From the NCBI GenBank assembly GCA_001769275.1, contig MEOQ01000019.1, positions 1-64,000 on the forward strand: a DNA stretch of 64,000 nt, in the 5' to 3' direction. The notes beneath the pieces are model-generated. The model made no database searches, was not told the origin of the DNA, and saw only the letters and a list, made by a program, of their open reading frames with translations. The position numbers and the translations under genes were made by a program. The DNA comes from Bacteroidetes bacterium GWF2_43_63. Its GTDB lineage: Bacteria; Bacteroidota; Bacteroidia; Bacteroidales; DTU049. Shown here one piece after another: positions 1-64,000 of this stretch. Position 1 is the first letter of the stretch. Every line of letters begins with the position of its first letter.

Positions 1-198
1 CACATTGGAAATGTACAAAACAGTATCGGGATAATACAAAACAGTATCGGAGCTCTGAGAGAGATTTCTGATATAAATGCTGTCCATTTGAATGTGCTGG
101 CTGTTGTATTCAGCAGTAAAAGTCAGTTCAATAGTTTGAGCAAAAATATTCCCTGAAGAAATCAATATGAATATAGCAACGTGAATAAAGTTTTTCAT
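1..198 (-). CDS. Secreted protein, N-terminal fragment (cut by window edge)
   Basis: Sixty-six codons are visible, starting with an ATG at 196-198 and running off the left edge. The first ~20 residues form a signal peptide (MKNFIHVAIFILISSGNIFAQ, cleavage expected after Ala-Gln). The mature start reads TIELTFTAEYNSQHIQMDSI and then SDTVLYYPDTVLYI. This layout (T-F-x-A, a 'xDSIxIxN' strand, then DTVL repeats) is typical of the N-terminus of large Bacteroidota surface proteins that end in a T9SS sorting domain; the C-terminus is outside the window, so export by T9SS is inference. The 16-base direct repeat underlying the two DTVLY copies lies at about 13-28 and 35-50. It is preceded by its own -7 element and so starts a new transcription unit after the four-gene cluster upstream. 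Confidence 0.75.
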   Translation of the reverse strand, partial: MKNFIHVAIFILISSGNIFAQTIELTFTAEYNSQHIQMDSIYIRNLSQSSDTVLYYPDTVLYISNV

Positions 199-211
199 GC
201 GTGCTTTTTTG

Positions 212-219
212 CAAATTTA
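212..219 (-). promoter_or_regulatory. Bacteroidota -7 promoter element (TAAATTTG)
   Basis: On the minus strand this reads TAAATTTG, matching the Bacteroidota TAnnTTTG consensus, 13 bases before the ATG of the partial secreted protein. I find no convincing -33 TTTG at the ideal distance. Confidence 0.5.
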
Positions 220-314
220 CACCAAAACATTTCCAACCCCAATGCTTTATAAATTTTATTTGATGAGACCATTATCATCACAATGAGCCCTTATAAACTT
301 TTGTCTTTTTCATT

Positions 315-692
315 TTATCTTTTGTCTTGCTTCACATTTTTCGTGAAAACCACCACTTCCAGTGCCAGAAACAGAAAATAAAGAATTACAAAAAACAGAC
401 TGTCATTCATTGAATCAATTCCAAAGCCCATCACGAGTACGAGGATGTAAATCATTCCCAAAAGCATTTTGCCGGTAGTGAGTGCCAGAAAGATGAGTGC
501 GGAGGCCTTGGAGTCCTGCTTCAGCGATTTTTGGAACACCAGGAACGATAAGGCATTGATTACAGCCAGCAATCCTAAAGACCATGGCCATGAAATACCG
601 TATAATTCCGGGAAAATTGCCGCTATGCTCCAGGCCAATACATTTATTATAATGAGGAAAATGAAATATGGTTTCCAGATCAGCTGATTCAT
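315..692 (-). CDS. Small integral membrane protein of the AtpZ-linked pair
   Basis: This 125-residue protein has four predicted membrane segments (about residues 8-27, 34-51, 64-89 and 96-115) and a basic C-terminus ending VKQDKR. Its ATG overlaps the stop of the AtpZ-like gene by one base (TAATG), so the two are translationally coupled. In many Bacteroidota an unnamed membrane protein of this size sits between atpZ and atpB and is thought to help assemble or maintain the F0 part of ATP synthase, as AtpI does; that role is inferred from position. Here atpB does not follow: about 115 noncoding bases are followed by an unrelated secreted protein. Confidence 0.65.
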   Translation of the reverse strand: MNQLIWKPYFIFLIIINVLAWSIAAIFPELYGISWPWSLGLLAVINALSFLVFQKSLKQDSKASALIFLALTTGKMLLGMIYILVLVMGFGIDSMNDSLFFVILYFLFLALEVVVFTKNVKQDKR

Positions 693-916
693 TATTTATT
701 GCGGTTAAGGTCTTTTATGATTAGCAAAACAGCAATAATAACGGACAGCGGCGATAAAGTAATAGTAAACCAGGGAGTTTCTGTACCGGTCTGTTCATCG
801 AGCCAAACGGCTCCCCAGGTCATTCCGCCGATGATCACAAGCATTTCGAAAGCCATTCCGGAAAACCGGGCAAAGTCGTTGCTCTTTTTTTTCAGGTCTT
901 CCTTGTCTTTCTTCAT
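692..916 (-). CDS. AtpZ/AtpI family membrane protein
   Basis: A 74-residue protein with a charged N-terminus (MKKDKEDLKKKSNDFARFSG) followed by two membrane helices (about 20-38 and 50-67) joined by the short loop DEQTGTETPW. That is the usual form of the ATPase gene 1 (AtpZ/AtpI) family, which supports F1F0 ATP synthase assembly and Mg2+/Ca2+ supply in some bacteria. It lies 9 bases downstream of bactofilin and overlaps the next gene by one base. The order PorW/SprE, bactofilin, AtpZ, small membrane protein is the order seen upstream of the ATP synthase operon in many Bacteroidota. The symbol is left blank because the family is broad. Confidence 0.7.
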   Translation of the reverse strand: MKKDKEDLKKKSNDFARFSGMAFEMLVIIGGMTWGAVWLDEQTGTETPWFTITLSPLSVIIAVLLIIKDLNRNK

Positions 917-925
917 AAATGGAAA

Positions 926-1294
926 TTATTGAATTTCCGCCTGCTGAGCCGCCTGCATGCTGCAATTTCCGGTGAATACTGCACCAGGCTCAATGCTGAT
1001 TTTCTGGGTCTGAATGTCTCCCGTAATTCTGGCTGTTGAACGGATGCTCAGCAATTCTCCGACATATACTTTGCCTTTTGCTTCTCCACTAAAATCGCCG
1101 TTTTGGCAATGAATTTCACCTTCCACCTGACCAGAGCCACCAATAACAATTCGTCCCTGCACTATTAAATTTCCAATAACCTGGCCGTCGACGCGAATAT
1201 CGCCATTGGCCTTGATGTCGCCGTTTATCAATGTTCCTGCGGCAATAATGTTGATTGTTTGTGTTACCGGTTCGCTTGTCACTGTCTTTGCCAT
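926..1294 (-). CDS. Bactofilin (polymer-forming cytoskeletal protein)
   Basis: The 122-residue protein is almost entirely a bactofilin domain: a short disordered N-terminus (MAKTVTSEPVTQ), then a right-handed beta-helix with repeating GxIxG/GxVxG turns (GTLINGDIKANGDIRVDG, GQVIGNLIVQG, GQVEGEIHCQNG, GEAKGKVYVG), and a disordered tail. Bactofilins polymerise without nucleotide into membrane-associated filaments that position cell-wall enzymes or polar structures. The start at 1294 is preferred over one 18 codons upstream because an AGAAAGGA ribosome-binding site lies about 7 bases before it and because the longer form would overlap porW/sprE. It sits 22 bases behind porW/sprE and 9 ahead of atpZ, probably in one operon. 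Confidence 0.85.
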   Translation of the reverse strand: MAKTVTSEPVTQTINIIAAGTLINGDIKANGDIRVDGQVIGNLIVQGRIVIGGSGQVEGEIHCQNGDFSGEAKGKVYVGELLSIRSTARITGDIQTQKISIEPGAVFTGNCSMQAAQQAEIQ

Positions 1295-1316
1295 AAAAAA
1301 GTCCTTTCTGTTTTCG

Positions 1317-3911
1317 CTATTCACTGTAATAGCGGTTGAAAAATTCAAGGTATTTTGATTCGTCCTTCGATTTGTAAAATACCGGGTAATTGTCGGTGCT
1401 GATAATAAACGTAACTGGATTGCTGGCCGCAGTCATGTCGTTCAGGCCTCTGTCATTTTTGGTGAAGCGCAGATAGGTCAATCCGTTGGTCTTGGTTTTG
1501 AAATGACTCACCGAGATCATCATTCGGTTATCGGTGAGATAGAGGCTGCTTACACTCAGATTGTCCGATCCGAAATACAGTCCGTTGAAATCGGAAAATG
1601 CTGCTTTAAGCTTATTAACGTTGCTGGTTTTTGCATCAACCAGACAAACGAAAATATGGATCACTTCGTTGTCCGAGGGCTTGTAGAGTTCCTTCAGAAC
1701 TACAGTTGTGCCCCCATCGCTGCCCCCGGAAATCTCGGTGGCTACTCCGCCGCCAAGATAGGCGAGAATATCATCGGCTCTCTGCTTGATGTCTCCCGTG
1801 TAGTTGGAAGAAATGACATTCATCAGAGCTTTCAACGTGTCATTCCCGTAAATTTTCCCCAGACTGACCGCTTTAAGAAAATCAAACCGTCCAACGAGTG
1901 AGATTTCTTTAAACACACCCAACGCCGAATCGCAGCGGTGTAATACTTTCTGATAATTACCTGACTGAAAAGTCAGATAAGTGTCTTCGTAATATTGCTC
2001 ACCAACATTTTTTTGCGCAGCAACTTTGGTCCAGTAATCCGGATCGGAAAGAATTTTCGCAAATTCGCTTTCCGGGAATTTAGACAGGATCAGGTTTTTA
2101 TAGAATGTTGCCCGTTCTTCATTTTTCAGGCTCTTATTCGAGGAATAAAGCATGTAATAAGTCTCGAGCTTGTAGTTGGTTGAATCAAATCTTGAAAGTA
2201 GCGTTTCATGCGCTTTTACAGCATCCTTATATTCAAGCAATTCTGTTTTATAAATCCGGCCGAGTTCAAAATAGGCTTTCTCAATTTTTTTATTCGATTC
2301 AACAATCCTTTCAGGTGTCAAAGGCAGGTCTTTCATGTAGAAACTCCTGTCGCGCGGGTTTGAAGCTGCTTTTGCCGAATCATCCATGGGGATTGTGTCG
2401 CTGCCGCTTTCTTCGAAGCCGAAATCCATCACTTGTTTATTTTCCAGTCGCCATAGAGGAGCAAGTTCGCGGTCGCCCCATTTTTTCTTGAACTCTGTTT
2501 TTCCGAAAGCAACGGTTTGCGCATTGTAAAAATACCAGTTTGAATTGGCATTGGCTACGTTGGGAAGATTACTGTTTTGCGCTGCAGCCATACGTTCGCG
2601 TTCCTCGCGTTTTTTCCGTTCTTCTTCTTTTATGTACTCCTGAATCAGCTTGTCGATGGCTGCATTCCGGTCAGTTTCGGACATGTTGGCCAAATGCTGC
2701 AACGAGTCTTCCGTTTCAATGGTCGTCAAATTCAAAACCAGCCCGCTGAGCACCTCAGAACGGGTTTTAATTTTGTCATAATCGGGGAAATCTTTTGGCA
2801 AAACGGTCATACAGGTATCATAAAACCCTTGCGATTTCTTGTATTCACGTTTATCGAAATAAATCTGACCAAGCTTCAGATAAGTGTTTGCTTTCTGATA
2901 AAAATTCACCGTGCTGTATTTGGCCGAGAGAATCAAATAATCAATTCCTTCTTTTTCTTTTTTGTCTTTAAATGCGATGTTTGCCAATGCAAAGTAAATC
3001 TCGTCGCGGTAATCATCATTTTTGCTGTCTTTCAGCATTTTTTCAAGTTCCTTGACAATGGCGGCACTGCTTCCACTGCCCGCGTCATAACACTGTGCCG
3101 CAAAAATACGTGCATGAAATGCTATTTCGTATTTAGGATTTTTTTTCAGTATCTGCTGATACATATCAAGGGCTTCCGCATTTCTTTCAAGGCGCTGATA
3201 TACCTGTGCCAGCACAAACATCAGGCGTACCCGGGTCTTCTTTGATTTATTGATCGAAATGCCTTTTTTGAGATAATCGATGGCGGTTTCGTAGTTGCCC
3301 GATCTGATATTGTAATCGGCCTGCACCAGCGGAAGCATTTTTTTTGTTTGTTTGAGCAAACCTCCTTCGTTCTGTGCAGTTTCAACAATGGAAAGGTATG
3401 CGCTGGTTTTGCTAAGCTTGTTTTTGGCAATCATGGTCCTTGCCATCCACAGATAAGCGTCGAAACGTTCAGGGTTTTTGTTGTATTTCTTTGTTACATA
3501 ATCAAGCGTGCTGCTGGCTTTTTCATAATCATGCTTGTAGAAGCTCGCTTTTCCCATCATCAGATAGCTGTCGTCAATCCACTTCACATACTCCACGCCT
3601 TTGAATTCCATGCTGTGTTTCGCAATCACTTTGTAAGCCTTTTCAATAGAGCGGTCCATCAGCGGCGTGATTCCCATAATGTCTTTCTCAGTTCCTTCTG
3701 GGAAAACAGAGATAATTTGGGTGTAATTGTCAATATGGGCGTTCGACAGATTTGCAATCCCTTCTTTCAATGCTTCATTTCCATTGAAATAGGCGTTGAA
3801 ATGAGATGTAAGATTGTGATAACCGCGACGCATGGCCGTGTTTTTCTTGGTCGAACACGCCGAAGCTGCGATCAGGAGCAGTGATAATATCAATAAATGG
3901 CTTTTCCTCAT
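1317..3911 (-). CDS. porW: PorW/SprE-type T9SS lipoprotein with TPR repeats
   Basis: This 864-residue protein begins with a lipoprotein signal (lipobox S-A-C, Cys19) followed by STKKNTAMRRGYHNLTSHFN, the signature start of the SprE (Flavobacterium johnsoniae) / PorW (Porphyromonas gingivalis) family. Residues ~60-370 hold TPR-like helical pairs, for example ALDMYQQILKKNPKYEIAFHAR. A charged low-complexity stretch (EEERKKREERERMAAAQ) separates a second helical half. The C-terminal ~100 residues form a mixed domain. In characterised species the protein is needed for gliding and type IX secretion and connects to the PorKN ring and the PorV attachment machinery. It is the first gene of a minus-strand cluster leading into bactofilin and atpZ. 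Its presence agrees with the T9SS cargo proteins elsewhere in the window. Confidence 0.88.
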   Translation of the reverse strand: MRKSHLLILSLLLIAASACSTKKNTAMRRGYHNLTSHFNAYFNGNEALKEGIANLSNAHIDNYTQIISVFPEGTEKDIMGITPLMDRSIEKAYKVIAKHSMEFKGVEYVKWIDDSYLMMGKASFYKHDYEKASSTLDYVTKKYNKNPERFDAYLWMARTMIAKNKLSKTSAYLSIVETAQNEGGLLKQTKKMLPLVQADYNIRSGNYETAIDYLKKGISINKSKKTRVRLMFVLAQVYQRLERNAEALDMYQQILKKNPKYEIAFHARIFAAQCYDAGSGSSAAIVKELEKMLKDSKNDDYRDEIYFALANIAFKDKKEKEGIDYLILSAKYSTVNFYQKANTYLKLGQIYFDKREYKKSQGFYDTCMTVLPKDFPDYDKIKTRSEVLSGLVLNLTTIETEDSLQHLANMSETDRNAAIDKLIQEYIKEEERKKREERERMAAAQNSNLPNVANANSNWYFYNAQTVAFGKTEFKKKWGDRELAPLWRLENKQVMDFGFEESGSDTIPMDDSAKAASNPRDRSFYMKDLPLTPERIVESNKKIEKAYFELGRIYKTELLEYKDAVKAHETLLSRFDSTNYKLETYYMLYSSNKSLKNEERATFYKNLILSKFPESEFAKILSDPDYWTKVAAQKNVGEQYYEDTYLTFQSGNYQKVLHRCDSALGVFKEISLVGRFDFLKAVSLGKIYGNDTLKALMNVISSNYTGDIKQRADDILAYLGGGVATEISGGSDGGTTVVLKELYKPSDNEVIHIFVCLVDAKTSNVNKLKAAFSDFNGLYFGSDNLSVSSLYLTDNRMMISVSHFKTKTNGLTYLRFTKNDRGLNDMTAASNPVTFIISTDNYPVFYKSKDESKYLEFFNRYYSE

Positions 3912-3943
3912 GCCGGTATTTTGGTCTGATAACGAATAAACGG

Positions 3944-3951
3944 CAAATTTA
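3944..3951 (-). promoter_or_regulatory. -7 promoter element for porW/sprE (TAAATTTG)
   Basis: The minus strand reads TAAATTTG, 32 bases before the porW/sprE ATG, matching TAnnTTTG. No clear TTTG is seen 19 bases further upstream. Confidence 0.45.
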
Positions 3952-3990
3952 TTATTTTTATTTTAGAATTCCTTTAAAGATTTAAGACAT

Positions 3991-4024
3991 TCATACAATG
4001 GAACACCGAACACCGAACACTGAA
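3991..4024. repeat. Short 8-base tandem repeat (GAACACCG)
   Basis: About three and a half degenerate copies of GAACACCG/GAACACTG lie in the 319-base gap between porW/sprE and uvrC. The rest of that gap holds a dispersed palindromic repeat (4085-4140) and the uvrC leader; I see no gene in it. Confidence 0.6.
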
Positions 4025-4084
4025 CAGGGAAAGTATGAAGTGGAGCCAGAATCGTGGACATGTGTCTCCGGCCTCATGTGTGTT

Positions 4085-4140
4085 CGCGCGTCTCCTGCCT
4101 GCAACGTTTTGCAGTGGTCGCGCGTCTCCCGACGCGTGAC
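4085..4140. repeat. Dispersed GCGCGTC/GACGCGTGAC repeat, copy 1
   Basis: The right half can form a hairpin with arms GTCGCGCGTC and GACGCGTGAC around a TCCC loop. The left half contains CGCGCGTCTCCTGCCTGCA, which recurs at 25.35 kb and, with changes, at 46.64 kb. A weaker version (GTGTCTCCGGCCTCATG) lies just upstream. Confidence 0.7.
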
Positions 4141-4183
4141 ATAAAAGCAAGGCCGCACATAGACGAGGTCTCACATTTTCACA

Positions 4184-4211
4184 TTTGATTTCATCATATT
4201 TCGTAAGTTTG
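4184..4211 (+). promoter_or_regulatory. Possible uvrC promoter
   Basis: TTTG (4184-4187) and TAAGTTTG (4204-4211) match the two Bacteroidota elements, but the spacer is 16 rather than 19 bases. The -7 element ends 19 bases before the TTG start, which supports that start. Confidence 0.35.
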
Positions 4212-4230
4212 AACTCCAAAAGAATTTTCA

Positions 4231-6048
4231 TTGCCCGATTTTTCAGAAAATATAAAACAGAAACTGGCCACACTGCCCTCTCAGCCCGGGGTGTATCAGT
4301 ATTTCGATGCTGAAGATATCATCATTTATGTCGGTAAGGCCCGGAATCTGAAAAAGCGCGTGTCTTCCTATTTTCAGAAGGAGCATGACAGTGCGAAACT
4401 TAAATTGCTTGTACGAAAAATCGTGCGTATCGAAACCATCGTGGTGCGGAGCGAATTCGATGCATTGTTGCTGGAAAACAATCTCATCAAAAAGCTGCAG
4501 CCCCGATACAATGTGTTGCTGAAAGACGATAAAACATACCCCTGGATTTGCGTTACCGACGAAGAATTTCCACGAATATTTTCGACCCGTTCGAAAGACG
4601 TAAAAGGCGAATATTTCGGCCCCTATCCATCTGGCCGCATGGTGAAAGAGCTCACCGAAATTATCCGGAAAATTTTCACATTACGGACCTGCAAACTTGC
4701 ACTCTCTGAGGTTGGAATTTCGAAAAAGCGCTTCAGACCTTGTCTTGAATTGCAACTGGGGAATTGTCTGGCTCCATGTGTTGGTTTGCAGAACCGCGAA
4801 GATTACTTAGATATGATCCGGCAGGCGCGTCACATTCTGAAAGGCAATCTGAATCCAGTTATTCAGGGGCTTAAAGCAAAAATGAATGAACTCTCTGCAG
4901 CGCTTGAATACGAAAAAGCACATAAGGTAAAAGACAAACTTGAAGCTCTGACCTTGTTTCAGGCGCGCTCTGGTGTGACTTTCGAAAAACTCGGCGACGT
5001 GGATGTCTTTTCTGTCGTGTCCGACGAAGAATATGGATATGTCAATTTTTTGCGACTGCTGAACGGAAACGTTGTTCAGGGCCACACCTACGCATTGAAG
5101 AAAAAAATGGATGAAACCGATTTGGATCTGCTGATGATTGGTCTTGGTGAATTTTTGTCACTTAATGGAAATTTTGCGCCGCTTGTACTGCTGCCTTTTG
5201 ACATAGAGATTGAGGTTCCAAAAGTGAAGTTCGAGGTCCCGAAAATCAGCGATAAGCATCAGTTGCTCGATTTATCACTGGCCAATGCCAAACAATTCCG
5301 GCTGGAGCAAGGTAAGAAGCGCGAGATGATTGATCCGGAGCGGCATTCCAAGCGTATTATGCAGACGTTGATGAATGACCTGCATCTGAAAAAACTTCCG
5401 GAGCACATCGAATGCTTTGATAATTCTAATCTACTGGGAACCGATGCCGTGGCTTCCTGTGTGGTTTTCCGCCGGGCGAAGCCCGCAAAAAGCGAATACC
5501 GTCACTTCAATATCAAGTCGGTGATTGGCCCCGACGATTTTGCCAGTATGACCGAAGTTGTTACACGTCGCCTGAAACGTTTGCAGGAAGAGGGCTCCGA
5601 CTTGCCAGACCTTCTGATTGTCGATGGTGGCAAAGGCCAGCTGAGTGCAGCGGTCGAAGCACTTGACGCTTTGAGCCTCCGGCACGTGGTTCCGGTCATT
5701 GGCATTGCAAAACGACTTGAAGAAATATATTTTCCCGGTGACACATTGCCAATATATATTGATAAGAAAAGTGAGACACTTAGGTTGATTCAACGCATGC
5801 GCGATGAAGCGCACCGCTTTGGAATCACGCATCATCGAAACAAGCGCAGCAAGGGATTACTGAAAACCGAATTGACTGAAATATCTGGAATAGGTAAAAC
5901 ACTGGCAGAAAAACTGCTTAAACAATTTGGTTCAGTTGAGGCGCTGAAAATGGCGTCTGAAGCGGATATAGTGAAAGTTGTCGGAAAAATGAAGGCGCAG
6001 GTCATCCTTGATTGGGTCGAAAGCAGTAATACCGCCTCGGGAGAATAA
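4231..6048 (+). CDS. uvrC: Excinuclease ABC subunit C
   Basis: UvrC makes both incisions around UvrB-bound DNA lesions. The 605-residue protein shows the full family layout: a GIY-YIG nuclease (GVY at 20-22, YVG at 33-35, catalytic Glu82), a cysteine quartet C154/C171/C179/C183 that in Escherichia coli UvrC binds a 4Fe-4S cluster, a UVR domain near 204-239 for UvrB contact, an RNase H-like second nuclease domain starting near FDNSN and including LLIVDGGKGQLSAA, and a C-terminal helix-hairpin-helix pair (EISGIGKTLAEKLLKQFGS). The start is TTG: no in-frame ATG exists before the GIY-YIG domain, and translation from TTG gives the expected LPSQPGVY spacing. TTG starts are uncommon in Bacteroidota. 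Confidence 0.95.
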   Translation: MPDFSENIKQKLATLPSQPGVYQYFDAEDIIIYVGKARNLKKRVSSYFQKEHDSAKLKLLVRKIVRIETIVVRSEFDALLLENNLIKKLQPRYNVLLKDDKTYPWICVTDEEFPRIFSTRSKDVKGEYFGPYPSGRMVKELTEIIRKIFTLRTCKLALSEVGISKKRFRPCLELQLGNCLAPCVGLQNREDYLDMIRQARHILKGNLNPVIQGLKAKMNELSAALEYEKAHKVKDKLEALTLFQARSGVTFEKLGDVDVFSVVSDEEYGYVNFLRLLNGNVVQGHTYALKKKMDETDLDLLMIGLGEFLSLNGNFAPLVLLPFDIEIEVPKVKFEVPKISDKHQLLDLSLANAKQFRLEQGKKREMIDPERHSKRIMQTLMNDLHLKKLPEHIECFDNSNLLGTDAVASCVVFRRAKPAKSEYRHFNIKSVIGPDDFASMTEVVTRRLKRLQEEGSDLPDLLIVDGGKGQLSAAVEALDALSLRHVVPVIGIAKRLEEIYFPGDTLPIYIDKKSETLRLIQRMRDEAHRFGITHHRNKRSKGLLKTELTEISGIGKTLAEKLLKQFGSVEALKMASEADIVKVVGKMKAQVILDWVESSNTASGE

Positions 6049-6091
6049 TAATCAAATTTTCCAGACATTAACAGTATTGTGTGATTTGATG

Positions 6092-6123
6092 TTTGCTTTT
6101 GCTTAAAAGTGAATTTATATTTG
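6092..6123 (+). promoter_or_regulatory. Promoter of the Asp-box lipoprotein gene
   Basis: TTTG (6092-6095), a 20-base spacer and TATATTTG (6116-6123) give a near-consensus Bacteroidota promoter. The -7 element ends 23 bases before the chosen ATG at 6147, which argues against the longer reading that starts inside the promoter. Confidence 0.7.
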
Positions 6124-6146
6124 CTATCAACTTAAAACCAAACTCT

Positions 6147-7172
6147 ATGAAGAAAACCAGATTTTTTGCTCTTGCTGTTGCTGTAATGCTAATTGCCTCT
6201 TGTGGCGGGTCGAAAGATGACAAGAAAGATCTTGCCGATCAGGAAAAAAAGGTGAATGAAACACCAGCCAGGAATAATGGTTATTTTTTGATGCATTATT
6301 CACCCCTTAAATCTATGTTTATTTCAGAATTCGGGAAAGAATTCTCCAAGCTGGACACTTGTAAAAGCTGGGTTTCGCATATCAGTTCAGATGCTGCAGG
6401 AACATTGTATGCAAGTCCTGTGGACCTGAAACTGGGTGTTATCAGATCGACTGATAATGGTAAAACCTGGAATCCGGCTGCCAACAATTATGCTGGCAAA
6501 ACGGAAAACGCAACATATGCCATTGCTGCAGGCAAAGCCAAATCTGTTTATGCGCTGAGCTCTCACGGTGATTTTTATGTTTCTAGTGATGGTGGAGATA
6601 ATTGGGAAAAACGAACATCTCCCTGTGTTAAAAACGTTCCTCACAAAAGTCCTGCTATGGGTATAGAGGCATACCTGGCAGTCTCCGCCGATGGAAAGAA
6701 AATTCTGGCTCAGGCCTGGTTTTTTGAAGAAACCGTTCTTGCTGTCAGCGAAGATGAGGGTAAAACATGGTCAGCTATTCCGGCTCCCACAGAACGCAAC
6801 TCTTCGAAGGGAATTGGTTTCTGCAGCGACAGAATAGTGTATGCTTCCTATGATCAGTTATTCTACACAGACGACCTGGGAAAAACCTGGTTTACATCAA
6901 CTCCTGAAAAACTTGTATCCAAGGGTTCAGAATCATCCTTCTATGGGTACCGTCATTTTGTGACAGACGGTGATTTATTTGTTGTAGGTGTTGAGGCGCC
7001 GGCAGCTGAGAGAAGCAGAGATGCAAAGAATAAATACCCGGGTGCCATTTTCTTTTCCAAAGATGCAGGAAAGACTTTTGAAGTGCTCGCATTTCCCCAC
7101 AGTGTTGACCCCACGCCCACTGTGTCTGATGAGACTGTTTTCCTGACATTCGTGCCGAAGAAAAAATCCTGA
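6147..7172 (+). CDS. Asp-box (BNR-repeat) beta-propeller lipoprotein
   Basis: The 341-residue product carries a lipoprotein signal (lipobox I-A-S-C, Cys19) followed by a charged linker (GGSKDDKKDLADQEKK). At least five Asp-box motifs of the form S/T-x-D-x-G-x-T/N-W/F follow: STDNGKTW, SSDGGDNW, SEDEGKTW, TDDLGKTW and SKDAGKTF. These mark a beta-propeller of the sialidase/WD40-YVTN/photosystem-assembly Ycf48-like fold. The sialidase catalytic arginine triad is not evident, so the protein is more likely a binding or scaffolding lipoprotein than an enzyme. The start at 6147 is chosen because the promoter -7 element lies just upstream. It is transcribed alone; uvrC ends 98 bases earlier. Confidence 0.8.
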   Translation: MKKTRFFALAVAVMLIASCGGSKDDKKDLADQEKKVNETPARNNGYFLMHYSPLKSMFISEFGKEFSKLDTCKSWVSHISSDAAGTLYASPVDLKLGVIRSTDNGKTWNPAANNYAGKTENATYAIAAGKAKSVYALSSHGDFYVSSDGGDNWEKRTSPCVKNVPHKSPAMGIEAYLAVSADGKKILAQAWFFEETVLAVSEDEGKTWSAIPAPTERNSSKGIGFCSDRIVYASYDQLFYTDDLGKTWFTSTPEKLVSKGSESSFYGYRHFVTDGDLFVVGVEAPAAERSRDAKNKYPGAIFFSKDAGKTFEVLAFPHSVDPTPTVSDETVFLTFVPKKKS

Positions 7173-7237
7173 ACAGAGTAATGGGTTTCTTTTCGTAAAA
7201 AACAAAAAGTAGCCGCACAGGATTTCTGCTCAAAGAC

Positions 7238-7291
7238 AAAAACCGATGATTCCATATCAGCCGCAAGGTGAAAGATGGGATATCGGTTTTT
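7238..7291 (+). terminator. Possible long-loop terminator hairpin
   Basis: AAAAACCGAT (7238-7247) pairs perfectly with ATCGGTTTTT (7282-7291), 65 bases after the Asp-box lipoprotein stop. The 34-base loop is longer than usual for an intrinsic terminator. Confidence 0.4.
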
Positions 7292-7454
7292 GCTTTAATA
7301 ATTGCCATTTAAAGAGCTGTAAAAGCGCGTTAATACTGGCTTTATAAAGCAGGAAAGTATTACTGTTTTCCTGAGACCCACGTGCAGTCATACTAACATT
7401 ACGCGACATGCATTTGCAAAACGCGTTTTGCATCCTAAAAAACTACACTTCAAG

Positions 7455-7528
7455 TCGCTGTCATCCTGAGTTTCGCTACAGAAGCTCTTTTTAGCGAATT
7501 AGCTTCGAAGTATCGACGGAGACAGCGA
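7455..7528. repeat. CGCTGTCATNCTGAG dispersed repeat, copy 1
   Basis: The element is bounded by inverted arms TCGCTGTC (7455-7462) and GACAGCGA (7521-7528) and contains TGTCATCCTGAG and TATCGACGGAGACAGCG. It matches the element at 11.52 kb at both ends with a different middle. It lies in the 690-base gap before asnS. Confidence 0.7.
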
Positions 7529-7565
7529 AAATCAACAGAAGTATTGTCCGAAGTATAAAACGAGA

Positions 7566-7608
7566 TCCCGGTTGTATCAGCGAAGCTTTATCACTAAAGC
7601 GACCGGGA
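7566..7608. repeat. Two-tier hairpin in the uvrC-asnS interval
   Basis: Outer arms TCCCGGT/ACCGGGA enclose inner arms GCTTTA/TAAAGC around a TCAC loop. It follows directly on the CGCTGTCAT repeat and may be part of the same element. The rest of 7173-7862 holds no gene I can support; the short open frames there lack family features. Confidence 0.45.
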
Positions 7609-7862
7609 CTTAAATCTTTCTTTTGTTGACTTTCAGAATTTTAAGCACTTGTGTCATTAGCAGTATCTATGAAATGTTCTTCGCTTGGTCAATTATCAGT
7701 CTGATTCTCAGTTTCAAAAAGGCAATAAATATATGTTCGCAAAATCGCGTAAAAATGCGAATATGGAATATTGTACTTGCATTTCTGTTGCTGCAATTAC
7801 AAATATGAGTAATTTGCAGGACAACGAATTTTTTCCGAAATTTGTCCCGAAATACTTTTTTA

Positions 7863-9260
7863 ATGAAACGAATCAAGATTGTTGACCTGCTGAAAAAACA
7901 AGCAGATCATTTGCTGGGAACGACCGTTACGGTTAAAGGCTGGGTGCGCACACGACGCGATAGCAAGAACGTGGTTTTTATTGCCGTGAACGACGGCAGC
8001 ATAATACACTCCATTCAGGTTGTGGCCGATACTGCGAAATTCGACGAAGCAGTGCTTAAAGACATCACTACTGGCTGTAGTGTACGCATTGATGGAAAAC
8101 TGGTTGAATCGCCTGCACAGGGACAGCCCGTGGAAATTCATGCAGAAGAAATTGAAATTTACGGGAAGTGCCCATCAGACTCATATCCATTGCAGAAAAA
8201 AGGGCATACGCTGGAATTTCTGCGCGAGATTGCGCACCTGAGGCCGCGTACAAATACTTTTGGAGCTGTGCTGAGAGTGCGTCATGCCATGGCTTTTGCT
8301 GTACATAAATATTTCAACGAGCGCGGATTCAATTATCTGCATACACCCATCATCACCGGCAGCGATGCCGAAGGTGCCGGCGCCATGTTTCGCGTAAGTA
8401 CACTCGATGCCGAGAATCCGCCGCGTACGCCCGAAGGGAAAATCGATTATTCGCAGGACTTTTTTGGAAAAGAAACCAATCTCACGGTTTCCGGACAGCT
8501 CGAAGGCGAACTCGGAGCACTGGCTCTGGGCGAGATTTACACATTCGGCCCTACGTTCCGGGCTGAGAACAGCAACACGCCGCGTCACCTTGCTGAGTTC
8601 TGGATGATTGAACCGGAGATGGCTTTCTACGATATCACAGACAACATGGATCTGGCGGAGGATTTTCTCAAATCGCTCGTCAGCTATGCGCTTGAGCATT
8701 GCTTCGACGATCTTGAATTTTTACAGAAAATGTACGACAAGGAATTGATCAGTCGCTTGAAAGGCGTTGTGGAAACTCCGTTTAAACGTCTTGCATATAC
8801 CGAAGCCGTCGACATTTTGATGAAGAGTGGCCAAAAATTTGAATTCCCGGTTTCATGGGGAACCGATTTGCAGGCCGAACACGAGCGCTATCTGGTTGAA
8901 CAGCATTTCAATTGTCCGGTAATACTGACTGATTATCCCGCCGAAATAAAAGCTTTTTACATGAAGCAGAATGATGACGGAAAGACTGTCCGGGCCATGG
9001 ATGTGTTGTTTCCGCGTATCGGCGAAATCATTGGTGGAAGCCAGCGCGAAGAAGATTTCGATAAGCTGATCAGCAAAATCAGAGCTTTGAATATTCCGGA
9101 GAAAGACGTGTGGTGGTATCTCGAAACGCGAAAATTCGGCTCAGTTCCGCACAGTGGATTTGGTCTTGGTTTCGAACGCCTCATATTGTTTGTAACTGGT
9201 ATGGCCAACATTCGCGATGTCATTCCTTTCCCGCGTACGCCCAACAATGCAGAATTTTAA
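7863..9260 (+). CDS. asnS: Asparaginyl-tRNA synthetase
   Basis: A class II aminoacyl-tRNA synthetase of 465 residues that charges tRNA-Asn. The N-terminal OB-fold anticodon-binding domain is visible ([20 protein letters not shown]). Motif 2 is [20 protein letters not shown], and motif 3 is [20 protein letters not shown], ending with the AsnRS-type [13 protein letters not shown]-terminus. The [12 protein letters not shown] stretch is typical of AsnRS rather than AspRS. Length is normal. The ATG at 7863 ([12 protein letters not shown]) is preferred to one 7 codons upstream because homologues begin with the first OB-fold strand nearby. It is followed by rpoN 94 bases later, a common pairing in Bacteroidota. 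Confidence 0.95.
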
Positions 9261-9354
9261 TATTAAACACTGTTGAAAAATTTCCGACTTTAAATTGCTG
9301 AAAACTTGACAACACCCTTTCAGTTTTCGTATTTTCAGACATAAATTACTTGTT

Positions 9355-10830
9355 ATGCTTTACCAACGGCTCGAACAGAAACTTCAGCAAAAGCTCTCTC
9401 CGCAACAGATTCAGCTCATGAAACTGCTGCAGGTTCCGGCCATTGCGCTTGAACAACGCATTAAACAAGAGATTGAGGAAAATCCAGCACTAGAAGATTC
9501 ATCGGAAGACAGTGACGATGAAAACCCGGACCTTCAGAATGAAGAACAAGAGAGCAATGAGAATGAAGATTCAGACGTAGACGAAAATGCCGAGAATGAT
9601 TTCAGCCTCGATGACTATATGGATGAGGATGACATTCCCGAATACAAGCTGCAAGCAAAGAACACCAGTGCCGATGACGAAGTGCGCGAAATCCCCTTTG
9701 TTTCTCAGTCAAGTTTTTACGATCAGCTCTACGAACAGCTCCAGATGCGAAATCTGACTGAGTTGCAGTACAGCGTTGGAGAATATATCATTGGAAATAT
9801 TGATGAGAATGGTTATCTGAAGCGCGATGCAGCCTCACTTTCAAATGATCTGGCGTTCGGACTGAATATAAACATGGCGCCTGAGAAAATTGAAGAAATC
9901 ATTTATGTGATTCAGCAGTTAGATCCTCCCGGCGTGGCTGCCCGCGACCTGCGTGAATGCCTTGTGTTGCAGCTTCAGCGCAAGGATCAAAAAAAGGAAT
10001 CCATTCACAATGCAATTATTATTCTCAGCGATTGTTTCGATGAGTTTTCGAAAAAGCATTACGATAAAATCATGAAACGTCTTGGCATCAGCGAAGATTT
10101 GTTGAAGGATGCCATCGATGAAATTATCAAACTGAATCCGAAACCCGGCAATTCGGGCGGTGATTCAAGTAAAGGAAGCTTACATGTTTTCCCGGATTTC
10201 ACTATCAACAACAACGAAGGCGAGCTGGAGCTGGTTATCAATTCGCGCAACATGCCCGATCTGCGTGTTAGCCGCTACTATCAGCAAATGCTGGAAAACT
10301 ATGTGAAATCAAAGAATCAGGACACAAAAACAAAAGAAGCTATTCAGTTTGTTCGTCAAAAAATTGATTCAGCCAAATGGTTCATCGACGCCTTGAGGCA
10401 GCGGCAGAATACCTTGTATGTGACTATGTCGGCCATCATGAATTTTCAGAGAGAATATTTTTTAAGTGGTGACGACACCAAGCTGAAGCCGATGATTCTG
10501 AAGGACATTGCCGACAAAGTCGGGCTCGATATTTCAACTATATCGCGTGTTGCAAGCAGTAAATATGTAGTCACTCCATTTGGAACTCTTTTATTGAAAA
10601 GCTTTTTCAGCGAATCAATGCAAACCGATTCGGGCGAAGAAGTTTCATCGCGCGAAATCAAAAGCATTCTCACCGATGTCATTGGTGCCGAAGAGAAACG
10701 TAAGCCATTAACCGATGATCGTCTTGCAAAAATTCTGAAAGAAAAAGGATACACCATCGCGCGGCGCACAGTGGCCAAATACCGCGAGCAGCTTGATATT
10801 CCGGTTGCGCGACTACGTAAACAAATCTAA
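9355..10830 (+). CDS. rpoN: RNA polymerase sigma-54 factor
   Basis: Sigma-54 directs RNA polymerase to -24/-12 promoters and needs AAA+ activators. The 491-residue protein has the glutamine-rich region I (SPQQIQLMKLLQVPAIALEQ), a strongly acidic region II (about residues 45-105, EDSSEDSDDENPD and similar), the core-binding domain with QLDPPGVAARDLRECL, a helix-turn-helix (LKDIADKVGLDISTISRVAS) and the RpoN box ARRTVAKYRE at about 469-478. All key elements are intact. The gene ends in a strong terminator. No sigma-54 activator gene is seen in the window. Confidence 0.95.
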   Translation: MLYQRLEQKLQQKLSPQQIQLMKLLQVPAIALEQRIKQEIEENPALEDSSEDSDDENPDLQNEEQESNENEDSDVDENAENDFSLDDYMDEDDIPEYKLQAKNTSADDEVREIPFVSQSSFYDQLYEQLQMRNLTELQYSVGEYIIGNIDENGYLKRDAASLSNDLAFGLNINMAPEKIEEIIYVIQQLDPPGVAARDLRECLVLQLQRKDQKKESIHNAIIILSDCFDEFSKKHYDKIMKRLGISEDLLKDAIDEIIKLNPKPGNSGGDSSKGSLHVFPDFTINNNEGELELVINSRNMPDLRVSRYYQQMLENYVKSKNQDTKTKEAIQFVRQKIDSAKWFIDALRQRQNTLYVTMSAIMNFQREYFLSGDDTKLKPMILKDIADKVGLDISTISRVASSKYVVTPFGTLLLKSFFSESMQTDSGEEVSSREIKSILTDVIGAEEKRKPLTDDRLAKILKEKGYTIARRTVAKYREQLDIPVARLRKQI

Positions 10831-10860
10831 TTAAAAAATGTGCGAAAGCACATTTTTTAA
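10831..10860 (+). terminator. rpoN intrinsic terminator
   Basis: A perfect hairpin TTAAAAAATGTGC-GAAA-GCACATTTTTTAA begins directly after the rpoN stop codon, with a GNRA tetraloop and a T tract. Its A/T symmetry would allow termination from either strand. Confidence 0.85.
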
Positions 10861-10879
10861 TTTCCATATTACAGCTAAA

Positions 10880-11485
10880 ATGAAAAACCTTCCCAGACTT
10901 CTTTCCTGGCTACTACATCCAATAATACTTCCGGCATTATTTGCCGTATTGTTGCTGAATGGAAATTATTACATCAACAATTTGCTCAGACCTGAGGCAA
11001 TCAGAATTATAGTTTTAATTGTGCTGATTTTCACGCTTGCTATTCCTGCGCTCATTTTTGTTGCATCGCGATATCTCGGAGTCGTTGACTCCCTTGAAAT
11101 GGAAGCGAAACAGGAAAGAATTTTTGCGATTACAGTTTTGGGTGTTTCCTCATGGTTTTGCTGGCGGATTTTGGCCAATTATGATTTACCCGCCTATTAT
11201 ACGGACTTTCTACTTCTGATTTTCACTGCTTCTGCATTTGGGCTGATTATTTCTTTTTTTAAAAAATTCAGCTTGCATATTTTTGGCTGGAGCGTGATTG
11301 TTGTTTCCCTTGCCTGGTATATTTTTTCATGGCAATGTTTCAGCGTACTATTTATCGCACTGGCTGTGGCTTTGACAGGGGTGGTTGCCTGGTCGCGCCT
11401 GAAGCTTAATGCACATACACCCGGCGAAATATATCTTGGCTTCGCGCTCGGGCTGCTGCCTGTAGTGGTGTTGTTGATTTTATGA
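10880..11485 (+). CDS. PAP2-like integral membrane protein
   Basis: A 201-residue protein with six or so hydrophobic segments. Near the C-terminus SRLKLNAHTPGEIYLGFALG resembles motif 3 of the PAP2 phosphatase superfamily (SRxxxxxHxxxD), but the last acidic residue is Glu. The motif 1 region is only suggested by KQERIF. Enzymatic activity as a lipid phosphatase is therefore uncertain; a membrane scaffold derived from PAP2 is equally possible. A start 14 codons upstream falls within the rpoN terminator, so the ATG at 10880, 19 bases after the hairpin, is chosen. A gene like this commonly lies near rpoN in Bacteroidota. Confidence 0.65.
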   Translation: MKNLPRLLSWLLHPIILPALFAVLLLNGNYYINNLLRPEAIRIIVLIVLIFTLAIPALIFVASRYLGVVDSLEMEAKQERIFAITVLGVSSWFCWRILANYDLPAYYTDFLLLIFTASAFGLIISFFKKFSLHIFGWSVIVVSLAWYIFSWQCFSVLFIALAVALTGVVAWSRLKLNAHTPGEIYLGFALGLLPVVVLLIL

Positions 11486-11517
11486 AGCGATGCTTTTAAC
11501 AACATAAATTTGCAGCC

Positions 11518-11590
11518 CGCTGTCATGCTGAGTGTCGCTCCCATAGCGCTTTTGCGGCAGGTTGCTCGCGACGTATCGAAGGAGACAGCG
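11518..11590. repeat. CGCTGTCATGCTGAG dispersed repeat, copy 2
   Basis: It begins CGCTGTCATGCTGAGTGTCGC and ends TATCGAAGGAGACAGCG, the same ends as the copy at 7455-7528 with a different middle. Inverted arms CGCTGTC/GACAGCG close it. It lies in the 216-base convergent gap after the PAP2-like gene and could act as a terminator for both sides. Confidence 0.7.
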
Positions 11591-11701
11591 ACTTGAAACT
11601 CAACACCAAATTCTGTTGATTTTTTGTGCTTAGCAAAGTGTTTTCTGAAGCCAGATAAAATGTATACGCTTGGATTGACGGTAAAATGGACTATTCAACT
11701 A

Positions 11702-12490
11702 TTAATATGTTGAAAGGGCTAATAGAGTGATAGCAGCAGTAAATACGCATATTACTATAGCAGCAATTGCAGATCCAGAGCCTTTTTTCATTTTTTTACT
11801 GTTGTCAATAATTATTATACTGGCAATGGCAAAAATAAACGCAAGTGCTGATATCAGCAGGCCGTACCCCATATTCAAAAACATAGCGACGGCTAGCCCT
11901 GCCATGCTTAAAACCCATGATATGGTTGACAATTGTTCTGTTTCAGGTATAGGCTCTGGCTCTTTTGTTGGTGCAGCAGTATTTGTTGTGTCATTAAATG
12001 CTGTGATAACCTCGTTGATGCCGGAGTGGTATTTAATCATGAAAACTCCAGTTTTGTCAATGGATTTTTGTTCCCTTTTATTATCACAAGTCGTATAAAA
12101 CACTTTGCTTTCCGTTATTTCTCTGACTTTACCGTTTAGAATAGTTCCATCCCTGAGAATTATTTCATCACAGAGAATATTCTGATGTTTGTTGTTGTTT
12201 TGTGCTGAACTGATGTTGGCCGTATCCGGTTCGATAGAAGAGCAAAGCATCATGGGTTCAGGACCGGAAATTTCAGAAGCCCTATTTTCAACCATAACTG
12301 AGGTTGCCGGCTTTACATCTTTGTGGGAATGGGTCGCATTCACTGATGCTTTGTCTGGAATTGATACACCGTTTCTGTATTTTTTTAACTGAAGAATGCT
12401 ATTATTATAGACATTGTCAGTCATACTGCATGACGTAAGAAATATTGCCAGCAGAAATGAAATTGGAAATAATATATGCCTGCACTTCAT
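11702..12490 (-). CDS. Lipoprotein with N-terminal surface domain and two C-terminal membrane helices
   Basis: The 262-residue product has a lipobox (L-T-S-C, Cys21), a disordered stretch, and then a small domain DEIILRDGTILNGKVREI...FMIKYHSG. That domain is a recognisable Bacteroidota module (D-x-I-x-L-x-x-G-x-x-I-x-G-K-V-x-E-I) found in many exported proteins of unknown function. Two membrane segments at about 190-212 and 235-260 follow a Glu/Pro-rich linker. The combination of a lipid anchor and C-terminal helices is unusual and suggests an inner-membrane location, but this is inference. The start at 12490 is chosen because it begins the signal peptide; a start seven codons upstream does not improve it. 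It is transcribed towards the CGCTGTCAT repeat. Confidence 0.6.
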   Translation of the reverse strand: MKCRHILFPISFLLAIFLTSCSMTDNVYNNSILQLKKYRNGVSIPDKASVNATHSHKDVKPATSVMVENRASEISGPEPMMLCSSIEPDTANISSAQNNNKHQNILCDEIILRDGTILNGKVREITESKVFYTTCDNKREQKSIDKTGVFMIKYHSGINEVITAFNDTTNTAAPTKEPEPIPETEQLSTISWVLSMAGLAVAMFLNMGYGLLISALAFIFAIASIIIIDNSKKMKKGSGSAIAAIVICVFTAAITLLALSTY

Positions 12491-12508
12491 AAATATTAAT
12501 TTAAAAAG

Positions 12509-12516
12509 CAAATATA
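12509..12516 (-). promoter_or_regulatory. -7 element (TATATTTG) for the lipoprotein gene
   Basis: The minus strand reads TATATTTG, 18 bases before the ATG at 12490. No clear -33 element is seen. Confidence 0.5.
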
Positions 12517-12547
12517 TTAATTCTGAAAAGAAATGATTATTTTGGTT

Positions 12548-13570
12548 CTAAATTTTCACACCCGTTGCATAGGGCGCAGCGTCTAAGCCAGCGAACAATC
12601 CCTGCTGGTAGCGAAAATATCCGGCCATCGCAATCATGGCGGCATTGTCGGTGGTATAAGACAATTGCGGGATGTGCAGATCCAAATTATACTTCAAGGC
12701 CAGTTGCTGCATTGCGGCCCGCAGCCCTGAGTTGGCCGATACGCCGCCCGCCAGCGCCAGTGTTTTGATGCCGGTTTCTTTGATGGCTTTTTCTGTTTTT
12801 TCGGTCAGGATATCGATGATGGTTTTCTGAATCGAAGCGCAAAGATCCGCAGTGTTTTTTTCAATAAAATGCTCGTCTTTTTTCAACTCATCACGGAGAA
12901 AATACAGAATGGAAGTTTTTAATCCGGAAAAGCTGAAATTGAGATCGGGAATTCTGGGTTTGGCAAACTTGAATGCGGTTGCATTTCCGCTCTGAGCCAG
13001 CTTGTCAATCACAGGTCCTCCGGGGTAGGGAAGACTCATGATTTTGGCCGCCTTGTCGAAAGTCTCTCCGGCAGCGTCGTCGATGGTGTTGCCGATGATT
13101 TCGCGCTGGAAAGGATTGCGCACAATGGCAATTTGCGTGTGCCCCCCTGAAACGATCAGACAAAGAAACGGGAACTCAGGCATAGCGCGTGTTTCACCTG
13201 GTACTCGCAGGAAGTTGGCCATGATATGTGCATGCATGTGATCGACATCGATAAGCGGGATTCCAAGCGCCCACGCAAACGCTTTTGCAAAACTGACGCC
13301 CACCATCAACGAGCCGGGCAATCCCGGACCTCTTGTAAAAGCTACTGCAGAAAGCTGTTTTTTGTCTATATTTGCATTACTTATGGCGGCTTCGACTACG
13401 GGTATGATATTTTGCTGGTGTGCACGCGATGCAAGCTCGGGAACAACGCCCCCGAAAAGTTCGTGTACTTTTTGCGATGCTATCTCGTTACTCAGCAAAA
13501 AGTTGTTATGCAACACAGCCGCAGAAGTGTCGTCACACGAAGATTCTATGCCGAGAATATAAGTATCCAT
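12548..13570 (-). CDS. tsaD: tRNA N6-threonylcarbamoyladenosine synthase subunit TsaD
   Basis: TsaD transfers the threonylcarbamoyl group from TC-AMP to A37 of ANN-reading tRNAs, working with TsaB and TsaE. The 340-residue protein shows the family start YILGIESSCDDTSAAVL, the metal-binding HMHAH motif, the ASNKH-fold glycine loops VSGGHTQIA and ALAGGVSANSGLR, and ends with the expected YxRYQQG...YATGVKI tail. Length matches the family. The ATG at 13570 is chosen because IESSCDDT should lie about seven residues from the start. It is divergent from tamB with only ten bases between start codons. Confidence 0.95.
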   Translation of the reverse strand: MDTYILGIESSCDDTSAAVLHNNFLLSNEIASQKVHELFGGVVPELASRAHQQNIIPVVEAAISNANIDKKQLSAVAFTRGPGLPGSLMVGVSFAKAFAWALGIPLIDVDHMHAHIMANFLRVPGETRAMPEFPFLCLIVSGGHTQIAIVRNPFQREIIGNTIDDAAGETFDKAAKIMSLPYPGGPVIDKLAQSGNATAFKFAKPRIPDLNFSFSGLKTSILYFLRDELKKDEHFIEKNTADLCASIQKTIIDILTEKTEKAIKETGIKTLALAGGVSANSGLRAAMQQLALKYNLDLHIPQLSYTTDNAAMIAMAGYFRYQQGLFAGLDAAPYATGVKI

Positions 13571-13580
13571 TGTTGAAAGA

Positions 13581-16500
13581 ATGAGCAAATTTAGCAAAAA
13601 AACCGGACGTATCCTTTTGATCATCTATGTGGTGGTCTTCTGCATTCCGGCTGCTGTATTTGCTTTGCTGCGCACGCCCTTTATTCAGCAATATATTGCT
13701 GACCGCTTGTCGGAATATTTATCGGAGGAACTTCACACCAGAGTAGAAATCGGGACAGTCGATATTATATTCCCTCTTGATATTACTTTATTCGACCTTT
13801 ACATCGAGGACCAGCACGGAAAACCTTTGCTTGCTGCGAAAGAGCTTATGGTTGCTCCCGAAAACCTTGCTGCTGGTTTTTCGAGGTTGCAGTTTAAAAG
13901 GCTTCTGCTTAGCGAAGCTGAAATCCGTCTGGTGCGTTATCCCAATGAGGAAAACTCAAACCTGCAGTTTATTCTGGATTATTTTGCAAGCGATAAAAAG
14001 GATACAACCACTAAAAAAACTGAGTCTACGCCTATAAATGTTGGCATGGTGGAACTCCGCAACTGCAGCTTCTTGTGGCATGATATGCACAAAGATACTT
14101 TATCCAAAAGCAACATCGATTTCAATAACCTGTATCTTACAAATATTAACCTGATCGGCCAAAACCTGGTGCAATGCGATACATTAACGAGCATTGATCT
14201 GAAGCATCTGGCCATGCAGGAGCGTTCAGGATTCACGTTGTGGCATTTGTCTTCTCAGGTTTCCATGCGGAATAACAGCATTACTGCGCAAAATCTGCGT
14301 TTGCTCACAAACAGCAGTAATCTTGATCTCGACCTGGCTTTCAGATATGACTCTCTGTTGGTATTCAATGACTTTGTCAATAAAGTTACCATGGATGCGG
14401 ATTTTAGAAATTCGCGCGTGGGCTTTGACGATATCGCACGGTTTGCACCTGATTTGAATGGAATGCAGAGCGCGGTTATGCTCAACGGACACGCCGAAGG
14501 CACAATCGCTGATCTCGAAACCGGACAAATGAAACTTGGCTTTGGTAAAAGCTCTCACATGTATTTCAGTTTAAAACTGAAAGGGTTGCCGGACATTGAA
14601 AATGCTGAAATTCATTTCGATCTTGTGAATGCCGATATAAAACTGAAGGATATTGATTCTTTTGTTCTTCCTGGAGGTGACAACCTGAATCTGGCATCAG
14701 TTGCGGGTTCCATCACTCAGGCCAGTTTATCTGCAAAGGTTGACGGCCGAATGGATGATTTCACCGCAAGCGTTGTGGCGCGCACCAATGCAGGTTTTGT
14801 CAAGGCCGATGTTCAATCGCAAGGCGCATTCCCCAATCCCCGATACAGCGGTCAGGTCCTGGTTGAAAACTTCGATCTGCGGCCAATCGTCGGCGAATCT
14901 GTCCCGCTGGGATCTTTGACGGCATCTGTTGATTTTTCGGGCAGAGGTTCCACAGCGAAAAATTATTTTGTTGAAGGAGATGCGGAAATTTTGTCGCTGG
15001 AATACAATCAGTATTCCTATTCGCACATTAGCGTGAATGGCTCTGTGAAACCTGGTATTTTTGAAGGCCGCCTGATTGCAAGTGATCCGAATCTTACTAT
15101 GGATTTTGATGGGATGATTGACTTTTCGGACAAGCTTCCGGTTTTTGATTTTATTGCACAGGTTGAGAATCTCAATCTGACGGCACTTCACCTGGCCCGA
15201 AACGATAGTCTGGCTGGGTTTTCCGGCTTTATCGACATCAATGTGAAAGGAGATAATCCGGACAATATGCTGGGTCGCCTCAGTCTGAGTGAATTTAGTT
15301 ATTACGAAGGCCGCCGCGAAATTGCCATGCATACATTAACGCTGAAACTGGAGGAAACCAGTTCGCTTAGTAAAGAAATTGAACTGCGGAGCGACATGGT
15401 AAATGGCAATATCAAAGGTCAGTTTGTGTTTTCCGAAATCGGCGATGCGTTGACTAAATATCTCTCCAATTATATTCCATCTTATATTGCGCCAGACAGC
15501 ACGGATAAAAAATTCAGCAATCAAGCTTTTGAATACGATTTCACTTTCAAAGATGTTCAGCCAGTGCTGGATATTTTCGCGCCGGGAATTCAAGTGAGTA
15601 AGAGCACTATTCTGCGTGGAAATTTCAATCTGGCCGATAATTATCTGAATACCCAGATTGCATCCAACTATCTGAAATATGGCGCAATCAGCTCTGTTAA
15701 CCCGGTTGTGATTGCTCAAACTTTCGGCAAAAATATTTACGTCACCATTCAGTCCGATAATATTACCTATAACGATAGTCTTGAATTGGGTAATCTGGTT
15801 GCAAATACGGTTACGGTAAACGACAAATCTGAATTTTCGATCAACTGGCAGAACGACAACAGCAAGAAAGCTTATTCGGGCGATCTGAGCGGCAGTGTTT
15901 TGTTTCGCAAAGGCATGCCCGTCCTCATTCAGTTCGATGAGAGTGATCTTATTCTGAATGATTCTCTGTTTCACATTGCGCAGGATGGGAAAATAGAAAT
16001 TGATACGAGTTATTTGCGTGTTCATGAATTTGCGCTGTATTCCAAATCACAGAAATTAATCATCGATGGACGAATTTCAAAAGATCCGTATGATGTGATT
16101 CAGGTGACATTCGAAAATGTTTTGCTTGACGATTTTGACGACCTGACCAAGACTGCAGGGGTTGATCTGGAGGGCAAAGTGAATGGATATGTTTTATTAA
16201 GCAATTTGTACGATGTGCCCGATTACCGCGCTGATCTTACGATTCAAAAACTCAGCCTTAATAAAAACTTTGTAGGCGATGCATTAATCAAAAGTTCGTG
16301 GGATCCTGTGCGAAAATCGGTTTACAGCGAAGCATCAATTATTTATACAGGAAACGTTGGACAAAATGTGCCGCTTGAAATAAAAGGATTTTTCAATCCG
16401 CGCGGAGAGGAAAATGTAATCGATATGGTTGTGAAGCTCGATCGGTTTAATCTCAAGCTGGTGCAGCCTTACCTCAAATCTTTCTGCAGCAAAGTGGAAG

Positions 16501-18026
16501 GATCGTGTGATGGATTGGTAACGGTGAAAGGGAATCTCGATAACCCAGAAGTGGGTGGGGAAGTGGTTTTCCGCAGAACCAGTGTGATGGTCGATTACCT
16601 GAATATGTTTTATTCGTTTGCCGATACTTTGAAGATTACCAATAGTGAATTTGCATTGCGCGATATCACCGTGTTCGACACCAAAGGAAACAAAGCAACT
16701 GGAGATATTCGGGCCACGCACGATCATTTCAGGGATTTTAATCTCGACATAAACCTGAAGGCCGAAAAGATGCAGTTTCTCAATACAGGGGCTAAAGACA
16801 ATGATTATTTCTACGGAACAGCATATGCAACCGGAGTGGTAAAAATTTCCGGACCTTTTAATCAGATTGCTATAGAAGTGGCTGCCAAAACCGAGCCTGG
16901 CTCTGTGCTGTATATTCCGATTACGTCCTCCAGTGAGGTTTACGAAAATGAGTTTATCACATTTGTATCAGGCAAAAACGATTCGGGATTTGTGCAGAAA
17001 GACGTCAAGGTGCGCGATTCGGGCGTTAGTCTGATGTTTGATATCGATGTCACTCCCGATGCTGAAGTGCAGATTGTTTTTGATCCAAAAATCGGCGATG
17101 TGATGAAAGGTCGCGGTGCAGGCCGGTTGCGCATGACTGTTGATCGTTCAGGTGAATTTCTTATGTATGGAAATCTTGAAATTGAAAAGGGCGATTATTT
17201 ATTCACACTCGAAAATGTGATCAATAAAAAATTCCTGGTCGATCCGGGCGGTGTGATCACGTGGAACGGCGATCCCTATGCTGGCCGGATGGATTTATAT
17301 GCACGTTATTCTATCAAAACATCGCTCTACGAGCTGTTTCCAGTGGACGGAGAATCGGAGCAGTATAAAAGCAAAGTGCCAGTCAGCTGTCTGATGCATT
17401 TGACCGGCGATTTACTTAGCCCCGATATTTCTTTTGACCTCGATTTGCCTGAATCGGATGAAAATACTAAGAATCTTGTAAAAACGGTTATCGCTAATTC
17501 CGAAGAAATGAATCGTCAGGTGTTTGCTTTACTGATTCTGAATTCGTTTATTCCGACAGAGCGTAACACGTATAACAGCCCTATCAGTCAGGGACTCGGG
17601 AATACTTCCATTGAACTTATTTCGAATCAGTTTGGAAACTGGTTGTCGCAGATCAGCAACGATTTCGATGTTGGATTTAGTTACAATCAGGGTGATCAGG
17701 TTACTTCTTCACAGGTCGAAATCGCGCTCAGCACGCAGATTCTGAATGACCGGATTGTACTTGAGACCAATCTTGAAATTGGAGGAAATCAGCTTGGTAC
17801 TTCTGAAACCCAGTCGGCATCGAATATTGCCGGCGATGTGAGCATAGAGTATAAAATTTCGGAGGATGGGAAAATTCGTGTAAAAGCATTCAACCGATCC
17901 AACACTGTGGATGTGGTTGCCAACAATGCGCCCTATACGCAAGGTGTGGCCATTTTTTACCGTAAAGATTTTGACAGATTCAGAGAATTATGGGAACGAA
18001 AGAAAAAAGACAAAAACAAAAAATGA
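13581..18026 (+). CDS. tamB: TamB/AsmA-like translocation and assembly protein
   Basis: This 1481-residue protein is anchored by one N-terminal membrane helix (residues ~8-30) and continues as a very long beta-rich periplasmic region with many repeating strands. The C-terminal TamB domain (formerly DUF490) includes GDYLFTLENVINKKF, GDPYAGRMDLYARY and SQISNDFDVGFSYNQGD. TamB-family proteins form a hydrophobic groove that bridges inner and outer membranes and are linked to phospholipid transport and outer-membrane protein assembly. In Bacteroidota TamB commonly sits beside tsaD, as here. It overlaps the next gene by ATGA, so the downstream secreted protein is probably translated from the same mRNA. 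The N-terminal half also resembles AsmA-type repeats. Confidence 0.88.
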   Translation: MSKFSKKTGRILLIIYVVVFCIPAAVFALLRTPFIQQYIADRLSEYLSEELHTRVEIGTVDIIFPLDITLFDLYIEDQHGKPLLAAKELMVAPENLAAGFSRLQFKRLLLSEAEIRLVRYPNEENSNLQFILDYFASDKKDTTTKKTESTPINVGMVELRNCSFLWHDMHKDTLSKSNIDFNNLYLTNINLIGQNLVQCDTLTSIDLKHLAMQERSGFTLWHLSSQVSMRNNSITAQNLRLLTNSSNLDLDLAFRYDSLLVFNDFVNKVTMDADFRNSRVGFDDIARFAPDLNGMQSAVMLNGHAEGTIADLETGQMKLGFGKSSHMYFSLKLKGLPDIENAEIHFDLVNADIKLKDIDSFVLPGGDNLNLASVAGSITQASLSAKVDGRMDDFTASVVARTNAGFVKADVQSQGAFPNPRYSGQVLVENFDLRPIVGESVPLGSLTASVDFSGRGSTAKNYFVEGDAEILSLEYNQYSYSHISVNGSVKPGIFEGRLIASDPNLTMDFDGMIDFSDKLPVFDFIAQVENLNLTALHLARNDSLAGFSGFIDINVKGDNPDNMLGRLSLSEFSYYEGRREIAMHTLTLKLEETSSLSKEIELRSDMVNGNIKGQFVFSEIGDALTKYLSNYIPSYIAPDSTDKKFSNQAFEYDFTFKDVQPVLDIFAPGIQVSKSTILRGNFNLADNYLNTQIASNYLKYGAISSVNPVVIAQTFGKNIYVTIQSDNITYNDSLELGNLVANTVTVNDKSEFSINWQNDNSKKAYSGDLSGSVLFRKGMPVLIQFDESDLILNDSLFHIAQDGKIEIDTSYLRVHEFALYSKSQKLIIDGRISKDPYDVIQVTFENVLLDDFDDLTKTAGVDLEGKVNGYVLLSNLYDVPDYRADLTIQKLSLNKNFVGDALIKSSWDPVRKSVYSEASIIYTGNVGQNVPLEIKGFFNPRGEENVIDMVVKLDRFNLKLVQPYLKSFCSKVEGSCDGLVTVKGNLDNPEVGGEVVFRRTSVMVDYLNMFYSFADTLKITNSEFALRDITVFDTKGNKATGDIRATHDHFRDFNLDINLKAEKMQFLNTGAKDNDYFYGTAYATGVVKISGPFNQIAIEVAAKTEPGSVLYIPITSSSEVYENEFITFVSGKNDSGFVQKDVKVRDSGVSLMFDIDVTPDAEVQIVFDPKIGDVMKGRGAGRLRMTVDRSGEFLMYGNLEIEKGDYLFTLENVINKKFLVDPGGVITWNGDPYAGRMDLYARYSIKTSLYELFPVDGESEQYKSKVPVSCLMHLTGDLLSPDISFDLDLPESDENTKNLVKTVIANSEEMNRQVFALLILNSFIPTERNTYNSPISQGLGNTSIELISNQFGNWLSQISNDFDVGFSYNQGDQVTSSQVEIALSTQILNDRIVLETNLEIGGNQLGTSETQSASNIAGDVSIEYKISEDGKIRVKAFNRSNTVDVVANNAPYTQGVAIFYRKDFDRFRELWERKKKDKNKK
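13586..13593 (-). promoter_or_regulatory. Putative tsaD -7 element inside tamB
   Basis: The minus strand reads TAAATTTG, 15 bases before the tsaD ATG. The element lies within tamB codons 2-5, so the tsaD promoter appears to overlap tamB coding sequence. Confidence 0.4.
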
Positions 18027-18871
18027 TGAAAACAATCACATTTCTGATTTTGCTTTCAGCGTTGACCATTAGTGGTTATGCGCAGGATACGGTTTTTTCT
18101 GTTCGGGTTTTCGAGCAAAAAAAATTGGTAGAAAAACGCTCCTATGGCATTCACGGCAATCTTCTTACAAAAGAAACGCGGCTCAACGAAGAACCGGAAT
18201 TGTGGTTCCGGGAATTCATGATATATGATAAAGGAAAACTGATCCGCTCGGGACACTATATTGACGAAGTGGATGTGACTGATTATTCCTATACGTATAA
18301 TGACAAAGGATTACTGGAGAAAAAACGCGAATCGAAACAAGGTCTGGTTACTGGCGAGACTTTTTATAAGTACAACAACGCGGGTAAATTGATTGAAGAG
18401 GAAGCCTATTTTGGAAAACGAAAAAAAATTATTTCAAGTTACGATTATACGCCTGAAGGACTTGTAAAAGAAAGAACGGAGATAATCACTGACAGCAACA
18501 GAACAATGACTTTGTCGGAATTGTATTCTTATAATCCCGACGGAAAAATGTTGCGGATGGTTGGAATGAACGGCTCAGACACCATTTCAGACATTCGGTA
18601 CAAATATGATCAGTTTGGGTTCAGACTCGGGCAGGATGTGATTTCTCACGGAGACACCACGTTGTCGATCGTATGGGTATATGGCCGGAATGGCTCGCAT
18701 CCTACGATTGAGAAGCATCTGGCCGATGGATTTGTGGTGCGGAAAACGAAAAACTTCTTCAACAAAGCAGGCAGAAAAAAGAAAGAAGTCATTACTGAAT
18801 ACCGCGTGTACAGCGGGAAAATGAAGCCGGAAAAAACAGTTAGGAAATACAGCTATTACTGGAATGACTGA
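18023..18871 (+). CDS. Secreted protein with YD/RHS-like repeats
   Basis: The 282-residue product has a signal peptide (MMKTITFLILLSALTISGYAQ) and at least five repeats of about 20 residues with the pattern Y-x-Y-N-x-x-G-x-L/M: YTYNDKGLLEKK, YKYNNAGKLIEE, YDYTPEGLVKER, YSYNPDGKMLRM and YKYDQFGFRLGQ. These resemble the YD repeats of RHS-type proteins and the MORN-like/toxin-shell families, but no toxin domain follows; the protein simply ends with a basic tail. It is likely periplasmic or surface-exposed. The start overlaps the tamB stop (ATGATG; a second ATG at 18026 is equally possible), and its end overlaps the HD gene by 8 bases, suggesting an operon tamB - this gene - HD. Confidence 0.65.
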   Translation: MMKTITFLILLSALTISGYAQDTVFSVRVFEQKKLVEKRSYGIHGNLLTKETRLNEEPELWFREFMIYDKGKLIRSGHYIDEVDVTDYSYTYNDKGLLEKKRESKQGLVTGETFYKYNNAGKLIEEEAYFGKRKKIISSYDYTPEGLVKERTEIITDSNRTMTLSELYSYNPDGKMLRMVGMNGSDTISDIRYKYDQFGFRLGQDVISHGDTTLSIVWVYGRNGSHPTIEKHLADGFVVRKTKNFFNKAGRKKKEVITEYRVYSGKMKPEKTVRKYSYYWND

Positions 18872-19529
18872 TCATAACTCGGAATTGCAGATTACAGAAA
18901 CAGTGATGAAGCGTGTCCGTGAGAAGTTTGCCGAAGATGGCAGCGGACACGGCATTGATCACATCATGCGGGTTTATCGGGTGGCTGTCCGGATTGCCAA
19001 AGAAGAAAATTGCGATACTTTTATTGTTGCTCTTATCGCTTTGTTGCACGATGTTGGCGATCACAAGCTTTCGGCCAATGGAACTGTAAATCACAGGGAA
19101 GAAATAGTCGAATTGATTGAAGGAACGGGACTTTCGAATGAACAGGCCAATCAAATCATTGATGTAGTTGAGAAAATTTCTTTTAAAGGAAATGGCGTGG
19201 CTGATATGCCGCTCTCACCCGAAGGCCGCTGTGTACGCGATGCTGATCGCCTCGATGCCATTGGGAGCATAGGTATTGCGCGTGCTTTTGCCTATGGCGC
19301 TCTGAAGGGCAGACCTATGTTTGATCCCGAAGCAGGCCCATCGACTTCCAATAGTTTTGGGGAATATCAGAATAATAAATCCCATACGATAAATCATTTT
19401 TACGAAAAGCTTCTGTTGTTGAAAGACCGAATGGAAACATCCGCTGGCAAACGACTCGCCGAGGGCAGACATGCCACGCTTGAATTATTTCTTGCGGAAT
19501 TTTTGCTGGAGTGGGACGCGAAAAGGTAG
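18864..19529 (+). CDS. HD-domain phosphohydrolase (YedJ/YpgQ-like)
   Basis: A 221-residue HD-superfamily metal-dependent hydrolase. Ligand motifs are clear: H33 in GHGIDH, H62-D63 in ALLHDVGD, and the distal aspartates in VRDADRLDAIG (126-134). The pattern, including the HDIxR-type first helix and the GRxxTxxS-like segment EAGPSTSNSFGE, matches the YedJ/YpgQ branch; Bacillus YpgQ hydrolyses dNTPs to pyrophosphate, but the substrate here is unknown. It overlaps the preceding secreted protein by 8 bases. No sensor domain is fused, so it is likely a stand-alone cytosolic enzyme. Confidence 0.8.
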   Translation: MTDHNSELQITETVMKRVREKFAEDGSGHGIDHIMRVYRVAVRIAKEENCDTFIVALIALLHDVGDHKLSANGTVNHREEIVELIEGTGLSNEQANQIIDVVEKISFKGNGVADMPLSPEGRCVRDADRLDAIGSIGIARAFAYGALKGRPMFDPEAGPSTSNSFGEYQNNKSHTINHFYEKLLLLKDRMETSAGKRLAEGRHATLELFLAEFLLEWDAKR

Positions 19530-19542
19530 GTTTTTGTTAACA

Positions 19543-19570
19543 GAATACATCTAATTATGTAAATGTATTC
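19543..19570. terminator. AT-rich hairpin after the HD gene
   Basis: GAATACAT (19543-19550) pairs with ATGTATTC (19563-19570) around a 12-base loop. It is AT-rich and lacks a clean T tract, so termination is uncertain. Confidence 0.35.
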
Positions 19571-19647
19571 GATAAATAAAACAATATCGTGTATGTCGAT
19601 TTCGTTTATCTATACAGATGTGCATTTAACAAATTAACTCTTATTTT

Positions 19648-19678
19648 TTTCGTGGAAGTCAACAAATTTATATATTTG
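19648..19678 (+). promoter_or_regulatory. folK promoter, nearly leaderless
   Basis: TATATTTG (19671-19678) matches the -7 consensus exactly; TTTC sits 19 bases upstream where TTTG is expected. The element ends five bases before the folK ATG, so the mRNA would have almost no 5' leader. Confidence 0.6.
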
Positions 19679-19683
19679 CCTGC

Positions 19684-20187
19684 ATGAATCGCCACAATAT
19701 TTTTATTTCGTTGGGATCGAACGAAGGTGACCGTGAAGGATTGCTTCAACAGGCAATAGATTCAATCAGGACCTATGTGGGAAAAGTGGTCAGGGTAAGC
19801 AGTACATATGAGGGAGACCCTGTCGGATTTCGTTCTGACAAACGGTTTCTCAATCTTTGTATTGAATTAAAAACAGATGCAAGTCCCCAGCAACTTTTGC
19901 TGAAACTCGAAGCTATAGAGGTTAAGCTTGGGCGACTTAAGCCAAGTATTTTTTCGGAATATACCGATCGCACCATTGATCTGGATATTATATTTTTCGA
20001 TGATGTAGTGGTGAATACCAAAGATCTGATAATTCCGCATAATAAAATGCATCTTCGTCGCTTTGTCTTAGAGCCGCTTGCAGAGCTTTGTCCGGACTTT
20101 ATTCACCCTGTGTTCAAAAAATCTGTAAAGGTTTTACTCGGGGAATGTCCCGATGAATCAAAACTTACTGTAACTTTGAGACGCTAA
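19684..20187 (+). CDS. folK: 2-amino-4-hydroxy-6-hydroxymethyldihydropteridine diphosphokinase
   Basis: FolK (HPPK) transfers pyrophosphate from ATP to 6-hydroxymethyl-dihydropterin in folate synthesis. The 167-residue protein begins with ISLGSNEGDREGLLQQAI, the family's first strand and SLGSN loop. SSTYEGDPVGF corresponds to the substrate loop. DRTIDLDIIFFDD carries the catalytic Mg-binding aspartates and IIPHNKMHLRRFVLEPLAEL the conserved H-x-R-x-F-V-L-x-P-L segment. Length is normal. It is followed after 9 bases by a deoxynucleoside kinase, a pairing common in Bacteroidota. Confidence 0.93.
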   Translation: MNRHNIFISLGSNEGDREGLLQQAIDSIRTYVGKVVRVSSTYEGDPVGFRSDKRFLNLCIELKTDASPQQLLLKLEAIEVKLGRLKPSIFSEYTDRTIDLDIIFFDDVVVNTKDLIIPHNKMHLRRFVLEPLAELCPDFIHPVFKKSVKVLLGECPDESKLTVTLRR

Positions 20188-20196
20188 CGCGTTGCC

Positions 20197-20847
20197 ATGA
20201 ATTTCCCCTATCGCTTTATTACCATTGAAGGTTGCATCGGTGCAGGTAAGACATCGTTCGCAACCAGACTGGCTGCTGATTTCAATGGGAGACTCATCCT
20301 CGAGCAATTTGAGGAAAACGACTTTCTTCCCAAATTTTACAAGAACCCGGAACGCTATGCTTTTCCGCTCGAATTGTCATTTTTGGCTGCTCGATTCAAG
20401 CAGTTCAAGGATAATGTGCTCAATCCGGATCTGTTCAGCGATTTTCTGATCTCAGATTATATATTTCCAAAATCACTCATTTTTTCCCGGAAAACGTTGC
20501 AGGATGACGAATACAGATTGTATAAAAATCTGTTTCAAATTATCGACAGCAATCTTCCGCGACCCGATATCATTTTGTATCTGCACCTTCCACCCGAAAA
20601 GCTGAAGGAAAATATTGTTCGTCGCGGCCGTGGATATGAGCAGGATATTTCGCTTGATTATCTTGAGAATATTCAGAAAAGTTATTTCGAATATTTTCAC
20701 GAACAGCCCTCGTTGCGCGTGGTGGTTGCCGATACCAGCAACCTCGATTTTGTTGCCAACGAAGAACATTACCGCTTTCTCGTTTCATTGCTCACCCAGG
20801 AATACAAGCCCGGAATCACAGTGGTTCCGCCATTTTCCACACTATAA
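20197..20847 (+). CDS. Deoxynucleoside kinase
   Basis: A 216-residue P-loop kinase of the dNK/dCK/dGK family that salvages deoxynucleosides to monophosphates. The P-loop is EGCIGAGKTS (residues 11-20). The family's E-Q-F-x-x-N element appears as LILEQFEENDFLPKFYKNPE, the ERS-like region around DYIFPKSLIFSRKTL, and the LID arginines in VRRGRGYEQDISLDYLENI. Which base is preferred cannot be read from the sequence. It follows folK closely and is probably cotranscribed from the folK promoter. Confidence 0.85.
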   Translation: MNFPYRFITIEGCIGAGKTSFATRLAADFNGRLILEQFEENDFLPKFYKNPERYAFPLELSFLAARFKQFKDNVLNPDLFSDFLISDYIFPKSLIFSRKTLQDDEYRLYKNLFQIIDSNLPRPDIILYLHLPPEKLKENIVRRGRGYEQDISLDYLENIQKSYFEYFHEQPSLRVVVADTSNLDFVANEEHYRFLVSLLTQEYKPGITVVPPFSTL

Positions 20848-20881
20848 TATCTCTCGATTTTCTTCGTTATACTTTTTAATT

Positions 20882-21871
20882 ATGAGAATTCTGCTTTTGT
20901 TTTTTGTCGTGATATCGTCTGTTGCAACAGCGCAGACTGCATTTTCGTTTGACGACTCTACTCGTTCAAACCGCATTTTCTACGACATTTCATTGCTGGC
21001 TCATGATTCGCTCATGGGTCGCGAAGGCGGGTCGGAGTATGAAATGCGCGCCGGGAATTATATTATTTCTGAGTACACAAAATGCGGATTGATTCCCGTT
21101 CCGGGTGCTGATGGCTTCAGACAGGAGTTTGTGCTGCGAACAAAAACCGATGACAAAGGCGATACTGTTATTGTAAAATCAAACAATATTCTCGGTTATA
21201 TCGAAAACAACGCGCCTTACACTATCGTGATTGGTGGTCATTACGATCATATCGGCAATTACACCAAAGACAGTGCGCTGTACATTAATAACGGCGCCGA
21301 TGATAACGCCAGCGGAACTGTTGCTGTGATTGAAATGGCGCGCTATCTGAGCTCCGGAAATCTTACAAAATACAATTACATTCTGGCTTGCTGGGGATCA
21401 GAAGAACAGGGCCTCGTAGGCTCCAATTATTTTTGCTCAAGCAATCTCTATCCGTTCGAAAAAATTGCGTTTTATATGAACTTCGATATGGTAGGTCGTC
21501 TGGGATGGAAAACGGATCAGCTCGATATTTACGGATTGGGTACAACGCTGCTGTGGGATTCACTTGTTCCTGAAAACGAGTACGCCGGCTATAAGTTGAA
21601 GAAATTTAATGGCGCTGTTGATGCCTCAGATCATACGTGTTTTTATAAAAACAAAACGCCCTATATTTATTTCACCTCCGGCCTGCCGCCTGTGTATCAT
21701 ACGCCAAAAGATGAAACCCCGCTGATTAACCCGCAAGGCGTTGAAATTATTGTAAGCTATTCAGAAGAAATCATAGGCCGCTTTGATGGCTCCAAACCTG
21801 CTTTCCGCACGGTGAGCCCAAAGGAAATGAATAAAGTTTACTGGTATTTTCTGTCGCAGTTTATGAATTGA
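20882..21871 (+). CDS. Secreted M28-family zinc aminopeptidase
   Basis: The 329-residue protein has a signal peptide (MRILLLFFVVISSVATAQ) and an M28 peptidase domain. Zinc ligands and catalytic residues are visible in order: H in GGHYDHIG, bridging D in NNGADDNASG, catalytic E-E in CWGSEEQGLVGS, D in MNFDMVGRL, and H in PVYHTPKDE. The first domain starts with the HDSLMGREGGS element typical of Bacteroidota M28 enzymes. No T9SS sorting domain is present, so it is probably periplasmic. The start at 20882 is chosen for its signal peptide; an open reading frame continues upstream through the kinase gene but out of its frame. It is convergent with leuS across a palindromic repeat. Confidence 0.88.
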   Translation: MRILLLFFVVISSVATAQTAFSFDDSTRSNRIFYDISLLAHDSLMGREGGSEYEMRAGNYIISEYTKCGLIPVPGADGFRQEFVLRTKTDDKGDTVIVKSNNILGYIENNAPYTIVIGGHYDHIGNYTKDSALYINNGADDNASGTVAVIEMARYLSSGNLTKYNYILACWGSEEQGLVGSNYFCSSNLYPFEKIAFYMNFDMVGRLGWKTDQLDIYGLGTTLLWDSLVPENEYAGYKLKKFNGAVDASDHTCFYKNKTPYIYFTSGLPPVYHTPKDETPLINPQGVEIIVSYSEEIIGRFDGSKPAFRTVSPKEMNKVYWYFLSQFMN

Positions 21872-21877
21872 AAACCG

Positions 21878-21926
21878 TTGTGCGAAGTTTGAAGCGCTGT
21901 GCGAAGTTTTGAAACTTTGCACAACC
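21878..21926. repeat. GTGCGAAGTTT palindrome, copy 1 (one and a half units)
   Basis: GTTGTGCGAAGTTT is followed by a second GTGCGAAGTTTTGAAACTTTGCAC unit ending ACAAC. The element fills the 56-base gap between the convergent M28 peptidase and leuS genes and would work as a bidirectional terminator. Confidence 0.8.
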
Positions 21927-21927
21927 G

Positions 21928-24900
21928 CTATATCACAACGTTCACAATCTTCCCCGGCACCACAATGATTTTTTTCGGAGCTTTGCCTTCGAGCCATTTC
22001 TGACTTTCGGGCGCGCTGAGCGCGAGTTTCTCAACTTCTTCCTTTGCGGTGCCTGCAGCAACTTCGAGAATGAAACGCATTTTGCCATTGAACGAAACCG
22101 GATATTTCACCGTGTCTTCAATCATATATTTTTCGTCCCATTTTGGGAAAGTGGCTTTGGATATGGTCTCGGTGTTGCCAAGTTTGCTCCATAATTCTTC
22201 GGCAATATGCGGTGCGAACGGACAGAGCGCAATCAGCAGTGGTTCAAGAATGGCGCGCTTACGGCATTTCAGATCGCCGAGTTCGTTCACACAAATCATA
22301 AATGTACTCACGCAGGTGTTCAGCGAAAAGCGTTCAATATCTTCTTCGGTCTTCTTCAGTGTTTTGTGTAGCACTTTCAGCTCGGCCGCTGTTGGCGCGT
22401 CATCCGTGACAAGCAATGTGTCATCTTCGCCAACAAACAGTTTCCAAAGCTTGCGTATAAACCGCGACACGCCTTCGATTCCGTTGGTATCCCAGGGCTT
22501 TGACTGCTCTACCGGACCGAGAAACATTTCATACATGCGCAGTGTGTCGGCACCATATTTTTCAACGAGATCATCCGGATTCTGCACATTGTATTTCGAC
22601 TTCGACATCTTTTCGACTTCGTAGCCGCACACATATTTTTCGTCTTCAAGAAGAAAGCGTGCAGTGGTGTATTCGGGTCTCCATGCGCGGAAAGCGTCGA
22701 TATCAAGTACATCGTTGTCCACAATATTTATGTCAACATGCACGGGAAATGAAAACTGTTCGCGACCAAAAACATTCTTCGAAGCAAAGATGGGTGCTTC
22801 TTCCCACTCGTCTATCATATCGAACGGAGCGACTTCTTTTCCGGATAGTGCTTTTTTGATTTTCCTCAAAACATCATCGGTATGCAGAATCACATCAACA
22901 ATGCTGAACATGAGCAGCTGGCAATTGTTTTTTTCAGCAAATTCCGCACATGCGGGAAGACGTTCCAGAATATCACGGGAGCTCTTCACCTCAATGATAG
23001 TGTGGCTTTCAGAACTAAAGAAATCAAATGAGAATTCTCCCAGCGTGTATCCTTTTTTAAATTCTACACCCATTTGTTTATCGCGAATCATCTCCCAGAG
23101 CACGAATTCAGCCATGCGTTCGGGTTTTACACGATACACAAAATTACTACGCCCCTGAATCATTCCCTGATTAATCATTTTACGGAATGGTTCATCTTCA
23201 GGAGCCAGTTCAATATCGAAAAGAAATTTATTCCAGAAGCGGGCATACATCAAATGTCCCGTTGCATGCTCTGCTCCACCGACGTAAAAGTCAACGCTTT
23301 TCCAGTAGTTCACGGCTTCTTTCGAAAAATATTCGTTGTCGTTGCGCGGATCCATGTAGCGGAAATAATAGGCGCTCGATCCCGCAAAGCCAGGCATGGT
23401 CGACGTTTCGTAAGGGAATCCGGCTTTGGTATGCCAATCTTTGGCGCGCGCCAGCGGCGGTTCGCCGGTTTCGGTCGGTAAATATTTATCTACTTCCGGC
23501 AATTGGAGCGGGAGATCAGATTCATCAATCGTGTATGGAATTCTGTTTTTGTAATACACCGGAAATGGCTCGCCCCAATAGCGCTGGCGGCTGAAAATAG
23601 CATCGCGCAAGCGGAAGTTTATTTTGCCATAACCGAATCCTTTTTCTTCGGCATGTTCAATTACTTTTTTTATTGCATCACGCGCAATCATGTTATTTAT
23701 GAATCCGCTATTAACGCAGACGCCTTCTTTTGATTCGAATGCTTCTTCTTCGATATTACCGCCTTTAATTACTTCGACGATGGGTAATTCGAAATTTTTT
23801 GCAAATGCGTAATCGCGGCTGTCGTGAGCTGGAACGGCCATGACTGCTCCGGTTCCGTAACCACTGAGCACATAGTCTGCAACCCACACAGGAACTGCTT
23901 TTCCGTTGAACGGATTGATGGCATACGAACCTGTAAAAACACCGCTCGGAATTTTTGCATCGGTCATACGCTCGCGCTCACTGCGGTTTTTCGCATGTTT
24001 CACATAAGCAGCAACAGTTTCTTTTTGTTCTGGTTTGGTGAGCAGTTCAACGTATTCATGTTCCGGTGCGACTGACATGAATGTCACTCCAAACACAGTA
24101 TCGGGGCGGGTTGTAAAAATTTCCAGATGCTTATCCGGATGATCGGCCAGCAGGAAACGCAGCATGGCGCCTTCGCTCCGGCCAATCCAGTTGCGCTGAA
24201 TTTCTTTTATATTTTCAGGCCAGTCAATTCTTTCGAGTCCTTCAAGCATGCGGTCAGCATAAGCAGTAATGCGCAACGACCATTGTTTCATTTTTTTGCG
24301 CTCCACCGGATGTCCGCCACGAACGCTGAATCCTTCGCTCACTTCATCGTTTGCGAGAACCGTTCCCAGCGCGGGACACCAGTTCACCATAGTGTCCGCC
24401 AAATATGCAAGCCGGTAATTCATTAGAATGTCCGATTGTTTTTCTTCGCTCATTACATTCCATTCGGAGCTGGTGAAAATCACATCGCAGGAATGAGCAG
24501 CAGGAATATTTTCATTGCCGCTGTCTTCTAAAAGCGTGATCAGATCTTTGATTGGACGTGCTTTCTGTTGAGACTTATCAAACCATGAATGAAACAATTG
24601 AATAAATGTCCATTGCGTCCATTTGTAATACGCCGGATCCGATGTGCGTACTTCGCGGTCCCAGTCAAACGAGAAGCCGATTTTATCGAGCTGGCTGCGA
24701 TAGCGTTTGATATTTACATCGGTCGTGATTGCAGGATGCTGGCCGGTTTCGATGGCATACTGTTCGGCCGGAAGCCCAAAAGCATCGTAGCCCATTGGAT
24801 GCAGCACGTTGAACCCTTTCAGTTTTTTGTAACGGGCAAAAATGTCCGAAGCGATGTATCCGAGCGGATGTCCGACATGCAGTCCTGCACCCGATGGGTA

Positions 24901-25020
24901 GGGAAACATATCGAGCACATAATATTTTGGCTTGTCCGGATTTATTTCCGAACGGTAAGTCTTATTGTCAGCCCAGTATTTCTGCCACCGGGCTTCGGTC
25001 TCGCGATGATTGTAGTCCAT
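21928..25020 (-). CDS. leuS: Leucyl-tRNA synthetase with a DUF559-like nuclease insertion
   Basis: LeuRS charges and edits tRNA-Leu. The 1030-residue protein has the class I signatures HVGH (48-51, in [14 protein letters not shown]) and KMSKS (804-808), the CP1 editing domain ([19 protein letters not shown] and [20 protein letters not shown]), the RYWGEPFPV segment and a C-terminal anticodon domain. Bacteroidota LeuRS is normally about 920-950 residues. The excess lies in residues ~633-732, between [11 protein letters not shown] and the [10 protein letters not shown] strand, and resembles a DUF559 (Vsr-like, PD-(D/E)xK) endonuclease domain; see the separate entry. All LeuRS catalytic motifs are intact, so it should be functional. 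The ATG at 25020 ([16 protein letters not shown]) matches homologues. Confidence 0.95.
22825..23124 (-). other. DUF559/Vsr-like domain inserted in frame in LeuRS
   Basis: About 100 residues (633-732 of LeuRS) replace a short loop between [10 protein letters not shown] and the HVDINIV strand. The segment reads like a DUF559 domain: [18 protein letters not shown] at the front (compare AExxLWxxLRxxxLGGxxF), then FSFDFF with D666, IIEVKSS with E677 and K679, and a closing [20 protein letters not shown] (compare VLRFxxxEVxxNxxxVLxxI). The D-x10-E-x-K spacing fits a PD-(D/E)xK active site, although the usual DUF559 EVDGxxH is changed to EVKSS and the middle is short, so activity may be altered or lost. 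Confidence 0.7.
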
Positions 25021-25148
25021 TGTTGAAATGATGTGAAATTGTATGCAAAAATAGCAATTTCTCTGCAATGCCTGATTAATGGTGTCGCCCTCTTAAAATC
25101 TACGTCGCCTTTAAACCGTATAACTTTTAACTTTACAACTGATATTGG

Positions 25149-25170
25149 GCGCGCGTCTCTGACGCGTGAC
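25149..25170. repeat. GCGCGTC/GACGCGTGAC repeat, copy 2 (short form)
   Basis: GCGCGCGTC-TCT-GACGCGTGAC, the minimal hairpin form of the family, 129 bases upstream of the leuS start. Confidence 0.65.
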
Positions 25171-25199
25171 CCTTCTAATTTACGGATGCTGCGCACGTT

Positions 25200-25290
25200 T
25201 TACCCGAGGCGGAGTTTATCCCGCCCGGCGGGGCCATCGGCTAATGTATTTTGCGCCGGAGTTTACTCCGCAGGAGGCGGAGGCGCATCC
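25200..25290. repeat. GC-rich palindrome cluster upstream of leuS
   Basis: Several small palindromes adjoin: GGCGG-AGTTTAT-CCCGCC, CGGAGTTTACTCCG, and outer arms TGCGCC (25252-25257)/GGCGCA (25281-25286). The motif CGGAGTTTAC recurs in the repeat at 57.94 kb. With its neighbours it accounts for most of the 376-base gap between leuS and the deaminase gene; no coding sequence is supported there. Confidence 0.55.
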
Positions 25291-25296
25291 GATTGA

Positions 25297-25390
25297 GCTT
25301 CGCAGCTTTTTTTGACGGCTTCGCCTCTCGTCCTTGACCTTAACCTGGTCGCGCGTCTCCTGCCTGCAGCGTTTCACGTTGACGGGTGAC
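25297..25390. repeat. Composite repeat (GCAGCTTTTTTTG...CTTAACCTGG...GACGGGTGAC), copy A
   Basis: This unit starts CGCAGCTTTTTTTGACGGC, continues ACCTTAACCTGG, then carries the GTCGCGCGTCTCCTGCCTGCA block and ends TTCACGTTGACGGGTGAC. The same order of blocks occurs at 46598-46703, showing that the pieces form one dispersed element of roughly 95-105 bases. Confidence 0.7.
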
Positions 25391-25396
25391 TATTCG

Positions 25397-26458
25397 TTAC
25401 TGATTCTCGTAGCTCAAAACTTCATCATTGAAATACTCAATCTTTACGCCGGCTTCGGCAAACATAGACTCGCTTTCTTTTCCGTCGTGATAGCGGAACT
25501 CGCACACCACGCGCTTGATGCCACAATTGATGATCAGCATGGCGCAGGTTCGGCAGGGTGTCATTTTGCAATATAAAGTTGCGTTGTCGAGCGATATTCC
25601 GTAGCGTGCGGCCTGTGTAATCGCATTTTGCTCGGCATGAACGGTGCGCACACAGTGTGTGGTGGTGCGGCCGTCCTCGTGTATCATTTTTTTGAACAGA
25701 TGTCCGACCTCGTCGCAGTGCGACAACCCGATGGGCGAACCCACATAGCCGGTGACCAGAATTCGTTTGTCGCGCACAATCACACAGCCCGAACGGCCGC
25801 GGTCGCAGGTAGCGCGCTTGGCAACGGTGTTGGAGACTTCCATGAAATATTCATCCCACGAAGGGCGGCTGTACGGAATCCCGGCCGAAGCGGCTTCTTC
25901 TCGCGCTTTTACCTCGTTCATGATGCGCTCGATCTGATCGAACAGCTGCTGAAAAGTACCATTGTTGTCGAGTGCGAAATCAGAGGTTTCTATACATTTC
26001 ATCAGGTTCTGAGTAGCCGGATCGGCGCCGTTCATTTCACGGTTTTCGTTGGCAATGAAAGTGTCGTAATCAATGTTGTCGGTCTCAGAACCACGCTGCA
26101 GAATGCGCTGGAAGCGGATGCGAGCATCGGCATCGATGGCCAGCAGAAAAAATCCGCCTTTGGAGCGCAACGCCTCAATCTCGCCTGTGGTGCGGATACT
26201 CTCGATGATGGCATGCTTACCGTTCTTCACGGCCTGATCGTGTAACTGTTCTACAATATACGAAGCGCCATGTTTTGCACGCAGTTCATTGGCTACAGTC
26301 ACCATGCTGTCACGGTTTTCGGGCATTTTGCGTCGGCGGATTTCTTTCAGTAAAAACTGCCGTACCGAAAAATGTACAAAATCGCGGTTGCGAACCAGAT
26401 AATCCACGATGGTTCCTTTTCCTGCGCCAAGTGTTCCTGTAATGCCGATGATGATCAT
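25397..26458 (-). CDS. P-loop kinase-like / dCMP deaminase fusion
   Basis: The 353-residue protein joins two domains. Residues 1-185 are a P-loop nucleotide-binding domain of the dNMP kinase/dephospho-CoA kinase type (GTLGAGKGT at 8-16, a LID-like RFQRILQRGSETD). Residues ~195-345 are a deoxycytidylate deaminase: CVIVRDKRILVTGYVGSPIG, HAEQNA (H274, E276) and PCRTC (C302, C305), the zinc ligands and catalytic Glu of the family. dCMP deaminase makes dUMP for thymidylate synthesis. The kinase-deaminase order is also that of the AvcD anti-phage deaminases, though this protein is shorter than those and no defence neighbours are seen. A housekeeping nucleotide role is the simpler reading. It is transcribed alone, towards the leuS-side repeats. 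Confidence 0.85.
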   Translation of the reverse strand: MIIIGITGTLGAGKGTIVDYLVRNRDFVHFSVRQFLLKEIRRRKMPENRDSMVTVANELRAKHGASYIVEQLHDQAVKNGKHAIIESIRTTGEIEALRSKGGFFLLAIDADARIRFQRILQRGSETDNIDYDTFIANENREMNGADPATQNLMKCIETSDFALDNNGTFQQLFDQIERIMNEVKAREEAASAGIPYSRPSWDEYFMEVSNTVAKRATCDRGRSGCVIVRDKRILVTGYVGSPIGLSHCDEVGHLFKKMIHEDGRTTTHCVRTVHAEQNAITQAARYGISLDNATLYCKMTPCRTCAMLIINCGIKRVVCEFRYHDGKESESMFAEAGVKIEYFNDEVLSYENQ

Positions 26459-26534
26459 GATATGGTTTTAATGCAAAAATACAGATTATGATTGGATTGT
26501 TGAAAGTTGAAAATATTCTTCTGCTTTTTTTTAG

Positions 26535-26542
26535 TAGTTTTG
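26535..26542 (+). promoter_or_regulatory. -7 element (TAGTTTTG) for the antiporter gene
   Basis: TAGTTTTG matches TAnnTTTG and ends 21 bases before the antiporter ATG at 26564. No -33 TTTG is seen at the standard spacing. Confidence 0.45.
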
Positions 26543-26563
26543 TGAATTCATGAAAAAGGCTCT

Positions 26564-28111
26564 ATGACTCTGACCATCGAAAATATAATGCTGATCGGCT
26601 CGTTGCTCCTTTTCGCGAGTATCATCATTGCACGCAATTCTGCTCGTTTCGGTCTGCCCATGCTTGTTTTTTTTCTGGCGGTTGGAATGCTTGCCGGCAG
26701 TGAGGGGCTTGGAGGAATCCAGTTTAATGATCCCCAGATTGCACAATTTATTGGAGTTATCAGTCTTTGTGTTATACTGTTTTCATCGGGACTTGAAACT
26801 GATTGGGCGCGGGTGCAACCCATTGTGGGCCGCGGGATAATGCTATCCACTTTCGGCGTTATTCTGACGGCAACTTTCATTGGCTTGTTTGTATGGCAGA
26901 TGACCGATTTCACTATTTTTGAAGGATTACTGCTTGGGGCAATTGTTTCATCGACCGATGCGGCTGCCGTGTTTTCAATTTTGCGCGAAAAAAATCTCGC
27001 ATTGAAATCAGGATTGAGACCTACGCTGGAGCTCGAAAGTGGCAGCAATGATCCGATGGCTTTTGTTTTGGTTATCGGTTTACTCGAATTGGTGGTTAAC
27101 AGTGCGACCGGAGTAACCGATGTCCTGCAATCGTTTGTTGCACATATGGCTGTTGGTGCGGCTGCCGGATTTGGATTCGGATTTGTTGGCAAAGAAATTA
27201 TTAATCGCATCAAACTTACGTTTGAAGGACTTTATCCGATTTTGATGCTGTCGCTTGTTTACATCACATTTTATGCAACGGATCTGATCGAAGGCAATGG
27301 ATTTCTGGCGGTTTATATTTGTGGCGTATATCTTGGAAATCAAAAGCTGATGCATAAGCGCACCATTCTGAAAATGTTTGATGCAACCGCCTGGCTTATG
27401 CAGATTATTCTTTTTTTGACATTGGGTCTCCTTGTTTATCCGTCGCATATCATCCCGTTTTTAGGTATAGGTTTGGCCATTTCTGCTTTTTTAATTTTGG
27501 TTGCCAGACCGGTTGCTGTGTTGATAAGTCTTTTACCATTCAAATTTCCGACACGCGAAAAATTATTCATTTCCTGGGTAGGATTACGCGGTGCAGTACC
27601 AATTGTCTTTGCTACTTACCCGTTGCTTGCCGGAATCGATAAAGCCGGTGTTATTTTCAATGTGGTATTTTTTATTTCCCTGAGTTCGGTATTGGTTCAG
27701 GGAACAACATTGCATGTTATTGCGCGATGGCTGAAAGTGACTGTCCCTCGGTCAATGCGGCAACAGACGGCCATAGACCGGATACTCGATGACGAAGATA
27801 AATCTGCGCTTGAAGAAATTATTATCCCTGAGGGCGGCTATGCCATTGGGAAACGCATTGTCGACCTGCGCTTTCCGGCAACATCAATCATTGCTATGAT
27901 TCGGCGCGGTGACCGATTCGTGACTCCTAAAGGTTCAACCGTAATCGAAGCTTGCGATGTGCTGATGATATTGTCCGAAGATAAAAAAGATTTACCTGTT
28001 GTTTACCGAAGTCTGAAACTTAAGGATGCTAATTCAACAGAAACGCAATTAAATACGCCGTTCCGTAAACAAGCGCTGCGACTCCGTTCATTGTTCCGAA
28101 AGCGAGGTTGA
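26564..28111 (+). CDS. Potassium/proton antiporter (NhaP2/CvrA type)
   Basis: The 515-residue protein has about twelve membrane segments of the CPA1 family (residues ~5-390) with the conserved LFSSGLETDW, IVSSTDAAAVFSIL and LELESGSNDPMAFVL stretches. The latter two hold the ND/TD ion-exchange site. It is followed by a C-terminal TrkA-C (RCK-C) domain (EIIIPEGGYAIGKRIVDL...TSIIAMIRRGD) that usually gates by nucleotide or ion. This domain order fits NhaP2/CvrA K+/H+ antiporters. A six-codon open frame (ATG AAA AAG GCT CTA TGA, 26550-26567) overlaps its start by ATGA. Its 3' end overlaps the opposing prenyltransferase gene by 83 bases. Confidence 0.88.
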   Translation: MTLTIENIMLIGSLLLFASIIIARNSARFGLPMLVFFLAVGMLAGSEGLGGIQFNDPQIAQFIGVISLCVILFSSGLETDWARVQPIVGRGIMLSTFGVILTATFIGLFVWQMTDFTIFEGLLLGAIVSSTDAAAVFSILREKNLALKSGLRPTLELESGSNDPMAFVLVIGLLELVVNSATGVTDVLQSFVAHMAVGAAAGFGFGFVGKEIINRIKLTFEGLYPILMLSLVYITFYATDLIEGNGFLAVYICGVYLGNQKLMHKRTILKMFDATAWLMQIILFLTLGLLVYPSHIIPFLGIGLAISAFLILVARPVAVLISLLPFKFPTREKLFISWVGLRGAVPIVFATYPLLAGIDKAGVIFNVVFFISLSSVLVQGTTLHVIARWLKVTVPRSMRQQTAIDRILDDEDKSALEEIIIPEGGYAIGKRIVDLRFPATSIIAMIRRGDRFVTPKGSTVIEACDVLMILSEDKKDLPVVYRSLKLKDANSTETQLNTPFRKQALRLRSLFRKRG

Positions 28112-28880
28112 TCTTTTTCAGTCCATGCATATGCACATCGATGTGCTGATAGATGAGCATGATCGAAAACAGAATTACGCCGGCAAGTACAATTGAATTT
28201 CCATAAATATATAACCAGAACGCAAACATGAGGGTCATGGAAATGGCGTGGAATGCGGCCGACAGCCACATTGATTTTTTGTATCCGATGGCGGCCGGAA
28301 TCGAATGTAGTTTTTCGCTCCGATCGAATTCAATATCCTGCAGCGCGTAAATGATGTCGAATCCTGCAGTCCAGAGCATCACGCCAAAACACAAAAATAA
28401 AAGTCCGGCATCGAAAGTTCCGGTAACTGCGATGAAAGTGGCTGCCGGCGCTATTCCCAGGCCAATACCGAGAACGAGGTGTGCCAGCGATGTGAACCTT
28501 TTTGTGTAGCTGTACCCAAGTATAACCAACAGTGCAAGCGGGCTGAGCCACAGGCACAATTCATTGATAAGCGCAGCGAGCAGAATGAAAATAGCAGAAG
28601 AAATAACTGCGAGCATCAGTGCCTGCGCAGGTTTTATAATTCCGGCAGGAATTTCGCGTTGCTGCGTGCGAGGATTTTTTGCATCAATCCGGTAATCGGT
28701 CCATCGGTTAAAAGCCATGGCAGCTGTGCGTGCAGCAATCAGTGCAAGCAGGATCCAGAGCGCTGTTAGCCACGTAGGTAATTTATAACCTGAATCAAGC
28801 GCAAACAGAAATCCTACCGCCGCAAATGGCAGACTAAAAATGGTGTGGGAGAATTTTATTAGCCGCAAATACCGGATCAT
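28029..28880 (-). CDS. UbiA-family polyprenyltransferase (MqnP/UbiA-like)
   Basis: A 283-residue integral membrane prenyltransferase with about eight helices. Both Mg-prenyl-diphosphate motifs are present: NRWTDYRID (N-x3-D-x3-D) and DIIYALQDIEFD (D-x3-...-D-x3-D). It belongs to the group annotated as UbiA-like polyprenyltransferase, which in organisms lacking MenA takes part in futalosine-route menaquinone synthesis (MqnP). Without other menaquinone genes in the window the substrate is uncertain; 4-hydroxybenzoate octaprenyltransferase is the alternative. Its ATG overlaps the lnt stop by 4 bases (ATGA), so it is translated with lnt. Its last 27 codons overlap the 3' end of the antiporter gene on the other strand. 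Confidence 0.82.
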   Translation of the reverse strand: MIRYLRLIKFSHTIFSLPFAAVGFLFALDSGYKLPTWLTALWILLALIAARTAAMAFNRWTDYRIDAKNPRTQQREIPAGIIKPAQALMLAVISSAIFILLAALINELCLWLSPLALLVILGYSYTKRFTSLAHLVLGIGLGIAPAATFIAVTGTFDAGLLFLCFGVMLWTAGFDIIYALQDIEFDRSEKLHSIPAAIGYKKSMWLSAAFHAISMTLMFAFWLYIYGNSIVLAGVILFSIMLIYQHIDVHMHGLKKINLAFGTMNGVAALVYGTAYLIAFLLN

Positions 28881-30526
28881 CCTTTCAGGTGCGTTTTTCT
28901 GTGTCCAATTCGATTTGCTGCATACAGCAACAATGCAATCAACATCAAAATTCCTGAAACCACGGTCATTGCACGGCCAATGTAATCGCCATGACGAACG
29001 TAGAAAGTGATGACATCGTTGGCGTTGATTTTATTTCTGATGACATCTCTGGTCCAGTATTGAGTTTGCTGAATTACATCGCCGCGCTGATTGATGAAAC
29101 ATGAAATTCCCGTGTTGGCTGCGCGTGCCACTGAGCGCCGCGTTTCAACAGCCCGGAGTCGTGAATATACGAAGTGCTGACGGTGTCCGCCTGTGTTTTT
29201 CCACCAGCCATCATTTGTAATTACGAATATGATCTGAGCGCCGTTGGCTACAAATTCCGTAACGAATTCTCCATACACACTTTCATAACAAATGACTGCG
29301 CTAACAGGAACTTTTCCTTTAGTATATACCGTTCTGTCTTTGCTTTTACCAAGGGTCCCGACGGTTCCGCCCAGATCGATGGCCAGTTTCTCAATGGGCT
29401 TTATGAGATGAACAAAAGGCATTTGTTCGACACCGGCTACAAGCTTACTTTTGTGATAGACAACAGGAATTCCAAGCGAATCCAAGAACATAGCTGTATT
29501 AAATGCTTCGTAGTACGAATGGCTGTTGTAGCGTCTTGCGGCAGCAGTTATGGGTTCATTTGGCTTTAGCATTCTGAATGTTCCGGCACCTGAAACAAAT
29601 TGCGATTGGGGTGCAAATTCTACAAGAAATTCCTTGATTTTTCTAACGCTGAGTGAATATTGAAATTCATCTTCAAACATGCCTTCCTGCAATACGCTTT
29701 CTGGAGCTACGATGAAATCAACCGTTGAGTCAACAATGCTTTTTGTTTGTGTTGTAAACAGCCGGTCCATCACCTCGTGCACTTTCAGCGTGTATTCTTC
29801 GGTATATGGATTCAGGTTGGGCTGTAGCAACACAATGTCCACAGGGTTTTGCTTCTCTTCATAAGAATAGTAACGCCAGAGCGACCATGTGGAGGGCAGC
29901 GCGAAAGTCAGAAATAATGCAGCAATGAGAAAGTTTCGTCCGAAGACACACATTTTCTTTTTGGATAGAAATGGGGCAATGAGCTGAAACAGCAATATAT
30001 TTATAACCCAGATCCAGAGCGAACCTCCGTGAACCCCGGTAAATTCATACCATTGGACCCACGAAACGCGCGAAGCGAAAACATTTCCGAAAGTGAGCCA
30101 TGTCCACGACAGATCCCAGTCCTGATGCAGAAATTCAAAAGCAATCCAGAGAACAGGCAGGATAGCAATTCCAACAATATTGTTTTTCAGATTATGTCGG
30201 ATGAAAGCTGAAAGCTGCACTACAAGAGCCATCAGAAGACTGTTTACGAAAATGGCAAACAAGGCGCCGATCTCGGTTGAGTTCCAGATCCAATAGGTGG
30301 TGGCTGCATTCCAGAAAAGAAAAGTGATGTAACTGTAGCGAAAAGTGGCCATCAATCGAAAACGGCCGGGGTTCTGCCGGATCTGTTCAACAACCATCAG
30401 CAGAGGAATCAGTGCAATGAAAATCAGAAACGGAAATCCCCGGAGTGGCCATGCAAGACCCAGCAGAAGGGCAGACAAAAGACTTAAAAGAATCAGGTGT
30501 TTTTTCTTCAGATCCGGCATATTCAT
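28877..30526 (-). CDS. lnt: Apolipoprotein N-acyltransferase
   Basis: Lnt adds the third acyl chain to the N-terminal cysteine of lipoproteins in the inner membrane. The 549-residue protein has an N-terminal region of seven or so membrane helices, then a periplasmic nitrilase-like domain with the catalytic Glu in FIVAPESVL, Lys in YHKSKLVAGVEQMPF and Cys in VICYESVYGEF. The downstream ITNDGWWKNTGGHRQHF and AVETRRSVARAANTGIS segments are family signatures. A final helix closes the protein. This fits the many lipoproteins in the window. Two ATGs lie six bases apart (30526 and 30520); the first is used. It is followed by the prenyltransferase with a 4-base overlap. Confidence 0.93.
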   Translation of the reverse strand: MNMPDLKKKHLILLSLLSALLLGLAWPLRGFPFLIFIALIPLLMVVEQIRQNPGRFRLMATFRYSYITFLFWNAATTYWIWNSTEIGALFAIFVNSLLMALVVQLSAFIRHNLKNNIVGIAILPVLWIAFEFLHQDWDLSWTWLTFGNVFASRVSWVQWYEFTGVHGGSLWIWVINILLFQLIAPFLSKKKMCVFGRNFLIAALFLTFALPSTWSLWRYYSYEEKQNPVDIVLLQPNLNPYTEEYTLKVHEVMDRLFTTQTKSIVDSTVDFIVAPESVLQEGMFEDEFQYSLSVRKIKEFLVEFAPQSQFVSGAGTFRMLKPNEPITAAARRYNSHSYYEAFNTAMFLDSLGIPVVYHKSKLVAGVEQMPFVHLIKPIEKLAIDLGGTVGTLGKSKDRTVYTKGKVPVSAVICYESVYGEFVTEFVANGAQIIFVITNDGWWKNTGGHRQHFVYSRLRAVETRRSVARAANTGISCFINQRGDVIQQTQYWTRDVIRNKINANDVITFYVRHGDYIGRAMTVVSGILMLIALLLYAANRIGHRKTHLKG

Positions 30527-30562
30527 TTTTTTGCGAAGTTATGAAGAAAATGAATAAAAAAA

Positions 30563-30587
30563 GAGGCGATCATTTTTATATCGCCTC
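30563..30587 (-). terminator. Intrinsic terminator of the T9SS cargo gene
   Basis: On the minus strand GAGGCGAT-ATAAAAATG-ATCGCCTC is followed by CTTTTTTTATT. The hairpin lies 19 bases after the stop of the 30606-32222 gene, directly upstream of lnt. Confidence 0.85.
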
Positions 30588-30605
30588 AGAAAAAATCAAA
30601 CAGTT

Positions 30606-32222
30606 TTATTGTTTTAGAAATTTTACGGAAAATCTGTTTCCTTTATCACTCAAAACGCAAATGATGTAATTTCCATCGGAGAGTGAACCTGTACTAATTT
30701 CTGTAGACGAAGAATCCGCGGTTCCGGCACTGAGGATCTTCCCGTCAATATTGTAAATCTCATATCTGCTGATTTTATCATTCCTGTCTGTCAACTTAAC
30801 CGTAATTTTGTCACTAACCGGATTTGGATATGATTTGAGTAATGGCCGTGAAAAACAATATTCTTCTTGAGGTATTCCAAAAGCGATTGATCCTTTCTTT
30901 GCAATATATGATTGTCCGGTATTTGATTTATTAACTGTATCCAATGAAACTCCAACAAAGTACACATCGCCTGCAGGATTTGTGTATAAATCTCCCCAAC
31001 CAAAAAAATTTTCAATATTATTCAATCTATATGCCGCTATTGGATTATGATCTGAATCATATTTTCCAACCATATAGTCGTCGGCAATCAAGTCGGGTGA
31101 AACAAATGAAGTATCTTCAAGAAGTGTATCAGTTCCAAAGATCAGTGTGTCGCCAAATCCTCCTGTAAAATAAAAGTTCCCGAATGAATCATGTGTAATA
31201 TTGACTCCCTGATCATCACCGTTGGAACCGATGCTTGACAATGAGAATAACGTGTCCAGGGATCCATCAATAAAAAAAGTTGCAAAATACATATTCAAGT
31301 TGGATGGAGCCGAAATAGTGTCATCGCCAAAAACCAAATCTTCACAATAATATCCGGTTGTAAATACTTTCCCGTTGTATATGTCCAAATCCGAAAGTTC
31401 ACCCTGACAATTTGAAATTCCGTTTTTTGCCCATTGCGCATTACCGATAGCATCGTAATATACGGCAAAAGGAGCAATTCCAACAGGGTTAAGGGTGACT
31501 CCATTGCCAAAATCAGCAACAGCAGCTATGGCGCCTCCTAATACAGAATTACCAAACGCATCAGTTGCCATTTTATAAACTCCGTATCCATCCATACCTG
31601 ATATCCACGCATTTCTGCCGAAAAGCACATTGCCTGCTGTATCAAGTTTGATATAAAACATGTCAATTCCATTATTCTGAACCCAGTCAATTGTGTCAAT
31701 GGAAAAATCATAAGAATATCCTCCTGAAATATATATACTTCCAGAATCATCCAGCTCGAGACATGTGATATCTGAGTAACGCACTGTATCGGTCTTAATT
31801 TCCGATAATTCAGCACCTTGATCGTTAAACTTAACGACTTTTATGAAACCTTCTCCATACAGAGGATTTGTTATTTCCTTGCCGGCGACGAAAATCTCGT
31901 TGTCTAAATTCGCATCAATATCAACAGCATAGGATAATCCACTATAGTACAAATCTTTTATCCAGCAAGCATCTCCGAAATCATTAAATTTTGCAAGATA
32001 ATAATGATCTGCAATTCCGCTGTTTAAGACGGTTGTATCAAGAATGAGTTCTCCGTTGAAAACTCCCAGAACCAAGGAATTATTCATATGATCCTGAGTT
32101 AGTACAATCGGGTGGTTTGATCCTGTGCCACCAAAGGTTGTCTGCCAGTCCCAGGTTATTTCCTGTGAAAGCCCAATTGAAAGTATCAAGAAAAACGAAG
32201 CACTGATGATAACTGTTTTCAT
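30606..32222 (-). CDS. T9SS-exported beta-propeller protein
   Basis: The 538-residue product has a signal peptide (MKTVIISASFFLILSIGLS) and ends with a type A T9SS sorting domain: SYPNPVSDKITVKL, YEIYNIDGKIL and a final SDGNYIICVLSDKGNRFSVKFLKQ-type strand set (residues ~460-538). Between them are repeats of 40-60 residues such as KFNDFGDACWIKDL, DNEIFVAGKEI and GDVYFVGVS, resembling SBBP/YVTN-type propeller blades found in Bacteroidota surface proteins. Binding or structural surface function is inferred; no catalytic motif is seen. A consensus -7 element precedes it and a strong terminator follows, so it forms a single-gene unit, divergent from lysS. Confidence 0.85.
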   Translation of the reverse strand: MKTVIISASFFLILSIGLSQEITWDWQTTFGGTGSNHPIVLTQDHMNNSLVLGVFNGELILDTTVLNSGIADHYYLAKFNDFGDACWIKDLYYSGLSYAVDIDANLDNEIFVAGKEITNPLYGEGFIKVVKFNDQGAELSEIKTDTVRYSDITCLELDDSGSIYISGGYSYDFSIDTIDWVQNNGIDMFYIKLDTAGNVLFGRNAWISGMDGYGVYKMATDAFGNSVLGGAIAAVADFGNGVTLNPVGIAPFAVYYDAIGNAQWAKNGISNCQGELSDLDIYNGKVFTTGYYCEDLVFGDDTISAPSNLNMYFATFFIDGSLDTLFSLSSIGSNGDDQGVNITHDSFGNFYFTGGFGDTLIFGTDTLLEDTSFVSPDLIADDYMVGKYDSDHNPIAAYRLNNIENFFGWGDLYTNPAGDVYFVGVSLDTVNKSNTGQSYIAKKGSIAFGIPQEEYCFSRPLLKSYPNPVSDKITVKLTDRNDKISRYEIYNIDGKILSAGTADSSSTEISTGSLSDGNYIICVLSDKGNRFSVKFLKQ

Positions 32223-32239
32223 CTTTTGTAGATTTTATG

Positions 32240-32247
32240 CAAAGATA
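32240..32247 (-). promoter_or_regulatory. -7 element (TATCTTTG) for the T9SS cargo gene
   Basis: The minus strand reads TATCTTTG, 17 bases before the ATG. The expected -33 position falls inside the divergent lysS promoter and is a poor match. Confidence 0.55.
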
Positions 32248-32260
32248 AAAAAGTTCTCTT

Positions 32261-32291
32261 TTTGCTAATACTGTCAATCCTTGTATCTTTG
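32261..32291 (+). promoter_or_regulatory. lysS promoter (exact Bacteroidota consensus)
   Basis: TTTG (32261-32264), exactly 19 spacer bases and TATCTTTG (32284-32291). The start codon lies 17 bases downstream. Confidence 0.85.
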
Positions 32292-32308
32292 CAAAAAATT
32301 ACAGACCT

Positions 32309-34024
32309 ATGTCCGAATTATCCGAACAGGAAGTCCTGCGGCGCGAAGCGCTGACCCAGCTGCATGAACTTGGCATTGAGCCTTATCCTGCCGCATTGTA
32401 TCCCGTTACCGCTTACTCCGGTGAAATATTGAACGAATTTAAATCGAATCCTGAAAAATTTAAGGAAATTTCAATAGCTGGCCGCATCATGACACGTAGA
32501 ATCATGGGCGCTGCTTCGTTTGCAGAAATACAAGACGCACAGGGCCGTATTCAGGTCTATTTCAAACGCGACGATCTTTGCCCGGGCGAGGACAAGACTT
32601 TGTACAATACTGTATTTAAAAAACTTTTCGATATTGGCGATATCATAGGCGTGAAGGGATTTGGATTCATCACTCAGACTGGTGAAATTTCTGTGCATGC
32701 GCAGTCTTTCACTTTGTTGGCCAAATCGGTAAAACCACTTCCGATTGTAAAGGAAAAAGATGACAAAGTGTACGACGCTTTTACCGATCCCGAACAGCGC
32801 TACCGCAATCGCTCGCTCGATTTGATCGTCAATCCGCAGGTGCGCGAAACTTTTATCAAGCGATCAATGCTCACCAATTCGATGCGCGAATTTCTGACGA
32901 CAAAAGGATATCTTGAAGTTGAAACTCCAATTCTGCAGCCCATTTACGGAGGCGCGGCTGCACGGCCTTTCACGACTTTTCATAATACACACCAGCAGAC
33001 TCTTTATCTTCGGATTGCCGATGAACTTTATCTGAAACGTCTCATTGTTGGCGGCTTCGACGGTGTTTTTGAATTTGCAAAAGACTTCCGCAACGAAGGG
33101 ATGGATCGTTTCCATAATCCTGAGTTCACGCAGATGGAGCTCTATGTGGCTTATAAAGATTACAACTGGATGGCCGAACTTGTTGAAGAAATGGTGGAGA
33201 AAATTGCTATAGACCTCACTGGATCTACCATTGTGAAAGTTGGTGAAAACGAAATCAATTTTCAGCGTCCCTGGAAACGGCTCACTATGTTCGAAGCCAT
33301 TCATGAATATACGGGCATCGACATTTCGGAAATGGATGAAGTTGCTTTGCGTGAAACCGCTGCCAAACTGAATATTCAGACCGACCCTTCCATGGGAAAA
33401 GGGAAACTGATAGATGAAATATTTGGAGAAACCTGCGAGGGAAAGCTCATGCAGCCGACTTTCATTATGGATTATCCGGTTGAAATGTCACCACTTGCAA
33501 AGAAACACCGCAGCAAACCGGGACTGGTTGAGCGCTTCGAAGCAATCGTGAACGGTAAAGAAATCTGTAATGCCTATAGCGAATTGAACGATCCGATTGA
33601 TCAGCGCAAACGTTTCGAAGATCAGCTTGAACTCGGAAAGCGCGGCGATGAAGAAGCCATGATGCTGGATGAAGATTTTCTGAGCGCCATCGAGCTGGGT
33701 ATGCCGCCCACAGCAGGTCTTGGAATTGGCATTGACCGATTGACTATGATCATGACAAACAGTCCTTCGATTCAGGATGTATTGTTCTTCCCGCAAATGC
33801 GCCCGGAAAAAAAGAAAGAAGCCATTACGCCGGAACAGCTCGTCGAAGCTGGTGTTCATGCAGATTGGGCGCCGGTGCTAATGAAAATGAACATCAACTC
33901 ACTTGATGATTTGAAGAGTGCAAACCCGAACAAGATGTTCAACGATCTGGGTGGAATGCGCAAGAAACTGAAACTGGAAATTGCCATGCCTACGCTGGAA
34001 GATGTGAAGCGTTGGTGCGAATAG
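32309..34024 (+). CDS. lysS: Lysyl-tRNA synthetase, class II
   Basis: LysRS charges tRNA-Lys. The 571-residue protein has the N-terminal OB-fold ([33 protein letters not shown]), then the class II core: motif 1 around [21 protein letters not shown], motif 2 in [26 protein letters not shown], and motif 3 in [21 protein letters not shown]. After motif 3 about 60 extra residues ([20 protein letters not shown] and on) form a small helical C-terminal extension that Bacteroidota LysRS commonly carry. The start is fixed by a consensus promoter 17 bases upstream. It is followed by a palindromic repeat. Confidence 0.95.
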
Positions 34025-34028
34025 TAGC

Positions 34029-34058
34029 GTTGTGCGAAGTTTTCAAACTTCGCACAAC
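34029..34058. repeat. GTGCGAAGTTT palindrome, copy 2
   Basis: A perfect 14-base inverted repeat, GTTGTGCGAAGTTT / AAACTTCGCACAAC with TC between, four bases after the lysS stop. It probably ends lysS transcripts. Confidence 0.85.
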
Positions 34059-34068
34059 TGTGTTTAAA

Positions 34069-34076
34069 TACATTTG
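34069..34076 (+). promoter_or_regulatory. -7 element (TACATTTG) abutting a start codon
   Basis: TACATTTG ends two bases before the ATG at 34079, which would make the transcript leaderless. No TTTG is found at the ideal -33 position. Confidence 0.4.
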
Positions 34077-34078
34077 CT

Positions 34079-34612
34079 ATGAAAATATGTAAACAAGCTC
34101 TTTTGGCGGCAATAATTTTCTTGCAGACTGTTTCCGCTTCGGCACAGGATCAGGTGCGTGAGGGCGAAGCTCAAAACGACACAACCGTAATACTGCTGCA
34201 AAAGATTGATGATCCTGTTTCGGTGGTTTTATTCAGAAATGACAGTTATGTGATATCAGCTTCATTCAAGCTATTCCGGACTAATCTGGCTGAATGGATA
34301 AACGAGAATCCTGGCATTCCTGGCGACGAAAAATTGCTGGAGCTTGTTGATAAAGCTGCGATAAATTTGAAAATCATTGATGCTGCTCAGATCGCAGAGA
34401 AAAACAACCTGCTGCTGCGCTTAAAATACCGGATGGCAGATCTGCTGCAAAATGGACAATGCATGATTTACGATAAAAGGAAATATGGCCCGATTGCAAA
34501 TATTACGGTACAGACCTACTCTTATGATTGTGGCCCGCTTTGCGGTGAAGGTGGCAGAAGATTTCTGATTGAAGGCGCTTTGATCTTCGAAGTAATTGAC
34601 TGGTTCAGTTAA
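34079..34612 (+). CDS. Secreted protein of unknown function
   Basis: I do not recognise this family. The 177-residue product has a signal peptide (MKICKQALLAAIIFLQTVSASAQ, about 23 residues). The mature part is mixed, with a helical middle (residues 60-120, NPGIPGDEKLLELVDKAA) and a C-terminal segment holding SYDCGPLCGEGGRRFLIEG with two cysteines four apart that could form a disulfide or bind metal. No T9SS sorting domain or lipobox is present, so it is probably periplasmic. It lies between the lysS palindrome and a convergent radical SAM gene, with which its stop codon overlaps by four bases. Confidence 0.6.
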   Translation: MKICKQALLAAIIFLQTVSASAQDQVREGEAQNDTTVILLQKIDDPVSVVLFRNDSYVISASFKLFRTNLAEWINENPGIPGDEKLLELVDKAAINLKIIDAAQIAEKNNLLLRLKYRMADLLQNGQCMIYDKRKYGPIANITVQTYSYDCGPLCGEGGRRFLIEGALIFEVIDWFS

Positions 34613-35355
34613 AAAGTCTCGCAATGAATATTGTGGTCCTTGCAAAATCGCTTCACAAGCGACGCCTGATTGGTATAGAACTGTTTGTATTCGCTGAATT
34701 GCTTTGAAAGGTTGTTGTAATTCCACCCGCCAAACTGAATGGTATCAGCGAAGGAAACAGCTTCCAGTATGTCACCTAAATCCTGCTGAATGATATTAGG
34801 AGTCGGGTAAGGTTCCATGTGAACAAGTGTTGGGAAACCCTTTTCGCTCAGCTTTTTTAATGCCGCAATTCTTTCGAAATATGTCGCTGCTCCAGGCTCC
34901 CATCGCTTTCTGAAATCTTCGTTCAGCGATATGAGACTGATGCCGTACGTGTTTTTATTACTGTATATTTTTTCATCTGCCAGTTCTTCAGGAAGTATTC
35001 CTTTGGTAAGCACCGATGCATGAACACCGCATGAATTCATGATCCGGATCAGTTTCAATGTTATTTCTGTCACTTCAGGATACCCGTACATAAACGGATC
35101 AGTGCTCAGGCAAAGATGAATTCGATCAGGCATTTTTCTTTTGCGTGAAAGCTCTTTTGTGAGCAATTCTGCTGCATTGGAAACCAGCTGCGGATTACAC
35201 CATTCATCATACGATTTCACCTGTTGATGCGAATGGGCAATCATAAATGCATAGCACGGATAGTGGCACCCATGGCTGCATCCGCGCACATGATTGATGC
35301 ACAGCATGCCGAGCCCGCTTTTGTAGATGAGTGTTTTGCGTGTAATGGTTTCCAT
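34609..35355 (-). CDS. Radical SAM protein of the SPL-like group (CX3CX3C)
   Basis: The 248-residue protein opens with a radical SAM cluster motif at CSHGCHYPCYA: C26, C30 and C34. The spacing is CX3CX3C rather than the usual CX3CX2C because of an extra Pro before the last Cys. Downstream, HLCLSTDPFMYGYPEVTEITLKLI and SVLTKGILPEEL match the spore photoproduct lyase-like (COG1533) TIM-barrel layout, including the 'T/S-D-P-Y/F-x-P/G-x-E' segment. Length is that of a bare radical SAM barrel with no extra domain. The substrate is unknown. It is convergent with the preceding secreted protein (4-base overlap at the stops) and downstream of two palindromic repeats. Confidence 0.75.
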   Translation of the reverse strand: METITRKTLIYKSGLGMLCINHVRGCSHGCHYPCYAFMIAHSHQQVKSYDEWCNPQLVSNAAELLTKELSRKRKMPDRIHLCLSTDPFMYGYPEVTEITLKLIRIMNSCGVHASVLTKGILPEELADEKIYSNKNTYGISLISLNEDFRKRWEPGAATYFERIAALKKLSEKGFPTLVHMEPYPTPNIIQQDLGDILEAVSFADTIQFGGWNYNNLSKQFSEYKQFYTNQASLVKRFCKDHNIHCETF

Positions 35356-35372
35356 AGTGCATTTTGTCAGCT

Positions 35373-35404
35373 ATGCTGTGCGAAGTTTCGACTTCGCACA
35401 GCAT
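35373..35404. repeat. GTGCGAAGTTT palindrome, copy 3
   Basis: Perfect 14-base arms ATGCTGTGCGAAGT and ACTTCGCACAGCAT around a TTCG tetraloop, between the HAD gene end and the start of the radical SAM gene. Confidence 0.85.
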
Positions 35405-35410
35405 ATGAAT

Positions 35411-35448
35411 AAACTTTGTGCGAAGATTTTAATCTTCGCACAAAGTTT
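35411..35448. repeat. GTGCGAAGATT palindrome, copy 4, overlapping the HAD gene 3' end
   Basis: Perfect 18-base arms AAACTTTGTGCGAAGATT and AATCTTCGCACAAAGTTT separated by TT. The right arm encodes the last residues (TLCED) and the stop codon of the HAD protein. It adjoins copy 3. Confidence 0.9.
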
Positions 35449-36055
35449 TAATATCTTCTCCCGGCTTCAGATACATTCCCCGAATCCCCATTTTTTCCGC
35501 AGCGTCGGTATTAATCGAAGTATCATCAATAAAAAGCGTTTCGTGTGCTAGTAGTCCGTTTTCATTCAGAATGAGATTGAAAAACCGGTCTTCGGGTTTG
35601 CGCATACCAACGAGAAATGAGTAATATGCTTTTTCAAATAACTCATCAAGCCCGCTGATACCATAGGTTTTGCGAATGATTTCCTGATAAGCTTTATAAT
35701 GAATAATATTGGTGTTGCTCATCAAAAACAGCCGATATTTTTTACCAAGTTCTTTGAGCAATTCAAAACGATGGGGCGGCAGTTCGAACAACATGGCATT
35801 CCATGCATCTGTTATCTGTTGCGGTGTTACAGATTCCGGAAATAGTTTTTTAGCTTGATTCAAAAACTCATTTTCATCAATTTCGCCTCGATCGAATAAA
35901 TCGAAAAATCCGATTTGATGATACTGTCCGAATGTTTTATCAATATTCTGAATGCCGAGTTTCACGAATTCGCGCTGTGTCACTTCAAAATCAATATCAA
36001 GAATAACTCCGCCGAGATCGAATATTATGTTTTTTATTCCGTCAAGTTTGCTCAT
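35429..36055 (-). CDS. HAD-IA family phosphatase
   Basis: A 208-residue HAD hydrolase. Motif I is IIFDLGGVILDID (nucleophile Asp, with GG in place of DGT), motif II is FLMSNTN, motif III the Lys in VGMRKPEDRFF, and motif IV LFIDDTSINTDAAEKMG. The GGV/LD form and the helical cap between residues ~20 and 90 fit the YihX-like/alpha-D-glucose-1-phosphatase branch of HAD-IA enzymes, but the substrate is not certain. The ATG at 36055 (MSKLDGIKN) is used; it overlaps the end of ispG by 14 bases, so the pair is probably cotranscribed. Its last codons lie inside a dispersed palindrome. Confidence 0.8.
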   Translation of the reverse strand: MSKLDGIKNIIFDLGGVILDIDFEVTQREFVKLGIQNIDKTFGQYHQIGFFDLFDRGEIDENEFLNQAKKLFPESVTPQQITDAWNAMLFELPPHRFELLKELGKKYRLFLMSNTNIIHYKAYQEIIRKTYGISGLDELFEKAYYSFLVGMRKPEDRFFNLILNENGLLAHETLFIDDTSINTDAAEKMGIRGMYLKPGEDIKTLCED

Positions 36056-37562
36056 TTTTTGCAACAATTATTTTCAATTCTTTAAGCGCTTCGCTTTGAT
36101 GAATGTTTTTCAAAACAGGTTTTCCATCTACCCAGATATCCACGTGATCAGGCTTAGAGCCCAGGATTCCGTATTTTGCACCGGCCATTTCCCCGGGGCC
36201 GTTTACGATGCATCCCATCACCGCAAAGTGAATTCCTTTCAGGCATGAAAATTCTGTTTTAATTTCTTTCAAAAGATTTTCAATATCGTAAGTGGTGCGG
36301 CCACACGAAGGGCAGGACGTGAAGCTGGCTTTCGAAATTCTACGGCCAGTGATCTGTAAAAGATCAAGCGCTTTTTCACGATAAGTCTCATTTTCAAGTG
36401 CAGAAATCACCTGTATTTTATTTCCGCATCCGTCAGTCAGAAAAGATCCGGCGACTATTGAAAAATCTGCAACAGAAATACTTTCAGGATTCCAGTGCAA
36501 TGATAATTCTTTGTTTTGATTTTCAATAAAGTACTTGCGCAGTGCATTTATATCCGTAGAAACAGCCTGCGAATCGGCTTCAGCACAGACTTCGGGCTTG
36601 GTATGAGATTCGGCTTCTGCTTTGTTTATGAAATGTCCGAACGGATTGACAATTGAAAAAAAATGTTTGGCCGTATGTTTATCCGCTGCATTTTTTCTGG
36701 CAGATTCAATGATTTCCGCAGCAACAGGAATTTCCTTTTCAGGTGCTTCGGTAAGCGAAACGCGAATGGTGTCACCAATGCCATCCATGAGCAGAGAGCC
36801 GATTCCTGCTGCCGATTTCATACGACCGTCTTCACCTTCTCCGGCTTCGGTCACGCCGAGATGAATCGGATAATGAAATTCGTCGTCTATTAAATACTGC
36901 GCCAGGAGCCGGTTTGCATGAATCATCGTTTTCACATCGCTGGCTTTAATGGAAATAACGAGATTGTGAAATTGCTCATCATGAAAGATGCGAATAAATT
37001 CCACGGCTGATTCAACCATTGCCCGGGTTGTATTTCCGTATCGATCAATAAATCTTCGGTTGAGTGAGCCTCCGTTGATACCTATGCGAACTGCGGTTCC
37101 ATTCTCGCGGCAAACACTGATCAGAGGTAAAACTGTTTTCCTGATTTCATCCAGTTCCTGATTATATTCAGTATCGGAATATTGTAGTTTTTTTGGAAAA
37201 AGATCGACGAAGTTGCCCGGGTTGATGCGGATTTTTTCTACTCTGCGTGCGGCTTCCATGGCTATGGCCGGATTGAAATGAATATCGGCGGCCAATGGTT
37301 GGGAATAGCCGGATTCGTTCAGTTGCTTGCGAATTTCACTCAGAATTTTTGCTTCAGAAATATTGCGGGCTGTGATTCTTACTAAATCTGCACCTGTATC
37401 AAAAATGTGTTTGCATTGTGCAACGGTGGCCGAAATATCATCCGTCGGTGTATTGGTCATTGATTGAATGCGGATCGGATTGCCGCCGCCAAAGCCAACA
37501 TTGCCCACTTTTACTTCGCGGGATTTAAAAAAAAACCATGAAGATTCCTCGTTGGATTTCAT
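36042..37562 (-). CDS. ispG: (E)-4-hydroxy-3-methylbut-2-enyl-diphosphate synthase
   Basis: IspG (GcpE) converts MEcPP to HMBPP in the MEP isoprenoid pathway using a 4Fe-4S cluster. The 506-residue protein has the TIM barrel (IQSMTNTPTDD, LAADIHFNP, RINPGNF, VRIGINGGSLN, HLGVTEAGEGEDG) and the cluster domain (SCPSCGRTTYDIE and VMGCIVNGPGEMAGAKYG, with the Cys-Cys...Cys...Glu ligands). Between them, residues ~300-375, is the inserted linker domain that Bacteroidota, Chlamydiae and plants carry. It is shorter here than in the 600-plus-residue Bacteroides forms. All ligands are present. It overlaps the HAD gene and follows a small secreted protein by 38 bases. Confidence 0.93.
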   Translation of the reverse strand: MKSNEESSWFFFKSREVKVGNVGFGGGNPIRIQSMTNTPTDDISATVAQCKHIFDTGADLVRITARNISEAKILSEIRKQLNESGYSQPLAADIHFNPAIAMEAARRVEKIRINPGNFVDLFPKKLQYSDTEYNQELDEIRKTVLPLISVCRENGTAVRIGINGGSLNRRFIDRYGNTTRAMVESAVEFIRIFHDEQFHNLVISIKASDVKTMIHANRLLAQYLIDDEFHYPIHLGVTEAGEGEDGRMKSAAGIGSLLMDGIGDTIRVSLTEAPEKEIPVAAEIIESARKNAADKHTAKHFFSIVNPFGHFINKAEAESHTKPEVCAEADSQAVSTDINALRKYFIENQNKELSLHWNPESISVADFSIVAGSFLTDGCGNKIQVISALENETYREKALDLLQITGRRISKASFTSCPSCGRTTYDIENLLKEIKTEFSCLKGIHFAVMGCIVNGPGEMAGAKYGILGSKPDHVDIWVDGKPVLKNIHQSEALKELKIIVAKNEQT

Positions 37563-37600
37563 GGTTCAAAATTAGGTAAAAAATCGGAACAGACTGTTGA

Positions 37601-38071
37601 CTATTCTTTTATTTCAAGATTGTCAAGTTTTTCTTTTGATAGTTCCTCATCGTCGCTGATGGTAGAATTGAAAGTACTTTCATCAGCATTGAAATCCAGT
37701 AAGTCTTGATTTGGTTCGGGGCCGTCAGGCAATTCGTCGAAAGCGGGTTCAAAACCAGCTGGATAAGTGCCTTTATTGGCTTCGAGTTGCAATGCGGCAA
37801 ATTCGCGGGCATAACGCGAATGATGAATGGCACGCATATACAAGCCATCTTTATACAACGAAATAGCCAGGTTTTGATGTACAACTGCCTTTTTCAGATT
37901 TCCTGTGAAAACCTGATTGACGATGGTATATTTATGCGCTGCGTAAATAACAATGGCAGAGCGGTTAATGACATTTTTAGCTTTTCCCTTCATAACAGGC
38001 TGTGCCTGAACAGCAGTTCCCATTAGAAGAAAAATAAATGAAATTAGAAGCGGTAAAGCAATGCGTTTCAT
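37601..38071 (-). CDS. Small secreted protein of unknown function
   Basis: I do not recognise this 156-residue protein. It has a signal peptide (MKRIALPLLISFIFLLMGTAVQAQ, about 24 residues) and a helical middle (KYTIVNQVFTGNLKKAVVHQ, then MRAIHHSRYAREFAALQL). The acidic C-terminal third (LPDGPEPNQDLLDFNADES, then DDEELSKEKLDNLEI) is likely disordered. It is likely periplasmic. It sits 38 bases upstream of ispG on the same strand and may share its transcript; the association with isoprenoid synthesis is positional only. A weak TACCTTG -7-like element (38089-38095) lies upstream. Confidence 0.55.
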   Translation of the reverse strand: MKRIALPLLISFIFLLMGTAVQAQPVMKGKAKNVINRSAIVIYAAHKYTIVNQVFTGNLKKAVVHQNLAISLYKDGLYMRAIHHSRYAREFAALQLEANKGTYPAGFEPAFDELPDGPEPNQDLLDFNADESTFNSTISDDEELSKEKLDNLEIKE

Positions 38072-38178
38072 TGTAGTACATTTTTGTGCAAGGTAGCACT
38101 TTTTTCGAAAAATCGGGTGCTGTCAAATTTTGTACCAGCTAAATTTTAAATAACCCGAGACTGCCACAAAACAGCGTG

Positions 38179-38333
38179 GTTGTTATGACATTCCACCGTT
38201 CCGGCTGGTGTTTTGGAGTTTTTCCATTTTTTTGAGCCGGAACATGGAACCGTCGTAACAACTTCAAAAACAACGGTTCCATGTCCTTCAGCTCCTTCGT
38301 CGCTTTCGGACGGTGGAATGTTGTTTTTGAAGG
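38179..38333. repeat. Nested inverted-repeat block
   Basis: At least four perfect inverted pairs are interleaved: ACATTCCACCGT (38188-38199)/ACGGTGGAATGT (38310-38321), GTTCCGGC (38198-38205)/GCCGGAAC (38236-38243), ACATGGAACCGT (38242-38253)/ACGGTTCCATGT (38273-38284), and CTTCAAAAACAAC (38262-38274)/GTTGTTTTTGAAG (38320-38332). The pairs cannot all form at once, so alternative foldings are possible. It occupies most of the 337-base divergent gap between the small secreted protein and the first RemB-like gene. A minus-strand open frame of 76 codons spans it but shows no family features. Confidence 0.75.
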
Positions 38334-38408
38334 AACAACAGTTTTGAGAAAGTCTCATTAAATCCATAGTATTCAATTATTTTATATTTTAGCACTTTAT
38401 ATCATTCG

Positions 38409-39962
38409 ATGAATAAACTGCTGTATCTGATATTTGTTTTTGTGCTGAGCCTTGACGCGCAGGCGCAGTTTATCACATCTGAGGAAGAGAGAGGATTGCA
38501 TGAGCAGCCAGGAATGTGTGATTCGACTTTTCGCGCTCTTAATGTGCCAATGATTTATCCGCGAATTGCTACAGAAAGCGCGGAAATGAACTGTAATGAT
38601 CAGGCAAGCTGGCTTCGGAAGAAGATTTTCAGGGAACATTTTGTCGGTATTATTGATAGTCCAAAATATAACATTACTCTTGATCCGGTTTTTGATTTCA
38701 GAATCGGCAAAGAGGATGGGAATACGTTGTATAAGAATACCCGTGGCTTTATTTTGAACGGAAAAATCGGTAAAAATTTGTTTTTGCGTTCCGAGTTTTA
38801 TGAAACTCAAACTACTTTGCCGCAATATGCCGCAGCCTGGGTCGATACCATGCAGTTTATTCCGGGAATGATCCGCATGAAACCCTTTGGCACCAACGGA
38901 TTTGATTATGGAGTTGTTTTCAGTCAGATCATGTGGCAACCGCTGAAAAACTATGGTGTGCGCCTTGGTTATGATCGTTTTCACTTTGGTAAAGGATATC
39001 GCAGCATGATTCTGTCAGATGCTTCGCAGGCATATCCGTTTCTGATGAATACATTTACTCATGGGAAATGGAGTCTGAGTCACAACATTGCATCGTTGCA
39101 CAACCCTGATTACAATAACAAACTAAATGTTCCATTATCAGAAAGCGGCGTGTACCAGCAGAAATGGTTCTCGTTCACTTATCTGACGTACAGTCCGAAA
39201 AGCTGGCTGAATCTGGGTTTGTTTGAATCAGTGATTTTTATGCCTGCCGATTCAACCGGCATTTCTTTCTATCCGATGTCGATGCTTCCGTTGCCTTTGG
39301 TGCGAACTATTGCAGAAGAATCGAAAGGACTTCATCATGCAATGATTGGTCTGCAGGCCGATGCTACGATAAAAGAACACATTGTTTTTTATACACAGAT
39401 CGTTGCCGATCAGATTGATTTTTCGAAACTGAAATATCAGCAGGGAATTCAGGGCGCATTACAAATAGGTGCAAGGTTGAATATTCCGGATGGAAGATAT
39501 TTATTTGCAGAATTTAATCTGGCATCAAACAACACATACACATCTTCTTGTGCATGGACTGCATATTCGCAAAATGATCAACCATTGGCACATCCGACAG
39601 GACAACAGTTTCGCGAATTTGTTGCAGGAGGACGCTGGCAGCATAAGCGGTTTTTTGCCGATGCAGGATTGAATTTCATTTGGGCAGGCGCGCTGCCTGT
39701 AACTGATAATTATATGCGAGCCGACAACTACAGTGATATTTTGCTGACCGGTTTCTATGAGCCCATCAGTCGTCCCGACAAAGTGATGCATCTGGGTTGT
39801 ACCGTTTCTTACTACATCAATCCGGAAACAAATTTTGTTGTCTTCGCCGGCATGCATTACCGCAATTATAAAAGTACACTTTCTTTGGTGCCAGTAAATT
39901 CTCTTACCTATGAAATCGGGCTGCGGCACATGATACGTAAACAATATTTTGATTTTTTCTAG
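38409..39962 (+). CDS. RemB-like outer-membrane/gliding protein, copy 1
   Basis: The 517-residue product has a signal peptide (MNKLLYLIFVFVLSLDAQAQ) and a beta-rich body with repeated aromatic strands, as in outer-membrane beta-barrels. The stretch FHFGKGYRSMILSDASQAYPFL is shared in pattern with the Flavobacterium johnsoniae gliding protein RemB and with the capsule-assembly Wzi family (GYRSxxLSDxxxxYP). HPTGQQFREFVAGGRWQHKRFF is a second conserved block. RemB is linked to cell-surface polysaccharide and motility; the role here is inferred. It abuts the next gene (stop at 39962, start at 39963), which is a diverged paralogue. A TATATTTT -7-like element (38383-38390) precedes it. Confidence 0.75.
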   Translation: MNKLLYLIFVFVLSLDAQAQFITSEEERGLHEQPGMCDSTFRALNVPMIYPRIATESAEMNCNDQASWLRKKIFREHFVGIIDSPKYNITLDPVFDFRIGKEDGNTLYKNTRGFILNGKIGKNLFLRSEFYETQTTLPQYAAAWVDTMQFIPGMIRMKPFGTNGFDYGVVFSQIMWQPLKNYGVRLGYDRFHFGKGYRSMILSDASQAYPFLMNTFTHGKWSLSHNIASLHNPDYNNKLNVPLSESGVYQQKWFSFTYLTYSPKSWLNLGLFESVIFMPADSTGISFYPMSMLPLPLVRTIAEESKGLHHAMIGLQADATIKEHIVFYTQIVADQIDFSKLKYQQGIQGALQIGARLNIPDGRYLFAEFNLASNNTYTSSCAWTAYSQNDQPLAHPTGQQFREFVAGGRWQHKRFFADAGLNFIWAGALPVTDNYMRADNYSDILLTGFYEPISRPDKVMHLGCTVSYYINPETNFVVFAGMHYRNYKSTLSLVPVNSLTYEIGLRHMIRKQYFDFF

Positions 39963-41525
39963 ATGAAAATTGCTTTTGCTCTTATATTATCACTGGTTTT
40001 TTATTGTCTGCAGGCTCAGCAGGACGATTTCTCTGTGTTTACAAAATACACAAATGGTGATACAATAATTGTAAATACTAACCCTACTCATCAGACTTTT
40101 GATGATACAATTGGGATGCAACATTCCTCTATAAATTCTTATCGTTTTTTACTTTACCGCAGTTCGGGCAACAAAACTGCCTTTATCAACAAACCACTTG
40201 CTTCTGCTGAAGTGATGGCTGGAAGCGACTTTTCAAACAAATTGAATGCCGGTTTAATCAGCGGTTTTGTTTCGGGAAAATTTTCAGCAGTTGCATTTCC
40301 CTCTGTTATTTTTGCAGATTATCCCATGTTCGTCGCAGAAAAATTCGACAGCATGAATGTGTTTCCGTACCAGGGAAAAACATTGTTTTCATCGGGAAAT
40401 GCTTTTGGTGTTTTGTCCGTACCGGTTTATCTGAAATACGATTTGGGAAATATTCTTTCTCTTGAGGGCGGCAACGGAAAAGCGTTTCTGGGCGATGGTT
40501 ACCGCTCAATGCTGCTGTCCGATCAAAGCGCTGAATATCCCTTTCTACGTATTGTTGCAGACATGAAGCAAGTGAAATACATGCATCAGATCGCACGCTG
40601 GCGGCAGCAATCGTCAGCCGGCAACAATGAAACAAAATTTGCCGCCACGCATTATCTGAGCTGGATGATCACAAAAAAACTGAATGTTTCTGTTTTCGAA
40701 TCTGTCATTTGGAAAGCCGAAGACAGTGTCCGGCAGCGGGGTTTCGAGTGGCTGTATCTGAATCCGGTCATGTTTTTTCGTCCGGCGGAATTTGCACTCG
40801 GATCGCCCGACAACAATCTGCTGGGTGGAAATATTTCATGGTATTTCCTGCCGAAAACAAAGGTATACGGTCAGTTTGTGCTCGATGAATTTTTCATTTC
40901 AGAAATCAAGAACTGGCTTAAACACCTGATGCATCCTGATGACCCGACTATACAGCATGGAGCATGGGTGAATAAACAGGCATTTCAGCTTGGTGTAAAA
41001 TCGATGGATGTTTTCGGAATTCATGATTTGAATTGTCTTGCAGAGTTCAATTATGCACGTCCATACATCGGAAGTCACCGCGATCCGATGCTTAGCAATA
41101 CTCACATGAATCAACCCATTGCGCATCCCTTTGGCGCGAATTTTTATGAGTTTGTTTTTCGCACGCAATACAAAAAACAAAAATGGTCGGCGCATTTGAA
41201 TGCCATGTTTTGTGTGACTGGGCTTGATTCCGCAGGAACTCATTTCGGTCAGGATTTGCTTCAGTCAACGTTTGATTCACCGCAAGGAAACGGAAATATT
41301 CCTGTACAGTATTACGGAAACGTTGTCGGGCAGGGCATCCGGCATGATGTTATTCAGGTAAATGCTGAATTCAGGAAACAACTGTTCAAGATGAACAACA
41401 ATATTATCTGGCGCATCGGGGCAATGTACCGCAATGATATGTCCGCATTTAATAATACTTCAGAAAAGTATATTTACACCGGCCTCTTTTTAAATCTGCA
41501 GCCGGATGAGTGGAACATGCGATAA
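39963..41525 (+). CDS. RemB-like outer-membrane/gliding protein, copy 2
   Basis: A 520-residue paralogue of the preceding gene, with a signal peptide (MKIAFALILSLVFYCLQAQ). It shares the order of conserved blocks: GDGYRSMLLSDQSAEYPFLR, FESVIWKAEDS, and PIAHPFGANFYEFVFRTQYK (compare PLAHPTGQQFREFVAGGRWQ in copy 1). The N-terminal ~100 residues differ and lack the DPxFDFR start seen in copy 1. The start codon follows the previous stop codon with no gap, so translation is likely coupled. The tandem arrangement suggests an old duplication with the two products working side by side in the outer membrane. It converges on the membrane-protein gene at 41528 with two bases between stops. Confidence 0.75.
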   Translation: MKIAFALILSLVFYCLQAQQDDFSVFTKYTNGDTIIVNTNPTHQTFDDTIGMQHSSINSYRFLLYRSSGNKTAFINKPLASAEVMAGSDFSNKLNAGLISGFVSGKFSAVAFPSVIFADYPMFVAEKFDSMNVFPYQGKTLFSSGNAFGVLSVPVYLKYDLGNILSLEGGNGKAFLGDGYRSMLLSDQSAEYPFLRIVADMKQVKYMHQIARWRQQSSAGNNETKFAATHYLSWMITKKLNVSVFESVIWKAEDSVRQRGFEWLYLNPVMFFRPAEFALGSPDNNLLGGNISWYFLPKTKVYGQFVLDEFFISEIKNWLKHLMHPDDPTIQHGAWVNKQAFQLGVKSMDVFGIHDLNCLAEFNYARPYIGSHRDPMLSNTHMNQPIAHPFGANFYEFVFRTQYKKQKWSAHLNAMFCVTGLDSAGTHFGQDLLQSTFDSPQGNGNIPVQYYGNVVGQGIRHDVIQVNAEFRKQLFKMNNNIIWRIGAMYRNDMSAFNNTSEKYIYTGLFLNLQPDEWNMR

Positions 41526-41527
41526 TC

Positions 41528-43033
41528 TCAGAAAATAAATATTGAGAACGTTTGCAGGAACGGATAAATATTAATTGCGTAGAGTATGAGATATAATGCG
41601 GATCCTGGCATGAGACGCATAAGCAATGGCCACTTACTTTCGCGCACCGCAAATTTCGATTTCGGTCTGATTGCTTCAACGAGCCAAATCACAACCAGAC
41701 TTAGAAGCCAGATGGGTACGAGGCCGTAGAGAATCACAAACCAGGTGAGAGCACGTAGGGTTGGAAATTCTCCATCGAGAAATGTAATGGTTCCGGGTTC
41801 TTTGCGAAGAATAGTGGTGTTTACAAGTTTGAAAAAATTCTTTCTGTCCAGCAATCTTCCGTTGTCATTCAGAAACGAGAAATTCAATTTGTTTGTTATT
41901 AAAACATTGGAGTCAGTGGTTAATCGGAAATAGGCGATAGGAAATTCTTTGTCGCTCATGAATATCTGTTCACGTTCACTTTTTTCGCGCTGATGAAAAA
42001 CAAATTTTCCGGACTCACTTACAAACGGCAGGCTGTCCCTTGCATCGGAATCGAAGAAATGACGGACAAGAACACCGCTTTCGTTGTTTGGGTCATCCCA
42101 TTCAACAAGGGCGATTTTGGTCTGAAGTCCGACGATACTGAACCATGTGCTATAGTTGTGTTTCGGTTTGCTGAGTATTTTTTCGCTGAAGCGGTTGTTT
42201 CTGAAAATCAATAATGTGTCGGAATATGGCCTGTGAGGCACCATTCCGGAAATAGAATAATCAAATTGATGTAATACTTTTTTATGGCTTTTATTCAAGA
42301 CTCCCGGAAAATCAGGAAAGACCGCCCGTTCATCGAAGACCAGAAAATTGGTTTTATTTTTTGAACCAATCAAAACCCATTTTTCGTCTTTGTGGTGAAA
42401 ATCGGAGCTGAGCAAAAACCTCCATTTGTTTTTCTCGGGCCATGCGCCAACGATTTCGCAGATGCGATCGAAAAAACCGGGCAGCTCATATTTGCGAAAT
42501 GCAACTGAAGAATCACCAACGGATGCAATGGAGCCAACGAGTTTTTTTTGACGTCCGAAAACTATTTCAGGATGCCCGTTGATATAGTGAACGGCTTTAA
42601 TATCGGATGGAGTACTGAAAATCTGGCCGGGAGTAACGAGCGTATCGAAGTGTACCAGCTTGACAATTGAATCGGAAGAGAGACCGACAATGGTGAGTGT
42701 GGAATCTGCGGCAGGCAGCACCGAAACCAATGAATCGAAATGATGAGACGCAGGAAACGGAAAATGAGAAATGGATTGCGTTTTAAGATTCAATTTCCAT
42801 AATCCGGTTGCCTGTGTTTTGCCGTCGCTTGTTTGTGAAGTAAAACCCATAAAATCGCCCTGAAAATTGATGCCATACGGCAACTTGTCAGAGAAGTAGG
42901 TGGCATCAGTATTTGCTCCTGCAGGATGCAACATGCCATCGCCCTGATACGACTCTTTCCGGATGAGCAGGACAATCCAGAGTGCCAAAAACAGAACAAC
43001 AACAGAAATGTTTAAAATCCTGACAAATCGCAT
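41528..43033 (-). CDS. Membrane-anchored periplasmic protein of unknown function
   Basis: I do not recognise this family. The 501-residue protein has one N-terminal membrane helix (residues 7-26, ISVVVLFLALWIVLLI), a periplasmic region of about 390 residues rich in beta-strands (repeats with aspartate-serine loops that could be propeller blades), and two C-terminal helices (about 432-455 and 477-498). The charged loop between the last two helices (RPKSKFAVRESKWPLLMR) is cytoplasmic. The layout suggests a sensor or assembly factor, but no kinase, protease or transport motif is visible. It has a perfect promoter only five bases from its ATG and converges with the RemB-like pair. Confidence 0.6.
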   Translation of the reverse strand: MRFVRILNISVVVLFLALWIVLLIRKESYQGDGMLHPAGANTDATYFSDKLPYGINFQGDFMGFTSQTSDGKTQATGLWKLNLKTQSISHFPFPASHHFDSLVSVLPAADSTLTIVGLSSDSIVKLVHFDTLVTPGQIFSTPSDIKAVHYINGHPEIVFGRQKKLVGSIASVGDSSVAFRKYELPGFFDRICEIVGAWPEKNKWRFLLSSDFHHKDEKWVLIGSKNKTNFLVFDERAVFPDFPGVLNKSHKKVLHQFDYSISGMVPHRPYSDTLLIFRNNRFSEKILSKPKHNYSTWFSIVGLQTKIALVEWDDPNNESGVLVRHFFDSDARDSLPFVSESGKFVFHQREKSEREQIFMSDKEFPIAYFRLTTDSNVLITNKLNFSFLNDNGRLLDRKNFFKLVNTTILRKEPGTITFLDGEFPTLRALTWFVILYGLVPIWLLSLVVIWLVEAIRPKSKFAVRESKWPLLMRLMPGSALYLILYAINIYPFLQTFSIFIF

Positions 43034-43038
43034 GGGTG

Positions 43039-43069
43039 CAAAGATATGTATAAATTGTTAAAATGCAAA
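43039..43069 (-). promoter_or_regulatory. Exact consensus promoter, leaderless context
   Basis: On the minus strand TTTG (43069-43066), exactly 19 bases, then TATCTTTG (43046-43039). The -7 element ends five bases before the ATG at 43033, so transcription should start at or next to the start codon. Confidence 0.8.
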
Positions 43070-43118
43070 GGGTTGACAATGCGAAAATGCGCTTAACAAA
43101 TTTGCAGTACTTATTTTA

Positions 43119-43168
43119 TATTTTTGTTTTAGTCAGGAGGTGTGCAAGTCTTGTTTTTTATATATTTG
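43119..43168 (+). promoter_or_regulatory. Two possible -7 elements for the zinc-ribbon gene pair
   Basis: TATTTTTG (43119-43126) and TATATTTG (43161-43168) both match TAnnTTTG; neither has a clean TTTG 19 bases upstream. The second ends 24 bases before the ATG and is the more likely. Confidence 0.45.
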
Positions 43169-43192
43169 TCATATTAAAATCAATATTTAATT

Positions 43193-43789
43193 ATGGCAAT
43201 GACTATTGAAGAACTGCGAAAAGAAAGAAACAAATTGTGGCAGTCTATTGTAATTGAAGATTACTCAATATGCTATAACTGTAAAACTAAAGGGCTGAAA
43301 GAAGATGATCAGTTCTGCCCGAATTGCCGGTTTCCGCAAAGAGGCACTCAGCAGGAAATGAAAAAGTTTATTTCGGGCATTCATTCTAAACAGTTGTTGC
43401 TGATTGACAAAGAAAAAGCCATCCGGAAAGCTCGAAATGTGTTGTATATTCTTGCGGCCGTAAATTTTGGTTTTGGTGTTATTTTCGGATTCATGCAAAA
43501 AGTACAGATCCCGCTTGTTTTTGTTATTTGCGCCATTGTGGCCGCCATCTATTTCGGACTGGCCTTATGGAGTACCAAAAAGCCTTTTGCAGCGATTATA
43601 TCAGGATTCTTTGTTTACATTGTTTTCATTGCAATCAATGCCATTGCTGATCCGCATACACTGTATCAGGGTTTGCTCTGGAAAGTGCTGATTATTTCTG
43701 CATTTGTTTATGGCTATATTGGCGCCAGAGATTCTGAGCAACTTGAGAAGGATTTAATTGAGTTACACAATGCCAAAGACCTGACATAG
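43193..43789 (+). CDS. Zinc-ribbon membrane protein
   Basis: The 198-residue protein starts with a short helix and a four-cysteine zinc ribbon (C27-x2-C30 and C42-x2-C45, in CYNCKTKG and FCPNCRF). A linker of about 30 residues follows, then four membrane helices (about 82-101, 105-123, 128-148 and 158-178) and an acidic tail. The family is unknown to me; similar zinc-ribbon plus membrane proteins are common in Bacteroidota without assigned function. It is separated by one base from the CPBP protease gene, which also begins with a zinc ribbon, so the two probably work together. An ATG two codons later (43199) is an alternative start. Confidence 0.65.
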   Translation: MAMTIEELRKERNKLWQSIVIEDYSICYNCKTKGLKEDDQFCPNCRFPQRGTQQEMKKFISGIHSKQLLLIDKEKAIRKARNVLYILAAVNFGFGVIFGFMQKVQIPLVFVICAIVAAIYFGLALWSTKKPFAAIISGFFVYIVFIAINAIADPHTLYQGLLWKVLIISAFVYGYIGARDSEQLEKDLIELHNAKDLT

Positions 43790-43790
43790 C

Positions 43791-44522
43791 ATGATCTGCC
43801 CCGCCTGCAATCATAATAATCATCCGAATGCCCGATTCTGCAGTCATTGCGGTGGGGAACTGTCTGCTCCGGTTTATGTTGCTACGCGCGATATGGGCAG
43901 TATTACAAAGACGGTTGTTTTCTTTGTCGTAATGGTTGTTTTCATTGTCAGTCTATATTTTATTGATATCAATTCCAACTACGCCAATATCATTCTGGCA
44001 AATATTGTGTTTTCGCTGATTGTTCTTGTGTTTTTTGCAATGGATTTCAGAGATACGCTGAACGTACTGAAGTTCAAAGATCCCGAACCGATGTTGATGA
44101 CGGCTCTGGCAACCGGGGCTCCTGTATTTGCTCTTGGGGTTTTCTTTTTTGTTGATTATCTCAACAAAAACATATTTGACATTTACATCATTTCCGAATA
44201 TTATCTGTTTATTGATTCACCTGCTCCATTATTGCTTGCATTGATCTCAACAGCTGTGTTTCCGGCCATCTTCGAGGAAATTGCTTTCAGGGGAGTCCTG
44301 TTCAATATGCTTGAACCGTTTGCCGGTAAAACGCCGACGATTTTTATTACAGCCATCATGTTCTCCACGATTCATTTCTCATTGATATCACTTCTCTGGC
44401 TGTTTCCGATCGGATTATTATTCGGTTATCTGCGTGCCAGACATAATACGCTTTGGTATGGAATTATCGGACATTTTCTATACAACAGCAGTGTTGTTTT
44501 GTACGGAGTTTTGCTTGCATAA
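43791..44522 (+). CDS. Zinc-ribbon CPBP-family intramembrane metalloprotease
   Basis: The 243-residue protein begins with a zinc ribbon (C3-x2-C6, C17-x2-C20, in MICPACNHNNHPNARFCSHC) and continues as a CPBP/CAAX-type intramembrane protease with about seven helices. The catalytic motifs are all visible: E162-E163-x3-R167 (FEEIAFRGVL), H195 in FSTIHFS, and H228-x3-N232 in GIIGHFLYNS. Relatives process prenylated proteins or confer bacteriocin self-immunity, and others regulate signalling; no bacteriocin gene is adjacent here. It follows the zinc-ribbon membrane protein by one base and precedes the yjjG-like gene, which has its own promoter. Confidence 0.85.
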   Translation: MICPACNHNNHPNARFCSHCGGELSAPVYVATRDMGSITKTVVFFVVMVVFIVSLYFIDINSNYANIILANIVFSLIVLVFFAMDFRDTLNVLKFKDPEPMLMTALATGAPVFALGVFFFVDYLNKNIFDIYIISEYYLFIDSPAPLLLALISTAVFPAIFEEIAFRGVLFNMLEPFAGKTPTIFITAIMFSTIHFSLISLLWLFPIGLLFGYLRARHNTLWYGIIGHFLYNSSVVLYGVLLA

Positions 44523-44549
44523 ATGCGGCTTTGAGTAATTTCTTTTGAC

Positions 44550-44557
44550 TATCTTTG
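44550..44557 (+). promoter_or_regulatory. -7 element (TATCTTTG) of the YjjG-like gene
   Basis: TATCTTTG ends nine bases before the ATG at 44567. A TTTG lies at 44530-44533 with a 16-base spacer. Because the possible TTG start at 44555 lies within this element, the ATG is the real start. Confidence 0.6.
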
Positions 44558-44566
44558 CCGGCTCTA

Positions 44567-45268
44567 ATGAAGAAATACAAACACGTTATTTTTGATCTCG
44601 ATCGTACCCTGTGGGATTTCGACCGGGTGTCGCATGAGGTGCTTTCAGAGCTGTTTTCAGAGCTTGTGCAGCCACTCACGCAATGCTCGTTTGAGTATTT
44701 TCATGGAACCTATGCGGCTATCAATTCAGGTCTCTGGGAACAGTACCGGCGTCATGAAATCGAAAAAGAAATACTGAGGGTGAAACGATTTTCGCTTGCA
44801 CTCGAAGAAATTGGACTTGATCGTCCCTGGATTGCCAATGAATTGGCTGATGAGTATGTGAAGCGTACTTCAGAACACGCTTATCTGTTTCCGGGAACAA
44901 TGGAATTACTCAGTTACCTGAAAGATAAAGGATATATTCTTTCTGTTATGACGAACGGTTTTAAAGAAGCGCAATATCCGAAAATTGCGCGCAGCGGCCT
45001 GGGTCCTTATTTTGAATATCTTTTTATTTCGGAGGAAATTGGCTACAATAAACCCGATATCCGCATTTTTGAATTTGCGCTGAAAAAAATGGATGCTAAT
45101 CCCGATGAGGTTCTTTTTGTCGGCGATGATTACGAAGTCGATATCGAAGGAGCCGCTGGTGCCGGCATGGATCAGGTTTTTTTCAATCCACGCATAGAAC
45201 CGTCGGCCAACAAAAAAGCCGCTACCTACCGCATCTCGGAGCTTTCGGAGCTGATGAAAATTCTGTAG
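44567..45268 (+). CDS. HAD-family noncanonical pyrimidine nucleotidase (YjjG-like)
   Basis: The 233-residue protein is a HAD-IA hydrolase: motif I HVIFDLDRTLWDFD, motif II SVMTNGFKEAQ, motif III Lys in IGYNKPDIRIF, motif IV LFVGDDYEVDIEGAAGAG. The DLDxTLWDFxxxS start and the TNGFxxxQxxKIxxSGLxxYF element are typical of the YjjG group, which dephosphorylates dUMP, dTMP and damaged pyrimidine nucleotides. All catalytic residues are present. It has its own promoter close to the start codon and ends six bases before a palindromic repeat at a convergent junction. Confidence 0.88.
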   Translation: MKKYKHVIFDLDRTLWDFDRVSHEVLSELFSELVQPLTQCSFEYFHGTYAAINSGLWEQYRRHEIEKEILRVKRFSLALEEIGLDRPWIANELADEYVKRTSEHAYLFPGTMELLSYLKDKGYILSVMTNGFKEAQYPKIARSGLGPYFEYLFISEEIGYNKPDIRIFEFALKKMDANPDEVLFVGDDYEVDIEGAAGAGMDQVFFNPRIEPSANKKAATYRISELSELMKIL

Positions 45269-45270
45269 TC

Positions 45271-45324
45271 GTAGTGCGAAGTTGGGAAACTTCGCACAGC
45301 ATTGCTCCCAAACTTGCGCACTAC
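45271..45324. repeat. GTGCGAAGTTT palindrome, copy 5
   Basis: GTAGTGCGAAGTTGGGAAACTTCGCAC (45271-45297) is followed by TCCCAAACTTGCGCACTAC (to 45324), an imperfect second arm. The element fills the 52-base gap between the convergent YjjG-like and esterase genes and runs into the esterase stop codon. Confidence 0.8.
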
Positions 45325-46433
45325 TCCTTCACAAACCGCACTGTCTCAAAAACATTTTCTCCACTGAGCTGCAGTAGATAAATTCCTGCAGGGAGCTTAG
45401 ATACATTCAGTGTTGTGAAGCCATTTTCAAAACAAGTCTGCGAGAGCGTTCTGCCTGAAAGATCCATTAGGGTCAACAGGCCATGATCCGCATCGTTGAA
45501 TCCATTCACCTGTAAAATGTCTGTTGTGGGATTGGGATAAACACTTAGCCGTGGCGCGTTGGTTTCTTCAACCGACAATGTTGCATGCTGAAATCTTTTA
45601 AAGAAATTCCAGATTTCGATGGTGTATGAAATGTCGTTAGCGCCCGGCACCAGCCAGGTGTGATCAGCATTATTGACTTTATAGAACCATACTTCGGAGC
45701 CCTGATTGCCGTTCAGATATTTGTATAAATCAATGGTCATACTGTCGGCTTCGATGTCGGGGAGCGCAGTGTGAACAGCTGGGGTGTCGCAATTATTAAA
45801 TGTTGCCCAGTAAGAAATGAGCTCTTCGGCATCATTTCCATATGCATTTCCGGTGTAAGAAACTGTTCCGTCAGCGGTTCCGTGAAAATGCGCTACAGGT
45901 GTTGCCCTGAAAGGGTTACAGGTGCATGCAGTTCCGATAGTTCCGGCGACAGAAGCGATGGCGCAAATTCGGCTGCCCAGCTGGCAGGCCAATCGGTTCG
46001 ACATGAATCCGCCCATTGAGAAGCCGGTCACGTAAACCCGCGTTAGATCTATGTTGTAGAGTTCCGCTGTTGAATCGATCAGGTTGCTGATGAATCCGAT
46101 ATCATCTACAGTGGGATTCAGCGTCATGCCCATGTAGCTGGCGCCGCTGTTCCATGCTGTGCCGTAGGCGCTGCTCATAGCCTGCGGATACAGCGTTATG
46201 AATTGTGCTGAATCCGACAGCAGATGCATTCCAATATTGCTGAAGTTGGTCATATTGTCACCTAGACCATGCAGGCAAATCACCAGAGGAACCGGATTGG
46301 TTCCGGTGTAGGAGCTTGCAACATATTCTTTGTAGGAGCGCGTCACTCCGCCCACCTGAATGGTTTTGGTAGTCTGTGCAACCAACGAAAATGAAACGAC
46401 AGAAAATGCGATGGCTAATAATCTGATTTTCAT
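45321..46433 (-). CDS. T9SS-exported PHB-depolymerase/feruloyl-esterase-like hydrolase
   Basis: The 370-residue product has a signal peptide (MKIRLLAIAFSVVSFSLVAQ), an alpha/beta-hydrolase of the LpqC / esterase-PHB (CE1) type, and a C-terminal T9SS type A sorting domain (SVYPNPTTDILQVNGF...DLSGRTLSQ...LPAGIYLLQLSG, about residues 290-370). Catalytic residues are recognisable: oxyanion LICLHGLGDN-type loop (LVICLHGLGD), nucleophile VTGFSMGGFMSNRLAC, Asp in FHGTADGTVSY and His in VNNADHTWLVP. The CNPFRATPV cysteine region resembles characterised PHB depolymerases and feruloyl esterases. Export to the surface and action on plant or polyester esters is inferred. It has its own promoter and faces the YjjG-like gene. 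Confidence 0.85.
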   Translation of the reverse strand: MKIRLLAIAFSVVSFSLVAQTTKTIQVGGVTRSYKEYVASSYTGTNPVPLVICLHGLGDNMTNFSNIGMHLLSDSAQFITLYPQAMSSAYGTAWNSGASYMGMTLNPTVDDIGFISNLIDSTAELYNIDLTRVYVTGFSMGGFMSNRLACQLGSRICAIASVAGTIGTACTCNPFRATPVAHFHGTADGTVSYTGNAYGNDAEELISYWATFNNCDTPAVHTALPDIEADSMTIDLYKYLNGNQGSEVWFYKVNNADHTWLVPGANDISYTIEIWNFFKRFQHATLSVEETNAPRLSVYPNPTTDILQVNGFNDADHGLLTLMDLSGRTLSQTCFENGFTTLNVSKLPAGIYLLQLSGENVFETVRFVKE

Positions 46434-46446
46434 AGGCGATTTTTTT

Positions 46447-46479
46447 CAAAGATAAATATTTTTGTCACAAAGGCGCAAA
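46447..46479 (-). promoter_or_regulatory. Esterase promoter
   Basis: The minus strand has TTTG (46479-46476), 21 bases, then TATCTTTG (46454-46447), 13 bases before the esterase ATG. Confidence 0.6.
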
Positions 46480-46546
46480 TACAAAATGGTTTTGAATGAA
46501 CATTTCGTTTTACAATTTTAAATAGGTGCTTCGCATCTTTTTTATC

Positions 46547-46565
46547 CCCGGGACTTTGTCCCGGG
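46547..46565. repeat. Perfect palindrome CCCGGGAC-TTT-GTCCCGGG
   Basis: An eight-base perfect inverted repeat with a three-base loop, part of the repeat-filled 324-base gap between the esterase and dinB. It is followed by TGCGCCTTCTGCGCA-type palindromes. Confidence 0.65.
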
Positions 46566-46597
46566 CTAAGATCTGTTGCGCCTTCTGCGCAATTTGT

Positions 46598-46703
46598 GCT
46601 GCGCAGCTTTTTTTGCCTTCGGCCACTCAACCTTAACCTGGGCGCGCGTATCCCGCCTGCAACCACGTGAAACGTGGCAAGCTGTTTTACGTTGACGCGT
46701 GAC
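46598..46703. repeat. Composite dispersed repeat, copy B
   Basis: The order of blocks matches 25297-25390: GCGCAGCTTTTTTTGCC, ACCTTAACCTGG, GCGCGCGTATCCCGCCTGCA, then GTTTTACGTTGACGCGTGAC. An extra ACCACGTGAAACGTGG palindrome is inserted near the middle (ACCACGT/ACGTGG arms). Confidence 0.7.
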
Positions 46704-46708
46704 CATAT

Positions 46709-46757
46709 TCTCAACCTCAACCTCAACCTTAATCTTAACCTCAGCCTTAACCTCCTC
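46709..46757. repeat. Degenerate hexamer tandem repeat (AACCTC/AACCTT)
   Basis: About eight copies of AACCTC, AACCTT or AATCTT run directly into the dinB stop codon. The block CTTAACCTGG in both composite repeats is related to the same hexamer. Confidence 0.7.
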
Positions 46758-47921
46758 TTATGCTCCCTTCACTCTATGCCTGTGCATTCCGATGGCGTGG
46801 TGGATGGCGTCTTCGCCGAAGCGGCGGCGGATCTTGTCGAGCGACTGATAGAGCCGGGTGAGTTCAGGAGTCTCATCAAACAGGTCCAGTTGCTGGTTCC
46901 CGCCAATGAGTTCACTGAATCGAATACCGATAAGCCTCACCCTGAGCCGCCTTGAGAATAGTTTTCCGAAAATATCTTTCACATTTTTCACCAGCACATG
47001 ATCGAAAGCCGTGTAGGGAATTCGTTTCTGCATCGTATGGGTTTCGAAATCGGCATAACGGATTTTCACCGTCACCGTTCCTATAAGCCGGTTGTTTTTG
47101 CGCAAACGAAAGGCGAGGCGTTCGGTCATGGAGGAAAGAATACGTTCCATTTCGGCGCGGTCGGTCACATCTGTTTCGAATGTGGTTTCGGAGCTCATCG
47201 ATTTGGCATCTTCGTACGGCACCACGGGCGTGTCATCCTGTCCATTGGCTTTTTTCCATAGCATGAGCCCGTTTGAGCCCAGCACACGCGTGAGCAGCAC
47301 CGGCGGCATGCTGCTGAGTACGCCAATATTTACAATACCCATGGAGCGGAGCAGATGGGCTGTTTTTTTCCCGAGCATCGGGATTTTCTGAATCGGAAGC
47401 GGATCGAGAAAAGGCTTGATGGCTGGTTGTGCAATTTGGAGCTCTCCGTTGGGCTTGGCTTCGCCGGTAGCGATCTTGCTCACAGTCTTATTTGCCGATA
47501 ATCCGAACGATATGGGCAATCCTGTTTCATTAATTATGCGTTCACGTAATTCGTGCGACCATTTCAGCGTGCCGAAAAAACGGTCCATGCCGGTCAGGTC
47601 AAGATAAAATTCATCAATGCTGCTTTTTTCGTAGAGCGGAGCTCCTTCGCGGATAATGTCGGTTACCATGCGCGAATAGTAGGAATAGCGCTCCATGTCG
47701 CCGCGGATGACAACAGCATCGCTGCAAAGCATGCGCGCCATTTTCATGGGCATTCCCGAATGGACGCCGAAGGCCCGGGCCTCGTAGCTGCAACCCGATA
47801 CTACAGCCCGGTCACTTCCGCCGCCCACCATGACAGGTTTCCCAATTAAAGCGCTGTTCTCTTTTCGCTCCACCGAAACAAAAAACGTATCAAGGTCAAT
47901 ATGCAGGACAGAGCGATCCAT
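46758..47921 (-). CDS. dinB: DNA polymerase IV (Y family)
   Basis: DinB is an error-prone translesion polymerase. The 387-residue protein starts VLHIDLDTFFVSVE with catalytic Asp9 and continues through the steric-gate region, YSRMVTDII and YEKSSIDEFYLDLTG (the SxDE catalytic pair). Helix-hairpin-helix contacts (IPMLGKKTAHLLRSMGI) and the little-finger domain follow. A beta-clamp-binding motif QLDLFD lies about 43 residues from the C-terminus. The C-terminal tail RRRFGEDAIHHAIGMHRH is typical of Bacteroidota DinB/ImuB-like polymerases. It is a single-gene unit; its 3' end meets the hexamer repeats. No SOS-box could be identified. Confidence 0.93.
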   Translation of the reverse strand: MDRSVLHIDLDTFFVSVERKENSALIGKPVMVGGGSDRAVVSGCSYEARAFGVHSGMPMKMARMLCSDAVVIRGDMERYSYYSRMVTDIIREGAPLYEKSSIDEFYLDLTGMDRFFGTLKWSHELRERIINETGLPISFGLSANKTVSKIATGEAKPNGELQIAQPAIKPFLDPLPIQKIPMLGKKTAHLLRSMGIVNIGVLSSMPPVLLTRVLGSNGLMLWKKANGQDDTPVVPYEDAKSMSSETTFETDVTDRAEMERILSSMTERLAFRLRKNNRLIGTVTVKIRYADFETHTMQKRIPYTAFDHVLVKNVKDIFGKLFSRRLRVRLIGIRFSELIGGNQQLDLFDETPELTRLYQSLDKIRRRFGEDAIHHAIGMHRHRVKGA

Positions 47922-48017
47922 ATCATGATTAGAAAATAGCCAAAATCCAAGATGATAAATTAGGCAATTTTTGGGTTGTCATGACAATTGTTGAAAAATA
48001 TTTTTCCCATAAAAAAT

Positions 48018-48046
48018 GTTGAGACGTTGAATTTCAACGTCTCAAC
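48018..48046 (-). terminator. rny intrinsic terminator
   Basis: On the minus strand GTTGAGACGTTGAAATTCAACGTCTCAAC is followed by ATTTTTTATG, 24 bases after the rny stop codon. The 13-base stem is perfect. Confidence 0.85.
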
Positions 48047-48069
48047 AAAATATTTGAAATAAATAAAAA

Positions 48070-49614
48070 TTATTTCGCGTACGCAACCGCGCGTGTTTCG
48101 CGGATCACCGTAATTTTGATCTGACCTGGATAGGTCATGGATTCCTGAATACGTTTGCTAAGGTCGAGCGAAAGTTGTGTGGCTGCGCCATCGCTGAGCT
48201 TTTCAGCGCCAACAATCACTCGAAGCTCACGACCTGCCTGAATTGCATAGGTTTTCTGCACCCCTTCGTAACTCATGGCGATGGCCTCGAGTTCGTTCAG
48301 GCGGTTAATGTAGCTTTCAACCACTTCGCGGCGGGCACCGGGGCGGGCGCCGGAGATGGCATCGCAAGCCTGAACAATAGGAGCGATTAGCGAAGTCATT
48401 TCAATGTCTTCGTGGTGAGCACCAATGGCATTCACGATTTCCGGATGTTCTTTATATTTTTCGGCCAGTTTCATACCCAGCTGAGCATGCGGCAGATCTG
48501 GCTCGTTGTCGGGAACTTTTCCAATGTCGTGCAGCAGACCGGCGCGTTTGGCCATTTTGGGATTCAGTCCAAGCTCGGCAGCCATAGTGGCGCAAAGGTT
48601 GGCAACTTCCTTACTGTGCTGGAGCAAATTCTGACCGTAAGACGAACGGAATTTCATTTTTCCAACCAAACGCATCAACTCGTTACTCATGTTATGAATA
48701 CCCAGGTCGATGAGGGTTTTCTTGCCAGTTTCAATAATTTCAAGTTCGATATTGGCCTTCACTTTGGCCACCACTTCCTCGATGCGGGCAGGGTGAATAC
48801 GTCCATCAGACACCAGTTTTTCAAGTGACTGACGTGCAATTTCGCGGCGAACCGGATCGTAAGCGGACAGAATGATGGTTTCAGGGGTGTCATCAATAAC
48901 GATTTCAACACCTGTTGCAGCTTCCAGCGCTTTGATGTTACGGCCTTCGCGACCGATGATACGGCCTTTAATTTCGTCGTTAGCGATTGGGAATGAAGAA
49001 ACGGCATTTTCGCCGGCATGATCGGTGGCCGTGCGTTGAATGGTTTCGATGATAATTTTCCGGGCTTCGCGGTGGGCATTGATTTTGGCTTCCTCAACAA
49101 TATCCTTCACGTGGCTCAGGGCCTCAATTTTAGCTTCTTCCTGCAGTGAGTCAACCAATTGTTTCCGAGCTTCGTCAGCCGACATGCCTGAAACGGCTTC
49201 AAGTTGTTCCACACTCTGTTTGTGCATTTTGGAAACATCTTCCAGCTTTTTAGTAAGAATTTCTGTTTGAGCTGTAAGATTGTCTTTGAGCGTCTGAGAT
49301 TCTTTTTGTTTTCGTTGAATTTCTTCGCTTCGCTGGTTCAGCGACATTTCGCGCTGTTTGAGTTTGTTTTCAATGCTCAGTATCCGTTTGTTCTGTTCCT
49401 GATTTCGCTTTTCGATTTCAGACTTCATTTGAATAAACTTCTCCTTGGCTTCGAGAATTCTGGTTTGCTTGATCATATCCGCTTCCCTGTTGGCATCATC
49501 GATCAGGAATTTTTTCTTCCTGTCGGCGTTTTTGCGGAAAATGAAAGCCCAGAGAAGTACAGCAATCACCAGGACTACCACTTCCAGTACTAACATTAAC
49601 ACATTGTTTTCCAT
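48070..49614 (-). CDS. rny: Ribonuclease Y
   Basis: RNase Y is a membrane-anchored endoribonuclease that starts mRNA decay. The 514-residue protein has an N-terminal membrane helix (residues 4-24), a long coiled coil (about 30-200, rich in K/E/Q), a KH domain ([33 protein letters not shown]) and an HD domain with H-D metal ligands ([28 protein letters not shown]). The C-terminus ends [14 protein letters not shown], as in other family members. An open frame extends 17 codons upstream, but it runs through the 6S-like RNA terminator and is rejected; the ATG at 49614 places the membrane helix correctly. The upstream interval holds a structured RNA. Confidence 0.95.
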
Positions 49615-49633
49615 AGTTCTTTTTCGTTTAATT

Positions 49634-49829
49634 AAAAAACCCGCATAGTCATCAGGGAGTTTCAAACCCCCGATAAAAATGTTTTGGAGTTAACCAGTGC
49701 ATTCAGGCTTCCATTGTTTCCATTGCTGGAATTCCTTTCGGATATGGCCTGCCTTAGGGCCCTATGAGTCTTCCCCTCGATTGATTCTGTTGAGGTTTAT
49801 CAACCATAAAAACTGATGAACTACGCGGG
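49634..49829 (-). ncRNA. ssrS: Probable 6S RNA
   Basis: The 235-base gap between zapA and rny can fold into one long rod on the minus strand. The 5' arm CCCGCGTAGTTCATCAG (49829-49813) pairs with the 3' arm CTGATGACTATGCGGG (49655-49640), directly followed by a TTTTTT tract, which ends transcription. The total length is about 190 bases, matching 6S RNA, a regulator that binds RNA polymerase by mimicking an open promoter. In gammaproteobacteria ssrS also lies directly after zapA. Whether this is the Bacteroidota 6S family needs a covariance-model search; the fold and position are what I see, the identity is inference. Confidence 0.65.
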
Positions 49830-49849
49830 TAGTATTTTAATTAAAAGAA

Positions 49850-50140
49850 CTATACTGCCTTGACCAGCAGTTGGTTAATTTCAGATAATCTTGAAACTAG
49901 CTCTTCGTGGCTGCCGTTAATATCGGATGTTTCCTTTTTCGACAGGGCTGCGGAAGTATTGAGCAGAATCATAGCCAGAATATCCTGCATATCCTTGCTG
50001 GGATATTGCTTATTGAAATCCTTAATGCGGCTGTTGATCGATTCTGTTGCATTTCTGATTACCATTTCATCTTCTTTTTCAACAGACAGTGTATATTTCC
50101 TGTTGGCCAGCGTCACGGTTATTTTTACCAATCCACTCAT
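49850..50140 (-). CDS. zapA: Cell division protein ZapA
   Basis: ZapA bundles FtsZ filaments at midcell. The 96-residue protein has the family's N-terminal beta-strands (VKITVTLANRKYTLSVEKEDE) and the VRxAxExI-like helix IRNATESINSRIKDFNKQYPSKDMQDILAMILLNTS, then a C-terminal coiled coil (SHEELVSRLSEINQLLVKA) that forms the tetramer. Length is normal. It starts one base after the stop of the coiled-coil gene upstream, so the two are cotranscribed, and is followed by the 6S-like RNA. Confidence 0.85.
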   Translation of the reverse strand: MSGLVKITVTLANRKYTLSVEKEDEMVIRNATESINSRIKDFNKQYPSKDMQDILAMILLNTSAALSKKETSDINGSHEELVSRLSEINQLLVKAV

Positions 50141-50141
50141 C

Positions 50142-50429
50142 CTAATCTTCCAGCATTAAAATACACTTATCTATTTCGCGTATAAGTTCGTTCAGTTTTT
50201 TTCTGGCTGATTCAGAACCGATCCCGTTATCCACCCCTTCAGTAATCTGACGTGCAGTGAGTAAAATCTCAGTGTTTGTCAGCCGTTGCTTCATTGCATC
50301 GTTTTCTGTCTGCAACCGGAGGCTCTCCTCTTTCAGAAACTCAATGTCTTTCCGGTAGAGATCAAGTTGTCCAGTAAGTTTTCTGACATTGTTGTCAATT
50401 TCAGAAAGCAACTGATTTATCTCTTTCAT
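50142..50429 (-). CDS. Coiled-coil protein, probable ZapB-like partner
   Basis: The 95-residue protein is almost entirely coiled coil: MKEINQLLSEIDNNVRKL, then QLDLYRKDIEFLKEESLRLQ and MKQRLTNTEILLTARQ, with heptad leucine/isoleucine positions, and a C-terminal helix ENELIREIDKCILML-like (KKLNELIREIDKCI). Such a protein precedes zapA in many Bacteroidota and is thought to act with it in division, like ZapB, though sequence similarity to ZapB is only that of coiled coils. It has a good promoter and is one base upstream of zapA. Confidence 0.65.
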   Translation of the reverse strand: MKEINQLLSEIDNNVRKLTGQLDLYRKDIEFLKEESLRLQTENDAMKQRLTNTEILLTARQITEGVDNGIGSESARKKLNELIREIDKCILMLED

Positions 50430-50448
50430 TTGGAAAGAATTTGAATTG

Positions 50449-50479
50449 CAAAGATATGAAAACTTTGCCGGATATCAAT
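50449..50479 (-). promoter_or_regulatory. Promoter of the zapA operon
   Basis: The minus strand reads ATTG, 19 bases, then TATCTTTG (50456-50449), 19 bases before the ATG of the coiled-coil gene. Spacing is exact; the -33 element has three of four matches. Confidence 0.7.
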
Positions 50480-50500
50480 AAAGTATTTGATTTAAAATAA

Positions 50501-50538
50501 AAAAAGGGCCGTCCGACGTAAAGCGGACAGCCCTTTTT
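50501..50538 (-). terminator. Terminator of the T9SS cargo gene
   Basis: AAAAAGGGC/GCCCTTTTT and GTCCG/CGGAC arms stack into one hairpin with a C/A mismatch. The stop codon lies 16 bases away. A and T tracts on both sides suit termination on either strand. Confidence 0.85.
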
Positions 50539-50553
50539 AGCAGCTATTATTGA

Positions 50554-51684
50554 TTATTCAACAACAAGTTTCTTAGAAGCTGTAACTCCATCAGCAACAA
50601 TAGAATAGTAGTAAATACCAGTATTCAGATCGTTGCAATTCAGGGTGTACTTTGCAGCACCGGCCTGATTGTCAAGGTTCTCAGAGATAATGAGACGGCC
50701 AGCCATGTCATACAGGTTGAAATAAACGCTTCCGGCATTTTGTTTCAGGTTGTATGAAATTACAGTGTTATCTGTTGCAGGATTTGGCTGTGCATTAAGC
50801 ATTCCAACCATTGCGTTTTCAGAGATTGAAGTGTTAGTTGAAACAGTCACTTTTGAAGAGATGCAGATATTCTGTGTGAAAACTTCACTGTCAACACCTT
50901 CAATGTATCCGTCAACGCCATCGCAATCATAATATACATCGAGCCAGGTACCGCTACTGTACTGAGGAAGCAGGCCGTAGGAGGTCCAATGACTATACAT
51001 TACGAATGAGTTCGGATAGAACTGTGATTTTAAACAAAATACTTCCATGGATCCACAGCCTGTTCCGGCATCAGAGAATCCGGCAATAAATCCGCAAGAG
51101 TCAGCAGCGTCGCCATGATACTCAAGGATAACTCCAAAAGACTTGGCTACTAAATCAAGATTGGGTTCAAAGCCAAGCATTGTTGTTTGCATCCAGTCAT
51201 TGCCGGTTGAAAGACCTGTTGTTGTAATTACGGTGTCGCTCCACAGTGGGGTGCCAGTTGCAGTAACAGCTCCTGAGGTGGCCAACGGGAAAATTTTCAC
51301 GATGAATGTATCAGGAGTTCCTGAATTGTTTTCGTGACCGACAAAGGCAAAAATTGAATCCACATGAAGTGAAGTAATGTCTTCTACATACATCATTGTG
51401 TTGTAGTCAAACATTTCCTTAAAGGCAACACCGCATTTCAGCATGGTGCTGTCGAGAGCGGTTGCATTCATGTTGAAATCCCAGATGTAACGAGTGTAAG
51501 TTCCAACACCCATGAGCTCTTCGGCATAATCATAATCGAGATAAAAAGTTGAGGTTGCTTTGTCAGTGGCAGCCGGTTTAACAACTTTTACGGGTTTTGA
51601 GGGCTGATCTGTGGTAATAAACTGTGCCTGAGTGAAACCCAGAAATATTACGCTGAACAGAACAGAAAATAACAATTTTTTCAT
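50554..51684 (-). CDS. T9SS-exported protein of unknown function
   Basis: The 376-residue product has a signal peptide (MKKLLFSVLFSVIFLGFTQAQ) and a C-terminal T9SS type A sorting domain (NAQPNPATDNTVISYNL...YDMAGRLIISE...LNTGIYYYSIVADGVTASKKLVVE, about 300-376). The region between (residues 45-290) is a beta-rich domain with many Thr, Ser and Asp and the aromatic patch DYDYAEELMGVGTYTRYIWDFNMN; it has no motif I recognise. A surface-displayed or secreted adhesive role is possible. The ATG at 51684 is chosen because the signal peptide starts there; the 24-codon extension upstream lacks one. It has its own promoter-like element and a strong terminator. Confidence 0.85.
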   Translation of the reverse strand: MKKLLFSVLFSVIFLGFTQAQFITTDQPSKPVKVVKPAATDKATSTFYLDYDYAEELMGVGTYTRYIWDFNMNATALDSTMLKCGVAFKEMFDYNTMMYVEDITSLHVDSIFAFVGHENNSGTPDTFIVKIFPLATSGAVTATGTPLWSDTVITTTGLSTGNDWMQTTMLGFEPNLDLVAKSFGVILEYHGDAADSCGFIAGFSDAGTGCGSMEVFCLKSQFYPNSFVMYSHWTSYGLLPQYSSGTWLDVYYDCDGVDGYIEGVDSEVFTQNICISSKVTVSTNTSISENAMVGMLNAQPNPATDNTVISYNLKQNAGSVYFNLYDMAGRLIISENLDNQAGAAKYTLNCNDLNTGIYYYSIVADGVTASKKLVVE

Positions 51685-51720
51685 TTTGTTTGTTTTGGTT
51701 AAACAGATTTGTTTACAAGA

Positions 51721-51728
51721 CAAAAGTA
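51721..51728 (-). promoter_or_regulatory. -7 element (TACTTTTG) of the T9SS cargo gene
   Basis: The minus strand reads TACTTTTG, 36 bases before the ATG at 51684. No -33 element at standard spacing. Confidence 0.45.
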
Positions 51729-51810
51729 GCAAATATTTTGTTGCATGGGAATCCAATTTTTCATTTTTTCGACCGATGCCGGATTATACTCTGCCGTTAA
51801 ATTAATCCAT

Positions 51811-51842
51811 AAAAAAAAGGGTGCATCAGCGCCCCTTTTTTT
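51811..51842 (-). terminator. gcvP intrinsic terminator
   Basis: AAAAAAAAGGGTGC-ATCA-GCGCCCCTTTTTTT, with one mismatch in the stem, ten bases after the gcvP stop. Confidence 0.85.
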
Positions 51843-51851
51843 AATTGAGTT

Positions 51852-54713
51852 TTATTCAGGTGTAGCACAGGTGCAGAAAATGTTCCGGTCACCATAGGCA
51901 TCATCGATTCGTGTTACGGTTGGCCAGTATTTCAGCGCATCCTTGCGATGACAGGTGGCTTTTTCGCGCGAATAGGGTTTGTTCCAATTGTCTGTGGCAA
52001 CCATTTCCACCGTGTGCGGAGCATGTTTCAGCACGTTGTTTTCCTTGTCGCATTTTCCTTCAGCCACTTCCCTGATTTCCTCACGGATGGCCAGCATGGC
52101 ATCAATAAAACGGTTGAGCTCTGACATAGGTTCGCTTTCCGTAGGTTCAACCATCAGGGTTCCGTGAACCGGAAAGCCCAGTGTTGGAGCGTGAAAGCCA
52201 TAATCCATCAGTCGCTTGGCGATGTCGGTTTCTGTTACTCCGTCCTTGTGGAAAGCATTGCAATCAACGATGAATTCGTGCGCAACAAACCCATGGTCGC
52301 CTTTATATAATATATTGTAATGTGGTTCCAGCTTTTTCATCAGGTAGTTGGCATTCAGAATGGCATATTCAGTAGCTTTCTTAAGCCCTTCTCCTCCCAA
52401 AAGTTTAATATAAGCGTAGGAAATGGGAATTACATAAGCACTGCCAAATGGCGAGGCCGCAACAGCTGAAATCGCTTTTTCGCCACCGGTTTTCACCATC
52501 ACATGTCCCGGAAGGAATGGTGACAGGTGTCTGGCAACGCCGATGGGACCTACGCCGGGGCCGCCGCCACCATGAGGAATTGCAAATGTTTTGTGCAGAT
52601 TCAGGTGACAAACATCAGCGCCAATGAAGCCAGGGCTCGTATATCCGACCTGCGCATTCATGTTTGCTCCATCCATATAAACCTGCCCGCCGTGTGAATG
52701 GATGATGTCCATGATTTCAATTACTGCTTCCTCAAAAATTCCATGAGTTGAAGGGTAAGTAATCATCAGTGCCGAAAGATCTTTTGAGTGTTCATCCGCT
52801 TTTTGCTTCAGATCGGCGATATCAATATTGCCTTTTTCGTCGGCTTTTATAACAACGATCTTCATTCCGGCCATGGCTGCACTGGCGGGATTGGTGCCGT
52901 GAGCAGAACTGGGAATCAGACACACGTTACGGGCTGAGTCACCACGACTTTCGTGATAGGCACGAATAACCATAAGTCCGGTATATTCGCCGGCCGCACC
53001 GCTGTTGGGCTGGAAACTCACTTTATCGAATCCCGTTATTTCGGCCAGCAATTGTTCGAGTTCAGCCAGCATGGTCAGATATCCTTTGGCCTGATCGGCG
53101 GGTACAAAAGGATGGATGTTGCCGTATTCCGGCCAGCTCATGTAAAACAGTTCTGTAGCTGCATTTAGTTTCATGGTACAACTTCCTAGCGGAATCATGG
53201 CGCGGTCGAGTGCCAGATCTTTGTTGCGCAGGTTGGTAATATAGCGCATCATGTCGGTTTCGTTCCGATATGAATGAAAAACTTTATGGGTGAGATATGA
53301 ACTTTTGCGGTCAAATGCTGCGTCGAAGGTCCTTATTAATTCACATTCAGCAGGCTTGCAGACATAGGGAGTATGCTGCTTTCCGACAGCTGAAGCCAGA
53401 AGATCGGCAATAGTATTAATGTCATCAAGCGTTGTAGTCTCATCAATGCTGATTCCGATGAGCTTGCTGTCGATGTAGCGGAAATTCATCTCATTCTGCA
53501 GCGCAAGTTTGCGGATTTCATCCATATTTACGCCATCCGGAATCTGAATCTGAACAGTGTCGAAGTAGTTTTCGTTGATCTGCTTGTACCCAACTTTCTC
53601 AACTTCAGCGCTGAGAACACCGGCCAGAATATTCATGTGACGTGCAATTTCCTTCAGGCCATCCGGTCCGTGATAAACTGCGTACATTCCTGCCATAATG
53701 GCGAGCAATGCCTGGGCTGTACAGATGTTTGAAGTGGCGCGTTCACGCTTGATATGCTGCTCGCGGGTCTGCAGAGTCATGCGGAGCGCGCGGTTTCCGA
53801 GCGCATCTTTCGAAACGCCGATTATGCGGCCCGGCATCGTGCGGACAAATTCTTCTTTCGTAGCCATGAATGCGGCCGACGGACCACCATATCCCATCGG
53901 AATTCCTAAGCGCTGAGTTGAACCTACAACGATGTCTGCGCCCCATTCTGCAGGCGGTGTCAGCAGTGTAAGGGCCATCAGGTCTGCAGCAACTGCCAGC
54001 ATGGAACCGTTGGCGTGAACTTTCTCTGCAAATTCGCTGTAGTCCTGAATTTTTCCGTACTGATTCGGATATTGAACGAGGGCACCGAAAGTTTTTTCGT
54101 TGAAATTATATGATTTTACACAATCTACCACAACGTCAATTCCAAGTGGAATAGCCCGGGTTCTGATAACATCGAGGCTTTGCGGCAATATTCCGTGCGA
54201 CACAAAGAATTGATTGGCGCCGGCTTTTACTTTGTCGCGCTTACGGGTGTTGTAGGTCATGAGCATTGCTTCGGCAGCAGCAGTGGCTTCATCGAGCAGG
54301 GATGCATTTGAGATGGGCATGCCTGTGAGGTCAGAAACGACTGTCTGAAAATTGAGCAATGCTTCGAGTCGTCCCTGGCTTATTTCGGCCTGATATGGGG
54401 TGTAGGAAGTGTACCAACCCGGACTTTCGAGAATGTTGCGGAGGATGACGCCGGGAATGATGGTTCCGTAGTATCCCATGCCAATAAAGGACTTGAATAT
54501 TTTATTCTGTGCCCCAAGACTTTTCAGAAGGCTTTGGGTTTCATATTCATTCAGACCCGGGCCAATATTGAGATTCTTTGGATTGATGATGCTTTTTGGG
54601 ATTGTTTTTTCAATTAGTTCTTCGCCTGATGAAACCCCGATGGTTTTGAGCAAAGTCTGTTTCTCTTCTTCCGATGGCCCTATATGCCTGAAAGTAAAAT
54701 TATTGGTGATCAT
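51852..54713 (-). CDS. gcvP: Glycine dehydrogenase (aminomethyl-transferring), P-protein
   Basis: GcvP decarboxylates glycine in the glycine cleavage system and passes the aminomethyl group to lipoylated GcvH. The 953-residue protein is the fused single-chain form: an N-terminal half (FRHIGPSEEEKQTLL start, then MGYYGTIIPGVILRNILESPGWYTSYTPYQAEISQGRLE-type region) and a C-terminal catalytic half with the PLP lysine K708 in HLNLHKTFAIPHGGGGPG. GSAYVIPISYAYIKLLGG and PHTVEMVATDNWNKPYSRE are family blocks. gcvH and gcvT are not in the window. It has its own promoter element and terminator. Confidence 0.96.
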   Translation of the reverse strand: MITNNFTFRHIGPSEEEKQTLLKTIGVSSGEELIEKTIPKSIINPKNLNIGPGLNEYETQSLLKSLGAQNKIFKSFIGMGYYGTIIPGVILRNILESPGWYTSYTPYQAEISQGRLEALLNFQTVVSDLTGMPISNASLLDEATAAAEAMLMTYNTRKRDKVKAGANQFFVSHGILPQSLDVIRTRAIPLGIDVVVDCVKSYNFNEKTFGALVQYPNQYGKIQDYSEFAEKVHANGSMLAVAADLMALTLLTPPAEWGADIVVGSTQRLGIPMGYGGPSAAFMATKEEFVRTMPGRIIGVSKDALGNRALRMTLQTREQHIKRERATSNICTAQALLAIMAGMYAVYHGPDGLKEIARHMNILAGVLSAEVEKVGYKQINENYFDTVQIQIPDGVNMDEIRKLALQNEMNFRYIDSKLIGISIDETTTLDDINTIADLLASAVGKQHTPYVCKPAECELIRTFDAAFDRKSSYLTHKVFHSYRNETDMMRYITNLRNKDLALDRAMIPLGSCTMKLNAATELFYMSWPEYGNIHPFVPADQAKGYLTMLAELEQLLAEITGFDKVSFQPNSGAAGEYTGLMVIRAYHESRGDSARNVCLIPSSAHGTNPASAAMAGMKIVVIKADEKGNIDIADLKQKADEHSKDLSALMITYPSTHGIFEEAVIEIMDIIHSHGGQVYMDGANMNAQVGYTSPGFIGADVCHLNLHKTFAIPHGGGGPGVGPIGVARHLSPFLPGHVMVKTGGEKAISAVAASPFGSAYVIPISYAYIKLLGGEGLKKATEYAILNANYLMKKLEPHYNILYKGDHGFVAHEFIVDCNAFHKDGVTETDIAKRLMDYGFHAPTLGFPVHGTLMVEPTESEPMSELNRFIDAMLAIREEIREVAEGKCDKENNVLKHAPHTVEMVATDNWNKPYSREKATCHRKDALKYWPTVTRIDDAYGDRNIFCTCATPE

Positions 54714-54738
54714 GGGTCTGTTGATTTGTTGATTCGGG

Positions 54739-54746
54739 CAAAATTA
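54739..54746 (-). promoter_or_regulatory. -7 element (TAATTTTG) of gcvP
   Basis: The minus strand reads TAATTTTG, 25 bases before the gcvP ATG. I see no glycine-riboswitch-like structure in the short leader. Confidence 0.45.
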
Positions 54747-54792
54747 CCTTATTTTTTTTGAACTACTCATGCAATCTGCTGATATTTCTCAG

Positions 54793-54800
54793 TATATTTG
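54793..54800 (+). promoter_or_regulatory. -7 element (TATATTTG) of the 54813 gene
   Basis: TATATTTG ends 12 bases before the ATG at 54813. A TTG start at 54798 would lie inside it, so the ATG is chosen. Confidence 0.5.
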
Positions 54801-54812
54801 ACAAAATATTTC

Positions 54813-55433
54813 ATGGGGCGCCTTTACATGCTTTTTTTTCTCCTGATTGTTTGTGCATGCGGGATTTCGCAGGCACAGGATACGTTGTATATGATGTCGG
54901 GCAGGCTGAAAACCAATATTAATGTGCTCGAAATGGATTCGACAAAAATTGCCTATGCCCCTGGTCGCAGTATTAAAGTTAACAGCCGTGGACTGGTAAG
55001 AACAAAATACAAGGAACGTCAGGATGTTTTTGAAATTTGGTATGAAGACAGCACGCGCGAACTGGCCTATATTATGGATTCGTCAGGGTTTATTATTACG
55101 CCTGAGCAGGCTCGTTCCTATGTTGATGGCTGCCACGATGCTTTTCAGTATTCGCATAACAGGATTGTCGGACCAATTTGTTACGTCGTTACCCTGAGCA
55201 GTATTTTTATTTTGCCCCCAATTGCAGTCATAGCCGTTCCATGTGTGTTTAGCGCAGCTACAGCCATTTTTACACCCGAATTTCCAGTCGACAAGGTTGA
55301 TGAATCTCAGGTGAACAAATATTACATTCTTGGATATCAGGACACGCGCAAGATCAAAAAAGTGAAATCTTCCATGTTTTTCGGAATTGCTGCCATTGCC
55401 ACTGGTTTTGCTTTTTCATTCCTGACAAATTAA
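54813..55433 (+). CDS. Exported membrane-associated protein with a Bacteroidota surface module
   Basis: The 206-residue product has a signal peptide (MGRLYMLFFLLIVCACGISQAQ; cleavage after AQA is more likely than lipidation at the Cys pair). A small module follows, DTLYMMSGRLKTNINVLEMDSTKIAYAPG, which resembles the D-x-I-x-L-x-x-G module in the 11702-12490 lipoprotein. After a SGFIITPEQARSYVDGCHDA helix, two hydrophobic segments (about 125-155 and 188-203) may span the membrane. Function unknown. It is divergent from gcvP and 58 bases upstream of ftsY, which has its own -7 element. Confidence 0.6.
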   Translation: MGRLYMLFFLLIVCACGISQAQDTLYMMSGRLKTNINVLEMDSTKIAYAPGRSIKVNSRGLVRTKYKERQDVFEIWYEDSTRELAYIMDSSGFIITPEQARSYVDGCHDAFQYSHNRIVGPICYVVTLSSIFILPPIAVIAVPCVFSAATAIFTPEFPVDKVDESQVNKYYILGYQDTRKIKKVKSSMFFGIAAIATGFAFSFLTN

Positions 55434-55454
55434 TGCTGATTGGTTTATAATCAC

Positions 55455-55462
55455 TACTTTTG
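55455..55462 (+). promoter_or_regulatory. -7 element (TACTTTTG) of ftsY
   Basis: TACTTTTG ends 29 bases before the ftsY ATG at 55492; the -33 element is not clear. Confidence 0.5.
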
Positions 55463-55491
55463 CAATCCCAATATGTAACCCAAAAATTTTC

Positions 55492-56436
55492 ATGGCATTA
55501 TTCGGAATTTTCGGAAAAGAGAAAAAGGAAAGCCTTGACGATGGTTTGAAAAAGACCCGCGAAAATGTGTTTGCACGCATATCGCGAGCTGTCGCCGGAA
55601 AATCAAAAGTAGATGATGAGGTGCTTGACAGCCTCGAAGAGGCACTCATTTCTTCGGATGTGGGTGTTGAAACTACGTTGAAAATTATTGAACGGATTCA
55701 GAACCGGGTTTCCCGTGATAAATATGTTGGAATCGATGAACTCAACCATATTCTGAGAGATGAAATTGTTCTGATGCTCGATGAAAACAGCAATCCTGGT
55801 TCAGTGCAGCCTGGCGATGTTCCAACTTATGTTATTTTAGTTGTTGGGGTGAATGGCGTTGGAAAAACCACCACCATCGGAAAACTGGCCTATCGTTTTA
55901 AAAACGCGGGTAAATCCGTAGTGATTGGGGCGGCCGATACGTTCCGGGCAGCAGCAGTCGATCAGCTGAAAGTCTGGGCTCAGCGCGCAGGTGTCGATAT
56001 TGTCGAAAAAGGAATGAATGCCGATCCTGCATCGGTGGCATATGATACAGCCGTATTTGCAAAAACAAATAATTATCAGGTGGCCATTATTGACACGGCC
56101 GGACGTCTGCACAACAAAATTAACCTGATGAATGAGCTGGGAAAAATTAAAAAAGTTGTACAAAAAGTTTTTCCCGATGGGCCCCAGGAAGTCTTGCTGG
56201 TGCTGGATGCATCAACCGGACAAAATGCTTTTGAGCAGGCCAAACAATTCACGGCAGTCACTGATGTTAATGCACTGGCACTTACAAAACTTGATGGTAC
56301 AGCCAAGGGTGGGGTAGTCATTGGAATATCGGATCGTTTCAGTATTCCGGTGAAATACATTGGAATCGGTGAAAAAATCGATGACATCCAGATTTTCGAT
56401 AGCGCAGAATTTGTTGACAGTCTTTTTAAAAATTAG
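55492..56436 (+). CDS. ftsY: Signal recognition particle receptor FtsY
   Basis: FtsY docks the SRP-ribosome complex at the membrane. The 314-residue protein has the helical N domain (residues 15-95) and the SRP-type G domain with all motifs: GVNGVGKTTTIGKLA (G1, about 119-133), DTFRAAAVDQLKVW (insertion box), DTAGRLHNK (G3), TKLDGTAKGG (G4), and KYIGIGEKIDDIQIFDSAEF at the C-terminus. The long acidic A domain of enterobacterial FtsY is absent, as usual in Bacteroidota. It is followed by rimO. Confidence 0.95.
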   Translation: MALFGIFGKEKKESLDDGLKKTRENVFARISRAVAGKSKVDDEVLDSLEEALISSDVGVETTLKIIERIQNRVSRDKYVGIDELNHILRDEIVLMLDENSNPGSVQPGDVPTYVILVVGVNGVGKTTTIGKLAYRFKNAGKSVVIGAADTFRAAAVDQLKVWAQRAGVDIVEKGMNADPASVAYDTAVFAKTNNYQVAIIDTAGRLHNKINLMNELGKIKKVVQKVFPDGPQEVLLVLDASTGQNAFEQAKQFTAVTDVNALALTKLDGTAKGGVVIGISDRFSIPVKYIGIGEKIDDIQIFDSAEFVDSLFKN

Positions 56437-56456
56437 CAAATTGATATCAGTAGTTC

Positions 56457-56485
56457 GTGGTCAGTAGCCAGTGGTCAGTGGCCAG
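56457..56485. repeat. Degenerate tandem repeat (CAGTGGTCAGTGGCCAGT)
   Basis: About three copies of a ten-base unit related to GTGGTCAGTA/GCCAGTGGTC fill part of the 98-base gap between ftsY and rimO. Similar text-like repeats occur in other Bacteroidota intergenic DNA. Confidence 0.5.
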
Positions 56486-56534
56486 TTAGATTTCGATCAC
56501 TACTCACAACTGACTACTATAAATGGTTTCTGTT

Positions 56535-57827
56535 ATGAAAAAAAGTAAAGTTGGTATAATAACCATGGGCTGTCCCAAAAATCTGGTTGACAGTGAAAAG
56601 CTGGCAGCAATGCTGGCCGGCGAAGGATTTGAAGTGGAGCATGAACAGGCCGATGCAGATATCATCATCATCAACACCTGTGGATTTATAAATGATGCAA
56701 AAGAAGAATCCATCAACGAAATTTTGAATCACACATCAAGAAAAAACGCGAATAAAAATCTGAAAGTTATTGTCACCGGTTGTTTGACAGAGCGATACCG
56801 CGAAGATCTGAAAAAAGAAATTCCTGAAGCAGATGTTTTTTTCGGTGTGAATGAATACGACAAAGTTGTAGAGTATATAACAGGTAAGTCTGAAAAGCTG
56901 CAGCCAGAACGGATTCTGGGTACTCCAGCACATTATGCATATCTGAAAATTTCGGAAGGGTGCAATCGCACCTGCAGTTTTTGTGCAATTCCTCTGATAC
57001 GCGGGCAGCATGTGTCGGTGCCGGAGGAAGAACTTCTGAAAGAGACTGAATTACTGGCTTTGCAAGGAGTGAAGGAACTAATTGTGATTGCTCAGGATAC
57101 GGTAAGTTACGGACTTGATTTGTATGGTGAACGCCGCATTGCGCGGTTGCTTCGCAAGCTTTCTGAAATAAAAGGAATTCAATGGATTCGTTTAATGTAT
57201 ACCTATCCAGCAGGTTTTCCTGATGATCTGATTGAAGAAATTGCAGTGAATCCGAAAATTGTAAAGTATATCGATCTGCCGCTGCAACATATAAGCACTT
57301 CCATACTGCATAATATGAAACGTTCGATTGACAGGGAATCTACGGAAGCACTTGTATCGAAGATCAGAAGCCGTATTCCGGATGTCGCCATTCGAAGCAC
57401 ATTCATTGTGGGTTATCCCGGTGAAAAGGCAAGTGACTATACGGAACTGGTACAATTTATTAAGGAATCGAAGTTTGAACGCTTCGGCGTTTTTGCATAT
57501 TCTCCGGAAGAAAGTACAGCTGCCTTTTTGCAGAAGGACAACATTCCGCATAAAACGAAAATGCTCCGAATGTCCGGATTGCTTAGATATCACGAAAAGG
57601 CATCGATTGAATTCAATAAAAAGCTTGTTGGAAAAACGTTGCCGGTTATCGTGGATGAGTATAATGCGGATGAAAAATGTTTTTATGGACGCACACCCAT
57701 CGATGCTCCTGAAATTGACAATATTGTGCGTTTGTTTGTTGGCAGCGATCACACATTAAAGCCCGGCGATATTGTTGAGGCGAAGGTTATTTCCTCCGGA
57801 ATCTTTGATATTGATTGTGAGTTTTAA
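56535..57827 (+). CDS. rimO: Ribosomal protein uS12 methylthiotransferase
   Basis: RimO adds a methylthio group to Asp in ribosomal protein S12, using two 4Fe-4S clusters. The 430-residue protein has the N-terminal UPF0004 domain with cysteines in MGCPKN, NTCGFI and TGCLTER, the radical SAM CX3CX2C motif in EGCNRTCSFCAIPLIRG, and a C-terminal TRAM domain (GKTLPVIVDEYNADEKCFYGRTPIDAPEID). The SQDTxxYGxDLYG-like block (AQDTVSYGLDLYGERR) is RimO-specific, separating it from MiaB. ATG at 56535 is preferred over 56523 because the first strand (KVGIITMGCPKN) should start at the N-terminus. The ftsY-rimO order is common in Bacteroidota. Confidence 0.93.
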   Translation: MKKSKVGIITMGCPKNLVDSEKLAAMLAGEGFEVEHEQADADIIIINTCGFINDAKEESINEILNHTSRKNANKNLKVIVTGCLTERYREDLKKEIPEADVFFGVNEYDKVVEYITGKSEKLQPERILGTPAHYAYLKISEGCNRTCSFCAIPLIRGQHVSVPEEELLKETELLALQGVKELIVIAQDTVSYGLDLYGERRIARLLRKLSEIKGIQWIRLMYTYPAGFPDDLIEEIAVNPKIVKYIDLPLQHISTSILHNMKRSIDRESTEALVSKIRSRIPDVAIRSTFIVGYPGEKASDYTELVQFIKESKFERFGVFAYSPEESTAAFLQKDNIPHKTKMLRMSGLLRYHEKASIEFNKKLVGKTLPVIVDEYNADEKCFYGRTPIDAPEIDNIVRLFVGSDHTLKPGDIVEAKVISSGIFDIDCEF

Positions 57828-57936
57828 ATTCTACGATGGATATCTGGTGGGCGTCTCGAAAAACCTCATTTTGTATGCAATTAACATGTCTTTTTTAATT
57901 TTTAAATGCTGAAAAGGTGTTGATTGTTTCGATATT

Positions 57937-57995
57937 TCGACGGAGTTTACCCCGCTGACGACATTTCGACTCCGCTCAATGTGACAGCGGCGGGG
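57937..57995. repeat. CGCTGTCA-type dispersed repeat, copy 3 (inverted)
   Basis: Read on the minus strand it contains CGCTGTCACATTGAGCGGAGTCGAAA, the same family as the copies at 7.46 and 11.52 kb. Its own arms are CCCCGCTG (57950-57957) and CAGCGGCGGGG (57985-57995). It also holds CGGAGTTTAC, shared with 25.26 kb. It lies in the 341-base rimO-rho gap, which otherwise holds only the rho promoter and leader. Confidence 0.6.
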
Positions 57996-58070
57996 CTCAA
58001 TATGATAAAAAATTGGTTTTTAGAAATGCCCATCTGTAACTGATAAAAAATTTCAACTTTTTTAAATCTG

Positions 58071-58100
58071 TTGTGTTGTTTAAATAAAGTTGTATATTTG
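58071..58100 (+). promoter_or_regulatory. rho promoter
   Basis: TTG (58071-58073), exactly 19 bases, then TATATTTG (58093-58100). The start codon lies 68 bases downstream, giving rho the longest leader of the promoters recognised here, as might be expected for an autoregulated gene. Confidence 0.7.
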
Positions 58101-58168
58101 TCGCACAAAACGGATTTATACATCCTCCCTATTTTTTAGTATTTCCCAAACTACCAAACCCTTCTTAC

Positions 58169-60049
58169 ATGCAGGAAAAGCCAGATCTTAACAAGATGCT
58201 GTTGCCCGATTTACGTGAGTACGCAACTTCATTAAATATTAAAGGCATATCAACCATTCGCAAGCCAGAATTGCTGCGCCTTATCAACGAAGCATTATCA
58301 GGAAAAACACCCAAAGAAGAAAAGTTTATTCCACAACCGGAAATTGTTGCCGCTGATCCATTTATAGTTGAGGAAAAAATCGAATCGACCGAAATTGATA
58401 ATCAAGAACCTCAAATCAAAAGAAAGAGAATAGACACGGTAGTGGACGATGTTCTTGCACCTCCTGTCAAGGAAGATACAAGTCCTGTTATTCCACCCGT
58501 AGTTTCTGAAACACCGGTGCATGAAAATCCCGTACAACCCGCTTCGGAAGACAATAATCAGTCAGGTGAAAACTTCCCTGCGCATAATAAATTTCGCAAG
58601 GATTTTAAAAACGGCGGTGATTTTTCCTTTAAAAAGAAAAAGCCATGGCAGCGCGATGGATATGTTCCGATAAACAAAGGCAACAATCCGCAACAGAACA
58701 ATCCGCAACAAAACAATCAGCAGAAACAATATTCGAAAGATGATATTTTGCTTCCGCTTGACCCGATAGATGAGTTTTCGGAAGAGCCACTGACAACTAT
58801 TGAAAACAATAAGGAATTGAATGAAAATCCGGTGGTCAAAAATGTGCCGCCTGTTGTTCAGGATAGGCCCATTCATCAGCATAATCAGCAGCATCAGCCG
58901 CGACCTGAAAAGCCGGCTCCTTTCTTTGAGCTCGATGGCGTTGTAACCGCCGAAGGTGTGCTGGATCTCGTACCCGAAGGGTTCGGATTTCTGCGTTCAT
59001 CAGATTACAATTATCTGAATTCTCCCGACGATGTTTATGTAAGTCAGAGTCAGGTGAAAATGTTCGGACTAAAAACGGGCGACACTGTTGAATGCACGAT
59101 TCGTCCGCCAAAAGATGGTGAGAAGTATTTTACTACAGTAAAAATTTTAAATGTAAACGGAATGGAAGCGGAAAAAATCCGCGACCGCATCCCATTTGAT
59201 TTTCTCACACCATTGTTCCCGATAAAAAAATTCAAGCTTACCGGACACCCTGATGAAACCATGACGAGCCGCGTCATTGATTTGTTTTCGCCCATCGGAA
59301 AAGGTCAGCGCGGATTGATTGTTGCGCAACCAAAAACCGGTAAGACCGTCATTTTGAAAGAGCTCGCCAATGCCATTGCATACAACCATCCTGAAGCATA
59401 TCTGATCATTTTGCTTATTGATGAACGCCCGGAAGAAGTGACCGATATGCAGCGCAGCGTTCGCGCTGAAGTAATTGCTTCCACTTTTGATGAGCCGGCC
59501 GATAAGCATGTGAAGATTGCCAACATTGTTCTTGAAAAAGCAAAACGTATGGTAGAGTGTGGCCATGATGTTGTGATTCTGCTCGACTCAATCACACGTC
59601 TGGCGCGAGCATACAACACTGTTGCGCCTTCATCCGGCAAAGTCCTTTCAGGAGGAGTTGAATCAAATGCTCTGCAGAAACCAAAAAGATTTTTTGGCGC
59701 TGCCCGTCAGATCGAAAACGGCGGATCGCTCACCATCATTGCCACGGCTCTGATTGATACCGGTTCAAAAATGGATGAAGTTATTTTTGAGGAATTTAAA
59801 GGAACCGGAAATATGGAATTACAGCTCGATCGCAAGCTGTCGAATAAGCGTATTTATCCGGCTATTGATATTGTTGCATCCAGCACCCGGCGCGACGATC
59901 TGCTTGTTGCCAAAGAAGTTCTGCAACGCGTGTGGATCTTGCGGACACACCTGGCCGACATGAATCCGCTCGAGGCAATGGGTTTCATACAGGATCGAAT
60001 GAAGTTCACCAAAACGAACGAAGAGTTTCTGATGACGATGAATTCGTAG
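58169..60049 (+). CDS. rho: Transcription termination factor Rho with a disordered insertion
   Basis: Rho is the hexameric RNA helicase that ends transcription. The 626-residue protein has an N-terminal helix bundle (residues 1-43, [26 protein letters not shown]), a low-complexity insertion of about 210 residues (45-252) with charged, Pro-rich and Q/N-rich parts ([14 protein letters not shown] near 172-186), the cold-shock RNA-binding domain (262-330, [15 protein letters not shown]) and the ATPase core: Walker A AQPKTGKT (386-393), Walker [18 protein letters not shown] and [23 protein letters not shown]. The insertion is a Bacteroidota trait; in Bacteroides thetaiotaomicron the equivalent region drives phase separation of Rho. 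It has its own promoter and long leader. Confidence 0.95.
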
Positions 60050-60329
60050 AAAATTGAGATGTGGAAATGTGGGACTTCGTCCATGTGATGCTCCGCATAT
60101 GTGGGAATACAATAAATTTCTATGATGTGTAAATGTGGTGCTATGCACATGATCCGCCTTCCGCGGATTAAATTCCAATGTGGGAACACGAGATGATCAC
60201 TTTTATCTTTTGTCTTGAGTTGATGTTAAGATGGGCGGTTCACGTGTAACGTGACACGGTTGTCCATGTGCGGCTTCGCCGATGAGTGAATATAAGTGAT
60301 ATTGAAACGAGAAAGTAAAAATTCGTTGC
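60050..60329. other. Intergenic interval with degenerate repeats
   Basis: This 280-base convergent gap after rho contains text-like degenerate repeats (ATGTGGAAATGTGGGA, ATGTGTAAATGTGGTG, AATGTGGGAACACGAG) interrupted by small palindromes (GATCCGCC-TTCC-GCGGATTA and GTTCACGTGTAACGTGAC). Related CACATTTCCACATT text occurs at 60.99-61.03 kb. I find no gene or clear terminator. Confidence 0.5.
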
Positions 60330-60875
60330 TTATTTCATTTTATTCCAGGTTCTGTAAAGCGGTCGTTCATACTTCATGGGTAACCCTCCATTATCATATT
60401 CGATGTATTTTTCTGAAATAAGGGTTAATGATTTATCATCGTTTCTTTTGAAGCATATTTCTAAAGTGCCAGAAACTCGGTGATTAGCGCCTGTCCTGTA
60501 TCCGGATACAAAAATATTTGTTTCTATAATTTTCCGTTCAGTGTGAATATTTAAAACAATTAAGTCTCTATATGACAGCATGCAATTCAAGTCGATAGGA
60601 ATTTCTGAAATTGTGAAGGCAGTGATAAAAACACTGTCTTTGATAAAAAATGATGTGTAGCAATCACTCAACCTGTTAGATAAATCAATAATCCTGACAG
60701 TTGTGTTAATTGAATTTGCATTTATTGAATCAAGTCCCAGCGAATTAATTACTCCACGATTATTTACAATGCTTTGAGAAAACGTACAGGTGCTTTTTTC
60801 TGACATTTTCAAAACAGAGCAAGAGCTAAACAATATTGATAAAATTACAAACGAAAGAGAAATGAAATACTTCAT
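60330..60875 (-). CDS. Lipoprotein of unknown function
   Basis: The 181-residue product has a lipobox (L-F-S-S-C, Cys about 19) after a clear signal peptide (MKYFISLSFVILSILFSSC). The mature domain is beta-rich with no recognised motif; ETNIFVSGYRTGANHRVSGTLEICFKR shows alternating strands. It may be a small beta-sandwich. The ATG at 60875 is used because the only earlier in-frame start is a TTG inside the promoter element. Base composition is more AT-rich than its neighbours, hinting at a less conserved or acquired gene, but this is a visual impression only. It is a single-gene unit flanked by repeats. Confidence 0.55.
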   Translation of the reverse strand: MKYFISLSFVILSILFSSCSVLKMSEKSTCTFSQSIVNNRGVINSLGLDSINANSINTTVRIIDLSNRLSDCYTSFFIKDSVFITAFTISEIPIDLNCMLSYRDLIVLNIHTERKIIETNIFVSGYRTGANHRVSGTLEICFKRNDDKSLTLISEKYIEYDNGGLPMKYERPLYRTWNKMK

Positions 60876-60893
60876 TTTATAAGTGTTATTATA

Positions 60894-60901
60894 CAAAAAT
60901 A
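60894..60901 (-). promoter_or_regulatory. -7 element (TATTTTTG) of the lipoprotein gene
   Basis: The minus strand reads TATTTTTG, 18 bases before the ATG at 60875; it overlaps the rejected TTG start. Confidence 0.45.
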
Positions 60902-61041
60902 GCTTTTTTTGAGTTGTAGGTCATTGGATAGTTTCTATTTTAATCTATAACCCAGAGCTTGCCACTCATTACTTATAACTGTTGCAGCATCTCGTATTCA
61001 CACATGTCCACATCAGCGAAGCTGCGCATTTCCACATTCAA

Positions 61042-62187
61042 TTATCCGATTTTTCTCGCGCCATTTTCGATGGAAACCTCATAATAAAAAGGTTTTTTGC
61101 CGAATTGTTTTTCGAATGCTGCGGTTGTCGATTTCATGAAGGATTGATATTCTTTTGCGGAAATCAGATTGATGGTGCATCCGCCAAAGCCGCCTCCCAT
61201 CATTCGCGCGCCCGCTACTCCCGGAAAATTGCGTGCAAATTCCACCAGAAAATCGAGCCGGTCGCAACTCACTTCATATTGTTTGCTAAGTCCGTCGTGT
61301 GATCTGAACATTTCTTTTCCGAAAGAAATAAAATCATCCTGTTTCAGTGCTTCGCAGGCCCGCATCAGACGCTCGTTTTCCTGAATAACATATAAACAAC
61401 GCTGGAATACAACCGGCGATAATTTTTCTTTTGATTTGTTAAGCATAACCTCCGAAACATCGCGCAGACTCTCTGCTTCGGGATGTGATTTCTGAATGAT
61501 GGCAACGCCTTCTTCGCACTGAGCGCGCCGCACATTGTATTCCGAATTGGCAAGAGCGTGCTTAACGCGCGTGTCTATCAAGAGCAATTTGTATCCTTGC
61601 GGGCGGAATGGAATCATTTCGTATTCAAGTGAGCGGCAATCGAGACGAATGAGTTTTTCTTTTTCACCGTGCAGCGATGCAAACTGATCCATGATGCCAC
61701 AGCGAACGCCTGCGTAGTTGTGTTCAGTCATCTGTCCGATTTTTGCCAGTTCTTTTTTCGAAATATTGAAATGATTCATGTCGTTGATGGCAAAAGCAAA
61801 AGCCGATTCAAGCGCCGCCGACGATGACATTCCGCCGCCTCTTGGTATATTTCCACGAAACACACAATCGAATCCTGGAGCGGTAAATCCGCGTTCTTTC
61901 ATTTCCATGACGACACCGATGATGTAGTTGGCCCAGGATAAATCAGATTTCTGACCATTGGCTTCAAACGTTATTTCTTGTTCAAGGTCAGCCGCAAAAA
62001 TATTGTAATGCTCATTGTAATTCGGAGCAATTTCCAGTATCACCGATTTATTGATGGCGCCAGGCAAAACAAATCCATTGTTGTAATCGGTGTGTTCGCC
62101 TATCAGATTCACGCGTCCGGGAGCAGCATACATAGCCCCTTTGCTGCTGAATTTATTATAGAACAGACTTCTGATTTCGTCAATCAT
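61042..62187 (-). CDS. galK: Galactokinase
   Basis: GalK phosphorylates alpha-D-galactose to galactose-1-phosphate in the Leloir pathway. The 381-residue GHMP kinase shows the galactokinase signature GRVNLIGEHTDYNNGFVLP (residues 24-42), the ATP-binding GGGMSSSAALESAFA loop, catalytic-region MTEHNYAGVRCGIMDQF, and the C-terminal GARMMGGGFGGCTINLI motif. Length is normal. It is the last gene of a minus-strand operon, 10 bases after the sugar symporter and presumably after galM. The downstream gap to the lipoprotein gene holds only degenerate repeats. Confidence 0.96.
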   Translation of the reverse strand: MIDEIRSLFYNKFSSKGAMYAAPGRVNLIGEHTDYNNGFVLPGAINKSVILEIAPNYNEHYNIFAADLEQEITFEANGQKSDLSWANYIIGVVMEMKERGFTAPGFDCVFRGNIPRGGGMSSSAALESAFAFAINDMNHFNISKKELAKIGQMTEHNYAGVRCGIMDQFASLHGEKEKLIRLDCRSLEYEMIPFRPQGYKLLLIDTRVKHALANSEYNVRRAQCEEGVAIIQKSHPEAESLRDVSEVMLNKSKEKLSPVVFQRCLYVIQENERLMRACEALKQDDFISFGKEMFRSHDGLSKQYEVSCDRLDFLVEFARNFPGVAGARMMGGGFGGCTINLISAKEYQSFMKSTTAAFEKQFGKKPFYYEVSIENGARKIG

Positions 62188-62197
62188 AGAAATATTT

Positions 62198-63823
62198 TTA
62201 CCACCACATGGTGTAGATAACAGTGAGAATTATTATGATGATCAGTGATGCGATTTTAAATCCTGTGCTTGTTTTAAATTGAGCTTTTTCAATGATAATG
62301 GATTTTTCGCTGGCGGGTTTTTTTTCAATGAAAGCAGTAACGACCATTATCAGAACACAAAGAATAAATACGATTCCCATGCGGTCCATAAATGGAAGAT
62401 CGGGTAGTAAATATTTGAAAGCAGCAGAAAAAACAAATGTTCCGAGAGCTGCCAGCAGAGCGCCGTTTGATGTTGCCCGTTTCCAGAAAAATCCAAGCAG
62501 AAAAATGGCCAGTGCGCCCGGACTTACAAAACCTGTGAACTCCTGGATGAATTGAAATGCCTGATCGAGATTCTGCAACAAGATTGCGGTTGGAATGGCA
62601 ATGATCAACGCTACCGCTGCTGTAATGCGACCAACACTGACTAATCTTGTTTCCGACGCGTCTTTTTTAATGTAGCCATGATAAATGTCCATGGTGAAAA
62701 TGGTGGAAATGCTATTCATCATTGAAGCAAGGGAACTCACGATGGCTGCTACCAGAGCGGCAAATGCGAGACCTTTGAATCCGTTTGGAACAAAGTTGTG
62801 CAGTAGCCAGGGATAAGCTGCGTCGGGTTTTGAAATTTCATTGTAATGTGCACTGGCAGGATCACTTGTTATTACAAAGGCAACAACTCCCGGGATGACC
62901 ACTATGAGCGGAAGCAACAATTTCAGAATCCCAGCAAAGGCGAGACCGCTCTGTGCCTGTTTGATGCTTTTGGCTGCCAGAGCGCGCTGTATGATGTATT
63001 GATTGCACCCGAAATAATATAAATTGGCTACCCACATACCGCCCAGCAACACGCTAATTCCAGGCAGATTCATGTATTGCGGATTGTCTTTCGAAAGGAT
63101 CATGTCAAATTTTTCGGGCGCTTTTTCAGTGAGTTTTATAAAACCGTCAAAAACATTTCCATTGTCTCCGATGTATTGAAGCGCTATGTAGGTTGTCAGT
63201 AATCCGCCGCCAATGAGGAATATGACTTGCACAACATCTGTAATTGCAACTGCCTTTAAACCGCCCGAAACAGAATATGCAGCAGAAAACACACCTAAAA
63301 CAATGATGCCAATCCAAAGCGGATCGACAGTGTTTCCCATAACCATCAGATCTCGGCCTTCGAATAAAACATTCTTTATGGTAAGTGCTCCAAGATACAG
63401 AATGGATGCGAGGTTGACGAAAATAAAAACGGCAAGCCAGAAAATAGCCATGGTGGTTTTTACGCGTTTATCGTATCGCTTTTCAAGAAATTCAGGCATA
63501 GTGAATATGCCCATTTTTAGAAATATCGGCATGAAAAACACGGCCACAAGAATTAAAGTAATGGCTCCCATAAATTCATAGGAGGCTATGCCAATGCCAA
63601 TGGCAAAGCCAGATCCGGACATGCCGATGAATTGTTCTGCTGAAATGTTTGAAGCGATAATCGATGCGCCGATAATCCACCAGGGCAGTCCCTTGCTTGC
63701 AAGAAAATAATCGGCGGCGTTTTTCTTTTCGCCTTTTTTCGTACGTGATACCCACAAACCGATACTGAGAATAAGCAGCATGTAGGCAATCAGAATTCCG
63801 TAATCAAGTGTATTGAATGTCAT
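62198..63823 (-). CDS. sglT: Sodium/sugar symporter of the vSGLT type
   Basis: A 541-residue SSS-family transporter with about 14 membrane helices. It follows the pattern of the Vibrio sodium/galactose transporter vSGLT very closely: NISAEQFIGMSGSGFAIG, FTMPEFLEKRYDKRVKT, NPQYMNLPGISVLLGGMWVA, NQYIIQRALAAKS, SSLASMMNSISTIFTMDIY and EFTGFVSPGALAIFLLG are all recognisable. The vSGLT sodium- and sugar-site segments are therefore kept. With galK downstream and galM upstream the substrate is most likely galactose. The ATG overlaps the galM stop by four bases (ATGA), and galK starts 10 bases after the stop, so all three are in one operon. Confidence 0.93.
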   Translation of the reverse strand: MTFNTLDYGILIAYMLLILSIGLWVSRTKKGEKKNAADYFLASKGLPWWIIGASIIASNISAEQFIGMSGSGFAIGIGIASYEFMGAITLILVAVFFMPIFLKMGIFTMPEFLEKRYDKRVKTTMAIFWLAVFIFVNLASILYLGALTIKNVLFEGRDLMVMGNTVDPLWIGIIVLGVFSAAYSVSGGLKAVAITDVVQVIFLIGGGLLTTYIALQYIGDNGNVFDGFIKLTEKAPEKFDMILSKDNPQYMNLPGISVLLGGMWVANLYYFGCNQYIIQRALAAKSIKQAQSGLAFAGILKLLLPLIVVIPGVVAFVITSDPASAHYNEISKPDAAYPWLLHNFVPNGFKGLAFAALVAAIVSSLASMMNSISTIFTMDIYHGYIKKDASETRLVSVGRITAAVALIIAIPTAILLQNLDQAFQFIQEFTGFVSPGALAIFLLGFFWKRATSNGALLAALGTFVFSAAFKYLLPDLPFMDRMGIVFILCVLIMVVTAFIEKKPASEKSIIIEKAQFKTSTGFKIASLIIIIILTVIYTMWW

Positions 63824-64000
63824 CGGGGGAGAGTTTTATTGAAATGATATTGAATTATTTCGTGGTACGTTTCGTCAGGGCGTATAAGAGTTGAAGGAAA
63901 TGTTGGAATATTTGGAGCATTCGGAAAGCGCTGTGGTTCGAGGCACAGTGCACTACGCATTGGATAAATTTCTCCGCATTTTCCGGGAACATTTCCGTTG
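63820..64000 (-). CDS. galM: Aldose 1-epimerase, C-terminal fragment (cut by window edge)
   Basis: Reading the minus strand from the right edge gives about 60 codons ending at a TGA in 63820-63822. The peptide includes GEIYPMRSALCLEPQRFP, then NAPNIPTFPSTLIRPDETY and a final HEIIQYHFNKTLPR. This is the C-terminal block of GalM (C-L-E-x-Q-x-F-P-x-x-P-N-x-P-x-F-P-S), which includes the catalytic Glu. GalM interconverts beta- and alpha-galactose and so feeds galK. The stop overlaps the sglT start by ATGA, so the pair is cotranscribed. The rest of the gene lies beyond the window. Confidence 0.88.
   Translation of the reverse strand, partial: NGNVPGKCGEIYPMRSALCLEPQRFPNAPNIPTFPSTLIRPDETYHEIIQYHFNKTLPR

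Follow-up and report, generated by a model that had tools for sequence, protein, structure and literature searches.

A derived DUF559-type domain carried in frame within the leucyl-tRNA synthetase of some uncultured Bacteroidales

Leucyl-tRNA synthetase (LeuRS) is an essential enzyme that charges tRNA with leucine. In the window, a stretch of 64,000 nucleotides from Bacteroidetes bacterium GWF2_43_63 (contig MEOQ01000019.1), the LeuRS gene carries within its reading frame a domain that belongs, by score and predicted fold, to the DUF559 family of Vsr-fold nucleases. Family score, predicted fold, conservation, purifying selection, the single clade formed by those inserts that could be placed, and their patchy presence among relatives were all computed. 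Among the explanations weighed here, the one that we tentatively put first is an old domesticated nuclease-type module, kept for a metal pocket and having a predicted pocket-dependent function on nucleic acid.

In outline, some ancestor within the Bacteroidales would have acquired a DUF559 domain in its leuS, most simply in a single event. The entry point would have been the hairpin running into the leucine-specific domain, and the newcomer would then have become a module dedicated to LeuRS, translated within it and predicted to fold independently. Selection would keep the module chiefly through an acidic pocket formed by E638, D666 and E677. We picture it as a metal-dependent nucleic-acid unit, acting by cleavage or by metal-dependent binding, whose probable target would be RNA or tRNA brought near by LeuRS, not DNA as in homing. 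A nuclease-type domain that keeps a strongly conserved acidic pocket while built into an enzyme essential for translation would couple the charging of tRNA to the cleavage or sensing of nucleic acid. Since nature provides closely related species that differ in whether they have the insert, its effect is open to direct testing.

The extra block in LeuRS and its predicted fold

The leuS gene lies on the minus strand (21928..25020), with its ATG at 25020 and its stop codon at 21928-21930; the complete in-frame ORF (21931-25020) encodes 1030 aa. The product is a LeuRS of the bacterial type, scoring 939 bits against TIGR00396 (NCBIfam cut-off 548.4), and includes the motifs HVGHPLG at residue 48, TTRPDT at 303 and KMSKS at 804 (residues 804-808, 22597..22611, minus strand). 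A profile search of the whole genome returned this product as the sole LeuRS above the TIGR00396 cut-off, and no second full LeuRS that might bear the load was found there. Adjoining leuS, also on the minus strand, 25397-26458 encodes a P-loop (AAA) domain followed by a dCMP-deaminase domain, as identified by Pfam; its product matches the PADLOC model dCTPase at 139 bits over part of the model, and presumably resembles antiphage deaminases of the AvcD type.

The first-pass annotation had put the excess length of this LeuRS at about 100 residues, an estimate that is correct because 43 of the 48 insertless LeuRS open frames in the order span 913-970 aa, against 1030 here (the full range is 781, at a contig end, to 1019). 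Insertless relatives mostly read R(I/V)xGTNxFVS, whereas the window LeuRS reads R-V, then about 113 residues (632-744; 22789..23127, minus strand) in place of some five (xGTNx), then F745-A-S. The boundary is set at 632-744 because the text common with insertless relatives resumes at F745. The 22825-23124 interval (residues 633-732) originally assigned to the excess therefore falls inside the block but is narrower than the block that emerges from comparison with those relatives. The DUF559 domain itself occupies residues 636-725 (22846..23115, minus strand), with Pfam PF04480, AlphaFold and VIA-align to 3HRL in support. Beyond the block, residues 745-763 (22732..22788, minus strand) form a hairpin of a type that pattern comparison distinguishes from the insertless type.

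All of this sits just before the leucine-specific domain and KMSKS, a place that we call site C. The leucine-specific domain lies near the tRNA and is variable among orthologues (PMC6588880), differing in topology and being absent from AgnB2 and LeuRSHp (PMC6588880, PMC5059758). Those variants occupy the same place ahead of KMSKS, but the accessible parts of the two papers describe no variant with a nuclease fold.

An artefact of chance or assembly is ruled out by the presence of the insert in many assemblies. Other kinds of element were looked for as well. Rfam gave nothing at E <= 1 between 21900 and 25100, nor anything above its gathering score across the window; in the window LeuRS Pfam gave no splicing domain at E <= 1, and intein junctions there were judged by eye only. 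With the settings used, 22600-23250 contained no flanking repeats. No PADLOC defence model matches the window's insert at E <= 0.1, and five such models weakly match one to three of 45 insert relatives.

Pfam DUF559 matches the whole window LeuRS at 22.4 bits (E 1.2e-4) and the insert segment alone at 26.8 bits (E 4.9e-6), both above the cut-off of 20.6. Comparison of profile with profile, setting the insert against eight canonical DUF559s, gave 98.7%, and 42 of the 45 site-C sequences scanned with Pfam match DUF559 at E <= 0.01, so the family membership first suspected from the sequence holds. The window insert is the sole DUF559 match at E <= 10 in its genome.

A nuclease fold is likewise predicted, as had been proposed. 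The AlphaFold model of the insert segment has a pLDDT of 90.3 and a pTM of 0.82; the model of full-length LeuRS is middling (pTM 0.58), with mean pLDDT of 84-90 in the blocks from 631 to 730. When the insert profile was searched against the PDB with hmmsearch, 3HRL came first (E 7.5e-6), and in Foldseek the same structure was the sole match at E <= 0.001, followed by the catalytic domain of I-Bth0305I at E 0.004. VIA-align placed 3HRL clear of all others (Z 13.2, rmsd 2.1, 92 aligned). Canonical DUF559s match 3HRL at E 4.6e-28; thus the best fold match is itself DUF559-like. Further down come I-Bth0305I (3R3P; Z 9.8 over 91 residues, rmsd 2.7) and the Vsr mismatch endonuclease (1VSR, Z 9.3 over 98 residues; a second Vsr match, Z 9.0), only slightly above unrelated-looking mitoribosomal proteins (8.5, 7.7). 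The latter belong to a set from Toxoplasma and Tetrahymena with Z scores of 8.5 to 6.5, which we take to be RAP proteins. With Vsr (1VSR, 1CW0) the window domain has a predicted fold in common at 11% identity, though it is located inside LeuRS.

The insert departs from its family in the motif region. The canonical E-x-D-G-x-x-H, invariant in the 8 canonical rows, is EVKSS in the window, and at the DGxxH columns none of the 24 aligned site-C rows has D, G or H; the replacement of EVDGxxH by EVKSS had been noticed in this one copy. What remains is the Pfam score, the AExxLW helix, F-D-F, IIE and the fold, all common to DUF559 (PF04480) in its stand-alone and inserted forms and its solved relative 3HRL; site-C inserts have ExK/N/R instead of ExDG, and the later D and RF are lost along with D-G-x-x-H. 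A PD-(D/E)xK pattern is present in the window insert, with D666, E677 and K679 at matching places of the fold and the K varying among relatives. By score and predicted fold, then, the window insert is a derived, non-canonical DUF559, because it passes the cut-off and adopts the modelled fold but has no E-x-D-G-x-x-H.

The likeness to I-Bth0305I bears on a different explanation, one that we regard as unlikely: a homing-like cassette, in which the nuclease would cut insertless leuS alleles and repair would copy in the insert together with a short flanking hairpin, so that a homing endonuclease would exist simply as a domain of another protein, with neither intron nor intein around it. Enzymes of the EDxHD group such as I-Bth0305I are homing endonucleases (PMC3943268), and a cyanobacterial genome paper, in the part available, files a DUF559 gene under EDxHD (PMC9403480); a Caulobacter DUF559 protein has been predicted to be a Vsr-like repair enzyme (PMC12907096). 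The catalytic-domain fold is similar at Z 9.8, and canonical DUF559s match the I-Bth0305I sequence at E 1e-5. The conserved E and D of the insert presumably fall at the same places as in the EDxHD motif of I-Bth0305I. Against homing, the H and second D of that motif are absent at what we take to be their positions in the insert, and Pfam finds no DNA-binding domain adjoining the insert in the window LeuRS. Nor was an intron detected there.

Conserved acids, selection and the putative pocket

Conservation was tabulated over the 93 non-degenerate inserts among 98 unique ones, leaving out five rows from genus g3. The conserved acid of the AExxLW helix, E638 (23107..23109), is present in all 93; D666 (23023..23025) and the acid of ExK, E677 (22990..22992), are each present in 92. 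Together with W642 (93/93) and E634 (92/93), these are the top five of the 110 insert positions. The third position of ExK, K679 (22984..22986), is K in 52 inserts, N in 33, R in 6 and S in 2. All four codons lie on the minus strand, and D666, E677 and K679 had been placed correctly in the complete in-frame ORF. Clustering the inserts at 80% identity gives 38 clusters, and 36 of them keep E638-D666-E677 intact.

Canonical DUF559s have the same E, D and E as the site-C inserts. From the fold of the family these acids would form a metal pocket, which could in turn be catalytic. That said, catalysis may be gone, judging from the aligned rows, because D-G-x-x-H, the later D and RF are lost and 41 of 93 inserts have N, R or S in place of K679. 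Net charge (mean +0.4 over 98 inserts, +0.3 in other DUF559s, -2 in the window's copy) is near neutral and so would not speak for nucleic-acid binding.

Selection was gauged from closely related pairs. In 25 of 27 close pairs (24 of 26 without the one duplicated pair) the dN/dS of the insert lies between 0.00 and 0.13; the host gives 0.01-0.12, and the estimates are rough since some insert dS values exceed 1. The low pairs include families f81 and f101, where all three sampled genomes bear the insert; low dN/dS in families with the insert in every sampled member argues against the homing-like cassette. The two exceptions, 0.31 and 0.82, both come, within the window's family, from genus g3, whose five species (L008-L012) have each lost all three acids and bear truly decayed copies. 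Two single lineages, L007 and L046, have one acid changed each.

These exceptions bear on an improbable reading, that the insert is a tolerated remnant of a selfish insertion with no present function. The decayed g3 copies, the altered acids in L007 and L046 and the patchy presence all fit a remnant; purifying selection in 24 of 26 distinct pairs and near-invariant acids in 36 of 38 clusters do not. The suggestion made at first pass, that the domain might be inactive or a remnant, thus fits only some lineages, such as genus g3; elsewhere E638, D666 and E677 rank among the best-conserved positions of the insert, and most close pairs are under purifying selection.

Another reading, also unlikely in our estimate, would make the insert an accessory domain without catalysis, an extension of the leucine-specific domain that contributes to holding or recognising tRNA, much as in FASTKD4. 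The RAP domain of FASTKD4, a eukaryotic RNA-binding protein, reuses a Vsr-like fold; according to the part of the report available, its Vsr-like cavity binds RNA and mutation of the putative catalytic D is without effect (PMC11879112). The loss of DGxxH, the position of the insert next to the leucine-specific domain and the mitoribosomal proteins among its fold matches would all suit such a role. Yet a purely structural role does not predict pocket acids conserved like the best core positions, and the neutral to acidic charge of the insert is not what it would lead one to expect. In FASTKD4 the putative active-site acid appears to be mutable without effect (PMC11879112), whereas the site-C acids are near-invariant. 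A pocket-dependent function is favoured because the acids match the best core conservation and the domain decays where the acids are lost.

Distribution and history of the insert

Within the window's family, LeuRS aligns through the block in 10 of 11 other genomes (in one of them without the first 15 residues), and the eleventh yields no LeuRS. Across the order, 281 of 295 sampled genomes have a LeuRS match at E <= 1e-100 and at least 21 of these bear the insert, 19 as contiguous alignments (window included) and two, G086 and G219, by reading; among the matches listed, most other LeuRS of the order break at about residue 634. A sample of 395 genomes from the phylum gave a match to the insert in 80.

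A scan of the GTDB species set returned 138 insert relatives, of which the best 80 were kept. By pattern, 76 of these 80 fall within LeuRS frames, and of the remaining four, read by eye, two are LeuRS frames and two are fragments of leuS interrupted by a frameshift or by unknown bases, so that the best 80 of 138 are all in leuS and at a single site. Their records are mostly labelled Bacteroidales, Bacteroidia or Bacteroidetes/Bacteroidota, with others from Acetofilamentum, Lentimicrobium, Lentimicrobiaceae, Sphingobacteriia and 'bacterium F082', and for many of them rumen or other gut samples are named. One insert-bearing LeuRS of Bacteroidales type lies on a contig titled Methanobrevibacter (L202, NZ_JAFSNZ010000003.1), which is probably misbinned. 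L014 (G010:C363) is a second piece of LeuRS, 62% identical over residues 1-603; the genome it comes from shows 5% contamination, and its contig may be a stray one. None of 35 pattern matches in viruses was confirmed as a carrier of the site-C insert.

Presence of the insert varies over short distances. When mapped on a tree of 90 host LeuRS from which the site region had been removed (LG+G4; insert rows more than 90% alike thinned, leaving 42), presence requires 15 changes, at least 12 of them forced by supported branches. Four rows, L068, L070, L092 and L095, have unrelated sequence at the site and were scored there as insertless, and L082, which has a truncated insert, was absent through the length filter; in a smaller tree of 76 rows, where L082 was mislabelled insertless, 10 changes were needed and 9 forced. 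In those four LeuRS the stretch between NQGxIxG and KMSKS resembles neither the leucine-specific domain nor DUF559. Genus g102 has the insert in 5 of 11 species, with a supported clade of seven made up of five with it and two without; the counts are 1/2 in g106, 1/3 in g62 and 3/6 in g120. With at least 21 of 281 genomes bearing it and genera mixed, the insert is not a universal part of LeuRS in the order. Neither outcome that would have overturned the first-pass view, absence of a nuclease fold or a universal segment unlike DUF559, was obtained. Since presence and absence alternate within genera, its function must be dispensable.

The hairpins give some indication of how the two states were exchanged. 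The insert-type hairpin occurs in 90 of 93 insert-bearing rows (85 distinct proteins), the other three being unclassified by pattern and insert-like by eye. Among 47 insertless rows with KMSKS, 39 have the insertless type, eight have others and none has the insert type, so that no row crossed over between patterns that were chosen after the rows had been inspected. Simple deletion, which should sometimes leave an insert-type hairpin behind, is thus an unlikely route to the empty state, and the likelier course of the state changes is exchange for sequence from a different leuS allele. DNA windows compared between seven pairs with and without the insert place the fall in similarity at about residues 624-767 only, with no datable exchange boundary.

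The coexistence of empty, intact and decayed forms, the 15 changes, the mixed species of g102 and the pairing of each state with its own hairpin type would all be expected of a homing-like cassette. So would the discord between insert and host trees, which over the same 38 rows have only 15 of 35 splits in common. Each ML tree is formally rejected for the other part, the difference being 260 log units for the insert data and 967 for the host data, sizes that are not relied on given the treatment of branch lengths; the degenerate L007, L008, L010 and L046 were excluded from the insert tree. Other comparisons weigh against homing. Tests of whether the insert data reject two host groups broken by the insert tree were not significant (p 0.138 and 0.070). 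Insert and host similarity are correlated (Spearman 0.68), and of 3170 pairs whose hosts are less than 0.8 identical only 1 has inserts more alike than the hosts, a weak test that hides old transfers because the insert evolves faster than the host. This comparison of 3170 distant pairs yielded no clear recent transfer of the site-C insert.

Placed among other DUF559s, 24 of the 98 unique site-C inserts form one clade against 47 other rows with support of 100/99, on a tree of few columns that includes the long row L046 and in which 7 of the 47 rows are repeats under a second name (40 different). We read this history, from the trees and alignments, as one old entry into leuS followed by allele replacement, with current mobility unproven, because the placed inserts form one clade, the insert tracks its host and the tree conflicts are not significant. 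The first-pass description of the domain as mobile goes further than these trees and alignments do: the placed inserts broadly track LeuRS, though presence and absence flip repeatedly. Overall we rank the pocket-dependent module first, then, level with each other, the homing-like cassette and the non-catalytic binding extension, and the remnant last.

DUF559 domains at other in-frame sites

In the search of the phylum, 30 of 112 matches besides the window lie in open frames of at least 370 aa, and in the 29 of these that were read (all but G561) none of the matches lies at site C. Canonical DUF559s are found within these long frames at two further places in LeuRS. Site A, which follows GAxVxF where the editing part begins, is occupied in L099, L102, L109, L120 and L218, and site B, between PPLARAxxW and YELSTMPGW, in L101, L104 and L105. 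Canonical domains are also carried in frame by five MetH proteins (L208, L209, L214, L215, L219), four RecG (L106, L108, L211, L221) and four HsdR (L210, L212, L213, L217), and DUF559 occurs in frame in other genes as well. Host and insert were confirmed by Pfam for ten of these, at least one of each kind (site A, site B, MetH, RecG, HsdR), and the rest were assigned by eye. Three LeuRS, L064 (G086), L256 (G702) and L257 (G703), contain two DUF559s at once, a canonical one at site A and a derived one at site C, in open frames of 1165-1201 aa.

At two of these loci, L102 (1384-1862) and L109 (1375-1863), the inserted DUF559 lies between repeats, 41 and 39 nt long, that contain palindromes. The repeat cores are CCCTTTCC/GGAAAGGG and CCCCTCTCC/GGAGAGGGG, and the repeats are direct in L102 and inverted in L109. 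No such flanking pair was found at six other loci checked.

The canonical domains in LeuRS, MetH, RecG and HsdR suggest one way in which a nuclease may survive without a splicing element, namely as an inserted domain. For the window's insert, an origin from such an in-frame entry is plausible on sequence grounds, because canonical DUF559s sit in frame at other LeuRS sites and in other hosts; in the DUF559 tree the site-C clade falls within none of the site A, site B, MetH, RecG or HsdR groups. A bolder proposal, possible but doubtful, joins two ideas: that this is a two-function LeuRS, whose embedded Vsr-type domain would be an active nuclease that depends on metal and has tRNA or another nucleic acid as its substrate, and that leuS would be a repeated landing place for in-frame DUF559 modules without intron or intein, with three LeuRS sites and some LeuRS holding two modules at once.

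Among open-licence papers on DUF559, none concerns a LeuRS insertion as far as titles and the opening of abstracts reveal, which is weak evidence of novelty given that coverage, and the open-licence literature on nuclease-domain insertion in LeuRS or aminoacyl-tRNA synthetases, or on in-frame endonuclease insertion, likewise held nothing relevant. In several other hosts, peptides rich in Pro, Ser and Gly were seen by eye at the edges of in-frame DUF559 insertions.
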